Shown here: in pieces, positions 1 through 64,000 of the stretch
Layout: every line of letters begins with the position of its first letter
Numbering within the stretch: position 1 is the stretch's first letter
Assembly: GCA_016458225.1 (NCBI GenBank)
Contig: JAEMGR010000010.1
Location: 123,969-187,968 of the forward strand
DNA: 64,000 nucleotides
Origin: Myxococcaceae bacterium JPH2
Lineage (GTDB): Bacteria > Myxococcota > Myxococcia > Myxococcales > Myxococcaceae
Direction: 5' to 3'
Program-made: the position numbers and the translations under genes
Notes under the pieces: model-generated
The model's input: only the letters and a program-made list of their open reading frames with translations
What the model was told of the DNA's origin: nothing
Database searches by the model: none

Positions 1-978
<978 letters not shown>

Positions 979-1100
979 CGAGGCTCCGGGTGAGACGAGG
1001 GAGACAGCCCCGGCGGGGCGTCAGCGCGGGGCCCTCATTGCGCAGAAAACGACGGATGGCAAGACTGTTTGCCCTCCGGCGGCGGTCGAAGTCGAGGGCC

Positions 1101-1129
1101 CCCGACACGACATAACCGCGAATGTCGGG
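1101..1129 (-). terminator. Possible hairpin between sdhB and sucC
   Basis: Arms CCCGACA and TGTCGGG (7 bp, 15-nt loop) lie in the 277-bp gap between sdhB and sucC. There is no clear U-tract. It could attenuate or process the message between the two genes. The rest of this gap shows nothing recognisable. Confidence 0.3.
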
Positions 1130-1255
1130 CGGAATGAGCCGCCCTACAAGCCCGTCCACCTCACGAACGGGCCTTCACCAACGACGGCGGCCCCGTCTGG
1201 CGGCTCCCAAGAGAGCGCCAGCACGGGGCCGTGAGCACCAAGCCGCGAGGCGGAC

Positions 1256-2062
1256 CTACGCCGGCCCGCTGCTGCCCTTCTGCTCGTCTTCCTTGAAGAA
1301 GATGTCCTTGATGGCCAGCTTGGTCACCTCGCGGTTCATCACCGCGATCGACGTGGTCAGCGGGATCTCCTTCGGGCAGACCTTCACGCAGTTCTGCGCC
1401 TTGCCGCAGTCCTGGATGCCGCCCGGCCCCATGAGCGCGCGCACGCGCTCCTCGGAGTTGAGCTTGCCCGTGGGGTTCATGTTGAACAGGCGAGCCTGGC
1501 TGATGGCCGCCGCGCCCACGAACTCGTTGTCCTGGGTGACTTGCGGGCACGCCTCCAGGCAGCTGCCGCAGGTGATGCACGTGGACAGCACGTACATCAC
1601 GGACTGGTCCTTCTGGGACTGCCGCGGACCGGGCCCCAGGTTGTACGTGCCGTCCACCGGCACCCAGCCCTTGACCCGCTTGAGCGCCTCGAACATGCGG
1701 TCGCGATCCACCGCGAGGTCGCGCACGACGGGGAACTTCGTCATCGGCGTCAGGGTGATGGGCTGCTCGAGCTTGTCGATGAGCGCCGAGCACGCCATGC
1801 GCACCCGCCCGTTGATGTTCATCGCGCAGCTGCCGCAGACCTCTTCGAGGCACGCGGCGTCCCACACCACCGGGGCCACCTTCTTGCCATCCGAGGTGAC
1901 GGGGTTGCGCTGGATCTCCATCAGGCAGGAGATGACGTTGGCGCCCTTGCGATAGGGGACCTTGAACTCGTCAAAGTGCCCGGGCTTCGCCGGGTCATCC
2001 TGCCGCCAGATGCGAAAGGTGATGGACTGGTTGCTGACGGCGCTGGCCTGTGCGGTGTCCAT
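1256..2062 (-). CDS. sdhB: Succinate dehydrogenase / fumarate reductase iron-sulfur subunit
   Basis: 268 residues. The N-terminal ferredoxin domain carries the 2Fe-2S cysteines (CLEEVCGSCAMNING and a following MAC). The C-terminal domain carries CITCGSCLEACP and CGKAQNCVKVCPKEIP for the 4Fe-4S and 3Fe-4S clusters. It passes electrons from the flavoprotein SdhA to menaquinone through a membrane anchor. It follows sdhA after about 80 nt on the same strand, so the two are probably co-transcribed. Spacing of the cluster motifs resembles the type B SdhB/FrdB group found in menaquinone-using bacteria. No cytochrome b anchor gene (sdhC) is adjacent on either side. Confidence 0.96.
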   Translation of the reverse strand: MDTAQASAVSNQSITFRIWRQDDPAKPGHFDEFKVPYRKGANVISCLMEIQRNPVTSDGKKVAPVVWDAACLEEVCGSCAMNINGRVRMACSALIDKLEQPITLTPMTKFPVVRDLAVDRDRMFEALKRVKGWVPVDGTYNLGPGPRQSQKDQSVMYVLSTCITCGSCLEACPQVTQDNEFVGAAAISQARLFNMNPTGKLNSEERVRALMGPGGIQDCGKAQNCVKVCPKEIPLTTSIAVMNREVTKLAIKDIFFKEDEQKGSSGPA

Positions 2063-2143
2063 GATGCTGAGCCCTTCCCTTCACTTCAAAAGTCATGTGG
2101 CGGGCCCCGCGTGTCGCCGGGGCCCGAGGATGCGATGCCCCGA

Positions 2144-4021
2144 CTACGCGTACCAGCGCGGCTCGGGATCCAGCACGGGCGTGGGGATGGGCTCGTAGGA
2201 GATCTGCGGCCCCTCCGAGGCGTAGCGCGCCATGGTGGTCTTCGCCCACTTCTCGTGGCGCTTGCGCCACAGGGCCATCCACTCGGGATCCTGCGTCGGG
2301 TCCTTGCTCTTGGGCTCGGGCAGCGAGAACTCCGGCTTGTAGTGCGCGCCGCGGCTCTCGTCGCGCAAGAGCGCGCTCGTGGCGATGACCTCGCCCAGCT
2401 CCAGCATGTTCCAGACCTGGTTCGTGTACGACAGGGCCCGGTTGGCCACCTCGCCCGTGTCCAGCACGTTCACGCGGCTCCAGCGCTCCTTCAGCTCGCG
2501 GACCTTCTCCACCGTCTTCTTCAGGCGGTCGTTGTAGCGGACGACGGTGCAGTTCTCCGTCATCACCTCGCCCAGCTCGCGCGCCAGCTGGTACGGGTTC
2601 TCCGGGCCGGCCATCTTCTTGATGGTGGCGAAGCGATCCGCCCAGTACGACTTGGCATTCTGGAAGAACTTCTCCGGCATCGCCGCCGCGCTGGTCGTCT
2701 GGCTCTTGGCGAAGTTCGCCATGGCCGGACCGCCGATCATGCCCGAGTAGATGCACGACAACAGCGAGTTGGCGCCCAGCCGGTTGCCACCGTGGAACGC
2801 GTAGTCCGCCTCTCCAGCGGCATACAGGCCCGGGATGTTGGTGGACTGGTTCTTGGGGCTGCCGTCCACCGGCATGTTCGTCTTCGCGTCGGACTCGAAG
2901 GTCACGTACAGGCCGCCCATCGAGTAGTGCATGCCCGGGAAGATGACCATGGGCGTGTGGCGCGGATCATCGCCCACGAACTTCTCGTAGATCTCCATGA
3001 CGCCCTTGATCTTGGCGTCGAGCGTCTTGGCCGGGATGTGCGTGACGTCCAGGTAGACGCCGTCGCGCCCACCGATGCCCATGCCCAGATCGCGGCAGAC
3101 CATGAAGATCTCGCGCGTGGCGACATCGCGCGGAACCAGGTTCTTGTACTTGGGGTACTTCTCCTCGAGGAAGTACCAGCGCTCGCTCTCGGGGATGTCC
3201 CGGGGGCTGCGCACGTCGCCCTTCTTGCGCGGCACCCAGACGCGGCCACCCTCGCCGCGCACCGACTCGCTCATCAGGCGGAGCTTGTCCTCGCCCGGGA
3301 TGGAGGTCGGGTGGACCTGGATGAACTCGCCGTTGGCGTAGATGGCGCCCTCCATGAAGGCGCGACCCGCCGCGGTGCCGGTGTTGATGATGGAGTTGGT
3401 GGAGCGCCCGAAGACGATGCCCGGGCCACCCGTCGCGAGGCACACGGCCTCGGCGGGGAACGTGCGGATCTCCATGGTGCGCAGGTCCATGGCCACGCTG
3501 CCAATGACCCGGCCCGTGTCATCCTTCACCGTGCCGAGCCACTCCCAGTACTCGTACTTGGTGACCTTGCCCTCGGCCTCATAGCGGCGGACCTGCTCGT
3601 CCAACGCGTACAAGAGCTGCTGGCCGGTGGTGGCACCCGCGAACGCCGTGCGGTTGTGCAGCGTGCCGCCGAACCGGCGGAAGTCGAGCAGACCTTCCGG
3701 CGTGCGGTTGAACGTCACGCCCATGCGGTCGAGCAGGTAGATGATGCCCGGGGCCGCGTAGCACATGCCCTTCACGGACGTCTGCTCCGCGAGGAAGTCG
3801 CCGCCGCGCAGCGTGTCCTTCACGTGGATGTCCGGGTGATCACCCTCGCCCTTCGTGTTCACCGCGCCGTTGATGCCACCCTGGGCACAGACCGAGTGGG
3901 AGCGCTTGACGGGCACCAGCGAGAGCACGTCCACCTGGTGGCCCGCCTCCGCCAGCTTGATTGTCGTCATCAGCCCGGCGAGACCGCCGCCCACCACTGT
4001 GAACCGCGCTGCTGCTGCCAT
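2144..4021 (-). CDS. sdhA: Succinate dehydrogenase / fumarate reductase flavoprotein subunit
   Basis: 625 residues from the chosen start (MAAAARFTVVGGGLAG). The frame is open 12 codons further up, but AAGGAG lies 6 nt before this ATG and only 3 nt before the preceding in-frame ATG. Motifs: FAD-binding GGGLAGL at the N-terminus, HSVCAQGGIN with the His expected to bind FAD covalently, the HPTSIPG substrate region, and GANSLLSC near the capping domain end. It oxidises succinate to fumarate (or the reverse) on the cytoplasmic face. Length and motifs are full. It is preceded by mdh (218 bp upstream) and followed by sdhB. Confidence 0.96.
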   Translation of the reverse strand: MAAAARFTVVGGGLAGLMTTIKLAEAGHQVDVLSLVPVKRSHSVCAQGGINGAVNTKGEGDHPDIHVKDTLRGGDFLAEQTSVKGMCYAAPGIIYLLDRMGVTFNRTPEGLLDFRRFGGTLHNRTAFAGATTGQQLLYALDEQVRRYEAEGKVTKYEYWEWLGTVKDDTGRVIGSVAMDLRTMEIRTFPAEAVCLATGGPGIVFGRSTNSIINTGTAAGRAFMEGAIYANGEFIQVHPTSIPGEDKLRLMSESVRGEGGRVWVPRKKGDVRSPRDIPESERWYFLEEKYPKYKNLVPRDVATREIFMVCRDLGMGIGGRDGVYLDVTHIPAKTLDAKIKGVMEIYEKFVGDDPRHTPMVIFPGMHYSMGGLYVTFESDAKTNMPVDGSPKNQSTNIPGLYAAGEADYAFHGGNRLGANSLLSCIYSGMIGGPAMANFAKSQTTSAAAMPEKFFQNAKSYWADRFATIKKMAGPENPYQLARELGEVMTENCTVVRYNDRLKKTVEKVRELKERWSRVNVLDTGEVANRALSYTNQVWNMLELGEVIATSALLRDESRGAHYKPEFSLPEPKSKDPTQDPEWMALWRKRHEKWAKTTMARYASEGPQISYEPIPTPVLDPEPRWYA

Positions 4022-4141
4022 CATCGTCTCCTTGACTGCCAGACGCCGGGCATACATCCGGCGGACCCCGCTTCCGGCGGCGGCCCGCGCCTGGACGTCC
4101 AGTGCGAGTTCTACAGGCTAGTTAAACTGAGGGAACCTCGC

Positions 4142-4172
4142 CGCATCGTCGATGCGCCGGGCGATAAGCCCG
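4142..4172 (-). promoter_or_regulatory. Two adjacent inverted repeats between mdh and sdhA
   Basis: CGCATCG-T-CGATGCG (4142-4156) is followed at once by CGGGC-GATAA-GCCCG (4158-4172) in the 217-bp gap downstream of mdh and upstream of sdhA. They may form a terminator or RNA-processing site for the icd-mdh message, or an operator for sdhAB. No U-tract is present. Confidence 0.4.
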
Positions 4173-4238
4173 CGTCATCCGCGGCATCAGGCCACGGCCC
4201 GCCGGGAACTTCCCGACGGACCGCGCCCGCGACTTCGA

Positions 4239-6513
<2,275 letters not shown>

Positions 6514-6701
6514 GGACGGAACTCCTGGGGGTGTGGCCGTGTAAGAAGAAGAGGCGGCGGATAGTCGGGAACCCGCCCCCCCGCCGTCAAGGAGTTTGGC
6601 CTTCTGCTCGGAGTGCCGGACTTATCGAATCCAGCGGCTCGGCGCGATCAGCACGCCCGCAAGTTCGCTGGGCATCATCGTCCGAGACCGCCGCGCGAGG
6701 G

Positions 6702-6719
6702 GGCCTCCCGAGAGAGGCC
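6702..6719 (-). terminator. Possible hairpin downstream of the GHKL-like gene
   Basis: GGCCTC-CCGAGA-GAGGCC lies about 50 bp beyond the stop of the minus-strand gene at 6771. It has no U-tract. Support is weak. Confidence 0.25.
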
Positions 6720-6770
6720 GCGCACCTCGCACCGCCCGAGGGAGCCGGGCTCGGCCCCCTCCGCCCTGCC

Positions 6771-7328
6771 CTACCAGCTCGCGAGCCCCGGAGCGGGCAG
6801 CTCCACGGTGACTCGCGTCCCCGACGGCAGCTCCCGCGCCACGCTCAGCGTGCCGCCCACCGACTCAAGCAGCTCCCGCGCCCGCGCCAACCGCCGGTGC
6901 GGCGAGCTGACCAGCAACGGCGCTAGGAGGATGGATTGGATCTCGCGATCAGACAGGCTCGCGCCGGGCGTGACGACGTGGAAGCGCGGCCCCACGTCTC
7001 CAAAGTCATCGGGCGGCTCCACGGTGAGGCGCACCCCCGGTGACTCGCCTCCCAAGGTGTCCGCCGCGTGGGCGAGGAGCAGCAGCAGCACCTGCTCCAG
7101 ACGACGCCGGCTGACGCGCGCGATCACCGGCTCATCCGGCAGCGACAGCTTCACCTCCACCCCGCGCAGCCGGCGCGTGGCACCGAGCAACTCCAGCGCG
7201 TTGTGCGCCGCCACCGCCACATCCACCTGGAGTACGTCCGGCACGTCCACAGGCTCCAGCGCCTGTGAACGTCCTTGCGGTTCTTTCTGAAGGGCCTTGG
7301 CTCCCACGGCACTCAGGGCTGCGCTCAT
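6771..7328 (-). CDS. Degenerate GHKL (histidine-kinase-like) ATPase-fold protein
   Basis: 185 residues, single domain, no signal peptide or membrane segment. The order of elements resembles a histidine-kinase ATPase domain: RRLEQVLLLLLAHAADTL occupies the N-box position, a central loop TPGASLSD the G1-box position, and SPHRRLARARELLESVGGTLSV plus GTRVTVELP the final helix and strand. The Asn normally found in the N-box is replaced (LLAHAAD instead of LxNAxD), and DxGxG is absent, so ATP binding is doubtful. There is no HisKA phospho-acceptor. It may be a protein-interaction module or anti-sigma-like relic. It is divergent from the PilZ gene, with a 334-bp gap between them. Confidence 0.6.
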   Translation of the reverse strand: MSAALSAVGAKALQKEPQGRSQALEPVDVPDVLQVDVAVAAHNALELLGATRRLRGVEVKLSLPDEPVIARVSRRRLEQVLLLLLAHAADTLGGESPGVRLTVEPPDDFGDVGPRFHVVTPGASLSDREIQSILLAPLLVSSPHRRLARARELLESVGGTLSVARELPSGTRVTVELPAPGLASW

Positions 7329-7662
7329 CGGGGCACCTCTCCGCTTGGCTGCGGATCAGAACTGTACCGGGCTTCTCCGACACCCGTCCACCCTCTCCCC
7401 GGCCCCTGCCCCCGAGGGAAACGGGCTTTGTGACATTCCGGTGACGCCAAGACTTGGGGGTGGAGTCGCTCCGCGAGGCGCTCAAGAATCACGGAATACG
7501 GGCAATCACTTAGTCACATGGAACCCTGATTCAGAAACCACCCAGCTCCGCAAAAACAGCCAGGATGCACAAATTCGATTTGACTGTTTCTCGTCAGTCC
7601 ATATGATGCGACGCAGAGTCAAGTTGCCGACCGCAGGAGCGCCGGAGCAGGGAGGGACTGTT
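7329..7662. other. Intergenic region (334 bp) between GHKL-like gene and PilZ gene
   Basis: The half next to the PilZ gene is visibly less GC-rich than its surroundings. It holds a strong sigma70-like promoter (7580-7607). The left half shows only GC-rich sequence with no convincing ORF or RNA gene. Confidence 0.6.
7580..7607 (+). promoter_or_regulatory. Sigma70-type promoter of the PilZ / di-iron gene pair
   Basis: TTGACT (7580-7585), a 16-bp spacer and TATGAT (7602-7607) match the housekeeping consensus closely. Transcription would start near 7614, giving a leader of about 50 nt to the GTG at 7663. A short inverted repeat (GACTG-8 nt-CAGTC, 7582-7599) overlaps the -35 element and runs through the spacer; it could be an operator. 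The promoter argues against any start codon upstream of about 7615. Confidence 0.65.
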
Positions 7663-9879
7663 GTGCTCGCAACATCGCCGTCCATGAATGGCGTCGTCGC
7701 CCGGAGAAGAGGGTTCCAGACCATGGAAGGAGGCACTCCGGGAGTATCGGCGCGCCGCGGGGTCGAGTTCGGCAGTGGTGACGCGCTGCGAAACGTCATC
7801 CCACTTCCGCCGGCCGAGGCCGCCCTCGACGACTCCGGGTACTCGCTGCACGGGACGGGCGTGAATGCGCTCACCTGCTCGCTCGGTACTCCTGAGAACG
7901 TGCTCGGGGAGATCACCCGGCTGAGCCCCACCATTGTGTGGGTGTCGCCCCGACAGGCGCAGGTGGACACCAGTGAGAGCCGTCCCCTGCCGGTGTACCT
8001 GTCCGGCAACGGCGTGACGCTCGGGCCCCTTCACGGCGCGTTCATCCGGACGGATGCCGAGGTCGCGCACGCGCCGGTGGGACTCCAGTTGGTGGGCGTC
8101 TCCTTGGATCAGGGCCGGGAGATCGTCGCACTGCTGGCGGATGCACTGCGCCGGGGCGTGGCGGAGCCCGCGGCGTCCGCGCTGCCTGTCCAGGACACCA
8201 TCGCGGACGCGGACCGGATCCGGTCCATCCTCGTGGCCATCTGCGCCGCCGGAAACAAGGGCGTGCTGCGCCGCATGGGCCGCACGGTGCGGATGGAGCT
8301 GGAGCGCTACAACCCGTCCACGTCGAGCCTGGAGTGGCGCACCGACGAGGCGGAGCCCGAGTGGGGCGCGCCCGCCTACGACATCGACGTCATCGGCTAC
8401 AACTCCGCGTACCGCATGCGGCTCGAAGAGGGCCACGGCGAGGGCGCGCGGTTCTTCACGCCGCTGCCCGAGAATCTCTTCCGCATCCGCCACCGCTGGC
8501 ATCGGCGAGTCCCGGCCCCCGAGGGCGTGCGCGTCCGCTTCCACCATCCTTTGTGGCGCGAGCTGGGACAGTTGGAGCGGGAGGTCCTTGACCTTTCCTT
8601 CTCCGGGCTGTGCGTGCGGTGCGCTCCGGATGACCTGATGTTCCCGGGGCTGCTTCCGCCGCTCATCGAGTTGGACACCGGCAACGGCCAGACGCTCAGC
8701 CTGCGCGGCGAGCTTCGCTACGTCACCCGCCCCCGTGCGGATGGCACCGTGCTGTGCGGCATCAGCATCCAGCCGTACTCGGTCGATGAGGCGCGGTGGG
8801 TGCGCTTCGTGTCGCAGACGATGTCGCCGGCCACCCGCACCAGCGAGGACCTGGTGGATGGCCTGTGGGATCTCTTCACGCGCTCGGGCTTCTTCAACCT
8901 GGGCGGCAGCTCCCCGGAGGCGTTCCAGGAGCTGAAGATGAACTTCGAGTCGCTCGCGCGCCGGGCCGCCGACGTTCCCCAGCTCTTCTGTCAGGCGGTC
9001 TGGCCGTCCGAGCGCGGCATCGAGGCGACCCTGTCGTTCACCAAGCCCTACCGCCATGCGTGGCTGGGGCATCAGGTGGCCAAGCGCCCCGGCAAGCCGC
9101 CCACCGGCGTCCAGGAGCCGGGGCAGATCATGCGCGACATCTACCTGCGCACGTTCGAGCACCCGCAGAGCGATCCGGACTTCCACTGGGTGGTCGCCTA
9201 CGTGGAGGCGCTCAACCCGTGGATCGCCAAGGCGCACGTTCGCTACGCGCAACGCCAGATGGAGCAGGGCTCGGGGCTCGCTTACACGCGGAAGATCCAG
9301 AAGATGAAGGCCTACAGCCACGAGCTGAGCGGCCGCGACTTCCGAGAGCTGGAGATTGGCCCCGCGACGCCCAGGGAGTTGTCGCTGCTGGCGGACACCG
9401 TGGCCCGCACCTTCCCCGAGTGCTACGTGGAGTCGCTCGACTTCACGCGAGACCGGCTGGACCTGACGCCGGTGACGCAGAAGTGGAAAAGCTTCGGCAT
9501 GGAGCGCGAGCGCGCCGTCCTGGTCGCCCGTCGCGCAGGTGTGCCGCAGGCCGCGGCGGTGGTTGAGTTGGGGCAGCTCGGAACCAACCTGTTCCGCCTG
9601 CTCGATAACACCCGGATGTTCTCCCTCGTCGAGGACGGCCAGCGGACCTACGCGGCGCTCATGGACGAGGCGCGTCGGTGGTACGCGGCGCGCAACCGGG
9701 AGTCCTTCCTCTTCCTGCGCGAGGACGAGGGCGGCAGCTACGTCCAAGAGGCCGGGCTGCACGACGGGCCGGATCCCTACCTGTGGATCATTTCGTCCAA
9801 GCTCGTCCCGGACTTCCTCGAGCACATCAGCGAACTGACGATCGGGCGCCGTGGCGCCCACTCCCCCCGCCAAGGATGA
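7663..9879 (+). CDS. Large multidomain PilZ protein
   Basis: 738 residues from GTG 7663, chosen because GGAGGG lies 7 nt upstream and a promoter sits at 7580-7607; the frame is open further up. Residues about 60-170 look like a first PilZ-like or YcgR-N-like beta domain (APVGLQLVGVSLDQGR). A middle region leads to RHRWHRRVP and, near residue 310, DLSFSG, which together give the c-di-GMP-binding RxxxR and DxSxxG signature. The last 380 or so residues are unlike PilZ and have a mixed alpha/beta pattern that may be an acyltransferase-like (GNAT-type) fold; this is inference only. No membrane segments are seen. It is translationally close to the next gene (5-nt gap). Confidence 0.75.
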   Translation: MLATSPSMNGVVARRRGFQTMEGGTPGVSARRGVEFGSGDALRNVIPLPPAEAALDDSGYSLHGTGVNALTCSLGTPENVLGEITRLSPTIVWVSPRQAQVDTSESRPLPVYLSGNGVTLGPLHGAFIRTDAEVAHAPVGLQLVGVSLDQGREIVALLADALRRGVAEPAASALPVQDTIADADRIRSILVAICAAGNKGVLRRMGRTVRMELERYNPSTSSLEWRTDEAEPEWGAPAYDIDVIGYNSAYRMRLEEGHGEGARFFTPLPENLFRIRHRWHRRVPAPEGVRVRFHHPLWRELGQLEREVLDLSFSGLCVRCAPDDLMFPGLLPPLIELDTGNGQTLSLRGELRYVTRPRADGTVLCGISIQPYSVDEARWVRFVSQTMSPATRTSEDLVDGLWDLFTRSGFFNLGGSSPEAFQELKMNFESLARRAADVPQLFCQAVWPSERGIEATLSFTKPYRHAWLGHQVAKRPGKPPTGVQEPGQIMRDIYLRTFEHPQSDPDFHWVVAYVEALNPWIAKAHVRYAQRQMEQGSGLAYTRKIQKMKAYSHELSGRDFRELEIGPATPRELSLLADTVARTFPECYVESLDFTRDRLDLTPVTQKWKSFGMERERAVLVARRAGVPQAAAVVELGQLGTNLFRLLDNTRMFSLVEDGQRTYAALMDEARRWYAARNRESFLFLREDEGGSYVQEAGLHDGPDPYLWIISSKLVPDFLEHISELTIGRRGAHSPRQG

Positions 9880-9884
9880 ACCCC

Positions 9885-10628
9885 ATGAACAAGAACCTCG
9901 TCGCCGAGCAGTACATGCCGCATGTGGCCACTGTGCGCGAGGCCCTCCAGTCGGGCCCCGCCGTTCGCACCCTGCTGGATCCGAACGTGGACCCCATGCT
10001 GCTCGAGGCGTTCCTCATCCAGCTGTGCTCCCTCGGCGTGTACATGACCGAGCCCGTGGATGGTTGGATCCGCCGCGCCGGCGAGTCATGTCTGCGCGTG
10101 GGCCTCGATGAGATTGGCAGGCAGCTCATCACCCACGCCAAGCACGAGGCAGGTCACCACCTGATGATGGTGCAGGACACGAAGAACCTCGTGGCCAGCT
10201 GGAACACGCGCCGCTCGCCGAAGCTCGACGCGGAGCAGCTCCTGAACCAGCCCCCCAGCAGGGCCATGCAGGAGTACCGGGAGATTCACGAGGAGACCAT
10301 CGCCAGCGCCATGCCGGGCGGTCAGGTCGCCATCGAGTACGAGATCGAGAACCTCTCCGTGCAGTTCGCGCCGAAGCTCATCGAGCAGTGCAAGCGCGTG
10401 CTCGGCAAGGACATCATGAAGTCGCTGTCCTTCATCGAGGAGCACGTGGAGCTGGATGTGGGCCACACGGCGCTCAACGAGAACATGCTGACCCGGCTGC
10501 TGGGTCAGGTGCCCGCGCACGCGGACACCATCGGGAAGACCGGCGCCCGCGCGCTGGACATCTACCTGCGCTTCTATGGCGACTGCCTGGAGCGCGCGCG
10601 CAAGATGATGAACTCCGCCGCGGCCTGA
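9885..10628 (+). CDS. Probable heme-oxygenase-like di-iron protein
   Basis: 247 residues, all-alpha by composition. ATG 9885 is preferred because AAGGA lies 8 nt upstream; ATG 9876 also overlaps the previous stop (ATGA). Conserved-looking acidic and His residues fall at helix spacings typical of heme-oxygenase-like oxidases: HAKHEAGHH, EYREIHEET and EEHVELDVGH. TenA and heme-oxygenase-fold proteins without heme use such E/D/H sets to bind two irons. The substrate is unknown. Coupling to the PilZ gene suggests the two act together. It is followed by a strong hairpin terminator. Family assignment is from motif pattern, not a match. Confidence 0.55.
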   Translation: MNKNLVAEQYMPHVATVREALQSGPAVRTLLDPNVDPMLLEAFLIQLCSLGVYMTEPVDGWIRRAGESCLRVGLDEIGRQLITHAKHEAGHHLMMVQDTKNLVASWNTRRSPKLDAEQLLNQPPSRAMQEYREIHEETIASAMPGGQVAIEYEIENLSVQFAPKLIEQCKRVLGKDIMKSLSFIEEHVELDVGHTALNENMLTRLLGQVPAHADTIGKTGARALDIYLRFYGDCLERARKMMNSAAA

Positions 10629-10652
10629 CCTTACTCCCCTTCCGAAGTCCTT

Positions 10653-10685
10653 CCGGGCGCTCCTGGCTTGTTCCAGGGCGCCCGG
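10653..10685. terminator. Hairpin terminator between convergent genes
   Basis: CCGGGCGC-(T)-CCTGG, loop CTTGTT, CCAGG-GCGCCCGG: 13 paired bases with a single bulge. It lies between the converging di-iron protein gene and the FAD monooxygenase gene and could serve both. Confidence 0.7.
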
Positions 10686-10703
10686 AGTCGTTTCAGGGAT
10701 GGC

Positions 10704-12335
10704 CTAGGCGCTCGAGGCGCGCCGCGACACGCGCCCGCCCCGCCGCGTACACGGGCGGATGCGGCCCTTGAGCGAGCCGTGCAGGTCGCTCAGCGTCGTC
10801 GCATCCGCGGTGCCGAACACGTAGCGGTCCGGCCGCACCACCACCACGTCCGCGGAGTGCTTCGCGAACCAGCTCCCGAGGCGGCCCTCCACATCGACGA
10901 GTTCACCCGAGCGGCCCGCGTCGACACGGGCCGCGGGCGCCAGGTGCGCCCACGTCGCCCCCAGCTCCTCGGCCAGGGCCCGCGCGCCCTGCTGCACTTC
11001 CACCGTCGCGCCCGGCCGGGTGATGACCGCGAAGCCATCCCCCAGCGCGTCGTCCAGGAGGAGCGCCTCCCCGTTCGCGCGCTGGACCCGCGGCTGCGGA
11101 ATGAGCAGCCCCTCGGCTGCGTCCTTCCCCTCGCGGCGCCCGCCCCGCATGAAGCCCTCGGAGAAGAAGAGGTTCGGCTTCATCCGGTACTCGCGGATGA
11201 ACGGCCCCGTCACGGGCAACCGGTACAGCAGGTGGATGAGGGCGTTGCGCGCGCGAGACATCAGCGGACCGCCCGAGGAGAGCATCTGCCCCAGCGACTC
11301 GGAGATGCGCATCATCTCCGCCGCGTGGGGACGCCGCTCCACTTCGTACGTATCCAGCAGCGAGTCGTCCGCGCCGCCGCCGAGCACCTGCGCCAGCTTC
11401 CACGTGAGGTTCGCCGCGTCACGCAGGCCCGAGCACAGGCCCTGCCCCAGGAACGGAGGCATGAGGTGCGCCGCGTCGCCGAGCAGGAAGACGCGGCCCA
11501 CGCGCCACTTCTCCGCCATGCGGCTGTGATACGCGTACACGTTGACGCTCTTCACCGTCACCGTCGCCGGATCCACGAAGGCCGAGATGATCCGCCGCAC
11601 GTACTCGGGCCGGCGCACTTCCTCCAGGTCCTGCCCCGGCCGCACCACCATGTCGAAGCGCAGCTCATCGCGCGCCGTCCGCGTCGCGATGCCCACCCGC
11701 TCCGGGCCGCAGGGGTAGTAGGTGAAGTCCGGCGCCTCTGAGGTCGTCCCCACCGCGATGGCCAGCGCGTGCGCCTGCGCCGTCGTGCCCTGCAGCGCCA
11801 GGCCGAGCCGCCGACGGATGCTGCTGTGCGAGCCATCGCATGCCAGGAGGTAGCGCGCGTACACGGACTCGGTGCGCCCCGAGGCGAGGTCCTTCACGCG
11901 CACCGACACACCGTCCTCGTCCTGCACGAAGGACTCGACCTCCGAGCCCGGCCAGAACGAGACGCTCGCGTGGCGCTGGAAGCCCTTGCGAAGCGCGGCC
12001 TCCAAACGCGGCTGCGTGAAGAGCGCGCCGATGGCGTGGCCGTTCGGGCGCTCCACCTTGGCGAAGTCCACCTCCGCCAACACGCGCAGCTCGTCATCGA
12101 CATACGCCATGCGCTGGCAGGGATGAAGGTCCGGCCCCAGCACATCCATCAGGCCCGCGGCTTGGAAGATGCGTTGCGTCTCGTCGTCGGCGTTGATGGC
12201 GCGAGACTGCCCATGGGGCGTTGTCTCCTTCTCGATGATCAGGGTGCGCAGCCCCTGCTGGCCCAAGAAGTTGGCTGCCATGGCCCCCACCGGGCCGCAT
12301 CCCACGATGATCACATCCACAGACTCTGGAGCCAT
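10704..12335 (-). CDS. FAD-dependent aromatic monooxygenase (PHBH/phenol hydroxylase type)
   Basis: 543 residues. The three flavin signatures of class A monooxygenases are present: GCGPVGAMAA at residues 12-21, ACDGSHSSIRR (the DG motif), and FLLGDAAHLMPPFLGQG (the GD motif) followed by GLRDAANLTWKL. A C-terminal domain of about 150 residues resembles the thioredoxin-like dimerisation domain of phenol hydroxylases and MhpA-type enzymes. It probably hydroxylates a phenolic or polyketide-like substrate using NAD(P)H. No catabolic or polyketide genes are near, so the substrate cannot be named. It is divergent from a SAM methyltransferase, a possible functional partner. Confidence 0.88.
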   Translation of the reverse strand: MAPESVDVIIVGCGPVGAMAANFLGQQGLRTLIIEKETTPHGQSRAINADDETQRIFQAAGLMDVLGPDLHPCQRMAYVDDELRVLAEVDFAKVERPNGHAIGALFTQPRLEAALRKGFQRHASVSFWPGSEVESFVQDEDGVSVRVKDLASGRTESVYARYLLACDGSHSSIRRRLGLALQGTTAQAHALAIAVGTTSEAPDFTYYPCGPERVGIATRTARDELRFDMVVRPGQDLEEVRRPEYVRRIISAFVDPATVTVKSVNVYAYHSRMAEKWRVGRVFLLGDAAHLMPPFLGQGLCSGLRDAANLTWKLAQVLGGGADDSLLDTYEVERRPHAAEMMRISESLGQMLSSGGPLMSRARNALIHLLYRLPVTGPFIREYRMKPNLFFSEGFMRGGRREGKDAAEGLLIPQPRVQRANGEALLLDDALGDGFAVITRPGATVEVQQGARALAEELGATWAHLAPAARVDAGRSGELVDVEGRLGSWFAKHSADVVVVRPDRYVFGTADATTLSDLHGSLKGRIRPCTRRGGRVSRRASSA

Positions 12336-12760
12336 CTGCCCACTCCCCGTTGCGTGCGTGCCGTGATGTTGAGCGTGCGCCTGTCTGAATCCCCCCGTTG
12401 TCCGTGGAGTTCAGTGTAGCCCCAACATCCGGCACTCGCACCATTGCGATTTGTTTCACCGCATGTGTCTCGCGCGACACACCCCCGACGCGATTTCACG
12501 TCTCTCTCTTCACAAACGCCGCGCGCGAAATTCCTTGCATGTCTGGCAATTGTCCCGGTGAAACATGGAAAGCTGGCTCAATTCTTACCCTGGGGGTTCA
12601 ACATTGCGCCCCTACCGCGCAGAACTCCTGGAACAGTCTGGTTAAATTGATGCATCAGATGAATGCGAAGGCCCCGCACGGACCGCTTGTGTGAGCTGGA
12701 GAACTCGGCGAGATTGGCGCCCCCCACCTCTCTCCCCGCCCCTTGGCGCGCCCATCAATT
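12336..12760. other. Divergent intergenic region (425 bp), monooxygenase / methyltransferase
   Basis: This stretch is clearly less GC-rich than its flanks and has no convincing coding pattern. It holds an 18-bp inverted repeat (12464-12481) and a 10-bp palindrome TGATGCATCA (12648-12657). It probably carries promoters for both flanking genes; I could not place a convincing -35/-10 pair. Confidence 0.5.
12464..12481. promoter_or_regulatory. Operator-like inverted repeat
   Basis: TGTGTC-TCGCGC-GACACA is a perfect 6-bp inverted repeat with a 6-bp, itself partly symmetric, centre. It lies about 130 bp upstream of the monooxygenase start and 280 bp upstream of the methyltransferase start. The size fits a homodimeric repressor site. 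No regulator gene is adjacent. Confidence 0.4.
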
Positions 12761-13555
12761 ATGCCCAGACTGCAACTTTTCGAGCTTGAGGATCAGCCGT
12801 GGTTCCCCGCGACGCTCCGACGCGGTGTGACGGACTTCCTGGCTTTTGTATGGGGCCTGTCTGACGACCGGTACACGGAGTTCGTCACGCGGCTGAAGCG
12901 GGCGATGGAGTCCATGGGCGAACACACGCTGCTGGACATGGCGTCCGGGAGCGCGGGCCCGGTGCCCAAGCTCATCCAGCTGATGGAGGAGCGAGAGAAC
13001 TACAAGGTCGACGCGCTGCTGACGGACCTGTATCCGGACGTGGAGACGTTCGAGAAGGTGAAGACGCAGCACGCCGGGCGCATCGACTACGTGTCGACGC
13101 CCGTGGACGCGACCGCGGTTCCCCCCGAGTACTCGGGCTTCCGCATCATGTGCAACTCGTTCCACCACCTGCCGCCCGAGCAGGCGCGCAAGGTGCTCGC
13201 GGATGCAGTGGCGCAGCGGCGCGGCATCGCCATCATGGAGTTGGTGGAGCGACGAGGGCCGGCCATCGCGATGACGGCCGCGGCGCTGCTCAACGTGCCC
13301 TTGACCACGCCCTTCATTCGTCCGGTGAAGCTGGATCGGCTGGCGTTCACGTATTTGTTGCCGCTCATCCCCTTCGCGGCCGCGTTCGACGGCGTGGTGT
13401 CGTGCCTGCGGACCTACTCGGTGGAGGAGATGCGCGAGCTGACGGAAGGTCTGAGCGACGACTACATCTGGGAGATTGATCGCCTGACGAACGCGGGAAA
13501 TCCGTTCGGCCTGATGATGCTCATTGGGCGACCCGCTTCGACCCCGAAGGCCTGA
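12761..13555 (+). CDS. Class I SAM-dependent methyltransferase family protein
   Basis: 264 residues from ATG 12761; a TTG six codons earlier is possible but no good ribosome binding site is seen for either. LLDMASGSAGP near residue 60 is the glycine-rich motif I for SAM binding, followed by ALLTDLYP (acidic end of beta-2) and IMCNSFHHLP (motif post-I/IV). The C-terminal third has long hydrophobic stretches (FTYLLPLIPFAAAF) that may give membrane or lipid contact. The substrate is unknown. It is divergent from the FAD monooxygenase and followed by a terminator, so monocistronic or paired only with the small ORF at 13673. Confidence 0.7.
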   Translation: MPRLQLFELEDQPWFPATLRRGVTDFLAFVWGLSDDRYTEFVTRLKRAMESMGEHTLLDMASGSAGPVPKLIQLMEERENYKVDALLTDLYPDVETFEKVKTQHAGRIDYVSTPVDATAVPPEYSGFRIMCNSFHHLPPEQARKVLADAVAQRRGIAIMELVERRGPAIAMTAAALLNVPLTTPFIRPVKLDRLAFTYLLPLIPFAAAFDGVVSCLRTYSVEEMRELTEGLSDDYIWEIDRLTNAGNPFGLMMLIGRPASTPKA

Positions 13556-13566
13556 GTTGCGCTGTC

Positions 13567-13616
13567 GGGAAGCGCGCACTGGCGCCTCGCGTTAGCGCGG
13601 GGCGTCGTGCTTTCCC
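13567..13616 (+). terminator. Long imperfect hairpin after the methyltransferase gene
   Basis: GGGAA at 13567 pairs with the TTTCCC ending at 13616, with inner pairs GCGCAC/GTGC and CGCG/GCGC. It begins 12 bp after the stop codon and probably ends the methyltransferase transcript. Confidence 0.5.
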
Positions 13617-13672
13617 TCGGCATCAGGCGTTGAATGGCTGCTTCCCGCGCAGTCTCGCGAAGGAGCAGACAC

Positions 13673-13873
13673 ATGGAATGGCTCGACTTCCAGCGGTGGT
13701 CCCCTGAGGTGCAGCGCAAGCTGGCGCTCCAGGTGTCCCGTCTGGAGAGGACCGTAGCGTACCGCCGCGCGGCCCCCGTGAAGTCAGGGAGCACGCTGGC
13801 GCATCGGATGTGCACGTTGCTGAGGAAGTACACGCGCACCAATCCGTGGGGCCACCCCGCCTCCGAGTGTTGA
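13673..13873 (+). CDS. Small hypothetical protein (66 aa)
   Basis: Starts MEWLDFQRWSPEVQRK at ATG 13673, with a good GAAGGAG site 7 nt upstream. It is rich in Arg and Lys with an amphipathic helical pattern, so a small basic cytoplasmic protein is likely. No signal peptide, membrane segment or known motif is visible. It is followed within 10 bp by a strong hairpin. The ribosome binding site and terminator support a real gene; function is not recognisable. Confidence 0.5.
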   Translation: MEWLDFQRWSPEVQRKLALQVSRLERTVAYRRAAPVKSGSTLAHRMCTLLRKYTRTNPWGHPASEC

Positions 13874-13882
13874 GCCTCTCCT

Positions 13883-13913
13883 GCCCCGGCTCCGCACCTT
13901 CGCGGGCCGGGGC
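13883..13913. terminator. Hairpin terminator between small ORF and menE
   Basis: Perfect arms GCCCCGGC and GCCGGGGC with a 15-nt loop, flanked by partly complementary CCTCTCC/GGGAGG. It lies between converging genes. Confidence 0.6.
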
Positions 13914-13973
13914 GGGAGGCACTGTTTCGAGCGCTCCCGAGGCAGCCCCGTCACACGAACTCGAGGTCGAACC

Positions 13974-15419
13974 TCAGCGTGTGGCTTGCTGGCGCAGCAC
14001 GCCGCGCTCGACCTTGCTCATCGCGTTGCGTGGCAGCTCCGCGATGAAGATGAATCGCGCGGGCACCTTGAACCCCGCGAGCGACTGTCGACACCAGACC
14101 TCGAGTTCCCCTGCCGTTGGAGCCGAGCTCCCCGCCCGAGTCACCACGAACGCGACGGGGACTTCGCCCCAGCGTGGCTCGGGCACACCGACGACCGCGC
14201 TCTCCAGCACGGAGGGGTGGTTGGCGAGCACGGCCTCGATCTCCGCGGGATAGATGTTCTCGCCTCCGCGCACGACGAGATCCGTGCGGCGTGAGAGCAA
14301 GGTCAGCCGGCCTCGCACATCGAGCACTCCGACGTCTCGCGTGCGCAACCAGCCTTCACGCAGGGCTTCGCGTGTTGCATCGGGGCGGTTCCAGTAGCCC
14401 GCCATCACCGTCTCACCGCGCACTTCGATGTCGCCCTCCTCGCCAGCACCGAGAGCACGGCCCCGCGGGTCGACGATGCGGACCTCGAGGGTGGGAAGCG
14501 GTGGCCCGGCCGTGCGGCCATCGGCTTCGCTGGGACGTTCTGTCGCCACCTGAGAACAGGCCTCGGTCAAGCCGTAGGTCTGGAGCGCGAGCAGGCCCGC
14601 CGCACGGGCTCGCGCCAACAAGGGCGTGGGCACCGGTCCGCCACCAATCAATGCGAGACGGAAGGTGTCTGGCACAGGCCGATCGCTGCGCTCGTCGAGG
14701 ACCCGTTCCAGCGTGGTGGCCACGAAGCTGGCATGCGTGACGCCTGAGAAGTCGATGGCGCGGTTGACCGCGCTCGCATCGAAGCGCTCGTGGAGAAGAA
14801 GACAGCCACCCTCGAAGGCCGTTCGCGTGAGCATCGCGAGCCCGCCTACGTGGAACAGCGGCAGTGTGCCCAGCCAGCGCGGCGCGGCATGGGCTCCGAG
14901 GTTCGCTGCCGAGGCTCGCGCCGACGCGCGGAAGGCGCCCTCGGTGAGCACGGCCCCCTTCGGTCGCCCTGTCGTCCCACTGGTGAAGAGGATGACCCGT
15001 GGCGTGTCTCGATGAAGTGGCACCTGCGTGGACGAAGGCGCGCGGGAGTTCTCTGCCCAGGCCTCCAGCGGCTCTGCTCCGGGGAGGCGCTCCGCGAGAG
15101 ATGCCTGTGCGAGCCTGAGCACGGGCGCGATGTCCTCCACGAGCGGCGCCAGCTCCACGGCCGTGAGCCGTGCGTTCAACGGCGCATAGATGGCACCCAG
15201 GCGACACAGGGCCCAGAACAGGAACACGACTGAAGGATGGCTCGCGGACAGCACCGCGACCCGCGAACCGCTGCCCACGCCTCGCTGATCCAACGCGGCG
15301 GTCCAACGTGAGACCTCTGTGTCCAGGGCCGCGTAGGTCCACGCGCGTCCCGCGAAGGTCAGGGCCTCCGCAGCCGGGTGATTTCGCGCGCCCTCGTGAA
15401 TGGGACAGTCGAACGTCAT
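13974..15419 (-). CDS. menE: 2-succinylbenzoate--CoA ligase
   Basis: 481 residues from ATG 15419, which overlaps the menC stop (ATGA). Adenylating-enzyme motifs are all present: LFTSGTTGRPKGAVL (P-loop-like A3), QTYGLTEACSQV (A5), GYWNRP and WLRTRDVG (A7/A8), and the C-terminal AMSKVERGVLR with the catalytic Lys (A10). It activates o-succinylbenzoate to its CoA thioester in menaquinone synthesis. It is last in the menFDHACE operon. Within the acyl-CoA ligase family the specific assignment comes mainly from the operon, and its short length agrees with MenE. Confidence 0.92.
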   Translation of the reverse strand: MTFDCPIHEGARNHPAAEALTFAGRAWTYAALDTEVSRWTAALDQRGVGSGSRVAVLSASHPSVVFLFWALCRLGAIYAPLNARLTAVELAPLVEDIAPVLRLAQASLAERLPGAEPLEAWAENSRAPSSTQVPLHRDTPRVILFTSGTTGRPKGAVLTEGAFRASARASAANLGAHAAPRWLGTLPLFHVGGLAMLTRTAFEGGCLLLHERFDASAVNRAIDFSGVTHASFVATTLERVLDERSDRPVPDTFRLALIGGGPVPTPLLARARAAGLLALQTYGLTEACSQVATERPSEADGRTAGPPLPTLEVRIVDPRGRALGAGEEGDIEVRGETVMAGYWNRPDATREALREGWLRTRDVGVLDVRGRLTLLSRRTDLVVRGGENIYPAEIEAVLANHPSVLESAVVGVPEPRWGEVPVAFVVTRAGSSAPTAGELEVWCRQSLAGFKVPARFIFIAELPRNAMSKVERGVLRQQATR

Positions 15420-16564
15420 TCCCGCTGTTCCTCCCAGCCGATTCCCGGGGCATCGGACAAGTGGATCCGCCCCGCCACGGGTCGATACGGATGGACCGGT
15501 GGCTCGTTCGTGAACAAGCGCCCCACCGCGAGCCCCGAGGCCAGCTCGCCCGACGGTAGCGCCGCCGCGAGGTGTGCCGCACCTGCTCGTGCGATCACTC
15601 CATCCAGTGAGCTGGTGACGAACGTCCGGATGCCTCGGCGTTCCGCTCGGCGCGCCCACTCGAGGGACGTCAACAAGCCTCCGAGCACCATGGGCTTGAG
15701 AACCCAAACGCGCACGGAAGGCGTGCCCTCCTCGGATGACAATGCTCGACGCAATCGCTCCGGCGACACGAGCGACTCATCCGCGGCGATGGCACACGGT
15801 GCGGACTGCTGCACTCGGCAGAGTGCGTCCCAATCCTCGGCGGGCGTGGGCTGCTCCACCAGCTCCGGTGAGTATCGATGGAGCACCCGCAGGGCTTGAA
15901 TTGCCTCGGGCTCGGTCCAGCCGCCGTTCGCATCGAGGCGGATCCGTGCGCGTGGACCCGCGGCCTCGCGCACCGCTCGCACCCGGGCTTCGTCTTCGTC
16001 GAGCGGGCGTCCGGCGACCTTGAGCTTCAGCGTGTCGAAGCCTTCGGCCACGGACTGGTGCGCTTCGTCCGCGAGTACGGCGGGAGTTGCGGCTCCCAGG
16101 AGCGCATTCACGCGGACCGCGGAGCGCGCGGCTTCGAAGAAGAGCTTGCGGAGCGGGAGCCCTCGGCGCAGCGCGAGTAACTCCAGCAGGGCCTGCTCCA
16201 ACGCATGCTCCGCGGCAGGCAGTCGCGGAGCCGTCCCACTCGCGCGGACTCGGACCTTTGCGCCGCCCCACCGCTCCAACTCGGTGGCGTCTCCGCTCAG
16301 CGTGGACGCAATCGCCTCCAGCGAGTCGGCGACGGTCTGGCCCACCAGCGTCGAGGACCACCGTCTCAGCGCGGATTCAGTCGCCGCGAGGGGTTCCGTG
16401 CCGAACTCAGGCAACGGCATGGCCTCGCCTCGCCCTACGTGACCCGCTTCATCCACGAGGCGCACGATCCAACCTTCGCGTGCCGCGTACGTCGCGCGCG
16501 CCGTCCGTAGCGGCCGAGCGAAGTCCAGCCGCAGCGGGGTCAGCGTCGCGTGGGCGATGCGCAT
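15416..16564 (-). CDS. menC: o-Succinylbenzoate synthase
   Basis: 382 residues from MRIAHATLTPLRLDFARPL; the frame is open well upstream but that part lies inside menA on the same strand. This is the enolase-superfamily MenC: LKLKVAGRP contains the KxK acid/base pair, RLDANGGWT and VEQPTP carry two metal ligands, and AIAADESL the third; VLKPMVLGGL holds the second catalytic Lys. It dehydrates SHCHC to o-succinylbenzoate. It starts 8 nt after menA and overlaps menE by 4 nt. Confidence 0.93.
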   Translation of the reverse strand: MRIAHATLTPLRLDFARPLRTARATYAAREGWIVRLVDEAGHVGRGEAMPLPEFGTEPLAATESALRRWSSTLVGQTVADSLEAIASTLSGDATELERWGGAKVRVRASGTAPRLPAAEHALEQALLELLALRRGLPLRKLFFEAARSAVRVNALLGAATPAVLADEAHQSVAEGFDTLKLKVAGRPLDEDEARVRAVREAAGPRARIRLDANGGWTEPEAIQALRVLHRYSPELVEQPTPAEDWDALCRVQQSAPCAIAADESLVSPERLRRALSSEEGTPSVRVWVLKPMVLGGLLTSLEWARRAERRGIRTFVTSSLDGVIARAGAAHLAAALPSGELASGLAVGRLFTNEPPVHPYRPVAGRIHLSDAPGIGWEEQRE

Positions 16565-16572
16565 GGCGCTCG

Positions 16573-17493
16573 TCAGCGCAGGTACAGCCCCACCGCGAAG
16601 AGCACGCCGAACACGAGCTGCAGTCGCGCCGTGCCACCCAATGCGGGGTTGAGTGCCGCGCCCTGCGACTTGAGCACGAGCTTCAAGGGCGGCACCGCCA
16701 GCGGCAGGCTCAGGAACGGCAACAGCACCCACGGACTCGCGAGGCCCATCGCGAGCAGTGCGACAGGCGTGGCGTAGGACAGCGCCAGCAGCAGCACGTA
16801 CTCCGCCTTGCCGAAGCCCGAGCCGAAACGAACGACGAGCGTGCGCTTGCCGGCCTTCACGTCCGTGGTGGCATCCCGCAGGTTGTTCACCACGAGGATG
16901 CCCGTGCCCAGGCCGCCCACCGGCACCGCGGCCCACCATGCCGCGGTGCTCACCAGGCCCGCTTGCACGAAGTACGTGCCCGCCACGGCGGCGAAGCCGA
17001 AGAAGATGAGCACGAAGAGATCACCCAGGCCGTGATAGCCCAGCGGATACGGGCCACCCGTGTACGCATAGCCACACAGGAGCGAAGCCAGGCCCACGAC
17101 GAGGATGGGCCAACCGGCGATCGCCACCAGGTACACGCCCACGAGCGTGGCCAGGCCGAAGCACACCAGCGCGCCCGCCATGACCGTGCTCGGCGAGATG
17201 AGCCCGCTCTGCGTCACGCGCGTGGGCCCGAGGCGCTCTGCCGTATCGGCGCCCTTCTTGAAGTCGTAGTAGTCGTTGACGAAGTTCGTCCCGATCTGGA
17301 TGAGCACCGCTCCCACGAACGCGGCGATCGCGGGCAGCCAACGTCCCACGCCCTCGGCGAACGCCAGCGCGGTCCCCACCACCACGGGCACCGAGCCCGC
17401 GGTCAGGGTCTTCGGACGCGCCGCCATCAACCACGTCTTCAAGGAAGGCTGCGGCTGTCCCGGCGTGGCCAGGTTGGGAACGGTGGTGCTCAT
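16573..17493 (-). CDS. menA: 1,4-Dihydroxy-2-naphthoate polyprenyltransferase
   Basis: 306 residues from MSTTVPNLA; the start overlaps the menH stop by ATGA. It is a UbiA-family integral membrane protein with about eight or nine hydrophobic helices. The prenyl-diphosphate-binding Asp motifs are seen as [14 protein letters not shown] and [17 protein letters not shown], the MenA-type signature. It attaches the isoprenoid tail to DHNA in the inner membrane. Its position inside the men operon agrees. Confidence 0.94.
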
Positions 17494-18344
17494 GGACTCG
17501 AGGCCTCTCTGCGCAACGCGGTGTGCTCGAACTGCGGCGCTTCGTACCAGGGTGTCTGGAGAAAAGAGAGCACCTCGCGCACGTACGCCTCGGGCGTCTC
17601 CAGGTGGGGAGTGTGACCGCAGTCCGCGAACGCGTGCCGCCACACCACCGGAAGCTCCGCCGCCATGCGCCGCGCGAGCTGGGTGAACTTCTCGTCCCGA
17701 GCCCCCGTCAGCAACAACGTGGGCAGGCGCTGTCGATGCAGACTCGGCCAGTAGTCAGGCTGGACTCCGACCCCCAGCGTCCCCAGCGCGCCCGCGAGCC
17801 CCGTGACCGTGCACGCGCGTCGGCGCTCGCGCAGCGCATCTTGATGCTGCGCGGGAAGCTGGCGCAGGCCATCGAACAGCGGCAGGGCCTCCCAGCGCTC
17901 CACGAAGGCGTCCACGCCGCGCGCCTGGATGAAGGCCGCGAGCCGGGCATCCGACTCGCGCCGCGCCGCGCGCTCCTGACGGCGATGCAGCCCCGGCGAG
18001 CCGCTCTCCATGATGAGGCGCTCGAACACCTCGGGCGCCGTCACCGCCGCCGCCAGCGCAACACGCGCGCCCTGTGAGTACCCGAGGAGATCCACCGGGC
18101 CTTCACCCAGGCTTCGCGCGAGTCGGATCACCGCGTCGACCGTCTCGACGAAGCCCTCTCGACCCGAGCGCTCGGGCAACGGCGTGGCGCCATGGCCCGG
18201 CAGGTCCACCGCCACCGCGCGCACCGAGCGACTCAGCAGGGGCTTCAGGTGGTCGAAGGAGGCGCGGCTGCCCGTGAAGCCGTGGAGCAGCAACACGGTC
18301 CGAGGCCCCTCGCCCCACGTCTCGTACGCCAGCGTCACGCCCAT
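17490..18344 (-). CDS. menH: 2-Succinyl-6-hydroxy-2,4-cyclohexadiene-1-carboxylate synthase
   Basis: 284 residues, alpha/beta-hydrolase fold. [10 protein letters not shown] follows the first strands (oxyanion side); GYSQGA gives the nucleophile Ser at residue 90; GARDEKF and DCGHTPHLE supply the catalytic Asp and His. MenH eliminates pyruvate from SEPHCHC, the MenD product. The gene overlaps menD by 10 nt and menA by 4 nt. Annotation within this broad superfamily rests on the operon position and on the HGFTGS and GYSQGAR motifs typical of MenH. Confidence 0.92.
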
Positions 18345-20104
18345 GGTCCGTCTCCCAGTGCGCCCGCCATCCGCGCGAAGAGCTGCCGGTGGTCATCCAC
18401 GTTCGTGGCCCGGTCCACTCGCACCTCCACCACGCGCAATCCGCCTTCGAGCCCCTCGCGCACCGCGGAGCGCAGCGCCGAAGGCGTCGTGGGTCGCGAG
18501 AATCGGGCTCCGGCCAAGGCCGCCGCATGCGACAGGTCCACGCCGTGCGGAGTACCGAACAGTGTCTCGAAGGCCTCGCGCGGCGCGGACTGAGCGATGG
18601 GCAGGAACGAGAAGATGCCTCCACCGTCGTTGTTCACCACCACCACCGTGAGCGACACCCGCGCGCGAGCCGCGGTGACGAGTCCGCCCACGTCGTGAAG
18701 CAGCGCCAGGTCCCCGGTCAGCAGTACCGCCGGACGACCCGCCGCCGAGGCCATGCCCGCCGCAGTGGAGACAATCCCGTCGATGCCGTTCGCTCCCCGG
18801 TTGGCGAGCACGCGCATGGGTCCCGCGCTCGACGGCGCGAACGCGTCCACCGCGCGAATGGGCATGCTGCTCGACACGAACAACTGCGCCCCGACAGGCA
18901 GCGCGGCCACCACCTCGCTGGCCACGCGCGGCTCGGTGAGCACGTCGGGCCGCTCCGCGAACGCGGCCTCCAACGCCCCTCGGACGCGGCGCTCCCCGGA
19001 GAGGAACGACTCGGCCCACTTCCCCGGACCACGAGACAGGCCTGTCGCCAGCGCGCGACACGCGAGGACCGCCGAGCCCTCGACCACCGTGGCCGCGCGA
19101 TGCGCGGGATCGAACAGCGCGCCCTCGTCACTGAAGACGACAATCTCCGCGCCGGACGCGTCGAGCCATTGCTGGGGCGCCTTCGGGGTCAGCCCTCCGC
19201 CAAAGCGCAGCACCAGCTCGGGCCGATGCGCCTGTGCGAACGCACCATGGCGCAGCAGCGCGTCGTAGCAGGACACCGTGAGCGGCCCGCCACCGAAGCG
19301 GGCCTGGGACACGGCCTCCGCGAGCACGGGGTAGCCCGTCGCGAGGCTCAGCGCGGTGATGGCTTCGTTGAAGCCATCGTCCTCGTCACGAGGACCGCAG
19401 ACGATGACGCCCCTCGCGGTGGCGGCAACTCGGCGGCGCACCTCGTCCAGGATGTTCGCGTCGGGCGCACGCGAGGGCGGCACGATGCGCGTGAGCGGCA
19501 CGCCCTGGCGTCCCGCTCTCGCCAGCATGGAGAGGTGCTCGGCGCCATGGGCCTCGGGCGTCGGCGCGAGCGGCTCGCGGAACGGGACGTTGAGCTGCAC
19601 CGCACCTCGCGGCGCGCGCATGGCGCAACCGACCGCGCGGGCCGCGGTGGCTCGCAGGTGGGTGATGGGCGCGTTCCCCGACTCGGGCAGTCCCACGTCC
19701 GCGTAGAAGCGACTGAACTCGCCGTAGAACCGATCCTGCGGCACGGTCTGAGCCGCGCCCCACCCCTGAAGCTCCAGGGGACGATCCGCGGTCAGGATGA
19801 TCAGCGGCACGTGTGACATGGCCGCTTCGATGACCGCGGGATAGAAGTGCGCCCCCGCCGAGCCACTCGTCGCCACCAGCACCACGGGCGCCCGCGAGTG
19901 CTTCGCGAGGCCCAGCGCGAAGAACCCCGCGCTCCGCTCGTCGATGACGGACCACGTGCGCAGACCCTCCGCGCTCGCGCAGGCCAGGGCCAGCGGCGAA
20001 GAGCGCGAGCCCGGACACACCACCGCGTGGCGCACGCCGCCGCGGATCAGCTCCTCCAGCAGGGCCCGGGCCCAGAGCTGGTTGAGGTTAGCGTCGGACG
20101 ACAT
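18335..20104 (-). CDS. menD: SEPHCHC synthase (ThDP-dependent MenD)
   Basis: 589 residues, full length. The N-terminal pyrimidine-binding domain has VVCPGSRSSPLALA and LVATSGSAGAHFYPAVIEA; the C-terminal pyrophosphate domain has VLTGDLALLHDVGGL and VVVNNDGGGIFSFLP, matching the ThDP GDG..NN region with the MenD-specific NDGGGIF. It condenses isochorismate and 2-oxoglutarate in the first committed step of menaquinone synthesis. It overlaps menF by 17 nt, indicating translational coupling. Confidence 0.96.
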   Translation of the reverse strand: MSSDANLNQLWARALLEELIRGGVRHAVVCPGSRSSPLALACASAEGLRTWSVIDERSAGFFALGLAKHSRAPVVLVATSGSAGAHFYPAVIEAAMSHVPLIILTADRPLELQGWGAAQTVPQDRFYGEFSRFYADVGLPESGNAPITHLRATAARAVGCAMRAPRGAVQLNVPFREPLAPTPEAHGAEHLSMLARAGRQGVPLTRIVPPSRAPDANILDEVRRRVAATARGVIVCGPRDEDDGFNEAITALSLATGYPVLAEAVSQARFGGGPLTVSCYDALLRHGAFAQAHRPELVLRFGGGLTPKAPQQWLDASGAEIVVFSDEGALFDPAHRAATVVEGSAVLACRALATGLSRGPGKWAESFLSGERRVRGALEAAFAERPDVLTEPRVASEVVAALPVGAQLFVSSSMPIRAVDAFAPSSAGPMRVLANRGANGIDGIVSTAAGMASAAGRPAVLLTGDLALLHDVGGLVTAARARVSLTVVVVNNDGGGIFSFLPIAQSAPREAFETLFGTPHGVDLSHAAALAGARFSRPTTPSALRSAVREGLEGGLRVVEVRVDRATNVDDHRQLFARMAGALGDGPWA

Positions 20105-21398
20105 CCCCGCCTCCCAAGGCCCGCAACATCGCCAGGCTCTTCATCTCCGTCTCCCGCCACTCGGCCTCCGCGCTGGAGCCGGCGACGATGCCCGCTCCCA
20201 CGAAGAGGCGCGCCCGCGGCCCTCGAACCAGCGCCGAGCGCAATGCCACCATCAAGTGCGCCCGCCCCGCGCCCACCCAACCCACCGGCCCCGCGTACCA
20301 GCCTCGGTCCAAGGCCTCGTGCTCCACCAGGAACGACAGCGCGCGCTCACGCGGCGTGCCTCCCACCGCGGGCGTCGGATGCAGCGCCGACACGACCTGC
20401 GCGGCGGTGGCCCCCTCGCGCAGCTCCGCGCGAATGCCCGTGCGCAGGTGCACCACGTTCTTCAACGTCAGGAACGCGGGCTGCTCATCCGCGGAGACCC
20501 GCTCGGCCACCGGGGCCAGGGCCGCGAGGATGTAGCGCACCACCGCCTCGTGCTCTCGGCGGTCCTTGTCGCTCGCGCCCAACCCCTCCGACTGGCCCGG
20601 CGCGGCGGAGCCCGCGAGCGCCTCCGTCTCCAGCACCCGCCCCTCCACCCGGCACAGCGTCTCGGGCGTGGCGCCCAGGAAGCAGGCCCCATCCGGCGCG
20701 CGGAACAGGAAGGTGGCGCAGCGCGGATTCTGCTCTCGCAGCCGCGACAGCACATCCACCACGTCGAAGTCGTCCGGGCCCTCGGCGTCCATCGCGCGCG
20801 CGAGCACCACCTTCTGGAAGTGGCCCGCGCCGATGTCCTCCACCGCCCGCGTGACTCGCGCCTCGAAGTCCGACCGCGAGGAGCGTGTGCGAACCTCCAC
20901 CGCGCCTCCTCGGGGATGCCGGTACGCGGTGGGGAACGAGGCGCGCACCTGCTCCAGCCGCGCGCGGACCCGGGCCTCGCCCCCTTCGTTGTCCGGCGAG
21001 AAGGCGGCAATCACCACGCCTTCTCCCGAGCGACAGACGAGCACTTCGGGAAGAACCCAACGGGCCACGCCATGCGAGTCCCAGGCGGAGTCCGGCGCGC
21101 CCGTGGCCCCGAACCGCATCCCGCCGAACCACGGCCCCAGCAGCTCCACCGGCGCCGAATCGAGCCAGCGCATGCCCTGGCTCGCCAATGAGGCCAACAC
21201 CGTGTGCGCCTCGGACGACGAGCGCGCTTCCCAGGCCGCCGCCTCACCCCACCCCGCCGCCGCCTCTCGCGCGAGCGGACGCTCCCAGTAGACCGAGGGA
21301 GGACCCAGCACGTCCGCTCCCGCCAGCGGATCCACCGCGGGCAAGGGCACCCACCCCGCCACCCAGCGCTGTCCCTCAACGGGAGTGAGCGTCCTCAT
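20088..21398 (-). CDS. menF: Isochorismate synthase
   Basis: 436 residues with a chorismate-binding C-terminal domain of about 250 residues: FQKVVLARAM, FLGATPETL, ALAGSAAPGQ, SDKDRREHEAVV, LHPTPAVGGTP and GWYAGPVGWVG. These match isochorismate synthases (MenF/EntC/DhbC) and supply the general acid/base Lys and Glu. It converts chorismate to isochorismate. It is the first gene of the men operon and divergent from the shikimate operon that makes its substrate; the start codons are about 116 bp apart. Confidence 0.94.
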   Translation of the reverse strand: MRTLTPVEGQRWVAGWVPLPAVDPLAGADVLGPPSVYWERPLAREAAAGWGEAAAWEARSSSEAHTVLASLASQGMRWLDSAPVELLGPWFGGMRFGATGAPDSAWDSHGVARWVLPEVLVCRSGEGVVIAAFSPDNEGGEARVRARLEQVRASFPTAYRHPRGGAVEVRTRSSRSDFEARVTRAVEDIGAGHFQKVVLARAMDAEGPDDFDVVDVLSRLREQNPRCATFLFRAPDGACFLGATPETLCRVEGRVLETEALAGSAAPGQSEGLGASDKDRREHEAVVRYILAALAPVAERVSADEQPAFLTLKNVVHLRTGIRAELREGATAAQVVSALHPTPAVGGTPRERALSFLVEHEALDRGWYAGPVGWVGAGRAHLMVALRSALVRGPRARLFVGAGIVAGSSAEAEWRETEMKSLAMLRALGGGDVVRR

Positions 21399-21438
21399 CA
21401 GCCTTCCTCATCCATGTCGCACAGCCCATCACCTTCGG

Positions 21439-21466
21439 TTGTCTTCTAAGCCATCTCGGCTATACA
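21439..21466 (+). promoter_or_regulatory. Promoter of the aroF shikimate operon
   Basis: TTGTCT (21439-21444), a 16-bp spacer and TATACA (21461-21466). The predicted transcription start, about 21472-21475, places the first hairpin of the leader at the extreme 5' end of the mRNA. Confidence 0.55.
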
Positions 21467-21474
21467 TGCACCAA

Positions 21475-21510
21475 GGAGTTCAAAACCACTTGAACTCCAT
21501 GAACTGGAGG
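21475..21510 (+). promoter_or_regulatory. Leader with two mutually exclusive hairpins before aroF
   Basis: Hairpin 1: GGAGTTCAA (21475-21483), loop AACCAC, TTGAACTCC (21490-21498), perfect 9 bp. Hairpin 2: CTCCA (21495-21499), loop TGAAC, TGGAG (21505-21509), perfect 5 bp. They share 21495-21498, so only one can form at a time, and hairpin 2 covers the ribosome binding site GGAGG (21506-21510) of aroF. As DNA, hairpin 1 is also a 24-bp operator-like inverted repeat. A translational switch and a repressor site are both possible. Confidence 0.5.
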
Positions 21511-21514
21511 CGTC

Positions 21515-22393
21515 GTGGGAGGCAAGCAGCCAGACGGCCCGGGCGCGCTCCGCGTGTCGCGTGCGGCACGTCCGGAGGGGACGCGGGTCCAAGTCGGGCC
21601 CGTGGAGTTTGGCGGGCGAGGCTTCGTGGTGATGGCGGGGCCGTGTGCGGTGGAGGGCACGACGCAGGTGGAGCACACCGCCGCGGCGGTGGCGAGCGCC
21701 GGAGCGCACGTGTTGCGCGGAGGCGTGTTCAAGCCCCGCACGAGCCCCTACGCCTTCCAGGGAATGGGTGAGCCGGGGCTGCGACTGCTCGCGGATGCGG
21801 GGCGCCGGCACGGCCTGCCCATCATCAGTGAAGTGATGGAGACCGCGCAGATTCCGCTGATGGAACAGCACGCGGACATCCTCCAGATCGGCGCTCGCAA
21901 CATGCAGAACTTTTCGTTGCTGCGCGCGCTGGGCAAGGTGCGCAAGCCGGTGCTGCTCAAGCGAGGACTCGCCGCGACGCTGCAAGAGTGGCTGCTCGCC
22001 GCGGAGTATCTGTTGGATGGCGGTAACGAGCAGGTGCTGTTGTGCGAGCGCGGCATCCGCACGTTCGAGCCGGCGATGCGCAACACGCTGGACCTGGCCG
22101 CGGTGGCGTGGGCCAAGCAACACACGCACCTGCCCGTTATCGTGGACCCGTCGCATGCCACGGGAGAGCCGTCGCTCATCCTTCCCATGTCGCTGGCCGC
22201 CGCCGCCGCGGGTGCGGACGGGCTGCTGATTGAGGTCCATGCGAAGCCCGAGCAGGCCATGTGCGATGGGCATCAGGCCCTCACGCCCGCGGCCTTCGAG
22301 AACCTGATGCAGCGGCTGCCAGCCGTGCTAGACGCCGTGGACCGTCACCTTCTGCGGCCGGAGACTCCGGCCCAAATCGCGGGGGCGCGATGA
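21515..22393 (+). CDS. aroF: 3-Deoxy-7-phosphoheptulonate (DAHP) synthase, AroA-I-beta type
   Basis: 292 residues from GTG 21515 (GGAGG 4 nt upstream). It belongs to the KDO8P-synthase-like DAHP synthases: [57 protein letters not shown] and VDPSHATGE, which bind PEP, erythrose-4-phosphate and the metal. There is no ACT or ferredoxin-like regulatory domain; only a short 30-residue N-terminal arm precedes the barrel, so allosteric control by aromatic amino acids is unlikely from this sequence. It makes the first shikimate-pathway intermediate and heads the operon. Its stop overlaps the next ATG. Confidence 0.95.
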
Positions 22394-23079
22394 GCACCGA
22401 AGTTCGTCAGATGTTTTCCTCCATCGCCACGCGGTACGACGTGACCAACGAGGTCCTCTCGTTCGGCGTGCACCGGCTGTGGCGCCGCACCGCGGTGCGC
22501 CTCAGCGGGGCGAAGCCGGGCGATCGCATCCTCGATTGCGCGTCCGGGACGGGTGACCTCGCGCTCGTCTTCAAGCGGAAGGTGGGCCCGCAGGGACGCG
22601 TGGTGGGCACGGACTTCTGCCCCGAGATGCTCCAGGTCGCGCCGGACAAGGCGAAGCAGGCGGGCCTCGAGGTCGAGTTCCAGGTGGCCGATGCGATGGC
22701 GCTTCCCTTCGCGGATGCCAGCTTCGACGTGGCGTCCATCGCGTTCGGCATCCGCAACGTGGATGACCCCGTGAAGTGCCTGAAGGAGATGGCCCGCGTG
22801 GTGCGTCCCGGCGGCCGCGTGGTGGTGCTGGAGTTCGGGCAGCCCGCGGGCTTCTTCGGTGGCCTGTTCCGATTCTACAGCAAGGTCGTGATGCCGACGG
22901 TGGGCGGACTGATCACGGGCAACCGGGCCGCCTACGAGTACTTGCCGCGCACCGCGGCGGCGTTCCCCGCGGGCGAGAAATTCATCGGCCTCATGGAGCA
23001 GGCGGATGCCTACTCCGCGCGCGATGCCCACTCGCTGCTGTTCGGAACCGCCTTCGTCTATGTCGGAACGGTCCGCTGA
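22390..23079 (+). CDS. menG: Demethylmenaquinone methyltransferase
   Basis: 229 residues from ATG 22390 (ATGA overlap with aroF). UbiE/MenG signatures are complete: [31 protein letters not shown] (SAM motif I), FRIRNVDDP-like [26 protein letters not shown] and [12 protein letters not shown]. It performs the last step of menaquinone synthesis, C-methylation of demethylmenaquinone. Its placement inside the shikimate operon rather than with the other men genes is notable and ties quinone demand to chorismate supply. Confidence 0.94.
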
Positions 23080-23662
23080 AGCGCGCAACCAGCTCGTCAC
23101 GCAGGTCCTCAACGCGGTGGACCCGCGTCTCAAGTCGTCGCTGAGGAAGGCACTCGCCTCCCCCGGCCCGGCGCTGCGCCCCAGCGCCACGCAGACCGTG
23201 GTCATCGCCGGGCATCGGGCCGCGGGCAAGAGTCGCCTGCTGCCCTTGGTGTCCCGGCTGCTCGGGCGCCCCGGGTTGGATCTGGACGCGGAGCTGGAGC
23301 GCGCCTCGGGCCGCTCGCTGCGCTCCTGGGTGGCGGAGGCGCCAGGCGAGTTCCGCGTCGCCGAGCGGCAGGCGCTCCTGAATCAACCCCAGGGCACGCT
23401 GGTGTCCGTGGGCGGGGGCTTCCTCTCGCACCACCCGGACGCGCTCGCGGGCGTGTTCACCCTCCTCGTCCCGCTCACCTTCGAGACCTATCGCGAGCGG
23501 CTGCTGCGCGACCGCACGCGCCCCCGGCTGCGCCCCGAGGTGTCGCTGGAGGAGGAGATCTCCACGTTGTTCCATGAGCGCGAGGCGCTGCACGCGCGCG
23601 TCACCACCGTGGCCCTGGTCGACTTCCTCCGGGGCTGCCTCATCCTCGAGGAGTCCCCGTGA
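23060..23662 (+). CDS. aroK: Shikimate kinase
   Basis: 200 residues from ATG 23060, overlapping menG by 20 nt. An N-terminal extension of about 45 residues precedes the kinase core. VVIAGHRAAGKSRLL is the Walker A loop; LDLDAELERASGRSLRSW holds the DxD shikimate/Mg site; VSVGGGFL is the GGG shikimate-binding loop; RTRPRLRP matches the Arg-rich lid. It phosphorylates shikimate. The extension is not typical of AroK and its role is unknown. Confidence 0.88.
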   Translation: MSERSAEARNQLVTQVLNAVDPRLKSSLRKALASPGPALRPSATQTVVIAGHRAAGKSRLLPLVSRLLGRPGLDLDAELERASGRSLRSWVAEAPGEFRVAERQALLNQPQGTLVSVGGGFLSHHPDALAGVFTLLVPLTFETYRERLLRDRTRPRLRPEVSLEEEISTLFHEREALHARVTTVALVDFLRGCLILEESP

Positions 23663-24912
23663 CGCCCGCCCGGCGCGTCGTCACCCTGCCCCCTTCGCTC
23701 GTCGGCCCCGAGGCCGTCCGCTTCGCCAGGAACGCCCAGCAACGGGGCGCGGACGTGCTGGAGGTGCGCACGGATCTGCACGCACCCGACGCCATCGCGC
23801 CCCACGCGCTGGCCCAGGTGCTGCCGCTGCTCGTCTCCGAGCGAGGCCAGCCGATTCCCGCACGCTGGCTCGAGGCCTGCTGGCGCGCGGATTTCGACGT
23901 CGCGCACGCCCGTGTTCTCGCGGCGCCTCCGGGCAAGCTGCTCGCGTCGCACCACGCGGCCCGCTCACTGTCGTCCGAGGAGGCCCTGGCGCTGTGGTCG
24001 CGCGTGCTGCCCGAGGACGCGCTCGTCAAGCATGTGGAGCCCATGGAGACGCCCGCGCATGTCTCGGTCCTGCTGGAGACCCAGCGGCGCTTGAGGGAGC
24101 GCTTCGGGGCCCATCGCGTCACGGTGTTGGGCATGGGTGCCCTGGCGCTGCCGGCGCGCGCGGTGCTCGCCCGAGCGAATGTCCTGGACTACGTGGCCAC
24201 GGGCGGAGCCTGGGCCGCGGCACCTGGACAGCGGCTGCTCGACGATGCGGTTCGCGAGTGGACCCGGGCGGCTCCCGGTTCGCGCGCGCGGCTCGGCATC
24301 CTCGGGACGTCGATCGCGCATTCGCGCTCACCGCGGATCCACCTCCAGCCGTTCGATCGCATCGACCTGCCCGAGGACGCGCCGGTGGAGGCGGTGGTGG
24401 ACGCGATGCTGCCGCACTACGCGGGCTTCGCCATCACCAGCCCCTTCAAGCTGCGTCTGGCTCGCCACGTGGGCACGTCGCTCGAGGCCATCAACACGCT
24501 CGTGCGGCGAGGCTCCCGCTGGGAGGCCTTCAACACCGACACCGAGGGCGCGCGCACGGTGCTCAAGCGCCTGGATTCGGGAGGCGAGTGCCTCGTGCTC
24601 GGTGATGGCGGAACCACCGCCGCGCTGCGTGGAGTGGCTGGGGACGTGGGCCGCGCGCTGCGCGTACTGCGCCGAGCGGACGCACAAGGGCCGCTGCGAG
24701 GCGACGTGGTCTGGACGTGGCCGGACCGCGTGGCGGCACCGGAGTCCCTGCGCTTCGAGGGCGCGCGCGTCGCGGTCATCGCGTACGGAGCACCCGGGCG
24801 GCGCATCGCCCAAGACATCATCCGCCGAGGCGGGACACCGCTCATGCTCGGCGCGGCCTGGTTCGTCGCGCAGGCCCGGCGACAGCGCGAACTCTGGGAG
24901 ACAGCGACATGA
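23659..24912 (+). CDS. aroDE: Bifunctional 3-dehydroquinate dehydratase (type I) / shikimate dehydrogenase
   Basis: 417 residues from GTG 23659 (GTGA overlap with aroK). Residues 1-205 form a type I dehydroquinase: VLEVRTDL near 33, SHH with the expected catalytic His99, Lys124 in LVKHVEP as Schiff-base Lys, and AAPGQ near 187. Residues 210-417 form shikimate dehydrogenase: [19 protein letters not shown] with the catalytic Lys, INTL, NTDTEGA and [12 protein letters not shown] for NADP. The order matches the fused plant and chlamydial enzymes. The dehydrogenase half is short at about 205 residues (usual 270), so it is compact. It carries steps 3 and 4 of the pathway. Confidence 0.88.
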
Positions 24913-25928
24913 ACACCTTCGGAAGCCTCTTTCGTCTCACGACCTTCGGCGAGAGCCACGGCCCGGCGCTCGGCGCCGTGGTGGATGGGTGTCCGGCGGG
25001 CGTCCCCCTCCTGCGCGAGCAACTCCAGGCCGCGCTGGATCGCCGCCGCCCGGGCCAGTCCACCATCACGACCGCGCGCAGCGAGCCGGACTCGGTGGAG
25101 GTCCTCTCCGGCGTCTTCGAGGACAAGACGCTGGGCACGCCCATCGCGGCCCTCGTGCGCAACACCAACCAGCGCTCGGGTGACTACGACAAGCTGAAGG
25201 CGGAGGACCGTCCCGGCCACGCGGACGCCGTGTGGCGCGAGCGGTACAAGCACCGGGACCACCGAGGCGGCGGACGCACCAGCGGGCGCGAGACGCTCAG
25301 CCGCGTCATTGGCGGAACCATCGCCGAGGCCTACCTGGCGCGCGACCTGCCCTCCATCTCCACCGTGGCGTACGTGTCCCAGGTGGGGAACCTCGTGGCG
25401 CAGGTGCCGCCTCCGGGCCTGACTCGCGCGCTCGTGGACGCGCACCCCACGCGCTGCCCGGATGCCTCGGTGCGTGACGAGATGTCCCGCCGCATCCTCG
25501 TCGCGAAGGAAGCGGGCGACAGTCTGGGCGGCGCCATCGACGTGCGCGTGGAGGGCCTGCCGGTGGGTCTGGGCGAGCCCGTGTTCGGCAAGCTCAAGGC
25601 GCTCATCGCCCAGGCGCTCGGCAGCATCGGCGCGGTGACCGGCGTCGTCTGGGGTCCGCCGGATCTGCTGGAGCGCATCGGACAGCCGGGCCTCGCCTTC
25701 CATGCCGTGAAGGATGCGTACGGCGGGGTCCAGGGTGGCCTCGCCAATGGCGAGCCGCTTCAGGTGCGCGCCTTCTTCAAGCCGCCCGCGACCCTCGCGG
25801 AGCACGCCAAGGGCGGCCGACACGATCCCTGCATCATGCCGCGCGCGGTGCCTGTCCTGGAGGCGATGGTGTCCCTGGTCATCGCCGATCTCGTCCTGCA
25901 GATGAACGCCCGACCCCACACCCCATGA
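24909..25928 (+). CDS. aroC: Chorismate synthase
   Basis: 339 residues from ATG 24909 (ATGA overlap). Signature regions are intact: [62 protein letters not shown] and [10 protein letters not shown]. It converts EPSP to chorismate using reduced FMN. Chorismate is the substrate of the divergent MenF. It is shorter than the roughly 360-residue E. coli enzyme but no motif is missing. Confidence 0.96.
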
Positions 25929-26995
25929 GCCTCCTTCCCTCTGGCGCCTATCGTCCCCCCGCCGACCGGTGGGGCTCCTTCACTCGACTCGCCACGCGAC
26001 TGCCCGAGGGCTGCGTGGCCGTGGTGGACCGCACCGTGGCGCGGCTGCACCCCGACCTCATCCCCGCGCTGAAAGCCCGCGAGCCCCGAGCCATCATCCA
26101 GCTCGTGGGCGGAGAGCGCGCCAAGAGCCTCGCATCCCTGGAGAAGGTGCTGGCCAACGGGGTGAACCTGCCCCGCTCCGGCACGCTCGTGGCGGTGGGC
26201 GGTGGCACCGTGGGAGACGTCGCCACGGTGGCCGCGCACCTGCTCAAGCGAGGCGTGCGACTCGTGCAGGTCCCCACCACGCTGCTCGCGGCGGTGGACA
26301 GCAGCCTCGGAGGCAAGGGCGCGGTGGACCTCACCGTGCGAGGCCGCGTGGTGAAGAACCCCGCCGGGGTGTTCCACTACGCCGAGGAGGGCTGGCTGTG
26401 TTCGGACCTCTTCGCCACCCTCTCCGCGCAGCAGATCCGCGAGGGCTCCATCGAGGCGTGGAAGATGGTCGCCACGCTCGACGCGGGGCTGTTCAAGCGC
26501 TACGTGCGCACGCCGCCCACGCTGGAGAAGCTGGTGCGGGACGCCAGGCGCCTCAAGGAGAGCGTCTGCGCGCGTGACCCCTACGAGCTGACGGGCCTGC
26601 GCCGCGTGCTCAACTTCGGGCACACCTTCGGCCACGTGCTGGAGAGCCTCTCCAGCTTCCAGCTCTCGCATGGCGACGCGGTGGGGCTCGGCATGTTGAT
26701 GGCCCTGGACGTGGGCCGACACCTGGGCGCGACGCCGGGGATGGTGGCCGCCGAGGTCGAGGCCGCGCTTCAGAACGGCCCTGGCGTGCTGGAACGAGAG
26801 CATGCCGCCCGCCTGCTGCGCCGAGCCTCGCAGCGCGACGTCGTGGCGCTGCTCAACGCCGACAAGAAGGCCGGCGCCAAGGGCGAGCTGCGCATGGTGC
26901 TGCTGACGGCCCTGGGCGCCACCGATGTGCGCGACGTGGCCGCGGCCACCTGGCGTGAGCTGTGGCCCGCCTGGACCGAAGGAGTTCGACCATGA
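25925..26995 (+). CDS. aroB: 3-Dehydroquinate synthase
   Basis: 356 residues from ATG 25925 (ATGA overlap with aroC). NAD-binding and metal motifs of AroB: VAVGGGTVGDVATVAA, VPTTLLAAVDSSLGGKGAVDL, VKNPAGVFH, GSIEAWKM, LNFGHTFGHVLE (metal-binding His) and SHGDAVGLGM. It cyclises DAHP to 3-dehydroquinate. SIEAWKM replaces the more common G(F/L)AE(I/V)(I/V)K but keeps Glu and Lys. Its own stop overlaps the aroA start. Confidence 0.95.
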   Translation: MSLLPSGAYRPPADRWGSFTRLATRLPEGCVAVVDRTVARLHPDLIPALKAREPRAIIQLVGGERAKSLASLEKVLANGVNLPRSGTLVAVGGGTVGDVATVAAHLLKRGVRLVQVPTTLLAAVDSSLGGKGAVDLTVRGRVVKNPAGVFHYAEEGWLCSDLFATLSAQQIREGSIEAWKMVATLDAGLFKRYVRTPPTLEKLVRDARRLKESVCARDPYELTGLRRVLNFGHTFGHVLESLSSFQLSHGDAVGLGMLMALDVGRHLGATPGMVAAEVEAALQNGPGVLEREHAARLLRRASQRDVVALLNADKKAGAKGELRMVLLTALGATDVRDVAAATWRELWPAWTEGVRP

Positions 26996-28275
26996 GCGCC
27001 GCGAACCCGGGTCGGGTCCACGTCGACTCCAGCGCCCTCCACGCCGCGCGCCTGACACCGCCGGTGTCCAAGTCGGACGCGCAGCGCGCCCTGGTGCTCG
27101 GCCACCTCACCGGAGCGTGGCCGCTGCCCAGTGTCCAGGCAGAGGCCGACGACGACCTTCCCGCCGACGTGCGCGTGCTCCGCCGGGGCGTTGAGGCGCT
27201 GCGGTTGCCGGCAGGTCCGGTGCGCGACCTGGACTGCGCGGATGGGGGTGCGCCGTTCCGAATCCTCGTCACCCAGGCCGCTGTCACACCCGGCATCCAG
27301 GCGCGACTGACGGGCACGCCACGCCTGGGCGAGCGCCCCCATGGTCCGCTCTTCACCTCGCTGCTCGCCACGCTGGGCGGCTCGGGGCTGGAGCTGCGCG
27401 AAGGTCAGCCGTGGCCCGTGACGATCGCCGCGCCCCGTGACACGTCGACGGCAGCGCCAGTGTTTCGCGTCCCGGGGGCCCAGAGCAGCCAGTACGCCTC
27501 CAGTCTCCTGCTGGGGTGCGCCTCGCTGTTCATGCGCGAACAGCGTCCGTGGAGCGTCGAAATCGAGGGCCCGCTGACCAGCGCCGGGTACCTCGATCTG
27601 ACGGTGTCGTGGCTCCAGCGCTTCGGCTTCGCGCTGGAGGTGTCCGCGTCGCGCTACGCGGTGGTCGGATACCACCCGCCCTCCGAGGTCCCCTCTCTGC
27701 CTGGAGACTGGTCCTCGCTGGGCTATCTGTTGCTCGCGGCGTGGAAGACCGGGAGCGTCGTGGAGCGCGCGGACGTGGAGAGCGCCCACCCGGATCAGGC
27801 CATCCTCCGCCTCGTGGAGCAGGTGGGCCTCAGGGCCGTGCCCACGGGTGAGGCCCACACCCTGCGGATGGAGGGCCGCGCGCGAGGAGGACTGCTCGCG
27901 TCGGGCACCGAGTGTCCGGACCTGCTGCCCACCCTGGCCGCCCTGGCCTGCGTGCTACCGGAGCCCTCCACGCTGACGGACGTGGGCATCCTCCGGGTCA
28001 AGGAGAGCGACCGCCTGGAGGGCATCCGCACCCTGGTGTCGGCCTACGGAGGCACCACGCAGCTGGAGGGGGAACGCCTGCGCATCTTCCCTCCGGCCGC
28101 CCCACCCGAGCGGTTCGCGGTGGACAGCCGTGGAGATCACCGGCTCGCCATGACGGCCGCGACACTGGGCATCCTGTCGGGCGCTTCCTTGGAGCTGACC
28201 GGCCCCGAGTGTGTGGAGAAGAGCTTCCCGGGGTTCTGGAGACAGCTCACGCGGCTCGGGGTCCGTATTTCCTGA
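26992..28275 (+). CDS. aroA: 3-Phosphoshikimate 1-carboxyvinyltransferase (EPSP synthase)
   Basis: 427 residues from ATG 26992 (ATGA overlap with aroB). VSKSDAQRALV is the N-terminal Lys/Ser region for PEP and shikimate-3-phosphate; SSQYASSLLL, VKESDRLEGI and DSRGDHRLAMTAATLG are the standard later motifs. The glyphosate-site region is divergent compared with E. coli (VRDLDCADGGAPFRIL corresponds to the LxLGNAGTAMRPL segment, with Asp-Gly-Gly in place of Asn-Ala-Gly). It is the last gene of the operon and overlaps an 8-bp hairpin at its stop. Confidence 0.92.
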   Translation: MSAANPGRVHVDSSALHAARLTPPVSKSDAQRALVLGHLTGAWPLPSVQAEADDDLPADVRVLRRGVEALRLPAGPVRDLDCADGGAPFRILVTQAAVTPGIQARLTGTPRLGERPHGPLFTSLLATLGGSGLELREGQPWPVTIAAPRDTSTAAPVFRVPGAQSSQYASSLLLGCASLFMREQRPWSVEIEGPLTSAGYLDLTVSWLQRFGFALEVSASRYAVVGYHPPSEVPSLPGDWSSLGYLLLAAWKTGSVVERADVESAHPDQAILRLVEQVGLRAVPTGEAHTLRMEGRARGGLLASGTECPDLLPTLAALACVLPEPSTLTDVGILRVKESDRLEGIRTLVSAYGGTTQLEGERLRIFPPAAPPERFAVDSRGDHRLAMTAATLGILSGASLELTGPECVEKSFPGFWRQLTRLGVRIS

Positions 28276-28284
28276 GCCCCGAGC
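28254..28284 (+). terminator. Hairpin at the end of the shikimate operon
   Basis: Perfect arms GCTCGGGG and CCCCGAGC with a 15-nt loop that includes the aroA stop codon. No U-tract follows, so it may act with Rho or as a 3'-end stabiliser. Confidence 0.45.
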
Positions 28285-28362
28285 GGAGCCATCAGTGTCA
28301 CCCTCACCGACTTATCGTTCTTTTTTGTTGAAAGCTTCGAGCGCACTGTGAAATCTCCCGCC

Positions 28363-29664
28363 ATGCCCAAGGACACGCTGACGATCACCGACAATCGGAC
28401 AGGGAAGACGTACGAGGTCCCGGTCGAGAACGGCTGTATCCGCACCAACGCCCTGCGACAGATCAAAGTCAGTGACGAAGACTTCGGTCTGATGGGCTAC
28501 GACCCCGCGTTCCTCAATACGGCGAACTGTAAGAGCGCCATCACCTTCATCGATGGCGACAAGGGCATCCTGGAGTATCGCGGATACCCCATCGAGCAGC
28601 TGGCCGAGAAGTCCAGCTACCTGGAGGTCGCGTACCTCCTGCTCAACGGTGAGCTGCCCACCCAGAAGGAGCTGGATCAGTTCACCCACCTCGTCACGCA
28701 CCACACCTACGTGCACGAGAACATCAAGTCCTTCATGGACGGGTTCCGCTACGACGCGCACCCCATGTCCATGCTGGCCTCCACGGTGGCGGCGCTCTCC
28801 GGCTTCTACCCGGACGCCAAGCACACCAAGGATGAGATGAGCCGCCGCATCCAGATCACCCGGCTCATCGCGAAGATGCCCACCATCGCCGCGTTCTCCT
28901 ACCGGCACACGATGGGCCTTCCGTACATCTACCCGGACAACGACCTGTCCTACGTCGCCAACTTCCTGGCGATGATCAAGCGCATCGGCACCACGACCTA
29001 CAAGGTCCACCCGGTGCTGGAGCGCGCGCTGGACGTGCTCTTCATCCTCCACGCGGACCACGAGCAGAACTGCTCCACCACGTCGGTGCGCACGGTGGGC
29101 TCGTCCGAGGTGGATCCGTACTCGGCGGTGAGCGCGGGCATCGGCGCCCTCTACGGCCCGCTGCACGGCGGCGCCAACGAGGCGGTGCTGCGCATGCTCC
29201 GCGAGATCGGCCACATCTCCAAGGTCCCGGACTTCATCAAGTCCGTGAAGAGCGGCGAGGGCGAGAAGAAGCTGATGGGCTTCGGCCACCGCGTCTACAA
29301 GTCCTACGATCCGCGCGCCAAGGTCATCAAGCGCGTGGCGGACGAGGTCTTCGAGGTCACGGGCAAGAACCCGCTGCTCGAGATCGCCCTGGAGCTGGAG
29401 CGCATCGCCCTGCAGGACGAGTACTTCGTGAAGCGGAAGCTGTACCCGAACGTCGACTTCTACTCGGGCCTCATCTACGAAGCGATGGGCTTCCAGGTGG
29501 AGATGTTCCCGGTGCTGTTCGCCATCCCCCGCACGGTGGGCTGGTGCGCGCAGTGGGAGGAGATGGTGAAGGATCCGGAGCAGAAGATCGCCCGGCCGCG
29601 CCAGGTGTTCACCGGCTCCAAGCGCCGCGACTACGTCGCGATGAACGCGCGCACCGCCAAGTAG
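28363..29664 (+). CDS. gltA: Citrate synthase (type II-like, hexameric)
   Basis: 433 residues from ATG 28363 (a GTG five codons up is possible). Catalytic segments: ILEYRGYPIEQLA, LHADHEQNCSTTSVRTVGSS with the first catalytic His, GPLHGGANEAVL with the second His, GFGHRVYKSYDPRAKVI, and VDFYSGLIYEAMGF with the catalytic Asp; PRTVGWCAQWEEM is the C-terminal signature. It condenses acetyl-CoA and oxaloacetate. It lies 88 bp after the shikimate operon, downstream of a hairpin and a T-rich stretch (about 28315-28330), so it probably has its own promoter. No strong Shine-Dalgarno is visible. Confidence 0.96.
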   Translation: MPKDTLTITDNRTGKTYEVPVENGCIRTNALRQIKVSDEDFGLMGYDPAFLNTANCKSAITFIDGDKGILEYRGYPIEQLAEKSSYLEVAYLLLNGELPTQKELDQFTHLVTHHTYVHENIKSFMDGFRYDAHPMSMLASTVAALSGFYPDAKHTKDEMSRRIQITRLIAKMPTIAAFSYRHTMGLPYIYPDNDLSYVANFLAMIKRIGTTTYKVHPVLERALDVLFILHADHEQNCSTTSVRTVGSSEVDPYSAVSAGIGALYGPLHGGANEAVLRMLREIGHISKVPDFIKSVKSGEGEKKLMGFGHRVYKSYDPRAKVIKRVADEVFEVTGKNPLLEIALELERIALQDEYFVKRKLYPNVDFYSGLIYEAMGFQVEMFPVLFAIPRTVGWCAQWEEMVKDPEQKIARPRQVFTGSKRRDYVAMNARTAK

Positions 29665-29706
29665 TCTTGGCGAAGTCAGTCCACGCGAAGTCCGCGTGAC
29701 GCATGA

Positions 29707-29737
29707 GGGGCGAGGAACCCAAGCGGGTTCCCGCCCC
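29707..29737. terminator. Bidirectional terminator between gltA and the acyl-CoA ligase
   Basis: GGGGCG-(A)-GGAACCC, loop AAGC, GGGTTCC-CGCCCC: 13 pairs and one bulge, followed by TTCTGCTTT. It sits between converging genes. Confidence 0.75.
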
Positions 29738-29757
29738 TTCTGCTTTGCGGGCCCGCC

Positions 29758-31572
29758 TCAGTCGTGTCCGGGCGCGTGCGCGCCGTCCGCGTAGAGCGAC
29801 TCAATCAGGGCGGCGTACTTCTGCTCCACGGCCTTGCGACGCACCTTGAGGGTGGGCGTCATCTCGCCGCTCTCGACGGTGAAGTCCTGGGGCAGCACGA
29901 CGAAGCGCTTGATGGTCTCGAAGCGGGAGAGCTTCGGGTTGACCTCGCGCTCGATGCCTTCGTGGATGAGCGCGTGCAGCCGCGCATCCTGCACGAGCGC
30001 CTCCGGCGCCTCCGTCCAACCCTGCGCCTTGGCAACTCCGGCCAGCTTCTCCGCGTCCACCGTGACGAGCGCCACCAGGTAGTTGCGGCGGTCCCCCACC
30101 ACCACGGCATGGCCCACGGGGTTCACCGTCTTGAGCAGCTCCTCGATGTTGGAGGGCGCCGTCTTCTTGCCGCCAGAGGTGACGATGATCTCCTTCTTGC
30201 GGCCCGTGATCCGCAGGTAGCCGCCGTCATCGAGCTGGCCCACGTCCCCGGTGTGCAGCCACCCCTCCACGAGCAGCTCCTGCGTCGCGGACGGGTTCTT
30301 GTAGTAGCCCATGCAGGTGTTGCCGCCGTGGACGAGGATCTCCCCGTCCTCGTCGATGCGCACCTCCACGCCGAGCATGGGACGGCCCACGGTGCCCATG
30401 CGGGTGGCCTCGGGCGTGTTGAGCGTGGCGGGTCCGGTCAGCTCCGTCATGCCCCACACCTCCAGCAGGACCATGTCCAGGGAGGTGAAGAAGTCGAGCA
30501 CGTCCCGGCCAATAGGCGCCGCCGAGGTGGCGAACACCTGGCACTGCTCCAGGCCGATGCGCGCCTTGAGGGGCGCCAGCACCAGGCGCCGCGCGAGCTG
30601 ATACTGGGCCTCCAGCCACACGGGCCGCTGCTCCTGCTGGAGCGCCCGGCCGTTGCGCTCCTGCGTCACCCGGCGCGCCCACCCGAGCAGGCGCTGCTTC
30701 AGCGCAGACTGCGCCCGGAAGCCGTCCTCGGCCTTCGCCTTGAACTTCTCCCAGACGCGGGGCACCCCGAAGAAGAGCGCGGGCCGCACGTCCTGGAGGT
30801 TCTTGCCCATCGCGTCCACCGAGTCCGCGAAGTACACCTGCAGCCCCAGCAAGAGCGGCGCGTGCAGCGAGATGATCTGCTCCGCGATGTGCGACAGCGG
30901 CAGGTACGACAGGAGCGTCTGGTCCTCCCGCGCCACCCGCAGCGTGTCGATGAGCTGACGCGCGGTCCAGGTGAGGTTGCGGTGGCTGAGCATCACCCCC
31001 TTGGGGTGGCCCGTCGTGCCGGACGTGTAGATCAGCGTGCCCAGGCCCTCCGGCTGGAGCGCGTTGACGCTGTCCCAGTAGGGCCCCTCGTCCACCCCCA
31101 GGCCCCGGGAGAGCACGTCCGCGTAGCGCAGCACTCCCTCGGGCAACGGGGCCGGCGCATCCATGACGAGGATGTGCTGGAGGGCCGGCAGCCGGGCCCG
31201 CAGCGCGAGCGCCTTCGTCAGGTACCGGGCGTTCTCCACCAGGATGAACCGCGCGCCACAGTGGCCGAGGATGTACTCCAGCTGCTCCTCGCTGCTCGTG
31301 ACGTAGAGCCCCACTGGCACGCCGCCCAGGGCCATGGCCGCCAGGTCCGCGACATGCCACTCCTCGCGGTTGAAGCTGATGATGGCCAGCGGCTCCCCCG
31401 CCCGGAAGCCCAGGGCATGCAACCCGAGCGCGAACCGCTTGACCCGTTGTGCGTATTCGAACCAGGAGGTGGGCACGAAGTCCCGACCTCGCCGGGTCCA
31501 CAACGCGGGCCGATGCTCGCGTTGGGTGGCTTGGTCGTGCAGCGCGTGGACCATCGTCTTGGGAAGGGCCAT
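29758..31572 (-). CDS. Long-chain acyl-CoA synthetase (AMP-forming)
   Basis: 604 residues from MALPKTMVHAL (ATG 31572). Motifs of the FadD15/FAA type: TLIYTSGTTGHPKGVMLSH (P-loop), SYLPLSHIAEQ, VWGMTELTGPATLN (A5), WLHTGDVGQLDDGGYLRITGRKKEIIVTSGGKK (A7-A8 with the fatty-acid signature), and a C-terminal LTPTLKVRRK-like TPTLKVRRKAV. It activates fatty acids to acyl-CoA for lipid synthesis or degradation. Myxobacteria have many paralogues, so the chain preference cannot be told. It is monocistronic here and divergent from the zinc-ribbon gene. Confidence 0.93.
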   Translation of the reverse strand: MALPKTMVHALHDQATQREHRPALWTRRGRDFVPTSWFEYAQRVKRFALGLHALGFRAGEPLAIISFNREEWHVADLAAMALGGVPVGLYVTSSEEQLEYILGHCGARFILVENARYLTKALALRARLPALQHILVMDAPAPLPEGVLRYADVLSRGLGVDEGPYWDSVNALQPEGLGTLIYTSGTTGHPKGVMLSHRNLTWTARQLIDTLRVAREDQTLLSYLPLSHIAEQIISLHAPLLLGLQVYFADSVDAMGKNLQDVRPALFFGVPRVWEKFKAKAEDGFRAQSALKQRLLGWARRVTQERNGRALQQEQRPVWLEAQYQLARRLVLAPLKARIGLEQCQVFATSAAPIGRDVLDFFTSLDMVLLEVWGMTELTGPATLNTPEATRMGTVGRPMLGVEVRIDEDGEILVHGGNTCMGYYKNPSATQELLVEGWLHTGDVGQLDDGGYLRITGRKKEIIVTSGGKKTAPSNIEELLKTVNPVGHAVVVGDRRNYLVALVTVDAEKLAGVAKAQGWTEAPEALVQDARLHALIHEGIEREVNPKLSRFETIKRFVVLPQDFTVESGEMTPTLKVRRKAVEQKYAALIESLYADGAHAPGHD

Positions 31573-31651
31573 TCGCGGAATGCTAGTGGAACCCCCGGGG
31601 GCGGACCACGTCTGTCGTCTCCGGCGTTGACAGCTGGTTGGATGGCTTTGT

Positions 31652-32038
31652 ATGCCGCGCCCGACCATGAGCATCGACTTCACCTGTCAGAAGTGCGAGG
31701 CGAGCTTCGAGCTGGACGCCCAGGACCTCATCGAGGGGACTGAGAAGATCGTCTGCCCGCATTGCGACTCGAAGGCGCCCACCAACCTCGCGGAGGACTT
31801 CGTCGCGGCGTTGACGGAGATGCGCGCGCAGATCGCCGCCCTCAGCAAGAAGTTCGCCGCCACCATGACGCTGGAGGCGGAGGAACTCGAAGACGAGCTT
31901 GAGGACGAGGACGAAGAGGAGGACGACGACGAGGACGAATCCGAGGAGGACGATGACGAGTCCGACGAGGATGAGGACGAGGACGTCGAGGACGACGAGG
32001 ACTACGACGACGAAGACGAGTCCGACGACGACCGCTGA
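31652..32038 (+). CDS. Zinc-ribbon protein with long acidic tail
   Basis: 128 residues (123 if the in-frame ATG at 31667, MSIDFTCQKCEASF, is used; neither start has a clear ribosome binding site). CQKC at the N-terminus and CPHC about 25 residues later form a zinc ribbon of the MJ0042/FmdB-like kind. A helical segment follows (AEDFVAALTEMRAQIAALSKK). From about residue 76 the protein is almost only Asp, Glu and a few Ser/Tyr. Such tails are seen in proteins that mimic nucleic acid or bind basic partners; here the role is unknown. It is the only gene in its unit and 80 bp from the divergent acyl-CoA ligase. Confidence 0.7.
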   Translation: MPRPTMSIDFTCQKCEASFELDAQDLIEGTEKIVCPHCDSKAPTNLAEDFVAALTEMRAQIAALSKKFAATMTLEAEELEDELEDEDEEEDDDEDESEEDDDESDEDEDEDVEDDEDYDDEDESDDDR

Positions 32039-32164
32039 ACCTCCTGCCTCACCCACGCCTCCCTGCCTGCCCTTCAACCTGGGAGGCGGGAGGTCGTGGA
32101 TTGCCTGGGCGAGGTGACGGCGGCGCGCCCTCCCGAGGAGGAGGGGGGTGCGTAGCTTAGGGGT

Positions 32165-32971
32165 GTGAAAACGCCCAACCGCGCCAACCTGCTTCTCGCT
32201 CCGCTGTCCGCCGTGGTGCTGGCGCTCGGAGGGCTGCTTCTCCTCCCGGCGTTCGGGATTCCCGGCGCCGTCGCCTCCTCGAAGAAGGCAACGAAGGGTG
32301 CCCCGGGAACAAGTCAGCCCTGCCTCACCGAGAAGGGCGGCGATCCCAAGGCCTGCACCGAGCTGGTCGAGTTGGAAGTGAAGGACGTGGTGCCCCTGGT
32401 GGAGGCGCAGACGCACGCCGTCGTGCTGACCACCAAGGATGGGGAGACGGTGCTGCCAGTCTTCGTGGACGAGGCCGCGGCCATCTCCATCGCGTTCCGC
32501 CTCGCCGAGCGAGCGCCCCCGCAACCCCTCGCGCAAGACTTGCTGGATGACGTCGTGTCCAAGCTGGGGGGCCAGGTGACGGAGGTCCGCATCGACGACC
32601 TGCGCGACAACGTCTACAGCGGACGGCTCTTCCTCCAGCAGGGCAAGAAGCAGGTCACCCTGGACGCCCGTCCATCGGACTCCATCGCCATGGCGCTGCA
32701 CAGCAACGCCCGCATCCGCGTCACGCGCAAGGTGCTGACCATGGCCGGCATCACCCGCGCCGAGATTGAGGCCCTCCAGAAGCAGGAGGAGGCCGGCCCT
32801 GGCGTGGGCGGCAGCGGGCCGAGCACGGGGAGCGACGACCTGGGTGGTGGGAGCGACGCGCTTCCGGTGCCCTCGCCCCATGGCCCCACGGGCGGCGGCG
32901 ACTTGCCCGATGTCACGCCCCACCCGCCCGAGTCCCCGCCCGCGGGCGCGGGGAAGGAAATCAGCCTCTAG
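32165..32971 (+). CDS. Exported bifunctional nuclease family (DUF151) protein
   Basis: 268 residues from GTG 32165. Residues 1-40 are a signal peptide or anchor (LLLAPLSAVVLALGGLLLLP then Ala-rich). Residues about 65-205 carry the BFN/DUF151 core: LPVFVDEAAAISIAFRL, QDLLDDVVSKLGG, EVRIDDLRDNVYSGRLFL and LDARPSDSIAMAL. The C-terminal 60 residues are Pro/Gly/Ser-rich and probably disordered. DUF151 proteins are usually described as cytosolic or nuclear nucleases; export is unusual. The function here is not known. Confidence 0.8.
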   Translation: MKTPNRANLLLAPLSAVVLALGGLLLLPAFGIPGAVASSKKATKGAPGTSQPCLTEKGGDPKACTELVELEVKDVVPLVEAQTHAVVLTTKDGETVLPVFVDEAAAISIAFRLAERAPPQPLAQDLLDDVVSKLGGQVTEVRIDDLRDNVYSGRLFLQQGKKQVTLDARPSDSIAMALHSNARIRVTRKVLTMAGITRAEIEALQKQEEAGPGVGGSGPSTGSDDLGGGSDALPVPSPHGPTGGGDLPDVTPHPPESPPAGAGKEISL

Positions 32972-32996
32972 GCGGCGACCCAGCACCTGACGCGCG

Positions 32997-33032
32997 AAAG
33001 CCCGGCCCCCCCTCCCAGGGAAGCCGGGCTTT
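32997..33032 (+). terminator. Terminator after the DUF151 gene
   Basis: AAAGCCCGGC (32997-33006) pairs perfectly with GCCGGGCTTT (33023-33032), then CTCTCCTC. It is 26 bp after the stop. Confidence 0.75.
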
Positions 33033-33126
33033 CTCTCCTCCGACGACGGAGGAGTCTTCAGCGAACCAACTCCAGAAGTAGTCCCCCTCCCGCGAGCCTG
33101 TCAAGCCGGTCCGTCCGCCGCCTACG

Positions 33127-34539
33127 ATGGCCGGACCTATGCGCAAGGCGAAAATCATCTGCACGCTGGGACCTGCCTCGAACACGCGAGAGGTCATCGA
33201 GGGGCTGATTCGCGCCGGCATGAACGTGGCTCGGCTCAACTTCTCCCATGGGACGCACGAGGAGCACCGACGCCGCGTGGAGCTCGTCCGCGAGGCGTCC
33301 CGCAAGCTGGGCGTGCCCGTGGCCATCCTCCAGGATGTGCAGGGCCCCAAGATTCGCCTGGGAAAGTTCGAAGGTGGACACCTCACGGTGAAGACGGGGC
33401 AGACCGTCACGCTCACCACCCGGGCCGTGCTGGGCCACGGCTCGCTCATCCCCACCCCGGTGCGCACCCTGCCCCGTGACGTGACGCGTGGCGAGGTGGT
33501 GTTGCTGGATGACGGGCGCGTGCGCCTGCGCGTGCGCAAGGTGGAGGGGCGCGAGGTGACGTGCCGCGTGGAGGTGGGCGGCCTGCTCAAGGATCACAAG
33601 GGCCTGAACCTGCCGGGCGCCGCGGTCTCCGTGCCGACCCTCACGCCCAAGGACGTGGAGGACCTCGCCTTCGGCCAGGAGCTGGGCGTGGACTACGTGG
33701 CCCTCTCCTTCGTGCGCTCGGCCGAGGACGTGAAGCGAGCACGGGCCCTCGTGGCGCGGAACCGGACGCCGCTCATCGCGAAGATTGAGAAGCCGCAGGC
33801 GGTGGAGAACCTGGAGTCGATTGCGCGCGCGTCGGACGGCGTCATGGTGGCCCGTGGCGACCTGGGTGTGGAGATGCCGCTGGAGCAGCTCCCCGCCATC
33901 CAGAAGCGCATCGTCCGCGAGGTGAACCGGCGCGGCGGCATCGTCATCGTCGCCACGGAGATGCTGGAGAGCATGGTGAACAACCCCCGCCCCACCCGCG
34001 CGGAGGTGTCCGATGTGGCCAATGCCATCCTCGATGGCGCGGACGCGGTGATGCTCTCCGGCGAGACGGCGGCGGGCCGACACCCCGTCGACGCGGTGGC
34101 CACCATGGCGCGCATCGTCGAAGAGACGGAGCGCGGAACCTTGAAGCACCCCCACCCCACGCCCTTCGAGCACTCGGACGACCTGGGCACGGGCGTGGCC
34201 GCGGCCGCCGTGGCGGCAGCGCACCAGTTGGGCAGTGAGACCATCGTCGCGTACACGGAGAGCGGCCACACCGCGCGGCTCCTGTCCGAGTACCGCCCGC
34301 ACGCGCGCATCCTCGCGCTCACCCCGAACCTCGAGGCGGTGCATCGCATGGCGCTCTACTGGGGCGTCACGGGGCTGCGCGTGAAGCGCGTGACGTCCAC
34401 GGACGCCATGCTGCGACAGGTGCGCCGCTTGTGCCGGGAGGAGCGGCTCGCCGCTCCGGGCGAGCCCGTGGTGATTGTCGCCGGAGTGCCACTCAACGTT
34501 CCCGGCAACACCAACCTGATGACCGTGCACCGCGTCTGA
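33127..34539 (+). CDS. pyk: Pyruvate kinase
   Basis: 470 residues, full length (MRKAKIICTLGP at residue 5 could be the true start). Motifs: TLGPASNTREVI, NVARLNFSHGTHEEH, ILQDVQGPKIRLG, LSFVRSAEDV, LIAKIEKPQAVENLE with the catalytic Lys, GVMVARGDLGVEMP with metal ligands, VATEMLESM and RPTRAEVSDVANAILDGADAVMLSGETAAG. The C-terminal domain (AAHQLGSETIVAYTESG) is the allosteric region. It makes pyruvate and ATP from PEP. It is monocistronic, converging with the 34570 gene. Confidence 0.97.
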   Translation: MAGPMRKAKIICTLGPASNTREVIEGLIRAGMNVARLNFSHGTHEEHRRRVELVREASRKLGVPVAILQDVQGPKIRLGKFEGGHLTVKTGQTVTLTTRAVLGHGSLIPTPVRTLPRDVTRGEVVLLDDGRVRLRVRKVEGREVTCRVEVGGLLKDHKGLNLPGAAVSVPTLTPKDVEDLAFGQELGVDYVALSFVRSAEDVKRARALVARNRTPLIAKIEKPQAVENLESIARASDGVMVARGDLGVEMPLEQLPAIQKRIVREVNRRGGIVIVATEMLESMVNNPRPTRAEVSDVANAILDGADAVMLSGETAAGRHPVDAVATMARIVEETERGTLKHPHPTPFEHSDDLGTGVAAAAVAAAHQLGSETIVAYTESGHTARLLSEYRPHARILALTPNLEAVHRMALYWGVTGLRVKRVTSTDAMLRQVRRLCREERLAAPGEPVVIVAGVPLNVPGNTNLMTVHRV

Positions 34540-34569
34540 GAGACGCAGCGCAGCGGCCATGGTCCAGAC

Positions 34570-35235
34570 TCAGAGCACCTTCTGCTCGAAGTCGTAGAGC
34601 TTCTCGACGGCGAGCTGGCGGTAGCGCTCCGTGTTGAGGGCGCGTCGGGCACACTCCCAGACGAGCTCCTTGGCCGGGCGCTCCGGCTCCTTCTTCTTGC
34701 GGCGCTTGACCTCCGCCTTGATGGACTTCACCACGGCGCTCGGGTGGTAGCAGAACGCCGAGGAGAACAGCAGGTGCCCACCGAACGGGATGAGGCGGGC
34801 CTCCAGAACGTCCCCCGTCTCCAGGCCCGCGACGTGACGGCGCTCCGTCACATCGAAGTCCTTGCCGGAGAACAGCTCCCGGAGGCGCACCATCCCCTTG
34901 CCCAGCTTGCGGACCTCGAAGAGGCCGTGGACGGTCTCCGTGAAGCTGCGGAAGGCGTTCACCTCTTCGGGGGCCGTGTTCTGCACCCGCGCCTCGTACA
35001 GCTCCACGGCCGGCGTCTTGCCCGTCTGCGGCGAGACGCGGTCGTAGAGGTAGTAGTCGAGGAACGACGCCATGCGCAGCTCGAAGAGCTTGTCGTCCTC
35101 GAAGACCTCGCCCGTCAGGCGGAAGTACTCCGCCTTGGCCACCAGGAGGTCCGCCTTGCGCGGCTCCTCGCTGCCAAAGGCGATGAGCTGATCCAGATAG
35201 GGCTGATAGGAGAGCGGGGTCTGAGGCGTGTCCAT
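34570..35235 (-). CDS. Hypothetical protein downstream of carA
   Basis: 221 residues from MDTPQTPLSYQ (ATG 35235); an in-frame ATG at 35250 overlaps the carA end region and is an alternative. It is soluble, charged, with no signal peptide. The motif FLDYYLYDRVSP near residue 55 and a basic KAEVKRRKKKEPERP segment near 180 stand out. It starts 16 nt after carA and so is probably co-transcribed with pyrB-pyrC-carA. I do not recognise a family; similar uncharacterised proteins may be restricted to myxobacteria, which I could not check. Confidence 0.7.
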   Translation of the reverse strand: MDTPQTPLSYQPYLDQLIAFGSEEPRKADLLVAKAEYFRLTGEVFEDDKLFELRMASFLDYYLYDRVSPQTGKTPAVELYEARVQNTAPEEVNAFRSFTETVHGLFEVRKLGKGMVRLRELFSGKDFDVTERRHVAGLETGDVLEARLIPFGGHLLFSSAFCYHPSAVVKSIKAEVKRRKKKEPERPAKELVWECARRALNTERYRQLAVEKLYDFEQKVL

Positions 35236-35251
35236 GGGGCGGTGGAGCATC

Positions 35252-36376
35252 CTACCCCGCCATCAGCTTCGCGAAGCGGGCGAAGAGATAGCGTGCGTCG
35301 TGAGGGCCGGGCGAGGCCTCGGGGTGGTACTGGACGCTGAAGGCGCGCGCGTCCGGGACGGCCAGCCCCTCCACCGTGCCATCGTTCAGGTTGATGTGGG
35401 TCACCACCGCCTTCCCCTTGAGGCTGGCGTCGTCCACGGCGAAGCCGTGGTTCTGGGCGGTGATCTCCACCTTGCCGGTGGTCAGGTCCTTCACGGGCTG
35501 GTTGGCGCCGCGGTGGCCGAACTTCATCTTGTACGTCCGGCCGCCCAGGGCCAGCGCCATGATCTGGTGCCCCAGGCAGATGCCGAACACGGGCACCTTG
35601 CCCAAGAGCGCCGCCACGGTGCGGTCCGCGCCCTTCACGGCGGCCGGGTCCCCGGGGCCGTTGGCCAGGAAGACGCCGTGTGGCTTGCGAGCCAGTACCT
35701 CTTCCGCGGTGGTGTTGGAAGGAACCACCGTCACGCGGCAGCCCTCATCCACCAGGTACTGGAGCATGGAGCGCTTGAGGCCGTAGTCGTACGCGACGAC
35801 ATCGAAGCGCAGCTCCGGCGTGGGCCGAGGGTCGTTCGGCGAGCGGAACACGTCCGGCGACGGCGTGGTGAAGACGTACGGCGTCTTCGTCGAGACGCCC
35901 GTGGCCAGGTCCATGCCCTCCATGCCCGGGGCGGTCCGAGCCCGCTCCACCAGCGCGGCGGCGGAGTGCCCGTCCGACGAGATGACGCCCGTCTGCGAGC
36001 CGTGCGTGCGCAGGTGGCGCACGAGCCGCCGGGTGTCCACGCCCTCGATGCCGGCGCGGCCGTGCCGCTTCAGGTACGCATCCAGCGACTCCTTCGAGCG
36101 CCAGTTGGAAGCCTGCGGCGTGAGCGAGCGCACCGCCATGCCCACCGCATGCGGCTGTCCCGCCTCCTCGTCCTCCGGATTGGCACCGACGTTGCCCATC
36201 TCCGGGTACGCCATGGTGACGATCTGCCCGACATACGAGGGGTCCGTGAGGATCTCCTGGTAGCCGAACATCGACGTGTTGAAGACCACCTCGCCCACCA
36301 ACTCACCGGTCGCGCCAAAAGCACGACCCTCGAACGTGGTGCCATCCGCCAGCGCGAGTACCGCCCGCTTCGTCAT
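35252..36376 (-). CDS. carA: Carbamoyl-phosphate synthase small subunit
   Basis: 374 residues from [12 protein letters not shown] (ATG 36376, overlapping the pyrC stop by one base, TGATG). The N-terminal domain ([17 protein letters not shown]) contacts CarB. The C-terminal class I glutamine amidotransferase has [14 protein letters not shown] with the nucleophile Cys, [15 protein letters not shown] and [11 protein letters not shown] with the catalytic His-Glu. It supplies ammonia to CarB for carbamoyl phosphate in pyrimidine and arginine synthesis. carB is not in the window. Confidence 0.96.
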
Positions 36377-37686
36377 CACCGAGACTCCTTGGAGGGGCTC
36401 ACCTGGCCCCCCTCGTAAACGCAGCGACCACTCACCCACGTCTGCGTCACGCGGCCCTTCATCGACCGGCCATGAAACGGGGTATTGCGACTGCGGGAAT
36501 AGAAACGCTGGACGTCCACCGTCCACTCCTCATCCGGCGACACCACCGTGATGTCCGCCGGTGCCCCCACGGCCAGGTGGCCGCCCGGCAGGCCGAACGC
36601 TCTCGCCGGGCCCTCCGACAGCAGCTCCACGGCGCGCCGAGGACTCAACAGCCCCCCATGCACCAGCGCCAGCGTCAGCCCCACCGCGGTCTCCAGGCCG
36701 ACGATGCCGTTGATGCCCTTCTCGAACTCCACCTGCTTGTCCAGCACACCGTGCGGCGCGTGGTCCGTGGCGATGGCGTCCACCGTGCCATCCACCAGCG
36801 CCTCGCGCAGCGCCAGGACGTCGCGGTCCGAGCGCAGCGGCGGGGCCATCTTCGCGTGCGTGTCGTAGTTGCCCACCGCGCGGTCATCCAAGGTGAAGTG
36901 ATGCGGCGCCACCTCGCAGGTGACGCGCAGGCCGCGCTGCTTGGCCTCGCGGATGAGGCGCACGCTGCCCTCGCACGAGACGTGCGCCACGTGCAGCCGG
37001 CCCTTCGTCTCCTCGAGCAGCACCATGTCGCGCGCCACCATGGCGACCTCGGCGGACGCCGGGATGCCTCGCAGCCCCAGGCGCGTGGAGGTGGCGCCCT
37101 CGTGCATGGTGCCGCCGGCCGACAGCGTGAGGTCCTCCTCGTGCACCATCACGGGGATGTCGAAGAGCGTGGCGTACTGGAGCGCGCGCCGCATCAGCGC
37201 CGCGCTCATCACGGGCCGGCCGTCGTCGGTGATGGCCACGCAGCCGGCGGCCACCAGTTCGCCCGCCTCGGCCAGCTCCTCGCCCTTGAGGCCCTTGGTG
37301 ATGGCCCCAGCGGGGTAGACGTGACAGAGGTTCGCGTCACGGGCGCGTGACAGCACCAGCTCGGTGACGAGCGCGCTGTCGTTGACGATCTTGGTGTTGG
37401 GCATGGCCACCACCGCGGTGAAGCCGCCCGCCACCGCCGAGCGACACCCGGTGAGCACCGTCTCCTTGCCCTCTTCGCCCGGCTCGCGCAGGTGCACGTG
37501 CAGGTCGATGAAGCCTGGCACCACCCACTGGCCCGCGGCCTCCACCACGCGAGCGCCCGCGGGCGCGGCGATGGGCTGGGCCGAGACCTCGACCACCTTC
37601 CCGTCGCGCACCAGCACGTCGTGCACGCCGTCCACACCGTGGCGTGGATCAATGAGCCGCCCCCGCCGGAAGAGCACTGAACTCAT
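36376..37686 (-). CDS. pyrC: Dihydroorotase (class I)
   Basis: 436 residues from [12 protein letters not shown] (ATG 37686, ATGA overlap with pyrB). [18 protein letters not shown] holds the metal-binding HxH and the Arg; MPNTKIVND is the substrate loop; HEED supplies a His, [11 protein letters not shown] and [10 protein letters not shown] more ligands, and ATDHAPH the catalytic Asp. It cyclises carbamoyl-aspartate. The longer class I form (about 430 residues) often associates with PyrB, and the overlapping genes fit that. Confidence 0.95.
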
Positions 37687-38576
37687 GACGCGCACACCTC
37701 CAGGATGGCCCGGCGAACCGCGACGCCGTTGGCCACCTGCTCCAGGATGACGCTGCGAGGTCCATCCGCCACGCCGGGCGCCAGCTCGACGCCGCGGTTG
37801 ATGGGGCCGGGGTGAAGCACCAACGCCTCGGGCTTCATGCGCTCGGCTCGCGCGGCGTTGAGGCCGAACAGGCGCGCGTACTCGCGCGTGGAGGGCAGGG
37901 ACGCCTCACCCATCCGCTCCGTCTGGAGCCGCAGACACATGACCGCGTCGGCCTGGGGCAGCACCTCATCCAACCGGTGCGTGACCTCGCCCCCCATCTC
38001 CTCGAGGCCAGGCGGGATCAGCGTGGGCGGACCACACAGCACCACGCGGGCCCCCAGCGCCTTGAGGCACAGCAGGTTCGAGCGAGCCACGCGGCTGTGC
38101 TGCACATCGCCGACGATGAGCACCGTGCGCCCTTCCAGGCTGCCCCAGCGGCGGCGGAGTGTGAAGGCATCCAGCAGGGCCTGGGACGGATGCTCGTGCG
38201 CACCGTCCCCCGCGTTCACCACGGCGCAGCGCACGTGCTGCGCGACGAGGTGCGGCGCGCCCGAGGCCCGGTTCCGGATGACGATGACCGCGGGCCCCAG
38301 CGCTTCGATGTTGCGCGCGGTGTCCAGCAGCGTCTCGCCCTTGGAAGCCGAGGAGCCGACCAGGCCCCAGTTGAGGACATCCGCTCCCAACCCTCGCGCG
38401 GCGACCTCGAAGGAGGAGCGCGTCCGGGTAGAGTCCTCGAAGAACAGGTTCGCGACCACGCGCCCCCGAAGGGTGTGCGAGGCATCTGGACCACCGGGAA
38501 GATGGGCTCGCGCGCGATCGAGCAGCGCGATCAGCTCATCCCGGCGCCAGCCTTCGATTCCAAGAAGGTGTCTCAT
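37683..38576 (-). CDS. pyrB: Aspartate carbamoyltransferase catalytic subunit
   Basis: 297 residues from MRHLLGIEGW (ATG 38576). FEDSTRTRSSFE is the carbamoyl-phosphate loop; SKGETLLDT contains the catalytic Ser/Lys loop; VNAGDGAHEHPSQALLD is the His-Pro-Ser-Gln signature; LHPGPINRGVEL binds aspartate. It commits carbamoyl phosphate to pyrimidines. It is the first gene of pyrB-pyrC-carA. No pyrI or UMP attenuator was recognised in the 73 bp before it. Confidence 0.96.
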   Translation of the reverse strand: MRHLLGIEGWRRDELIALLDRARAHLPGGPDASHTLRGRVVANLFFEDSTRTRSSFEVAARGLGADVLNWGLVGSSASKGETLLDTARNIEALGPAVIVIRNRASGAPHLVAQHVRCAVVNAGDGAHEHPSQALLDAFTLRRRWGSLEGRTVLIVGDVQHSRVARSNLLCLKALGARVVLCGPPTLIPPGLEEMGGEVTHRLDEVLPQADAVMCLRLQTERMGEASLPSTREYARLFGLNAARAERMKPEALVLHPGPINRGVELAPGVADGPRSVILEQVANGVAVRRAILEVCAS

Positions 38577-38649
38577 GGGCCGGGGGCGCCGCGTACCCCG
38601 CGCCGCACGTTGCGTCAAGCACGGCGCGCAGGCCCCCGTCACACGGACA

Positions 38650-39891
38650 TCAGCGCACCGGTTCGAAGAAGCGATCCAACCGCAAGCCCGTGCCGCCGAA
38701 CAGGTTGCTCAGCAGGCCGCCGTAGCCCAGCGACAACCACACCACCATCGCCTTGCCCTTGATGTGGCCAAACGGCACGTAGGCCACGCGGATGGGCCCA
38801 CCGAGTCCATAGCGGCTGTCGAGGCTGTTGTTGCGGTTGTCCCCCATCACGAAGACGTGACCTGCGGGGACCACGTACGGGCCCTCACGGGCCTTGCTCG
38901 GCTGCTGGACGGCGTTCTGGAGCGCGGCGTGCTCCACGCCCGCCAGGTCCTCGCGGTAGAGGACCTCTTCCTCGTCGAACCACTCGCTCCCCTGCTCGTT
39001 CCAGTTGTGCACCACGAAGTCGGTGGACACGAGCTGGCGCGGCTGAGGCTGCCCGTTGATGACGACCACGCCGTCGACGATCTCCACCGTGTCACCCGGC
39101 ACGCCGATGACGCGCTTGATGAAGTCCTTGGACTCGTCCACGGGGTTGTTGAAGACGATGACGTCGCCTCGCGCGGGCGCGCGGACGATGCGGAACGGCA
39201 CCACGTTGAGGAACGGGATGCGCACGCCGTAGATGAACTTGTTGACGAAGACCTGATCGCCAATCTGGAGCGTGGGCAACATGGAGCCGGACGGAATCCG
39301 GTACGGCTCCACGATGACGGTGCGGATGACCAGGGCGATGAAGAGCGCCTTGGCGAACCCGCCGATGAAGTCCCACGCGGACTGCTTGCGGTACGGGCCC
39401 AGGTGCTCGGCGGTGAGCGCCTCCAGCGTCTTGACCTCCGCCTGGAGCCGCGCCGCGTCGCCCTCCATGGAGGCCGTCTCCACGCGCAGGGCCTGCTCGG
39501 TGATGCGCTCGCTTGCCTGCGCGGACACCTTGCCCTGCACGCGCGAGAGGATGCGCTCGTCCTCGGCGATCAGCTCGCGCGCGTCGTGGCGCAGCTGCCG
39601 GATGGCCCGCTCCTTGGCGGAGGCGTTGCGCCACACCAGCAGCGCCACGAAGTACGCCACCATCAGGAGCCCGAAGCCCTTCATCGCGGGCTGCGCCCAG
39701 CCCGCGGTCGAAGGCGCCACCTCGATGAGCGTGACGTAGGGCACGAACGCGATGCCCAGCAGCGACAGCGGGGCCCACAGGCTCGTCAGCATCTCGCGCC
39801 AGACCCACTGGCGCCGAGCCTTGAGCTGCTCCGGGGTACGGCGAGCGGCCATGGCCGCTCCGAGCTTCACGGGAGGACTGGCCGCGTTCAT
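38650..39891 (-). CDS. lepB: Signal peptidase I with extended N-terminal membrane and coiled-coil region
   Basis: 413 residues, against about 200-325 in common LepB proteins. Two hydrophobic segments (about 37-56 and 70-87) are followed by a charged, probably coiled-coil stretch (about 90-160) and a third hydrophobic segment (about 177-194). The catalytic part is intact: SGSMLPT with Ser203, FIKRVIGVPGD with Lys259, and GDNRNNSLDSR. It cleaves signal peptides on the outer face of the inner membrane. It starts 6 nt after lepA, as in many bacteria. The extension is the odd feature. Confidence 0.93.
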   Translation of the reverse strand: MNAASPPVKLGAAMAARRTPEQLKARRQWVWREMLTSLWAPLSLLGIAFVPYVTLIEVAPSTAGWAQPAMKGFGLLMVAYFVALLVWRNASAKERAIRQLRHDARELIAEDERILSRVQGKVSAQASERITEQALRVETASMEGDAARLQAEVKTLEALTAEHLGPYRKQSAWDFIGGFAKALFIALVIRTVIVEPYRIPSGSMLPTLQIGDQVFVNKFIYGVRIPFLNVVPFRIVRAPARGDVIVFNNPVDESKDFIKRVIGVPGDTVEIVDGVVVINGQPQPRQLVSTDFVVHNWNEQGSEWFDEEEVLYREDLAGVEHAALQNAVQQPSKAREGPYVVPAGHVFVMGDNRNNSLDSRYGLGGPIRVAYVPFGHIKGKAMVVWLSLGYGGLLSNLFGGTGLRLDRFFEPVR

Positions 39892-39896
39892 GGGGC

Positions 39897-41708
39897 CTAC
39901 TGCTCCGTCTTGAGGACCGCGAGGAAGGCTTCCTGGGGAATCTCCACCGTGCCCACCTGCTTCATGCGCTTCTTGCCCTCCTTCTGCTTCTCGAGGAGCT
40001 TGCGCTTGCGGCTGATGTCACCGCCGTAGCACTTGGCGAGCACGTTCTTGCGCATGGCCGAGATGGTCTCGCGCGCGATGATCTTCGCGCCGATGGCCGC
40101 CTGGATGGCCACTTCGTACATCTGCTTGGGAATCACTTCCTTGAGCTTCTGGCAGACCTCGCGGCCGCGCAGGTACGCGCGATCGCGGTGCACGATGACG
40201 CTCAGCGCGTCCACCGGATCCCCGTTGATGAGGATGTCCAACCGGGCCAGATCCGCCTCGGCGTAGCCAGACAGCTCGTAGTCGAGGCTCGCGTAGCCGC
40301 GCGAGACGCTCTTCAGCTTGTCGAAGAAGTCGAACACCACCTCGGCCAGCGGCATCTCGTACGTCACCTGCACGCGCTGGCCGCTGCTGCCCAGGTACTT
40401 CATGTCCTTCTGCACCCCGCGCCGCTCCTGGCACAGCTTCAGGATGGCGCCCAGGTGATCATTCGGGACGTGGATGTGGCAGGAGAGCAGCGGCTCCTCG
40501 AACTTCGCGATGTTCTGGACGGGCGGCAGCTTGGCCGGGTTGTCCACCAGCGTCACCTCGCCCTTGCTCGTGGTGATGCGGTACACCACGGAAGGCGCGG
40601 TGGTGATGAGGTTGAGGTTGTACTCGCGCTCCAGGCGCTCCTGGACGATCTCCATGTGGAGCAGGCCCAGGTAGCCGCAGCGGAACCCGAAGCCGAGCGC
40701 CGTGGAGGACTCGGGCTCATAGGTGAAGGCCGAGTCGTTCAGCTTCAGCTTGGCGAGCGCGTCGCGCAGGTTCTCGTACTCGGCGGAGTCCACCGGGAAG
40801 ATGCCGCTGAACACCATCGGCTTCACTTCCTGGAAGCCCGGGAACGCCTCCTCCGTGGGACGCGCCTCCTCGGTGACGGTGTCGCCCACCTTCGCGTCCG
40901 GCAGCTCCTTGATGTTCGCGACGAGGACACCCACCTCGCCCGCGATGAGCTGCTGCACCGGGCGCGAGAACGGGCTGAACACGCCCAGCTCCTGCACCTC
41001 GAAGACCTTGTTGTTGCTGAAGAGCTTGATCTTCTGCTTCAGCTTGAGGGTGCCCTCCAGCACGCGCACCAGCGTCACCACGCCCCGGTAGTTGTCGTAC
41101 CAGGAGTCGAAGATGAGCGCCTTGAGCGGCGCGTCCGCGGAGCCGGTGGGCGGAGGCACGCGCGCCACGACGGACTCGAGGATGTCATGGATGCCCACGC
41201 CCTCCTTCGCGGAGGCGGGCACGGCCACGGACGCGTCGATGCCGATGACGTCTTCAATCTCGGCCCGCGTGCGCGCCACGTCCGCGCTCGGCAGGTCGAT
41301 CTTGTTGATGACCGGGATGATCTCCAGGTCGTGATCCAACGCCATGTAGACGTTGGCCAGCGTCTGGGCTTCCACGCCCTGGCTGGCGTCCACCACGAGC
41401 AGCGCGCCCTCGCACGCGGCGAGGCTGCGGCTCACCTCGTAGGCGAAGTCCACGTGTCCCGGCGTGTCGATGAGGTTGAGGACGTACGTCTTGCCGTCCT
41501 TGGCGGTGTAGTTCATCCGCACGGACTGGGCCTTGATGGTGATGCCCCGTTCGCGCTCGATGTCCATGTTGTCGAGGAACTGGGCCTGCGCTTCCCGCTT
41601 GGTCAGCGTTCCAGTCTTCTCGAGGAGGCGATCCGCCAACGTCGACTTACCGTGGTCGATGTGGGCGATGATGCAGAAGTTGCGGATGTGCGCGTTTTCG
41701 GCCGGCAT
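39897..41708 (-). CDS. lepA: Elongation factor 4 (back-translocating GTPase LepA)
   Basis: 603 residues, full length. GTPase motifs: [11 protein letters not shown] (G1), [10 protein letters not shown] (G2), DTPGHVDF (G3), NKIDLPSAD (G4) and SAKEGVGI (G5). The LepA-specific C-terminal domain ends in [26 protein letters not shown]. It acts on ribosomes during stress. It forms an operon with lepB. The 176-bp gap to the upstream epimerase gene holds a hairpin. Confidence 0.97.
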
Positions 41709-41837
41709 GCTCGGGACGCTCGTCGCTAATCGAAGCGGGCGTGGCTAACACCAAACCGCGCGAAAATCTACGCGTGAGCGCGCCCGCCGCCCAGGCAACC
41801 CGTCCGCGCGCGGCGCTGTTCCAAAGAGGCACCGCGC

Positions 41838-41862
41838 GCCGTCCTCCGCCTGGGAGGACGGC
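41838..41862 (-). terminator. Hairpin downstream of the epimerase gene
   Basis: Perfect 10-bp arms GCCGTCCTCC and GGAGGACGGC, 5-nt loop, 23 bp beyond the epimerase stop on the minus strand. The run after it is only weakly T-rich (CCTCTTT). Confidence 0.5.
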
Positions 41863-41884
41863 ACGAGAGCACCCCACCCACCCC

Positions 41885-42829
41885 TCACCCCATGGCGCGG
41901 GTGGGCGCGGCGGCCTTCTGACGGAAGTACGCGATGGTCCGGCGCACGCCCTCGGCCAGGTCCACCGTCGGATGCCAGCCGAGCACCTTCTTCGCCAGGC
42001 TGTTGTCGATGCACGAGCGGAGCTGCTCGCCCGGCTTGCCCGGCGCGTGCGTGGCCGGCTGGGTGGAGCCCGCGGCGTCAGCCAGGGCCTTGTAGAGCTG
42101 GTTGATGTCCGTCTCCACGCCCGTGCCGATGTTCACCGCCCCGACGTAGTCCTTCTCGAAGGCGAGGTAGTTGGCGCGCGCCACGTCCGGACCGAAGACG
42201 AAGTCCCGCGACTGCTTGCCCTCGCCGAAGATGGTGCAGCCCTGGCCCGCGATGAGCCGCTGGCTGAAGATGGCCACCACGCCGGCCTCGCCATGCGGGT
42301 TCTGCCGCGGGCCGTACACGTTGGCGTACCGGAGGGCCACGTACGGCAGGCCGTACTGCGCCCGGTAGTAGCCGAGGTACAGCTCGCCGGACGCCTTGGA
42401 GACGCCATACGGCGACACCGGCCGCGTCGGATGCGACTCGGGGGCGGGGAACACGTCCTGCTCGCCATAGATGGCGCCGCCCGTCGAGCTGAAGAGGACC
42501 TTCTTCACGCCCGCGTGACGGGCCGCCTCCAGCAGGTTGAGCATGCCGCGGATGTTCACGTCCGCGTCGAAGCTCGGGTCCTCCACGCTGCGGCGCACGT
42601 CCATCTGCGCCGCCAGATGGCAGATGACCTGCGGCTTCTCGGACTTGATCAACTCCGAGGCCTCGCGGCTGCGGATGTCGTGCACCACCAGCCGGACGCG
42701 AGGGTCCAGGTTCTCACGCTTGCCGCCGGACAGATCGTCCAGCGCGATGACCTCGTGGCCACCCTTGAGGAACTCGTCACACACGTGCGAGCCGATGAAG
42801 CCCGCGCCGCCCGTCACCAGGACTTTCAC
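41885..42829 (-). CDS. NAD-dependent epimerase (UDP-glucose 4-epimerase-like)
   Basis: 314 residues from GTG 42829 (VKVLVTGGAGFIGSHVCDEF), with GGGAG 9 nt upstream. It is an extended short-chain dehydrogenase: GGAGFIGS NAD motif, DDLSGG, HLAAQ, SSTGGAIYGE with the active-site Thr/Ser, and SPYGVSKASGE giving the YxxxK pair. It is closest in pattern to GalE-type C4 epimerases. Together with the UXS gene 63 bp upstream it points to nucleotide-sugar supply for surface polysaccharide. The exact sugar is not determined. Confidence 0.85.
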   Translation of the reverse strand: MKVLVTGGAGFIGSHVCDEFLKGGHEVIALDDLSGGKRENLDPRVRLVVHDIRSREASELIKSEKPQVICHLAAQMDVRRSVEDPSFDADVNIRGMLNLLEAARHAGVKKVLFSSTGGAIYGEQDVFPAPESHPTRPVSPYGVSKASGELYLGYYRAQYGLPYVALRYANVYGPRQNPHGEAGVVAIFSQRLIAGQGCTIFGEGKQSRDFVFGPDVARANYLAFEKDYVGAVNIGTGVETDINQLYKALADAAGSTQPATHAPGKPGEQLRSCIDNSLAKKVLGWHPTVDLAEGVRRTIAYFRQKAAAPTRAMG

Positions 42830-42892
42830 GCCAGTACGCTCCCGGCCACCGCTCGTGGCCGCACCGTTGAGCACATCGATTGCGGCGGCAAC

Positions 42893-43852
42893 CTATGCCG
42901 AGGTCCTGCGCCCGGCAACCTCGCGGAAATACGCGATGGTCTCCCGCAGACCGTCCTCCAGGGCCACCTTGGGTTCCCAACCCAGCAGCGTGCGCGCCCG
43001 AGTGATGTCCGGCTGGCGCTGCTTCGGATCATCCTTGGGCAGCGGCTTGAAGACGAGCTTGCCGCCACCGCCCGCCGCCACGCGCACCGCCTCGGCGAAC
43101 TGGCGGATGGTCATCTCGCGCGGGTTGCCGATGTTCACCGGATCCGTCACGTCCGACAGCGCCAGGCGCACCAGCCCGTCCACCAGGTCCTTCACGTAGC
43201 AGAACGAGCGCGTCTGGCTGCCGTCACCAAAGAGCGTGAAGTCCTCGCCCTGCAGCGCCTGGCCCACGAAGGCCGGCACCACGCGGCCATCGTTGAGGCG
43301 CATGCGCGGCCCATAGGTGTTGAAGATGCGCACGATGCGGGTCTTCACCCCGCGGCTGCGCGCGTAGGCGGCGGTGATGGCCTCGGCGTAGCGCTTGGCC
43401 TCGTCGTAGACGGAGCGCGGCCCAATGGGATTGACGTTGCCCCAGTAGTCCTCGCGCTGCGGATGCACTGCCGGGTCGCCGTAGATCTCCGAGGTGGAGG
43501 CCATGAGGAACACGGCGCCCTTGCGCTCGGCCAGCTTCAGCGCGTTCTCCGTCCCGATGGAGCCCACGCGCAGCGTCTCCAGCGGGAGGTTCGCATAGTC
43601 GATGGGCGACGCGGGCGAGGCCATGTTGAAGACGTAGTCTAGCGGGCCATCCACCTCGAGCCCCTCGACGATGTCCTGGCGCATGAACGTGAAGCCCGGC
43701 CGCGGCTTCAGCGTGCGGACGTTCTCCTCGTTCCCGGTGATGAGGTTGTCCACCGCGAAGACCGCCGCGGCCCCGTCATCCAGCAGCCGCTCACACAGGT
43801 GCGAGCCCACGAACCCCGCGCCCCCCAGGACGGCTATCCGCTTGCCATGCAT
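42893..43852 (-). CDS. uxs: UDP-glucuronate decarboxylase (UDP-xylose synthase type)
   Basis: 319 residues from [13 protein letters not shown] (ATG 43852; a start seven codons further up is possible). [15 protein letters not shown] binds NAD. The long stretch [22 protein letters not shown] and YDEAKRYAE is characteristic of UXS enzymes, with the catalytic Tyr-Lys pair inside it; [15 protein letters not shown] follows. It would make UDP-xylose from UDP-glucuronate. It is upstream of and probably co-transcribed with the GalE-like gene. Confidence 0.9.
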
Positions 43853-43888
43853 GCTCGTCACGTCACGCCTCATTGGTTCGAGCCCTCG

Positions 43889-44071
43889 TCACGAGAGCTC
43901 ATCAAAGGTTGCCTGCCCCGGTAGCTGGGCCTTGTACTTTTCCAGGACCAGGTCGATGCCTTGGCGGATGTACTCGGCCACGGGCACCTTGGTCTTCTGG
44001 TTCAGCGCCTTGAGCAGATCGTTCTGCTCCGGGGTGATGTAGATGGTGGTGCTGATCTTCTTTCGGGCCAT
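43889..44071 (-). CDS. Ribbon-helix-helix DNA-binding protein (60 aa)
   Basis: MARKKISTTIYITPEQNDLL then a helix-turn-helix-like pair ending VAEYIRQGIDLVLEKY: the beta strand plus two helices of the CopG/MetJ/Arc fold. ATG 44071 is chosen because residues before it are not conserved-looking and the upstream DNA turns AT-rich (ATATGTGAAAATATATGG), which looks like promoter sequence. Proteins of this class bind DNA as dimers and often repress their own promoter. It lies 36 bp upstream of uxs on the same strand, so it could control the nucleotide-sugar genes. No toxin gene is next to it. Confidence 0.8.
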   Translation of the reverse strand: MARKKISTTIYITPEQNDLLKALNQKTKVPVAEYIRQGIDLVLEKYKAQLPGQATFDELS

Positions 44072-44163
44072 GGCGATATGTGAAAATATATGGAATGACG
44101 TGGCCTGCGAAGCGCGGATTGCGGACGGCGCGGACGGAGCGCCCCGCCAGCCCCGGAGCACGC

Positions 44164-44790
44164 ATGTCCCCTGTGAACCGTTGGATTTTGTTGGGATTCC
44201 TGGCCGCGGGAGTATTTCCCGGTTGTAGCGGTGACAAGGGGGCCCGGCGCGACGACGCGGCGGAGGGCGCCCTGGGGCCCCGGAAGGCCGAACCCATCCG
44301 CCCCGAGCGCTCCCGGGACGAGCAGGTCACGGAGATGGACGTCAACGGCGACCACTCCCCGGATGTGTGGACGTACTCCGTGACGGTGAAGTCCCCGGAC
44401 GGCCACGAGCGCGAGCGCGTGGTGCGCAAGGAGCTGGACCTGAACTGGGACGGCAAGGTGGACCTCACCCAGTACTTCGACGAGCACGGCGAGAAGGTCC
44501 GCGAGGTCATGGACCTGGACTACGACGGCAAGGTCGATGCCACGTACACCTTCGAGAAGGGACTCAAGGTCAAGGGCGAGCGCGACATCGACGGCGATGG
44601 CCGCCCCGACTCGTTCCTCTTCTTCGAAAAGGGCGTGCTGGTCCGCAAGGAGAACGACAACAACCACGACGGCCGGGTCGACTACTGGGAGTACTGGGAA
44701 GGCAACCAGGTCGATCGCATCGGCGAGGACGTGGACGGCGACGGCAACGTCGACAAGTGGACCCGCAATCCGAGCGCCGCGCGACAGTAG
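44164..44790 (+). CDS. Lipoprotein with six calcium-loop (DxDxDG) repeats
   Basis: 208 residues from ATG 44164. A signal peptide with lipobox-like VFPGC puts the lipidated Cys at about 23. The mature part has six EF-hand/dockerin-like loops spaced 20-30 residues apart: DVNGDHSPD, DLNWDGKVD, DLDYDGKVD, DIDGDGRPD, DNNHDGRVD and DVDGDGNVD. Between them are short YxFxKG-type beta segments, suggesting a repeating beta structure that binds Ca2+. It is likely an outer-membrane surface or periplasmic lipoprotein. It is divergent from the ribbon-helix-helix gene. Confidence 0.8.
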   Translation: MSPVNRWILLGFLAAGVFPGCSGDKGARRDDAAEGALGPRKAEPIRPERSRDEQVTEMDVNGDHSPDVWTYSVTVKSPDGHERERVVRKELDLNWDGKVDLTQYFDEHGEKVREVMDLDYDGKVDATYTFEKGLKVKGERDIDGDGRPDSFLFFEKGVLVRKENDNNHDGRVDYWEYWEGNQVDRIGEDVDGDGNVDKWTRNPSAARQ

Positions 44791-44796
44791 CGTGCG

Positions 44797-44834
44797 CCCC
44801 CGCGCTCACCGCCACGATGCGGGAGCGTGCGGGG
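44797..44834. terminator. Hairpin between lipoprotein and cupin genes
   Basis: CCCCCGCGCTC pairs with GAGCG-(TG)-CGGGG across a 15-nt loop. It lies between converging stop codons. Confidence 0.45.
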
Positions 44835-44853
44835 AGCGCCGATGCCCTGCGTC

Positions 44854-45216
44854 CTACGGAGTGCTGGTGCCGGTGCGGCCGTAGGCATCCTCGAGCCGGA
44901 CCACGTCATCCAGCTCGGGGGTGCTGACCTCGAGGATGTCGCAGTCCGTGAGGGCGACCATGCGGTGCTTCATGAGGGGCTTGATGTGGTAGCTCTCACC
45001 GGGAAGCATTTCCTTCTCGATGAGGCCCTGGCCCTCGTCCACGACGAAGAGCAGCTTGCCGCTCTGTACGTGGATCGTCTCGTCCTTGCGGTTGTGGTAC
45101 TGCAGGCTGAGCTTGTGGCCCTGCTTCACGTGCAGCAGCTTGCCCACGTAGCGCTCGGTGTGAGCCCAGATCAGCTCGTAGCCCCAGGGCTTCTCCACCC
45201 GCCTCGTCGTCGTCAT
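44854..45216 (-). CDS. Single-domain cupin (mannose-6-phosphate isomerase-like)
   Basis: 120 residues. EKPWGYELIW at the start and HKLSLQYHNRKDETIHVQSGKL with the metal-binding His residues, then PGESYHIKPLMKHRM, match the cupin domain found at the end of GDP-mannose pyrophosphorylase/phosphomannose isomerase proteins. As a stand-alone domain it may isomerise or bind a phosphosugar. The neighbouring nucleotide-sugar genes support a role in sugar metabolism. The next gene upstream on the same strand (SPOR) ends 26 bp before it. Confidence 0.85.
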   Translation of the reverse strand: MTTTRRVEKPWGYELIWAHTERYVGKLLHVKQGHKLSLQYHNRKDETIHVQSGKLLFVVDEGQGLIEKEMLPGESYHIKPLMKHRMVALTDCDILEVSTPELDDVVRLEDAYGRTGTSTP

Positions 45217-45242
45217 GGTGCTTGCGTCTTCCTCGCCCTGCC

Positions 45243-46163
45243 CTAGTTCGTCGTGCCGGCCACGAACGCGTCGAGCTGGGTCTCTCGCTTGAAGTCTGCC
45301 AGGTACCGACCCGCCGCCTCCTTCGAGGCGAAGCTGCCCATGCGGACCCGGTACCAGGTGCCCTTTCCAGGCACCTCGGCCGGGACGATATAGGGGGCAT
45401 AGCCCCGGTCACGCAACCGGGCGGCGAAACGGTCCGCCTCTGGACGATTCTGGAATGCCGAGAGCTGGAGGCTGAACGCCCCCCCCTTCACCGCCTCGGA
45501 GGGCTTGGGCGGCTCGGCCGGATGCTGGGTGACGCGGTCGATGGCCTCCTTCAGGCCCCCACCCTCGCGCGACGCGGTCCGGGTCGGAACGGCGGCGTCC
45601 TCGACCTTCCCGGAGACGGTCTCGGGCTTCGGGGTCGGCTTCGCGGCGACAGGCTCCGGCTTCTCCACCGGCTTGGCGGCCACGGGCTCCGGCTTCTCCA
45701 CCGGCTTGGCGGCCACGGGCTCGGGCTTGGGAGCGGCGGGCTTCTCGGCGGCGGCGACCCGCGCGTCGTCCGACATGGGCAGCTCGCCGGTGTCCGGATC
45801 CGGGGTCGGCGCCAGCGTGGGCTTCTCGACCGGCTTCGCCGCGGGCTTGTCCGAGGCGCGGGCCACAGGCTTGGGCGCCGGCGGGAGCGCGGGCTCGGCG
45901 GTGGACTTGCGCGTCAGCTCGTCCTGGAAGGTGAGCGGCGGCTCCTTCTGGACCTCCTGGAGCGCCTGCGCGTTGGCATCCAGCGCGGACAACAGGTCGG
46001 GCGCGGCGGCGGCCTGCGCGTTGCCGGCGAGCTTCTTGCCCACCACCACGCCGAGCACGAACACGGCCCCCATGACGACGATGCCGGCGATCATCAAGCT
46101 GACGATCTGCCGGTTGTCGAGCGAGACGTCGAACTTCTCCTTCATCCGATGGGCGTCACGCAT
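45243..46163 (-). CDS. SPOR-domain inner-membrane protein
   Basis: 306 residues from ATG 46163 (alternative MKEKFD at 46145). A short cytoplasmic tail precedes one membrane helix (about 19-42, VSLMIAGIVVMGAVFVLGVVVG). A long Pro/Ala/Lys/Glu-rich periplasmic linker contains tandem PVAAKPVEKPE copies. The C-terminal 75 residues (FSLQLSAFQNRPEADRFAARL, WYRVRMGSFAS) are a SPOR domain, which binds denuded glycan strands of septal peptidoglycan. It is FtsN-like in layout and probably acts in cell division. Confidence 0.85.
   Translation of the reverse strand: MRDAHRMKEKFDVSLDNRQIVSLMIAGIVVMGAVFVLGVVVGKKLAGNAQAAAAPDLLSALDANAQALQEVQKEPPLTFQDELTRKSTAEPALPPAPKPVARASDKPAAKPVEKPTLAPTPDPDTGELPMSDDARVAAAEKPAAPKPEPVAAKPVEKPEPVAAKPVEKPEPVAAKPTPKPETVSGKVEDAAVPTRTASREGGGLKEAIDRVTQHPAEPPKPSEAVKGGAFSLQLSAFQNRPEADRFAARLRDRGYAPYIVPAEVPGKGTWYRVRMGSFASKEAAGRYLADFKRETQLDAFVAGTTN
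45652..45717 (-). repeat. Two perfect 33-bp tandem repeats in the SPOR linker
   Basis: Units 45652-45684 and 45685-45717 are identical and encode the 11-residue unit PVAAKPVEKPE; partial, diverged units flank them. Perfect identity suggests a recent duplication and possible length variation between strains. Confidence 0.8.
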
Positions 46164-46333
46164 GGCAGTGCAGACCTCTTGTGCGCGCCACGGGCCGTGT
46201 AACGCCCTGTAGCGACAACGTGGGCGCAAGGTACGCCCCACCCCCAGGTCGGTCAAATTCACGGAACCCGTGCGGAAGCATGGCTCGCGCGAGCCTCACG
46301 ACACCGCGCGACGGCAACCGCCGACCCGCGAGG

Positions 46334-47380
46334 TCAGACGATCCACCCGCCCCCGAGCACGCGATCTCCCGAGTACACCACCGCGGCCTGGCCCGGCGTG
46401 ACGGCGCGCGCGGGCGCATCGAGCTTCACGGACACGAGCCCGTGCGGCGACACCTGCACCCGACCTGCCGCGCCCGCATGCCGGTGCCGGATCCGAACCT
46501 CCACGGTCTGCTCCGGCGGAGGCACCGCATCCACCCAGTGGGGTTGGAGCAGGCCGAACGTGTCGCGCGCGGAGCCTTCGGCCGGCCCCACCACCACGCG
46601 GTTCGTGTCCGGCTCCAGACGCTGCACGTAGCGCACTTCGCCGCCGCCCAGGTTGAGGCCCCGACGTTGCCCCACCGTGTAACGGTGAATGCCTTGGTGC
46701 GTGCCGAGCACGGCGCCCGACGCATCCACGATGTCGCCCTCGGGCTGCGGGCCCGCGACCTTCTCCACGAAGCCCGCGTAGTCACCGTCCGGCACGAAGC
46801 AGATCTCCATGCTCTCGGGCTTGTGGCTCGTGGGGAGCTGGTGTCGCTCGGCGATGGCGCGCACCTCGGGCTTGGTGAGGTGTCCGACGGGGAAGAGCAC
46901 GTCGCGCAGCTCCTCCTGGCCGAGCGTGAAGAGGAAGTAGCTCTGGTCCTTGGCGGCATCCACCGCGCGCCGCAGGACGTAGCGACCGCCGACCTCCTCG
47001 ACCTGCGCGTAGTGCCCCGTGGCGAGCCGGGCTCCGAGCGCCCTCGCGCGCTTGAGGAGGTAGTTGAACTTCACGTCGCGGTTGCAGGCGACACACGGGA
47101 TGGGCGTGCGCCCGCCCAGGTACGACTGGACGAACGGGCTGACCACGCGCTCCTGGAAGATCTCCTCCGCGTTCGCGACGTAGAACGGGATGCCCAGCGT
47201 GTTCGCCACGGCGCGCGCGTCATCGATGTCGTCGGGGCTGCAGCAGCTCCCGCACTTCGCGTTGTCCTCGTAGGACCACACGCGAAGGGTGATACCGATG
47301 ACCTCATGCCCCTGCTCCTTGAGGAGCGCGGCGGCGGCCGAGGAGTCCACTCCTCCGCTCATGGCAACGACGACTCGCAT
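46334..47380 (-). CDS. mnmA: tRNA-specific 2-thiouridylase
   Basis: 348 residues from [17 protein letters not shown] (ATG 47380). SGGVDSS is the PP-loop for ATP. The catalytic Cys pair is seen in [13 protein letters not shown] and [26 protein letters not shown] and the C-terminal beta domain ([11 protein letters not shown]) complete the family pattern. It thiolates U34 of Lys, Glu and Gln tRNAs. An extra CGSCCSPDD segment near residue 45 is common in the longer bacterial subgroup. The nearby cca gene is another tRNA-maturation enzyme. Confidence 0.96.
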
Positions 47381-47479
47381 GGGGCCCTTCCTACACGCCC
47401 GCGGGCCCGCGCGCACGGGCAGAGGACCTGGGGGCAGCGCGATTCCCCCTCCCCTGCTCGCCTGGCCGGGGCTCTCGCC

Positions 47480-48754
47480 TCATGCACCACCCGACGGACG
47501 CGACCTCCAGCTCCGCAGCGCGTCCTGGAGGCGCTCGGGGGTGTTCAGCGAGGGGTCATCGAGCACCGCCTCCACCAGGAACCGCGTCGCCTCGCCGACG
47601 ATGGGCGAGGGACCCACCCCCAGCGTGGCCATGATGTCCTTGCCCGTGAGTGCCAGGTCCTTGGCCACGAGGGGCGGCTTCGTGGCGGCGATCGCCTCCA
47701 GCCGCGCCGCGAGCTGCTCCAGCGCGGGACGCAGTTCGGGGGTTCGGGCTTCCACCCTCGCGCGCGCCACCGCCAGCAAGGCCGGGAGCTGCGGTACCCC
47801 CAGTCGAGCGAGCATCCGCCGCAGGGTGGGATCCGAGTCGCCCAGCCGAGCCTCCAGCTTCGCGTGTTCCACCAGGAGCCCGACCAGGTCCGCCGTCTTG
47901 TTGGAGAACTTGAGGCGCAGACAGAGGTCGCGCGCCTGCGGCCCGGTGGTCAAGTCCGCGAGCAGCGCCGCGACCCGCACATCCTGCTCATGCACCGCGA
48001 CCTGCGCCGCGTGCCGCGCCTGCCGGGCAGCGTCAGGATCGGCCCGCGCCAGTTCGGGAAGGAACACGCCGAGCAACCCGGTCTGCTCGAGCAGCAACAG
48101 TCCGCCCTCGGCCCGAGGCGACATGAGCAGCTTCACGAACTCCTCGCGCACGCGCTCCAGCGCCACCTTGCGGAACACATCCAACGTGGCGGGGATGGCG
48201 TCGCGCGTGGACGCGTCCAGCGTGAAGCCCAGCACGGCGGCGAAGCGCACCGCGCGCAGCGGGCGCAGCCCATCCTCGGAGAAGCGCTCCTGCGCCGAGC
48301 CCACGCAGCGAATGAGCTGCGCCTGCAAGTCCGTCTGCCCCTCGAACGGATCCACCAGCTCGCGGTCGAGCGGGTTGTAGGCCATCGCGTTGATGGTGAA
48401 GTCGCGCCGCGACAGGTCCTTCACGATGTCCCGCTCGAAGGCCACGGAGCTGGGGCGCCGGCCATCCAGGTAGTCGCCCTCCGAGCGGAAGGTGGTGACC
48501 TCCACATGGTTGCCGCCCGTCACCACCGTCACGGTGCCGTGCTGGATGCCCGTGGGAATCACCTTGCGGAACGCGGCCTGGACCTCCTGAGGCAGCGCGC
48601 TGGTGGCGACATCGAAGTCCTTGGGATGGACCTGACGGACCATGTCCCGGACGCAGCCGCCCACCAGGTAGACGGCGTGGCCCAGTTCGCGCAGGCGGGA
48701 GATGACCTCGATGACAGGTCGCGGGATGTCGGCGTTGTGGAGGTTCGCGATCAT
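47480..48754 (-). CDS. cca: tRNA nucleotidyltransferase / poly(A) polymerase family (CCA-adding)
   Basis: 424 residues. Head domain: YLVGGCVRDMV, KDFDVAT (the DxD metal pair), RRDFTINAMAYNP and RAVRFAAVLGF, the class II nucleotidyltransferase set. The C-terminal part is helical with no HD phosphohydrolase motif recognised. It adds or repairs CCA ends of tRNA, or polyadenylates RNA; class II sequences do not separate these cleanly. The one tRNA in the window already encodes CCA, which fits a repair role. It is divergent from a lipoprotein gene. Confidence 0.9.
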   Translation of the reverse strand: MIANLHNADIPRPVIEVISRLRELGHAVYLVGGCVRDMVRQVHPKDFDVATSALPQEVQAAFRKVIPTGIQHGTVTVVTGGNHVEVTTFRSEGDYLDGRRPSSVAFERDIVKDLSRRDFTINAMAYNPLDRELVDPFEGQTDLQAQLIRCVGSAQERFSEDGLRPLRAVRFAAVLGFTLDASTRDAIPATLDVFRKVALERVREEFVKLLMSPRAEGGLLLLEQTGLLGVFLPELARADPDAARQARHAAQVAVHEQDVRVAALLADLTTGPQARDLCLRLKFSNKTADLVGLLVEHAKLEARLGDSDPTLRRMLARLGVPQLPALLAVARARVEARTPELRPALEQLAARLEAIAATKPPLVAKDLALTGKDIMATLGVGPSPIVGEATRFLVEAVLDDPSLNTPERLQDALRSWRSRPSGGA

Positions 48755-48887
48755 GAAGGGGACAGCGTGAAGAGTGCGCCAACGTTGCCCGCTTCACCCT
48801 TGTTTGCCAACCGGGTCGCTCACGAGAAGCCGTGCCTGCTACACCGCGCGTGCGCCGCGAACACCGGCGCCCATCCGAGGAGGAACG

Positions 48888-49355
48888 ATGTCCCGCTCAT
48901 GGTGGTGCTGGGCCGTGCTGTGGCTGTGCGTGTCCGGATGCAAGCACACGCACGAGGAGAAGCCTCCCGAATCCCCCGTGAGCACCGCCCCTCGGGCTTG
49001 TCGCGCGCCCGATGAGTCCGGCTGCGCGCGCTGCTGCGACCCCTCTCCCGGAGGTTGCACGGTCCGAAGCTGGACAGGTGGCGCCGAGGCCGGCTCGGTT
49101 CAGCCCTGGTACAACTCCGAGGAGGCTTCGCAAGACGCCTGCCCGAGCGACTGCGCCCCGTGCGATCCCTGCTCACGTCGCGCGGAGCAAGAGCTGCGCG
49201 AGATGCCAGCCCGGCCCGAGTGCGACTGCACCCAGCCCAAGCAGATCGACGCCTGCTTCAACCCAACGTCCTGTGCCTGTCATTGCGAGCGGAAGGAGCG
49301 CCTCACGCGCGCGTGCCCCCATGTCTCGGCGACACCGGATGCACCCGCGCACTGA
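48888..49355 (+). CDS. Cys-rich lipoprotein
   Basis: 155 residues from ATG 48888, with AGGAGG 4 nt upstream. MSRSWWCWAVLWLCVSGC is a lipoprotein signal with Cys18 as lipidation site. The mature part has 16 further cysteines in about 135 residues, in clusters such as CARCCD, CAPCDPC, CDC and CACHC, suggesting several disulfides or metal sites. Family not recognised. It is followed after 49 bp by a second lipoprotein gene on the same strand. Confidence 0.75.
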   Translation: MSRSWWCWAVLWLCVSGCKHTHEEKPPESPVSTAPRACRAPDESGCARCCDPSPGGCTVRSWTGGAEAGSVQPWYNSEEASQDACPSDCAPCDPCSRRAEQELREMPARPECDCTQPKQIDACFNPTSCACHCERKERLTRACPHVSATPDAPAH

Positions 49356-49404
49356 ATCCGCCGAAGGAACTGACGGGCTCAGCGGTGTTCGCGATGATGG
49401 CGCG

Positions 49405-50400
49405 ATGACACGTCGAAGCGTTCGCCTCCTGGGACTCGCCGCGGTGCTGCTCCTCGTGGGCTGCACGCAGCGCGCCGCGCTCCGCGATGAGCCCCAGTGG
49501 ACCGATTCGGCCGCGCATCGCGTGGGGAGCGTTCGCGTCAGCGAGGGCGCGGCGCTGGAGTACCTCGACTTCGGCGGCCAGGGCGCGCACGTCGTGTTGC
49601 TCGCGGGACTGGGCAACACCGCGCACATCTTCGACGACTACGCCCCGCGCCTCACCGATGCGTTCCACGTCGTCGCCCTCACCCGGCGCGGCTTCGGAGC
49701 ATCCAGCAAGCCTCCCGCGGGCTATGACCTGCGCACCCGTGTGGAGGACCTCCGCCGCGCGCTGGATGCCCTGCACCTGGACAAGGTGTCCCTCGTCGGA
49801 CACTCGGTCGCGGGAGATGAGCTGACCGCATTCGCGGGCACGTATCCGGAGCGTGTCCACAAACTCGTGTACCTGGAGGCCGCCTATGATCACACCGCGA
49901 TCGACGCCGTGGTGAAGGACGCCCCCGCGTTCCCGCCTCCGAGCGCGCAGGACCTCGCCTCGCCCCGCGCCTTCCAGTCCTGGCAAGCGCGTCTTCAAGG
50001 CATCACCGTCCCCGAGTCCGAGGTCCGAGCGAGCAACGTCTTCGCCCCCAGCGGACAGTGGACCGAGGACATCACCCCAGGCTTCGTCTACGAGCAGCTC
50101 GCCCAGGGCAACGCGACCCCGGACTACTCACGCGTCCAAGCGCCCGTGCTCGCCTACTTCGTCGTGGAGGAGTCCGCCGACATCGTCCAGCCCTGGGTCG
50201 CCACGCTGGAGGCACCCGCTCGCGAACAGGCCCTGCGGGTGCTGACGTCACTCGCCAGACTGGGGGCTCAGGAGCGTGAGCGGCTCCAGCGCCAGTTGCC
50301 CGCGGCGAGCGTCGTGGAGCTGCGCGGGACGAACCACTACTTCTTCCTGACTCACTCCGAGGTGACATCCGAGGTCAGGGCGTTCTTGCTCGCGCCCTGA
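49405..50400 (+). CDS. Alpha/beta-hydrolase lipoprotein
   Basis: 331 residues from ATG 49405. The N-terminal hydrophobic stretch ends in LLLVGC (lipobox, Cys about 19), so the enzyme is probably membrane-anchored outside the cytoplasm. VVLLAGLGNTAHIFDDYAP, LTRRGFGASSKP and VGHSVAGDEL (nucleophile Ser) are alpha/beta-hydrolase landmarks; GTNHYFFLTHSE near the end carries the His. It may be an esterase or lipase. Its last 49 bases overlap the end of the opposite MMPL gene, so the two messages are antisense there. Confidence 0.85.
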   Translation: MTRRSVRLLGLAAVLLLVGCTQRAALRDEPQWTDSAAHRVGSVRVSEGAALEYLDFGGQGAHVVLLAGLGNTAHIFDDYAPRLTDAFHVVALTRRGFGASSKPPAGYDLRTRVEDLRRALDALHLDKVSLVGHSVAGDELTAFAGTYPERVHKLVYLEAAYDHTAIDAVVKDAPAFPPPSAQDLASPRAFQSWQARLQGITVPESEVRASNVFAPSGQWTEDITPGFVYEQLAQGNATPDYSRVQAPVLAYFVVEESADIVQPWVATLEAPAREQALRVLTSLARLGAQERERLQRQLPAASVVELRGTNHYFFLTHSEVTSEVRAFLLAP

Positions 50401-52826
50401 ACCACCGGACGCAGCCATCGCGCCGCCAGGCCCGGCAGCAGCACCAACGCCACCGCGGCGCTGATGGCGGTCCCCAGCCCCGTGGAGATTCCCAGCGCCC
50501 GCATCGCCCCGTTCTGGGCGATGGCCAGCGTGCCGAAGCCCGCGAGCGTGGTGAACGCGGCCAGCAACACCCCGAGCTGCTCGACTCCGTCCGGTTGATT
50601 CCCCGCGAGCCCCTCCAGCGCGAAGAGGCCGTAGTCCACGCCGCAGCCGAACACGAGCACGAGCCCGCCGGCCGATACGAGGTTCACCGGCAGGCCCAGC
50701 AGCGACATGAGCCCCACGGTCAACACCAGCGCCACCGCACAAGGCAGGCACGTGAGGATCGCCTGGCGCACGGAGCGGTAGACCCAGGTGAGGAACAGCA
50801 CGTTCCCGAAGATGCCGAGCACACACAGCATGGCGATCTGCCGGGGAATCTCCGCCACCGCTCGGTTGGCCAGGGCCTCGCTGTCCACCATGCGCGCGCC
50901 CGAGGGCAGGACCGCGCTCACCGCATCCAGCGAGCTTCCCGCGCGGCGCTCCAACGTCGTCGCGACCCGGCACTCCCCACCCTCGCAGCGGATGGCCCGC
51001 GACAGCAGCATTCCCAATGACGTGCCTTGGAGTTCCTCGGGGGTGATGGGCGCCACCTCGCCGCGCGACACCGTGCCCACCTCCTGCCAGAAGCGAGTGA
51101 AGGCCTCGGGGGTGAAGCCCGCCGCGACACTCGCGGCGGAGAGCTTCTGCTTCGCGGCCTCCAGGTCCATCCCGCGCAACTGCTCCGCGCGCTGCCGCTG
51201 GGTCTCCGCCGAGGGAACCAGCGCCGCCAGACTCATCGCGGACGAGAGCACCCCCGAGCGCTTCAAGGGCTCGATGGACCGCGCCACCGCGTCGTTCACC
51301 CGAAGCGCGTCCTCCAACGTTGCCCCGCTCGACACCACGAGCGAGGAACTCGACGGCTGGCGGAACAGCGCGAGCACCTCGTCATAGTCCGCCAGCGTGC
51401 GTGCGTTCTGCGAGTCGAGCTTCCGCAAGTCCCCATCGAACACGAGGCTTCGCGAGAACCAGCCCCCCAGCGCCAACAGGACAATCGTCGTCACCAGCGC
51501 CGCGCGCGGAGGCAACGCGAAGCGAAGCAGGCGCGGGGCCATCCCCGAGGGAGACGGACGCTGCGGCCCGAACCGCGCACACAGCGGAGGCACGAGCACG
51601 AAGTTGGCAACGAACGCCAGCACCAGCCCGATGGTGGAGAAGTACCCCAGCTCACGCAGCGCGGGGAACTCCGAGAGGAACAGCGCGAGGAACCCCATCG
51701 CGGTGGTGAAGAACCCCAGACACAGCCCCTGGAACACGGCCCGCGTCGTCGCGGTGTACGCGTGCGCTCGGTCTCCCGGCTCGGCGGCCGCGCTGTTGAT
51801 GAGATGCAGCGGGTAGTCCATGGCGATGCCCACCAAGGCGGACCCGAAGCCCAGCGTGAGCCCGTGCATGTGCCCTTGCAGCAACGTCATGGCCGCCACG
51901 CCGCCCACGACGCCGAACACGAGCGGCACCGACGCGAGCACCAGGAGCCGCAGCCCTCGGAAGCGCACCACGAACACGGCGAGCATCACCACCGTGGAGA
52001 GGATGAAGTTGTCGGAGATGTCATGGCGGATGGCAGCGGCGCTCTCGGCCGCGAAGCGCGGGCCGCCCACCCAGCGCAGCGTCGCGCGCCCGCCCGTCGC
52101 CTGCTTCAGCTCTCCGGAGACGCGCCCCAGCTCATCCATCAACGCCTGCGAGGCATCGACGTCGAGCGCTCGCCGCGCGGGCGTTCCCACGAGCAACAGG
52201 TGGGTGCCGTCGGATGACAGCAAGTGCCCTCGGTCCAACTGGAGGTCGCCGCCCTGCTTCGCGAGCCGCCCGAGCAGGTCCGCGTTCAACCCCAGGGGGT
52301 CCGCGAGCAACATCTGCTTGAGGCCCATCGCCTCCGGCGCGGCCAAGGACAGCTTCAGCCGCGCGAGGCTCTGGCTCAGCCGCTCGGGCGCGAGGCGCGC
52401 CTCCAATTCCTCGCGGGGGTTCTCCAGCAGGTACAGCCGCTTGGGGAGCACCAACGTGCCCAGCTTCACCAGCTCGGCTTGGGTGGGCCCCGAGTAGAGC
52501 TGGGAGAACTGGTTCGTCGCCTTCAGCCTCGCGACCAGCGCATCCCCTTGCGCGATCAGCTCGTCCCGCGAGCCACCTGGCAACGACAGGTCCAGGAGCA
52601 GTGTGTCCAGCGCCCCGAACTCGGACAGCAGCGTGGCCGCCTCGCCCGGAGAGCCCGGCCCGCCCGGCAGCAGGGCGGCGACGTTCTCGTCCAGATGGAC
52701 CCGACTGGCGACCGCTCCGGCGCCCCCCAGGACGAGCAGGCAGAGGAGAACGGTCCAGACAGGATGGGCGCGGATCCGGTCGTGCAACGCGAACAGGGGG
52801 GACAGTGCATCCATGCGGTCGCGCAT
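50352..52826 (-). CDS. MMPL/RND-family exporter
   Basis: 824 residues with the two-fold RND layout. A first membrane helix (about 20-40) and a periplasmic loop are followed by five helices (about 270-430, including FGSALVGIAMDYPLHL); then helix 7 (about 450), a second loop, and five more helices (about 660-810, including VFGCGVDYGLFAL). The GxxxDY motif appears in both halves (GIAMDYPL, GCGVDYGL), typical of MMPL-type transporters that move lipids or hopanoid-like molecules. It probably starts at 52826 with GGGAAG close by. No adaptor protein gene is adjacent. Confidence 0.88.
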   Translation of the reverse strand: MRDRMDALSPLFALHDRIRAHPVWTVLLCLLVLGGAGAVASRVHLDENVAALLPGGPGSPGEAATLLSEFGALDTLLLDLSLPGGSRDELIAQGDALVARLKATNQFSQLYSGPTQAELVKLGTLVLPKRLYLLENPREELEARLAPERLSQSLARLKLSLAAPEAMGLKQMLLADPLGLNADLLGRLAKQGGDLQLDRGHLLSSDGTHLLLVGTPARRALDVDASQALMDELGRVSGELKQATGGRATLRWVGGPRFAAESAAAIRHDISDNFILSTVVMLAVFVVRFRGLRLLVLASVPLVFGVVGGVAAMTLLQGHMHGLTLGFGSALVGIAMDYPLHLINSAAAEPGDRAHAYTATTRAVFQGLCLGFFTTAMGFLALFLSEFPALRELGYFSTIGLVLAFVANFVLVPPLCARFGPQRPSPSGMAPRLLRFALPPRAALVTTIVLLALGGWFSRSLVFDGDLRKLDSQNARTLADYDEVLALFRQPSSSSLVVSSGATLEDALRVNDAVARSIEPLKRSGVLSSAMSLAALVPSAETQRQRAEQLRGMDLEAAKQKLSAASVAAGFTPEAFTRFWQEVGTVSRGEVAPITPEELQGTSLGMLLSRAIRCEGGECRVATTLERRAGSSLDAVSAVLPSGARMVDSEALANRAVAEIPRQIAMLCVLGIFGNVLFLTWVYRSVRQAILTCLPCAVALVLTVGLMSLLGLPVNLVSAGGLVLVFGCGVDYGLFALEGLAGNQPDGVEQLGVLLAAFTTLAGFGTLAIAQNGAMRALGISTGLGTAISAAVALVLLPGLAARWLRPVVQGASKNALTSDVTSE

Positions 52827-52958
52827 GCTTCCCGGGATGGGTCATTCGCGCAACCCACTCCTGCCGGCCTGCCCGCCCGTCGCCGACCGCGCGAAGACGA
52901 TGACTGGACGCGCCCGCCATAACGGGACAGCCTGGGGAATCCCCATGGACCAGCCCGA

Positions 52959-53297
52959 ATGAGCATGCCCTCGGACCCCGATTCCCAATTCCACATCGAA
53001 GTCCTCAAGCTGTTGCTCCAGATCGTCACCAGCGATGACCGAGTCACCCGCGCGGAGATCGATCACCTCGTGGCGGCAGCCCGAGGGATGAGCGTCCCGC
53101 TCGCGGAGCTGACCGCGCTCACGCACTGCCTCCAGCACGGCTCGCCCCTGCCCGCCCCCAACCTGGGCCTCCTGCGCATGGACCCGGCGGCAGTCATCCG
53201 AGCCGCCCAGGAACTCATCACCCACGACGGCAGCGTGCACGCGGAGGAGATCGCCATGCTTCGCCAGATTCGCGAGCTGCTCGGCGTGACGAGCTGA
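52959..53297 (+). CDS. TerB-like acidic helical protein
   Basis: 112 residues, all helical. TSDDRVTRAEIDHLVAAA and THDGSVHAEEIAMLRQI are two copies of the D-G-x-V-x-x-x-E pattern found in TerB/DjlA-N domains, which bind metal ions through acidic residues. There is no signal peptide. No ter genes are nearby, so a role in tellurite resistance is not implied. A bidirectional hairpin follows. Confidence 0.65.
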   Translation: MSMPSDPDSQFHIEVLKLLLQIVTSDDRVTRAEIDHLVAAARGMSVPLAELTALTHCLQHGSPLPAPNLGLLRMDPAAVIRAAQELITHDGSVHAEEIAMLRQIRELLGVTS

Positions 53298-53319
53298 AGC
53301 CACACGATTCAAAGACAGA

Positions 53320-53347
53320 CAGGGCGCCCGATACACGCGGCGCCCTG
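53320..53347. terminator. Bidirectional terminator
   Basis: Perfect arms CAGGGCGCC and GGCGCCCTG with a 10-nt loop, followed by CCCTGATTCTCT. It lies between the converging TerB-like and giant lipoprotein genes. Confidence 0.75.
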
Positions 53348-53385
53348 CCCTGATTCTCTACCGTGTCGTGCCGCGATGCCTCACG

Positions 53386-56300
53386 TCAGTGGACGCGCCC
53401 CGGCGGGAGATTGGACGGCGGCGGGAAGCCAGGCACCGCGGGCCGGACCGACGAGTTCGAGCCCGAGAGCAGCGAAGTCCCGAAGGACGCCTTCGCCTGG
53501 ATGAGAGGGCTCGTCGTCGGCACGCCACACACGAGCCCATTCAGGTCCACCCTCCGGCGCTCCAGGTCCGCGAACGACCGCGTGACGGACGGGTCGAATC
53601 GGTCTGGAATCGGCGCGCTCCCCAAGAGGAAGGGAGACAGGGCGGAGGCCTGCCCCTCACCGCGCGGGCGCACGTGGAGGAAGACGGTGTTCGTCTCACC
53701 CGAGTGACAGCCATTGCAGGTGTTCACCGAGAGCTTGAAGCGCGCCTCGTTGGGAACCGACTGCACGGTCCACACGAAGTTGAACGGCGTCAGCGCGGAG
53801 CCGGCGAGCAGGGGCTGGTTCTCGAACAAGTCCTCCGGGAAGGTATGCGACTCCGCGAGGACCGAGGACATGTTCTGGTTGACGTAGTCCGTCAGGATGG
53901 GTGACCCGTTGAAGATCAGGTCAGGCGTGAGCGCGACGTGAGCGGGCTCCAGCCCTCCGGCCCCCAGGTGGAACTCACGAAGCTCCCAGAACGGATCCAA
54001 CGCGTTCTCGTTGGTGCGGACCTGATGGATGGCGCTTCCCAGGTACGCGCCCCGCGCGACGAACGACTGGGTGAACCGAGCCGTGAGCGCCTCGAGCTTC
54101 TCGTTGTAGCCCGGGTTCCCGACGCCAATGCGACCCAGCTCGTGCCAGTCACGCGCCCACCGCTGGATCTCATCCGCGGAGCCGCCGGGCAGGACGTACT
54201 CCAGGATGACGGTGAATGGCAGGGCGTTGCCAAAGGAGTCCGTGACACCGAACACGAAGCGCCCCTCGCCCGCGAACACCCCCTCCTTGCGCAAGTCCAT
54301 GCGATTGACGATGGCCAGGAGCCGGAACGGCGCGGTCTCGAAGTCCAGCGGGGCCCCCGGCCCACCGCTGCGGCTCTCCCACGGCGTCAGCACCATGCCG
54401 TTCATGTTGGGTCGAGCCTGGACATCCGTGAAGCCGATGAACTGCTCCGTGTTCCAGGTCTTCAGCCAGTTGCGCACCAGGTTCGACGGATCCTGTCCGC
54501 CATTCATCTGGCGCATGAGATGCCCGAAGGTCCAGACGCCATCGGTCGTGGTCCGGTCCGGGTCCTCCACCACGGACAGGTTGGTGATCATCAGCTCGGA
54601 CTGGAAGTCCACGCTGCACGTCTGAGGCGCGCATGCCACGGGAGACTCGCAGCCGTTCGCCGGATTGCCATCGCAGTCGAAGGTGCCCACTACACAGCCC
54701 AGGCCGCACGTCCCGGCGCCACACACCGCGTGAGCGGACGGAGCGCCCGCGCACACGGTGCTGCACGTTCCACAGTGCGCCTCATCCGAGAGCAGATCCA
54801 CCTCGCAGCCGTTGGCCGGATTGCCATCGCAGTCCGCGAACCCCATGTCGCAAGCCACTGGCACGGCGACACAGGGGGACCGATTGCCCGCAGCGTCTCG
54901 CGTATCCGCGAACAGGGGGCCGGCCCGCTGGCTCGCGGTCAGCGGCACCGCCACCGAACCAAACGGATCCACCTGGAACGGGCCCGCGGGAGCGAACTGC
55001 GTGGTGCACGCGGCGTTCGTGAACAACATGATTCGCGAGTCCGCCTCCGCGGACGCGCCAACGATGCCCACCGTGCCGTTCCCCTCCGCGGGAACGAAGC
55101 CGGGAGTGAACACCGGCGCGGATGGCGCGATGCCGTCATGTCGGTAGCTGATCGCCACGGCACACGTCGAGACGTTTCCCGCGGGGTCCAGGACTCGAGC
55201 AGAGAAGGTCGTCGCGGTGTTGGCGCTCACCGTGACGGCGGGCGAGAACGCGCCCGTGGTGGCATCCGCCGTGGGATTCGCCACGACGGGCGCCACACAG
55301 CCCGCGCCTTTGAAGATTTGTACGGTGCTCCCCTTCTCCGCCGTGCCGCGAAGCTGAGGCGTGAGTGTGTTGCCCGGCGACACCGGCAGGAAGCCCGTCA
55401 GCGAGGGCACCGCGGGAGTGATGTTGTCGTGCAAGTAATTGCTGACCGTGGAGCACGCGGAGACATTCCCGGCCGCATCCACGGCCTGCGCCGAGTAGCC
55501 CGTCGTCGTGTTGGCCGTGACGGTCACGGCCGCGGAGAACGCCCCCGTGGTGGCATCCGCCACGGCGCTCACCACCACGGGCGCCACACAGCCCGCGCCC
55601 TTGAAGATTTGTACGGTGCTCCCCTTCTCCGCGGTGCCGCGCACCTGGGGCGTGAGCGAGTTGCTCGGCGACACGGGCTGGAACCCCGTCATCACGGGCG
55701 TCGTCGGAGGCATGCCGTCGTGCACGTAGCTCATCGGCTGAGAGCAACCGGACACGTTGCCGGCGGGATCCGTCGCCGTGACGCTGAAAACCGTCGTCGC
55801 GTTGGCGGTCGCGGGGACAGCCGCCGAGAACAGGCTCTCCGTCGCGGCCGTGACCGAAACGGCCGGACTCCCCGAGCACGTGGCGTTGGTGTACACGCGC
55901 ACCGTCGAGCCCGTCTCCGCGTTCCCGAACAGGTTGGGGTTCGAGGTGCTGGACGGCGAGGCCGGGCTGAAGTGCAAGAGGACCGGCGTCGTAGGGGGCG
56001 TCGTGTCGGGCTGACAGCCCAACAGCTCGAGCCGGCCCATCGAGACCACCTCGATGCCCGTGCGTGCATCATTGTCATCCGTCACATTGAGACGAAACTT
56101 CGAGTAGGTCGCGTTCGCCGGCAGGGTGTACTCGCGGCGCTCGGCGCCCCCCCAGTTCACTTCGTTGGTTCGCGTATCCACCACCACCCACTGCGACCCG
56201 TTCCAGGCCTGGAGCGTCCAGTCCTTGGGCGCGCGCGTGGTGAGCGATCCATTCGAGAAGCGGATGGCGTAGCGGATGATCCGCCGGGGGCCGTCTGTCC

Positions 56301-56625
56301 ATTCATACCCAATCCAGGCGGGAGACTGGCGCAGCCCGGAGATCCACATGGAGCTGGGCGTGTCGACCGCGTCGAACGCCATCCAGGCGTCATAGGTCGA
56401 GCTGAAGACTCCCGAGCTGGTCACGATGCCGCTCGGCGACGTGGCGCTCGTCATCACCGGAATCTGGCTGGTTCCACAGGTGATGGCCTGAGTCTGGGAT
56501 GCCGGGCGCGCGCCAGGCGCCTCCGATGAAGCGCCCGCGTCTGGACTGGGCTGACACCCTGGCGCGAACAACAGGAAACAGGCGCTCGCCAAGAGCGAGC
56601 CTCCCCACGACTTCATGTATCGCAT
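53386..56625 (-). CDS. Multidomain surface lipoprotein with discoidin, Ig-like, Cys-rich and CxxCH-containing regions
   Basis: 1079 residues from ATG 56625 (GAGGGGG 7 nt upstream). Lipobox FAPGC gives Cys24. Residues about 50-205 look like an F5/8-type C (discoidin) domain (WIGYEWTDGPRRIIRYAIRF, WTLQAWNGSQW). Residues about 210-600 are four Ig-like repeats of roughly 98 residues with TPPTTPV linkers and AGNVSxC ends. Two CDGNPANGCE modules (about 600-670) follow, common in myxobacterial surface proteins. The C-terminal 400 residues have no recognised fold but contain CNGCHSGET near residue 968, a single CxxCH heme-c type motif. It is probably an adhesive or carbohydrate-binding outer-surface protein with a redox-like or enzymatic C-terminal domain. 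Confidence 0.85.
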   Translation of the reverse strand: MRYMKSWGGSLLASACFLLFAPGCQPSPDAGASSEAPGARPASQTQAITCGTSQIPVMTSATSPSGIVTSSGVFSSTYDAWMAFDAVDTPSSMWISGLRQSPAWIGYEWTDGPRRIIRYAIRFSNGSLTTRAPKDWTLQAWNGSQWVVVDTRTNEVNWGGAERREYTLPANATYSKFRLNVTDDNDARTGIEVVSMGRLELLGCQPDTTPPTTPVLLHFSPASPSSTSNPNLFGNAETGSTVRVYTNATCSGSPAVSVTAATESLFSAAVPATANATTVFSVTATDPAGNVSGCSQPMSYVHDGMPPTTPVMTGFQPVSPSNSLTPQVRGTAEKGSTVQIFKGAGCVAPVVVSAVADATTGAFSAAVTVTANTTTGYSAQAVDAAGNVSACSTVSNYLHDNITPAVPSLTGFLPVSPGNTLTPQLRGTAEKGSTVQIFKGAGCVAPVVANPTADATTGAFSPAVTVSANTATTFSARVLDPAGNVSTCAVAISYRHDGIAPSAPVFTPGFVPAEGNGTVGIVGASAEADSRIMLFTNAACTTQFAPAGPFQVDPFGSVAVPLTASQRAGPLFADTRDAAGNRSPCVAVPVACDMGFADCDGNPANGCEVDLLSDEAHCGTCSTVCAGAPSAHAVCGAGTCGLGCVVGTFDCDGNPANGCESPVACAPQTCSVDFQSELMITNLSVVEDPDRTTTDGVWTFGHLMRQMNGGQDPSNLVRNWLKTWNTEQFIGFTDVQARPNMNGMVLTPWESRSGGPGAPLDFETAPFRLLAIVNRMDLRKEGVFAGEGRFVFGVTDSFGNALPFTVILEYVLPGGSADEIQRWARDWHELGRIGVGNPGYNEKLEALTARFTQSFVARGAYLGSAIHQVRTNENALDPFWELREFHLGAGGLEPAHVALTPDLIFNGSPILTDYVNQNMSSVLAESHTFPEDLFENQPLLAGSALTPFNFVWTVQSVPNEARFKLSVNTCNGCHSGETNTVFLHVRPRGEGQASALSPFLLGSAPIPDRFDPSVTRSFADLERRRVDLNGLVCGVPTTSPLIQAKASFGTSLLSGSNSSVRPAVPGFPPPSNLPPGRVH
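55200..55880 (-). repeat. About 294-bp near-identical repeats encoding Ig-like domains
   Basis: The stretch encoding GTAEKGSTVQIFKGAGCV occurs at about 55295-55350 and again, nearly base for base, at about 55589-55644, a period of about 294 bp (98 codons). Outer copies are more diverged. This points to recent internal duplication. Confidence 0.7.
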
Positions 56626-56997
56626 GCGATAACCCCCTCTGCCTCATTGCAGGGACCACGCACCCCGCGGCCTGACGCCGCTTGCGTGGTTCAGCGCCCG
56701 AGCTTCTACGGCACCGCCCCGACACGAGGCGCGAGAAGGGATCAACCGCCACCCCAGTGGGACGAAACCGCCCGGGCGAGGGACGAATCCGTCGCCCTCC
56801 CGGTGGTGGCCCCGCGTCGACATGTCGCTCGAGCCCCATCGACATGTCGAACCGGGTGGCCCGACGGGCGCTCAGCCCCGTCCCAAAGGAGCGCGCCCTG
56901 CTTCGAGGCTCGGCATGGGCATTGCTCAAGGCAGGGCGCGCTCGCCACGGAGACGTCGTCTCGGTGCGCGATCGCCACCTCGAACCTCTCGGAGACG
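56626..56997. other. Divergent intergenic region (372 bp) with tandem palindromes
   Basis: No coding pattern is convincing here. The main content is a pair of CGACATGTCG palindromes (56818-56849). The rest is GC-rich, with no clear -35/-10 pair for either gene. Confidence 0.5.
56818..56849. promoter_or_regulatory. Tandem palindromic operator sites
   Basis: The 10-bp palindrome CGACATGTCG occurs at 56818-56827 and 56840-56849 (second copy extended to TCGACATGTCGA, 12 bp). Centres are 22 bp apart, about two helical turns, so two dimers would bind on the same face. The sites lie roughly 190 bp before the giant lipoprotein start and 150 bp before the 137-residue gene. Confidence 0.55.
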
Positions 56998-57411
56998 ATG
57001 ATGCCCATCCCGGCCAATCCGCAGCTGCCCATGACCAACAACAACTCGCTCATGACGACCATCGTCAACAACACGGCCAATACCTTGAGCGTCGTCGTCA
57101 GCACTCCGGACTCGACCCAGATCATTTCGATGTCCAGTGCCACGGTGGGCGCGCTGGACTCCGGACAGAACAGCGTCACCGTCATGACCCAATACAATGA
57201 CGACAACACGCTGAACGTGGGCGTGTGGGACCCGACCTACTCGGAGTCCAACTCCGTGGCGTCGTTCTACTCACACCAGAAGGACCAGGACTCGGTGGTG
57301 GGACGGGGCAGCATGCCGTGGATCGACACCATCAACTACATCGGCGGATACGTCGTCACGGAGCAGAACGTGGGGCTGGGCCATATCAGCGTGGTGGTCA
57401 CCAAGTCCTGA
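56998..57411 (+). CDS. Hypothetical Asn/Ser/Thr/Val-rich beta protein (137 aa)
   Basis: Starts MMPIPANPQLPMTNNNSL; two adjacent ATGs (56998, 57001) follow GGAG, the second with better spacing. The composition is unusual for this genome: rich in Asn, Ser, Thr, Val and Met, poor in Arg and Ala, with alternating hydrophobic residues suggesting a beta sandwich (NTANTLSVVVSTPDSTQII, LGHISVVVTKS). There is no signal peptide and no Cys. It may be a lectin-like, structural or secreted protein leaving by another route; I do not recognise a family. It is divergent from the giant lipoprotein gene, with shared tandem palindromes between them. Confidence 0.65.
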   Translation: MMPIPANPQLPMTNNNSLMTTIVNNTANTLSVVVSTPDSTQIISMSSATVGALDSGQNSVTVMTQYNDDNTLNVGVWDPTYSESNSVASFYSHQKDQDSVVGRGSMPWIDTINYIGGYVVTEQNVGLGHISVVVTKS

Positions 57412-57582
57412 GACAACCACGGGGCGACCTCGAGGCCCGAACCTGGGGCGCCCCGACTGTCTGTCATTGCCGAGCCGGCCTCTACGCCGCCGGCTCGGCG
57501 CAGAGGCGCTCGGTGCGTGTCCCGTCGCCCCTCGACGAGGAAGCGCTGGTGCACCGGGTGACTCCTGAGCGAGGCTCTCTCG

Positions 57583-58104
57583 ATGTCGCGCCCCCACGAG
57601 CACCTGACCACGGAGCGGCTGCTGCTTCGCGCGATCCACGCGGATGACGTGGACGCGGTCTTCGCCCTCCACTCCGACCCGGAGACCCATCGCTACACCG
57701 GCTCGATTGGCGTGCTTCATACACGGGACGAGGCTCGCGCCCTGCTCTCGCGCTGGGAGGAGGATTGGAGCCGGCACGGCATGGGGTACTGGGCCGTGGA
57801 GCCACGCGAATCTCTCGGGCAGGTGGTGGGAATCGGGGGCGTGCGGCGCAAGGAATTCGAGGGGCGCCTCGTGCTGAACCTGGCGTATCGCCTCGCGGCT
57901 TGGACCTGGGGCCGCGGCTATGCGACGGAGCTCGCCCAAGCAGCCCTGCGCTTCGCCCACGAGGCGGCCGCGGACATTCCCCTGGTGGCGCTCATCCATC
58001 CCGACAACGCTCCGTCCATCCGCGTCGCGGAGCGGATTGGCCTCAAGCTCCAGCGCACCCTCGTCCACGAGGGAGTACCCACGCAGGTGTACGTCGTCGG
58101 ATAG
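57583..58104 (+). CDS. GNAT-family N-acetyltransferase (RimJ/RimL-like)
   Basis: 173 residues. TERLLLRAIHADDVDAVFALHSDPE is the typical RimJ/RimL start; LAYRLAAWTWGRGYATELAQAAL contains the acetyl-CoA loop (RxxGxA-like GRGYATE); HPDNAPSIRVAERIGL is the C-terminal signature. It acetylates a small amine or a protein N-terminus; the substrate is unknown. It stands alone, converging with the endonuclease V gene. Confidence 0.88.
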   Translation: MSRPHEHLTTERLLLRAIHADDVDAVFALHSDPETHRYTGSIGVLHTRDEARALLSRWEEDWSRHGMGYWAVEPRESLGQVVGIGGVRRKEFEGRLVLNLAYRLAAWTWGRGYATELAQAALRFAHEAAADIPLVALIHPDNAPSIRVAERIGLKLQRTLVHEGVPTQVYVVG

Positions 58105-58195
58105 CGCCCCGCGCAGTCCGGCCCAGGGAGTGGCTGGTTGCCTCTGGCTCCCCAGCAGCCCCCCTGTCTCGAAAGGAGAGACGGGCACCGGGGCC

Positions 58196-58690
58196 TCACT
58201 GCCGCGAGAGGCGATCCACATTCTTCAGGAGCGTCGGGATGCGGTAGGGCCCGTGCATGGACCGGACATGCTCCGCCGCGACGTCCGGCGCCATGCCGAC
58301 GGCCGTCACATGGAGCGGACGCGTGGCATCGCCGCGCAGCACGGGCACCGCGAAGTCCGCGCCCTTGAATGAAGTCTTGGCCACACCGACGACGGGCACG
58401 GTGCGCCCGAGCGCCTCGTACAGGTGGGCGCCCAATCCCTTCTCATTCGCGGCGCCCAGCCAGACGTAGCCGTCAATGACGACTGCACCCAGGGGCTGCT
58501 CGACCTGGGAGAGCAAGGCGATCAAGACCGGGAGCTCGCGTTCGTAGAAGTGTCCGGGCCGATACTCCGCGGGGGCTGGCAGCCGCACGACGCGCTGATC
58601 CGCCAGGGTCTCGGAGGTCCAATCGGAGAAGAGCAACAGCGCTCCAGTGGCACCGTCTTCGACGTAATGGACATCCACGCACGCCAGCAC
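58196..58690 (-). CDS. Compact endonuclease V-like protein
   Basis: 164 residues against about 220-230 in usual endonuclease V. It begins directly at the first catalytic strand (CVDVHY, Asp6), so the N-terminal helix of the family is missing. YRPGHFYERELP supplies Glu52, VIDGYVWLG Asp73, VGVAKTSFKG the conserved Lys region, and YRIPTLLKNVDRL the final Asp. The DGxGxxHPRxxG loop that reads deaminated bases is replaced by DGYVWLGAANEKGLG. Catalytic acids seem present, but substrate recognition may differ from inosine-specific repair. Confidence 0.75.
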   Translation of the reverse strand: MLACVDVHYVEDGATGALLLFSDWTSETLADQRVVRLPAPAEYRPGHFYERELPVLIALLSQVEQPLGAVVIDGYVWLGAANEKGLGAHLYEALGRTVPVVGVAKTSFKGADFAVPVLRGDATRPLHVTAVGMAPDVAAEHVRSMHGPYRIPTLLKNVDRLSRQ

Positions 58691-58792
58691 TCAGACACCC
58701 TCCCGCGAGGGCGAGAGCGTACTCGGTGCACTCGGCGCGGCGCGAGTCCCGTCCCTCCGGCCGGCCCGCCCCCAAGAGGCGAGTGGGAATGA

Positions 58793-58825
58793 CTGGCGGC
58801 GCGCCCGGTCTCGTCGCGCCGTCAG
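58793..58825 (-). terminator. Hairpin downstream of the small lipoprotein gene
   Basis: CTGGCGGCGCG pairs with CGCGCCGTCAG with one mismatch, 11-nt loop, 21 bp past the stop on the minus strand. Confidence 0.5.
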
Positions 58826-58846
58826 CCGTGACGTTGCAGCGGAGCG

Positions 58847-59125
58847 CTACTGCGCGGCCTGAACCTCGTACGTGGGCTTGCAGTACGAGTTGGACATGGC
58901 GCTGACCGAGCCCGCGGCGGTCGGGCCCGTCCAGTAGCAGGACTTGTCCGCTCGGCATTCATCGCGCGTGGTGTGCGTCGCACAGGCACACGCCCACGGG
59001 TCCGACGTACAGAGCGCCTCTGCTTGAGTTTCCGGCGTGCCCTTCGACACCGAGGCGGGCTCCTCGCTACCGCCACAAGCGGCGAGGGAGAACATCAGCG
59101 CAATCCAGGGGAGATTTCGGCGCAT
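58847..59125 (-). CDS. Small Cys-containing lipoprotein (92 aa)
   Basis: Starts MRRNLPWIALMFSLAAC at ATG 59125, with GGAGGA 6 nt upstream; the lipidated Cys is residue 17. The mature part is about 75 residues with six or so cysteines (CTSDPWACACATH, DECRADKSCYW, SYCKPTYE), probably disulfide-bonded. Short Cys-rich lipoproteins of this kind are common in myxobacteria, with no known function. A hairpin terminator follows. Confidence 0.75.
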   Translation of the reverse strand: MRRNLPWIALMFSLAACGGSEEPASVSKGTPETQAEALCTSDPWACACATHTTRDECRADKSCYWTGPTAAGSVSAMSNSYCKPTYEVQAAQ

Positions 59126-59172
59126 GGTGATTCCTCCAGCACAACCCAATGAAGCCATCGGGATGATGACGT

Positions 59173-59580
59173 TCACGACACTGCGACGCTCTGCGATGGA
59201 GCTCGTGTCACATCCACGAACTCACGGCTCGCGTTCAGAGACGGCGAGGCAACGGGAGACGCCACCGCTCCAAAGCCGCGAGTGGCATTGCGATAACACA
59301 GAATCATCCCGGCTTTCATTGCGCACCCAGACAAATCCTCACGACACGACTTCAAGGATTTGCGAAGCACCGCGCCATGGATTGCGAACCCACTCGTGCC
59401 ATCGCATGGAACAATTCCTCTCAACTCGAAGCCTACGTCCCTCAATCCATCCGCCGGGATGACAGCGAACGCGAGCGGTGCATGGAGCCCTGCGCCGCGC
59501 CACGAGCTCCACTGGCACAGCGGATCCACGGTCATGCATGACAGCGCCATGGGCTCCGTGGCGATGGAGGCGCTAGACAT
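59173..59580 (-). CDS. Doubtful hypothetical ORF or gene remnant (135 aa)
   Basis: The frame from 59580 to 59173 is open, but the region has lower GC and weaker third-position bias than true genes here. The middle (IPADGLRDVGFELRGIVPCDGTSGF) reads like protein. There is no good ribosome binding site, and the first residues look non-coding. It could be the decayed end of a longer gene. Apart from this frame, 59126-59728 shows nothing recognisable. Confidence 0.25.
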   Translation of the reverse strand: MSSASIATEPMALSCMTVDPLCQWSSWRGAGLHAPLAFAVIPADGLRDVGFELRGIVPCDGTSGFAIHGAVLRKSLKSCREDLSGCAMKAGMILCYRNATRGFGAVASPVASPSLNASREFVDVTRAPSQSVAVS

Positions 59581-59733
59581 CCCGTAGCGCCGCCCAGCCC
59601 ACGCGTGGGCGCAGAACCCACGGATCAGTCAGGCGCAGGGATGTCGGACATTCGGACCCACGCGGCGCCCTGGCCCGCGCTCGGCTGCGCGACCGGCCGG
59701 CGCCTCGTCCGCTCTGGCGAGACGGGAAAATAA

Positions 59734-59767
59734 AAACGGGCCGGCTGCTTGCGCAGCCGACCCGTTT
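59734..59767 (-). terminator. Rho-independent terminator of tRNA-Thr
   Basis: On the minus strand, AAACGGGTCGGCTGC, loop GCAA and GCAGCCGGCCCGTTT form a 15-bp stem with one mismatch, followed by a T-rich TTATTTTC tract. It begins 3 nt after the tRNA CCA end. Confidence 0.88.
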
Positions 59768-59769
59768 CA

Positions 59770-59844
<75 letters not shown>

Positions 59845-59942
59845 GTGACCGAAGGCGGCGCGTAGGTACCATGGGGGTTCGGGTAGGGCAAGCAGAAATG
59901 ATGTGCCCCTCTCCCGGCTCCCGTGTGACTTGAATATCACCG

Positions 59943-59987
59943 TGACACGCGTGACACACCGCGTCTGTCGCGGCTGACACACCGCGT
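59943..59987. promoter_or_regulatory. Direct repeats abutting the gdhA promoter
   Basis: TGACACACCGCGT occurs at 59952-59964 and 59975-59987, 23 bp apart, and a half copy TGACAC at 59943-59948 precedes them. The last copy touches the -35 element. The palindrome CACGCGTG (59946-59953) overlaps the first repeats. The arrangement suggests an activator or repressor binding on one DNA face. Confidence 0.5.
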
Positions 59988-60015
59988 TGGCTAACCCCTC
60001 ATAATAACTTAATAA
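59987..60015 (+). promoter_or_regulatory. Probable gdhA promoter
   Basis: TTGGCT (59987-59992), a 17-bp spacer and TAATAA (60010-60015) in an AT-rich island. It implies a transcript leader of about 110 nt before ATG 60134. Confidence 0.6.
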
Positions 60016-60133
60016 TCCGGACAGTAAGCCCATGTCGCGGTGGTTGACCCCTCGGACCGCCTGTGCACATAAGGGCGCCGCTATCCCCTGCGGCCCCCTC
60101 TTACTGGGTGGCCCCCAAGGAGCGTTCTCAGTC

Positions 60134-61684
60134 ATGGCCAGCGAAGAGAATTTCATGCGCGCCCCGGCCCCCTCGCCCAAGCGCACGATCTTCACGGAAG
60201 CAATGGAGATCTTCAACCGCGCGGCGGACCTCATCGGGCTCGACAAGCGCGTTCGCCTGGAGCTGGAAGAGCCCGACTACGAGCACATCTTCTACGTCAC
60301 GGCCAAGCTCAAGGACCGGCTCGTGCCTCTCCTTCCGGAGGAGGCCAAGTCGTTCGCGGATCTGTCCGTCACCCAGGTGCGCAACCCCGAAGGCCTGGAG
60401 CGCCTGGCCAACGGCAACATCATCCTGAACGGCCGCGCCCTGCTCGGCTCGGACGTGTCCATCAGCCGTGGACACCTGCGCCTGCCGGACGGCAAGGTCT
60501 ACCAGCTCGTCCCCGGTGAGTCGCAGCGCTTCAAGGCCTACCGCGTCCAGCACAACCAGGCGCGTGGTCCTTATAAGGGCGGCCTGCGCTACCACCGCGA
60601 GGTGTCGCTGGACCTGTTCAAGGCCCTGGCGGCGGAGATGACCTGGAAGACGGCCATCTCCGAGGTTCCGTTCGGCGGCGGCAAGGGCGGCATCCAGATT
60701 GATCCGCGCGAGTACGGCAAGGAGGAGCTGGAGGCCATCACCCTGCGCTTCATGTACCGGCTCAAGAGCCTCATCGGGCCGAACATCGACATCCCGGCGC
60801 CGGACGTGGGCACCAACCCGGAGATCATGGCCCTGCTCTACCGCCAGTTCTCCGACGGTGAGCGCGAGCGCCACAACCTGCGCGGCATCGTGACGGGCAA
60901 GGACGTGCGCATCGGCGGCTCCGAGGGCCGCGGCAAGGCCACCGGCCAGGGCGTCGCGTTCTGCATCGAGGACTACTACGCGGACCGCGGCGAGAGCGTG
61001 AAGGGCAAGACCTTCGTGCTCCAGGGCTTCGGCAACGTGGGCAGCCACGCCGCCCTCATCCTCACCAGCATGGGCGCTCGCCTGCTGGCGGTGAACGACG
61101 CGGACGGCACCATCTACAACGGTGACGGCATCGACGCGCAGGCCCTGGCCGCCTACGTGGCGGACTCCAAGAACCTCAAGCGCTCGGTCATCGGCTTCCC
61201 CGGCGCCCAGAAGATCGAGAAGAAGGATCTCTGGGAGGTCCAGGCGGACATCCTCATCCCCGCGGCGCTGGGCGGAGAAATCACCGCCGACGTGGCCGAG
61301 AAGCTCAAGGTCAAGCTCATCGCCGAGGGCGCCAACGGCCCCACCACCCCCGAGGCCGATCGCGTCCTGCAGAAGCGCGGCATCGAGATGATCCCCGACA
61401 TCATCGCCAACGCCGGCGGCGTGACGGTGAGCTACTACGAGTGGATCCAGAACAAGCGCATGGAGCGCTGGAGCGAGGCCGAGGTCGACCAGCGGCTCGA
61501 GCGCGCCATGAAGCGCAACTACCGCATCATCCGCGACATCTCGCGCAACCAGCCGCGCAAGACGGAGATGCACGACAGCCGGCCGTACTGCATCGGCAAG
61601 GCCGTGGATCCGCGCTGCGCCGCGATGATCCTCGCGCTCAAGCGCATCGAGGCCCACTACCTCCTCGAGGGCTTCTCGCAGTAA
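60134..61684 (+). CDS. gdhA: Glutamate dehydrogenase (Glu/Leu/Phe/Val family) with N-terminal insertion
   Basis: 516 residues from ATG 60134 (MASEENFMRAP); AAGGAG lies 13 nt upstream. The catalytic domain is typical: FKAYRVQHNQARGPYKGGLRYH, MTWKTAISEVPFGGGKGGI with the substrate and catalytic Lys residues, PAPDVGTN, and the Rossmann GFGNVGSHAA; ANAGGVTVSYYEW follows. Compared with the usual 420-450 residues, about 60 extra residues (roughly 65-135, containing NPEGLERLANGNIILNGRALL) lie between the first helix and the FKAYRVQ strand. It interconverts glutamate and 2-oxoglutarate. It is monocistronic with two hairpins downstream. Confidence 0.92.
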   Translation: MASEENFMRAPAPSPKRTIFTEAMEIFNRAADLIGLDKRVRLELEEPDYEHIFYVTAKLKDRLVPLLPEEAKSFADLSVTQVRNPEGLERLANGNIILNGRALLGSDVSISRGHLRLPDGKVYQLVPGESQRFKAYRVQHNQARGPYKGGLRYHREVSLDLFKALAAEMTWKTAISEVPFGGGKGGIQIDPREYGKEELEAITLRFMYRLKSLIGPNIDIPAPDVGTNPEIMALLYRQFSDGERERHNLRGIVTGKDVRIGGSEGRGKATGQGVAFCIEDYYADRGESVKGKTFVLQGFGNVGSHAALILTSMGARLLAVNDADGTIYNGDGIDAQALAAYVADSKNLKRSVIGFPGAQKIEKKDLWEVQADILIPAALGGEITADVAEKLKVKLIAEGANGPTTPEADRVLQKRGIEMIPDIIANAGGVTVSYYEWIQNKRMERWSEAEVDQRLERAMKRNYRIIRDISRNQPRKTEMHDSRPYCIGKAVDPRCAAMILALKRIEAHYLLEGFSQ

Positions 61685-61695
61685 TCCGCGCCGAG

Positions 61696-61716
61696 CGGGC
61701 CCGGCTTCCGGGCCCG
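61696..61716 (+). terminator. First hairpin after gdhA
   Basis: Perfect 9-bp arms CGGGCCCGG and CCGGGCCCG with a 3-nt loop, 12 bp after the gdhA stop. No U-tract. It is followed by the stronger terminator at 61726. Confidence 0.5.
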
Positions 61717-61725
61717 TGACGCACG

Positions 61726-61760
61726 AAGGGCACGGCCTTCTTCGGAAGGACCGTGCCCTT
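61726..61760 (+). terminator. Terminator after gdhA
   Basis: AAGGGCACGG-CCTTC, loop TTCG, GAAGG-(A)-CCGTGCCCTT, then TTGTCGTTTCC. This is a 15-bp stem with a UUCG tetraloop and one bulge. Confidence 0.8.
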
Positions 61761-61809
61761 TGTCGTTTCCGGAAGGCCCGTTCCCCGGGCCCCGCGCTCC
61801 GGCACCCCC

Positions 61810-62169
61810 TCAGTGCATGACGCGCTCGCGGTCCACCAGGAGCAGCGGCGCGTCATCCATGGTCTCGTACGCCACGATGCGCAGGCCCACGCCGCGGCTG
61901 CTGCCCGGACGCCCGTCCTTGCGCCCGAAGGCCAGCGCCACCTGGTAGCGCACCTCGCACAGGCACGTCATCTCCGTGCCGTCCTCGCCCGCGAACGTCA
62001 CCTTCAGCTTCTCGCCCAGGCCCAGGGAATCCCGGACCTCGATGAACATGCCCCGCGCACTGATGTTGCGACCGATTCCCCGCATCATTCCGTCCTGGGT
62101 GGACAGATACACGGTGAAAACCTTGTCGAACCGCAGGTGGGTGCGGCGGTCCTGCTGACGCTCGTTCAC
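61810..62169 (-). CDS. Single-domain PilZ protein
   Basis: 119 residues from GTG 62169, chosen because GGAGG lies 8 nt upstream and residues before it look non-coding. RTHLR (residues 9-13) and NISARG (35-40) form the RxxxR and (D/N)xSxxG c-di-GMP-binding signature, and VRYQVALAFG plus GVGLRIV complete the beta barrel. It is a small adaptor that probably signals c-di-GMP levels to a partner, for example in motility or polysaccharide control. An inverted repeat at 62207-62229 lies just upstream. Confidence 0.88.
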   Translation of the reverse strand: MNERQQDRRTHLRFDKVFTVYLSTQDGMMRGIGRNISARGMFIEVRDSLGLGEKLKVTFAGEDGTEMTCLCEVRYQVALAFGRKDGRPGSSRGVGLRIVAYETMDDAPLLLVDRERVMH

Positions 62170-62206
62170 GCGGGGTGCCTCCAGAAACAGGAAGTGACAG
62201 GCACAC

Positions 62207-62229
62207 CCTACATGGTAGCCACATGTAGG
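62207..62229. promoter_or_regulatory. Operator-like inverted repeat upstream of the PilZ gene
   Basis: CCTACATG-GTAGCCA-CATGTAGG: perfect 8-bp arms, 7-bp centre, 38 bp before the PilZ start and 116 bp before the divergent gene at 62345. Confidence 0.5.
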
Positions 62230-62344
62230 CAATTTATTCACCTGTCGCTACCCGCCCTCACCTCCCCGGAAAGGGCTGCCGCACGGCCGCCGGGGGTGGC
62301 AGCATCCGAGGTCCCAACCCCCTGTTTCCTGGAGTCGCATCACC

Positions 62345-62980
62345 GTGAATCGCTTCCTGGTTGCCGCCGCTGTCCTGCTGCCCGCGCTTGCCCTGGCCGA
62401 TGTGGACTCCCGCTTCGCGAAGCTGCGCGACGAGTCCGAGCCGCTGGGGGGGCTGGGCGCGTTCCTGGAGAAGTACGTGGGCGAGTGCGAGGGCGCGCTC
62501 GTGGACCCGCAGTGCAAGTCGCAGGCGGAGGCCTTCCGCAAGAAGTACCAGGGCAAGCGGCTGTACATGATCGTCACCGAGGACGACGCCAGCATGCTGT
62601 CCCCGGGCGCCTTCAACCCCGGCACCAACGAGTACCTCATCAACATCACGCCCTTCTTCGGGGCCGGGAAGTACGCGCTCACGCACGGCGCGCCGAAGAA
62701 GACGGATGCGCAGGGCAACCCGGTGCTGCCGCTGCTGTCGGTGAGCGGCACGGCGCCGGAGATGTGGAACGGCGGGACGTTCTCCCGGATGTTCTCCATG
62801 CGCGGCGTGCGGGCGCAGGTCGTCTTCTCGCCGCAGGGCGTGTGGGCCCTCCCCAAGAAGGGCGGCGGGAAGATCTACGGCGTCAACGCGCGCATCGAGT
62901 CCATCCTGGTGACGGAGGGCCGCACCGGCGAGCAGTTCGGCCTGTGGCTCAACGGCAAGGACGCGCAGGTTCGCCGCTAG
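62345..62980 (+). CDS. Exported protein of unknown function
   Basis: 211 residues from GTG 62345. MNRFLVAAAVLLPALALA is a Sec signal peptide with cleavage after Ala18. The mature part is alpha/beta with two cysteines (CEGALVDPQC) that may form a disulfide and a basic C-terminus. IYGVNARIESILV and FGLWLNGKDAQVR end the domain. No enzyme motif is visible. Similar uncharacterised proteins are likely in myxobacteria. It converges with the HtrA gene 14 bp away. Confidence 0.75.
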   Translation: MNRFLVAAAVLLPALALADVDSRFAKLRDESEPLGGLGAFLEKYVGECEGALVDPQCKSQAEAFRKKYQGKRLYMIVTEDDASMLSPGAFNPGTNEYLINITPFFGAGKYALTHGAPKKTDAQGNPVLPLLSVSGTAPEMWNGGTFSRMFSMRGVRAQVVFSPQGVWALPKKGGGKIYGVNARIESILVTEGRTGEQFGLWLNGKDAQVRR

Positions 62981-62993
62981 GCACGACGGGGCG

Positions 62994-64000
62994 TCAGCGG
63001 GCGATGGCGATGTACTGAAGCACCGTGCCCCGCTGCACCCTCAGGAGGATGCTGGCGCCCGCGCTGCCCCGCTCCAATGCGGCGCGGACTCCCGCGGCAT
63101 CCTTCACGCGGCGCCGGTTCACCTCGGTCACCACGTCGCCCGCGCGCAGCCCGGCCTGCTCCGCCGCGCTGCGCGGCAGCACGCCGGACACGAGCGCGCC
63201 CGTCCAGGCCTCGTAGCCCAGCGGCGCCGCCACCTCGGGCGTCAAGTCCCGCAGGAGGAGCCCCACGTCATTGGCGCTGCTGCTGGCGCGGTTGGTCAGC
63301 CCCGAGGTTGCCTCCGCCGCGGGGCGCGCCACCAGCCGCACCGTCACGTCCTGGGTGCCAGTGCCGCGCAGGAGCGTCAGCCGCGCCTCGGTGCCCGGCG
63401 CCAACAGCGCCACCTTGCGCAGGAGCTGGAGGTAGCTGCCGATGGGGCGCCCGTTCACCGCCACCAGCCGGTCCCCCGGACGGATGCCCGCCGCCGCGGC
63501 CGGGCTGCCTCGGTAGACGTCCCGCACCATGGGCGCGCGCTGAGCGCCGTTCTCGCCATCCTCGTTGATGACGACGCCCAGCCACCCGCGCTCCAGCTTC
63601 CCGTTCTCGCGCAGGTTGGGCAGCAGGTCCTTCACCAGGTTGATGGGCACCGCGAAGCCGATGCCCTGCCCCTCGCTGATGATGGCCGTGGCCACGCCGA
63701 CGACCTCGCCCTTCATGTTGAAGATCGGCCCGCCGGAGTTGCCGGGGTTGATGAGGGCGTCCGTCTGGATGAAGTCATCGAACTGGCCCACGCCCAGCAC
63801 GCGCTCCTTGGCGGAGATCATCCCGTGCGCCACCGAGTGGTCGAGGCCGAACGGGTTGCCGATGGCCACCACCCAGTCCCCCACCTGAAGCTCGTCCGAG
63901 TCCCCCAGGTAGACGGCCGGCAGCTTGTCCATCTCCGCGCCATTCAGGCGCAGGAGCGCCACGTCGGTGGAGGCATCGCGGCCCACCACCTCGGCGGGGA
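62994..64000 (-). CDS. DegP/HtrA-family serine protease with two PDZ domains, partial
   Basis: The frame stays open to the right edge, so the N-terminus (signal peptide and catalytic His) is outside. About 335 residues are seen. VVGRDASTDVALLRL holds the catalytic Asp, INPGNSGGPIFN the catalytic Ser with oxyanion Gly. Two PDZ domains follow: about 140-240 (GWLGVVINEDGE, AAAGIRPGDRLVAVNG) and about 245-331 (AAEQAGLRAGDVVTEVN). It is a periplasmic protease/chaperone for envelope stress. It could be degP, degQ or another paralogue. Confidence 0.92.
   Translation of the reverse strand, partial: PAEVVGRDASTDVALLRLNGAEMDKLPAVYLGDSDELQVGDWVVAIGNPFGLDHSVAHGMISAKERVLGVGQFDDFIQTDALINPGNSGGPIFNMKGEVVGVATAIISEGQGIGFAVPINLVKDLLPNLRENGKLERGWLGVVINEDGENGAQRAPMVRDVYRGSPAAAAGIRPGDRLVAVNGRPIGSYLQLLRKVALLAPGTEARLTLLRGTGTQDVTVRLVARPAAEATSGLTNRASSSANDVGLLLRDLTPEVAAPLGYEAWTGALVSGVLPRSAAEQAGLRAGDVVTEVNRRRVKDAAGVRAALERGSAGASILLRVQRGTVLQYIAIAR

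Follow-up and report, generated by a model that had tools for sequence, protein, structure and literature searches.

A conserved palindrome pair upstream of a sigma-54-type promoter element in a myxobacterium and its candidate enhancer-binding protein

Two exact copies of the 10-bp palindrome CGACATGTCG, 22 bp apart from start to start, are present in the genome of Myxococcaceae bacterium JPH2 and, as judged from its sequence, the pair is a conserved regulatory element. The pair is most likely the upstream activating sequence of a sigma-54 promoter at positions 56911-56926 of the window (here, the whole stretch of 64,000 nucleotides that was analysed), and this promoter would drive a gene encoding a protein of 137 aa. 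We consider it very probable that the pair acts in this manner and is bound by an enhancer-binding protein (EBP) of predicted FHA fold, most likely the one encoded by the gene designated L103, with a probable input from a kinase. The two sites are conserved in sequence and in spacing, and are linked to a promoter element and, elsewhere in the genome, to an EBP gene; binding, sigma-54 dependence and kinase control are what we infer from these observations.

The palindrome pair and the promoter element

The promoter-distal palindrome occupies positions 56818-56827 and the second one positions 56840-56849; together with the T that precedes each copy, the repeated 11-mers extend over 56817-56827 and 56839-56849. 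The pair is located in a gap of 372 bp between the gene for P0002 (53386-56625, reverse strand), a lipoprotein of 1079 aa with bacterial Ig repeats, and the divergently oriented open frame of P0001 (56998-57411, forward strand), the putative target gene, which encodes the protein of 137 aa. A previous sequence-only reading of this DNA had described two exact 10-bp palindromes with the lipoprotein gene to one side and the 137-residue gene to the other, and these coordinates were confirmed. The same reading regarded the exact repetition as unlikely to have arisen by chance, and for the pair this was borne out. The genome of the window (G000; 8,994,968 bases in 144 contigs) contains 20 single copies of CGACATGTCG compared to 12 copies of a control pattern read backwards, while the window contains four sites with at most one mismatch against 4.46 expected from shuffled sequences. 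From 20 copies, approximately 0.002 pairs within 40 bp are expected genome-wide; the proposed genome-wide scan for pairs returned the pair of the window as the sole exact one with a gap of 6-18 bp, and the backward control returned 0. Random expectation had been named by the sequence-only reading as one ground of refutation; the single sites are near it and the paired sites far above it. The single palindromes are unremarkable and the special feature is the pairing.

Orthologues of P0001 were identified in 9 of the 96 genomes of the family (the window's own included), representing three of 26 genera, and a phylum-wide profile search of 195 genomes detected P0001 in the same nine genomes only. 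Two blocks are conserved upstream of all nine orthologues, namely the site pair and a sigma-54 element. CGACRYGTCG-like sites are exactly 22 bp apart in every one of the nine loci, being perfect in six, with one mismatch in two and with two mismatches in the remaining one; taken separately, the first site has 0-1 mismatch and the second 0-2 mismatches across the nine. The 12-bp spacer between them (56828-56839) includes a third unit, CGACAC, at ~11 bp in seven of the nine loci, which is lacking in the window and in the sister genome. Conservation upstream of orthologues had also been set as a test by the sequence-only reading, and the 22-bp pair is indeed kept before the window gene and before the eight other orthologues found.

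The second conserved block, GGCAYGGNCNTTGCT, is a sigma-54 -24/-12 element that is present in all nine orthologous loci, and the distance between the start of the array and the GG at -24 is 92-95 bp in each of them. In the window, the element reads CGGCATGGGCATTGCT (56911-56926, forward strand), with GG at -24 and GC at -12; the sigma-54 consensus is TGGCACG-N4-TTGC(A/T) according to PMC7910581. In all nine loci a dyad site thus recurs ahead of a -24/-12 element, which is the arrangement of an upstream activating sequence. Sigma-54-like sites were scored using a penalty of our own with a limit of 1.5, by which three such sites were found in the 64-kb window, the element at 56911-56926 scoring best and the two weaker matches being at 23866 and 33216 (penalty 1.5). 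The -24/-12 element of the window is also enclosed by a 13-bp perfect inverted repeat, GAGCGCGCCCTGC / GCAGGGCGCGCTC, at 56889-56943, the RNA of which has a predicted fold of -40.5 kcal/mol (z -4.9); as judged by eye, this inverted repeat is not conserved across the orthologue alignment.

P0001 belongs to no known family, with no significant match in Pfam, NCBIfam or PDB sequences, and its single-sequence fold (mean pLDDT 35) was unusable. The start of the protein was compared with small proteins encoded between the array and the EBP gene in Myxococcus-type loci (hhalign E 0.003-0.005, probability 7-11%), and a kinship is only hinted at by this match, which is too weak for a claim to be made.

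Paired sites in the genome and in the family

Pairs of GACATGTC with gaps of 3-27 bp were found at 49 places in 29 of the 96 family genomes searched, and none was found for the backward control. The spacing is 11, 12, 20, 21 or 22 bp from start to start, that is one or two helical turns, in 42 of the 49 pairs compared to 20% expected if spacings were even (p 8e-23, from spacings transcribed by hand from the search results). A sigma-54-like site is present within 220 bp of 29 of the 52 scored pairs, or 27 of 49 after duplicate loci were removed by hand, against 0.014 expected per pair when the same loci away from the arrays serve as background; for the other 22 of the 49 distinct pairs, the penalty used gave no sigma-54-like site. 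When the search was carried out with CGACRYGTCG pairs having a gap of 10-13 bp, pairs were detected in 29 of 96 genomes (control: 0) and, of 28 loci retrieved, 21 had a sigma-54-like site no further than 250 bp away. Thirty proteins encoded at pair loci were scanned against Pfam and included terpene synthases, a LodA-type oxidase, S8/GON proteases, FAD oxidases and phosphoesterases, with several of the thirty having no match. Some pairs are inside called genes; the calls were made by a simple codon-position script that errs, placing a gene over 10 of 28 arrays, including arrays before known P0001 orthologues.

Two further observations were made among the arrays of other genomes. Pairs of GAGACATGTCTC placed 17 bp apart occur in two genomes (L071:3000 and L098:4000) near an EBP gene of the response-regulator type and are a different spacing and flank class. 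At L058:3000-6031 and L074:4000-7982, an array with a sigma-54-like site precedes two genes, of which one is for a terpene synthase; the other has a weak cyclic-nucleotide-domain match at L058 and may be encapsulin-like.

In the window's own genome, GACRYGTC pairs spaced at 10-12 or 19-23 bp are present at seven loci (control: 0), comprising the window, the region upstream of the EBP gene L103, C1:784244, C10:413366, C19:159754, C23:92766 and C28:105229. Four of these, the window and the C1, C10:413366 and C28 loci, have a sigma-54-like site within 250 bp; at the penalty used, none was found for the EBP gene's own pair, C19 and C23. The genes behind the C1, C10:413366 and C28 pairs encode two lipase-like proteins and an MscS-type channel, and the sister genome (G001) has similar arrays with the same promoter before the corresponding genes. 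The C19 pair lies within a GC-rich inverted repeat that has no sigma-54-like site and is probably terminator-like. The sister genome also carries several GACRYGTC sites within ~110 bp at G001:C39:325-433 (L234), with no sigma-54-like site at the penalty used.

A candidate regulator encoded elsewhere in the genome

CGACRYGTCG pairs with a gap of 10-13 bp occur exactly twice in the genome of the window, once in the window itself and once at C5:794346-794377. The latter pair is immediately upstream of L103 (G000:C5:792700-794292), with its sites beginning 84 and 62 bp ahead of the likely ATG. The same EBP subfamily was first noticed beside the arrays of other genomes (L082, L091 and L095), and one of its members is encoded within 1.5 kb at 11 of the 28 loci from the pair search. 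Phased pairs, with at most one mismatch in all, are found in the flanks of 22 of the 30 best-scoring EBP loci as opposed to 2 among 28 further EBPs that this genome encodes (Fisher p 2e-7), and pairs are found in 37 of the 66 family genomes (out of 96) that have the EBP at E 1e-110, by either pair search, as opposed to 4 of the 30 genomes without the EBP at this cut-off (p 1e-4, hand count from a genome table transcribed by hand), both tests counting related sequences that are not independent. Eight of the 30 best loci have no pair, and in a larger set the pair is present at 43 of 90 EBP loci. One EBP query gave 50 matches in this genome. Named relatives of the EBP were found in Citreicoccus, Corallococcus, Myxococcus, Pyxidicoccus and Sorangium, and in Sorangium cellulosum the EBP gene is directly followed by a CGACGCGTCG pair at 22 bp. 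Related EBP genes and matching paired sites therefore recur repeatedly side by side in relatives, as far as Sorangium, in some cases near Ser/Thr kinase genes.

Since the one further CGACRYGTCG pair in this genome adjoins L103 and pairs accompany the best EBP loci far more often than other EBPs, this genomic linkage suggests that the regulator is encoded elsewhere in the genome and is most likely L103, which would bind the window pair. A regulon governed by a regulator located elsewhere had been proposed by the sequence-only reading, and the proposal is supported by conserved, helically spaced pairs that are few per genome and by the other pair, which abuts a regulator gene of a different contig. 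That reading had overlooked the sigma-54 promoter at 56911-56926. Among known myxobacterial EBPs, MXAN_4899 was weighed as a candidate; its 459 aa (PMC12773805) do not fit the ~530 aa of the subfamily. A small gene adjoining the EBP gene in a Corallococcus-type genome (L164:1084-1464) has a weak aegerolysin match (E 0.04) that is below the cut-off.

The L103 protein contains a sigma-54 AAA+ domain (PF00158, E 1e-60) with the sequence GAYTGA, a GAFTGA-type loop, and a C-terminal Fis-type HTH (PF02954, HTH_8, E 4e-9, with two stretches at a maximum E of 1). An AlphaFold model of the EBP built with 16 sequences is weak overall (mean pLDDT 58) and fairly confident only at residues ~26-145 and 443-524, which correspond to the N-terminal domain and the HTH units. 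Residues 24-150 of the model match the FHA fold, with the FHA domain of ArnA at Z 11.8 and, as the second-best structural match, that of Bdellovibrio DgcB with a phosphorylated N-terminal peptide (PDB 6hc1) at Z 11.3; an FHA sequence-profile match was sought in Pfam and PDB sequences and none was found, and the best 50 Foldseek matches were to AAA+ only. The C-terminal part is modelled as two three-helix HTH-like units, between which a profile comparison found a likeness (E 1e-4, probability 56%). In the N-terminal D-x-S-T-A segment (DVSTAA), the residues D, S, T and A are invariant among the 16 aligned EBPs. The EBP does not reach the cut-off of any NCBIfam equivalog listed, and neither do the PknB-like kinase-domain genes that are close to both L103 and its paralogue L104. 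Of 17 named EBP loci, 6 have a kinase motif nearby, among them that of Sorangium, and most Corallococcus EBP loci have no kinase in the flank examined.

L104 (G000:C1:700952-702547) is the second paralogue of this genome and is 63% identical to L103, which raises the alternative that the sigma-54 upstream activating sequence formed by the pair is bound by another EBP such as L104, or by both paralogues together. The L104 gene is also followed by three related sites, GGACGCGTCA, TGACACGCCG and TGACGCGTCC, and by a sigma-54-like TGGTACGGTGCCTGCA (read by eye) before a small gene. These sites, however, have the flanks G/T..A/C/G, whereas L103 sites are flanked by C..G, and the two proteins differ in one residue of the first recognition helix, Asp in L103 and Val in L104. 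Of 95 EBP loci entered (L082, L091 and L095 among them having come via the array search), 45 could be used, their motif being readable and a pair lying no more than 3 kb away. In a strict scripted count over these, C..G was present on both sites in 22 of 28 Asp types against 0 of 17 others; the tree shows just three changes of the residue, and an independent-pairs test has no power. The association between residue and flank offers a lead by which the window pair may be assigned to L103, and we regard binding by another EBP as unlikely. As a tentative generalization, a kinase-tuned family of sigma-54 activators with two DNA-binding units per subunit might read 8-bp GACRYGTC palindrome arrays at one and two helical turns, with one recognition-helix residue (Asp versus Val/Met) setting the flanking base, so that, across Myxococcota, paralogues in the same cell would keep separate regulons (lipases, proteases, terpene synthases and small proteins).

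Proposed mechanism, rival readings and significance

In the proposed mechanism, subunits of an L103-type EBP would bind the two palindromes on one helical face and assemble the AAA+ ATPase ring, which would open sigma-54 polymerase at 56911-56926 and allow the 137-aa gene to be transcribed. A nearby Ser/Thr kinase probably sets the activity of the EBP by phosphorylating the DVSTAA segment or another ligand, and the FHA domain would read the phosphorylated segment or ligand. The sigma-54 part of this reading is based on the pair and the promoter element at their constant distance in all nine loci, on the helical spacing of 42 of 49 pairs and on the sigma-54-like sites of 27 of 49; the part on kinase control draws on the FHA match at Z 11.8 and the kinase genes near both paralogues. 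Counted against the model are the 22 of 49 pairs without a sigma-54-like site, as well as the EBP's own pair, C19 and C23; the 8 of 30 best EBP loci without a pair and the presence of one at only 43 of 90 in the larger set; the pairs inside called genes; the 4 of 30 EBP-less genomes with a pair; and the Corallococcus loci that are mostly without a kinase.

As the pair is situated between divergent genes, it might instead control the lipoprotein gene, either exclusively or as a control region common to both genes, and a divergent P0002 homologue is found beside six of the nine conserved arrays. The array and the promoter nevertheless persist at the other three loci, whose 1.5-kb flanks yielded no homologue, and no sigma-54-like site is directed toward the lipoprotein gene at the penalty used. 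For these two reasons the array would go with the 137-aa gene rather than with the lipoprotein gene, control of which we judge to be very unlikely. It is also highly improbable that the palindromes are the operators of an ordinary repressor or activator (e.g. a dimer with 10-bp sites) at a sigma-70 promoter of either neighbour, beside a coincidental sigma-54 element; short palindromes are typical of operators and the pair before the EBP gene, having no sigma-54-like site, could act in repression, but the sigma-54 element is at a fixed distance in all nine loci and such sites follow 27 of 49 distinct pairs where 0.014 per pair would be expected. A chance repeat, with which the near-expected single-site counts would agree, has a negligible probability and is already contradicted by the conservation in nine of nine loci, besides the ~0.002 pairs expected and the backward control of 0 in each pair search.

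The reading of the pair as an upstream activating sequence bound by an L103-type EBP has partial parallels in known systems. According to PMC7910581, Nla28 of Myxococcus xanthus acts through tandem half sites at sigma-54 promoters; the two systems have in common that an EBP of a myxobacterium is matched with paired 8-bp sites ahead of a -24/-12 element. The Nla28 half site in that text is CT(C/G)CG(C/G)AG, in contrast to the GACRYGTC palindromes at one or two helical turns described here; by eye, the window pair does not contain this half site, its repeated unit being CGACATGTCG, and the predicted FHA fold and two HTH units of the EBP are counted as a further difference. Fis-type EBPs (NtrC, PspF and FleQ) have the sigma-54 AAA+ domain and HTH_8 in common with L103, which differs in its predicted second C-terminal HTH-like unit and in having an N-terminal FHA fold instead of a receiver. 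With Bdellovibrio DgcB and other FHA proteins that bind a phosphorylated N-terminal peptide, the EBP would share an FHA fold that is preceded by an N-terminal segment in which Ser/Thr are conserved; the output here is a sigma-54 activator, and there is no FHA sequence-profile match. No earlier description of GACRYGTC arrays, of their link to an FHA-fold, double-HTH EBP subfamily or of the spacing rule was found in the literature searched, which was mostly without subscription journals.

To our knowledge, myxobacteria carry dozens of sigma-54 activators and the targets of most of them are unknown. One EBP subfamily, present in 66 of 96 family genomes at the cut-off used, can now be tied to a readable DNA signature, by which its candidate targets may be listed from sequence, and a route by which Ser/Thr kinases would act on sigma-54 genes by way of FHA domains becomes directly testable.
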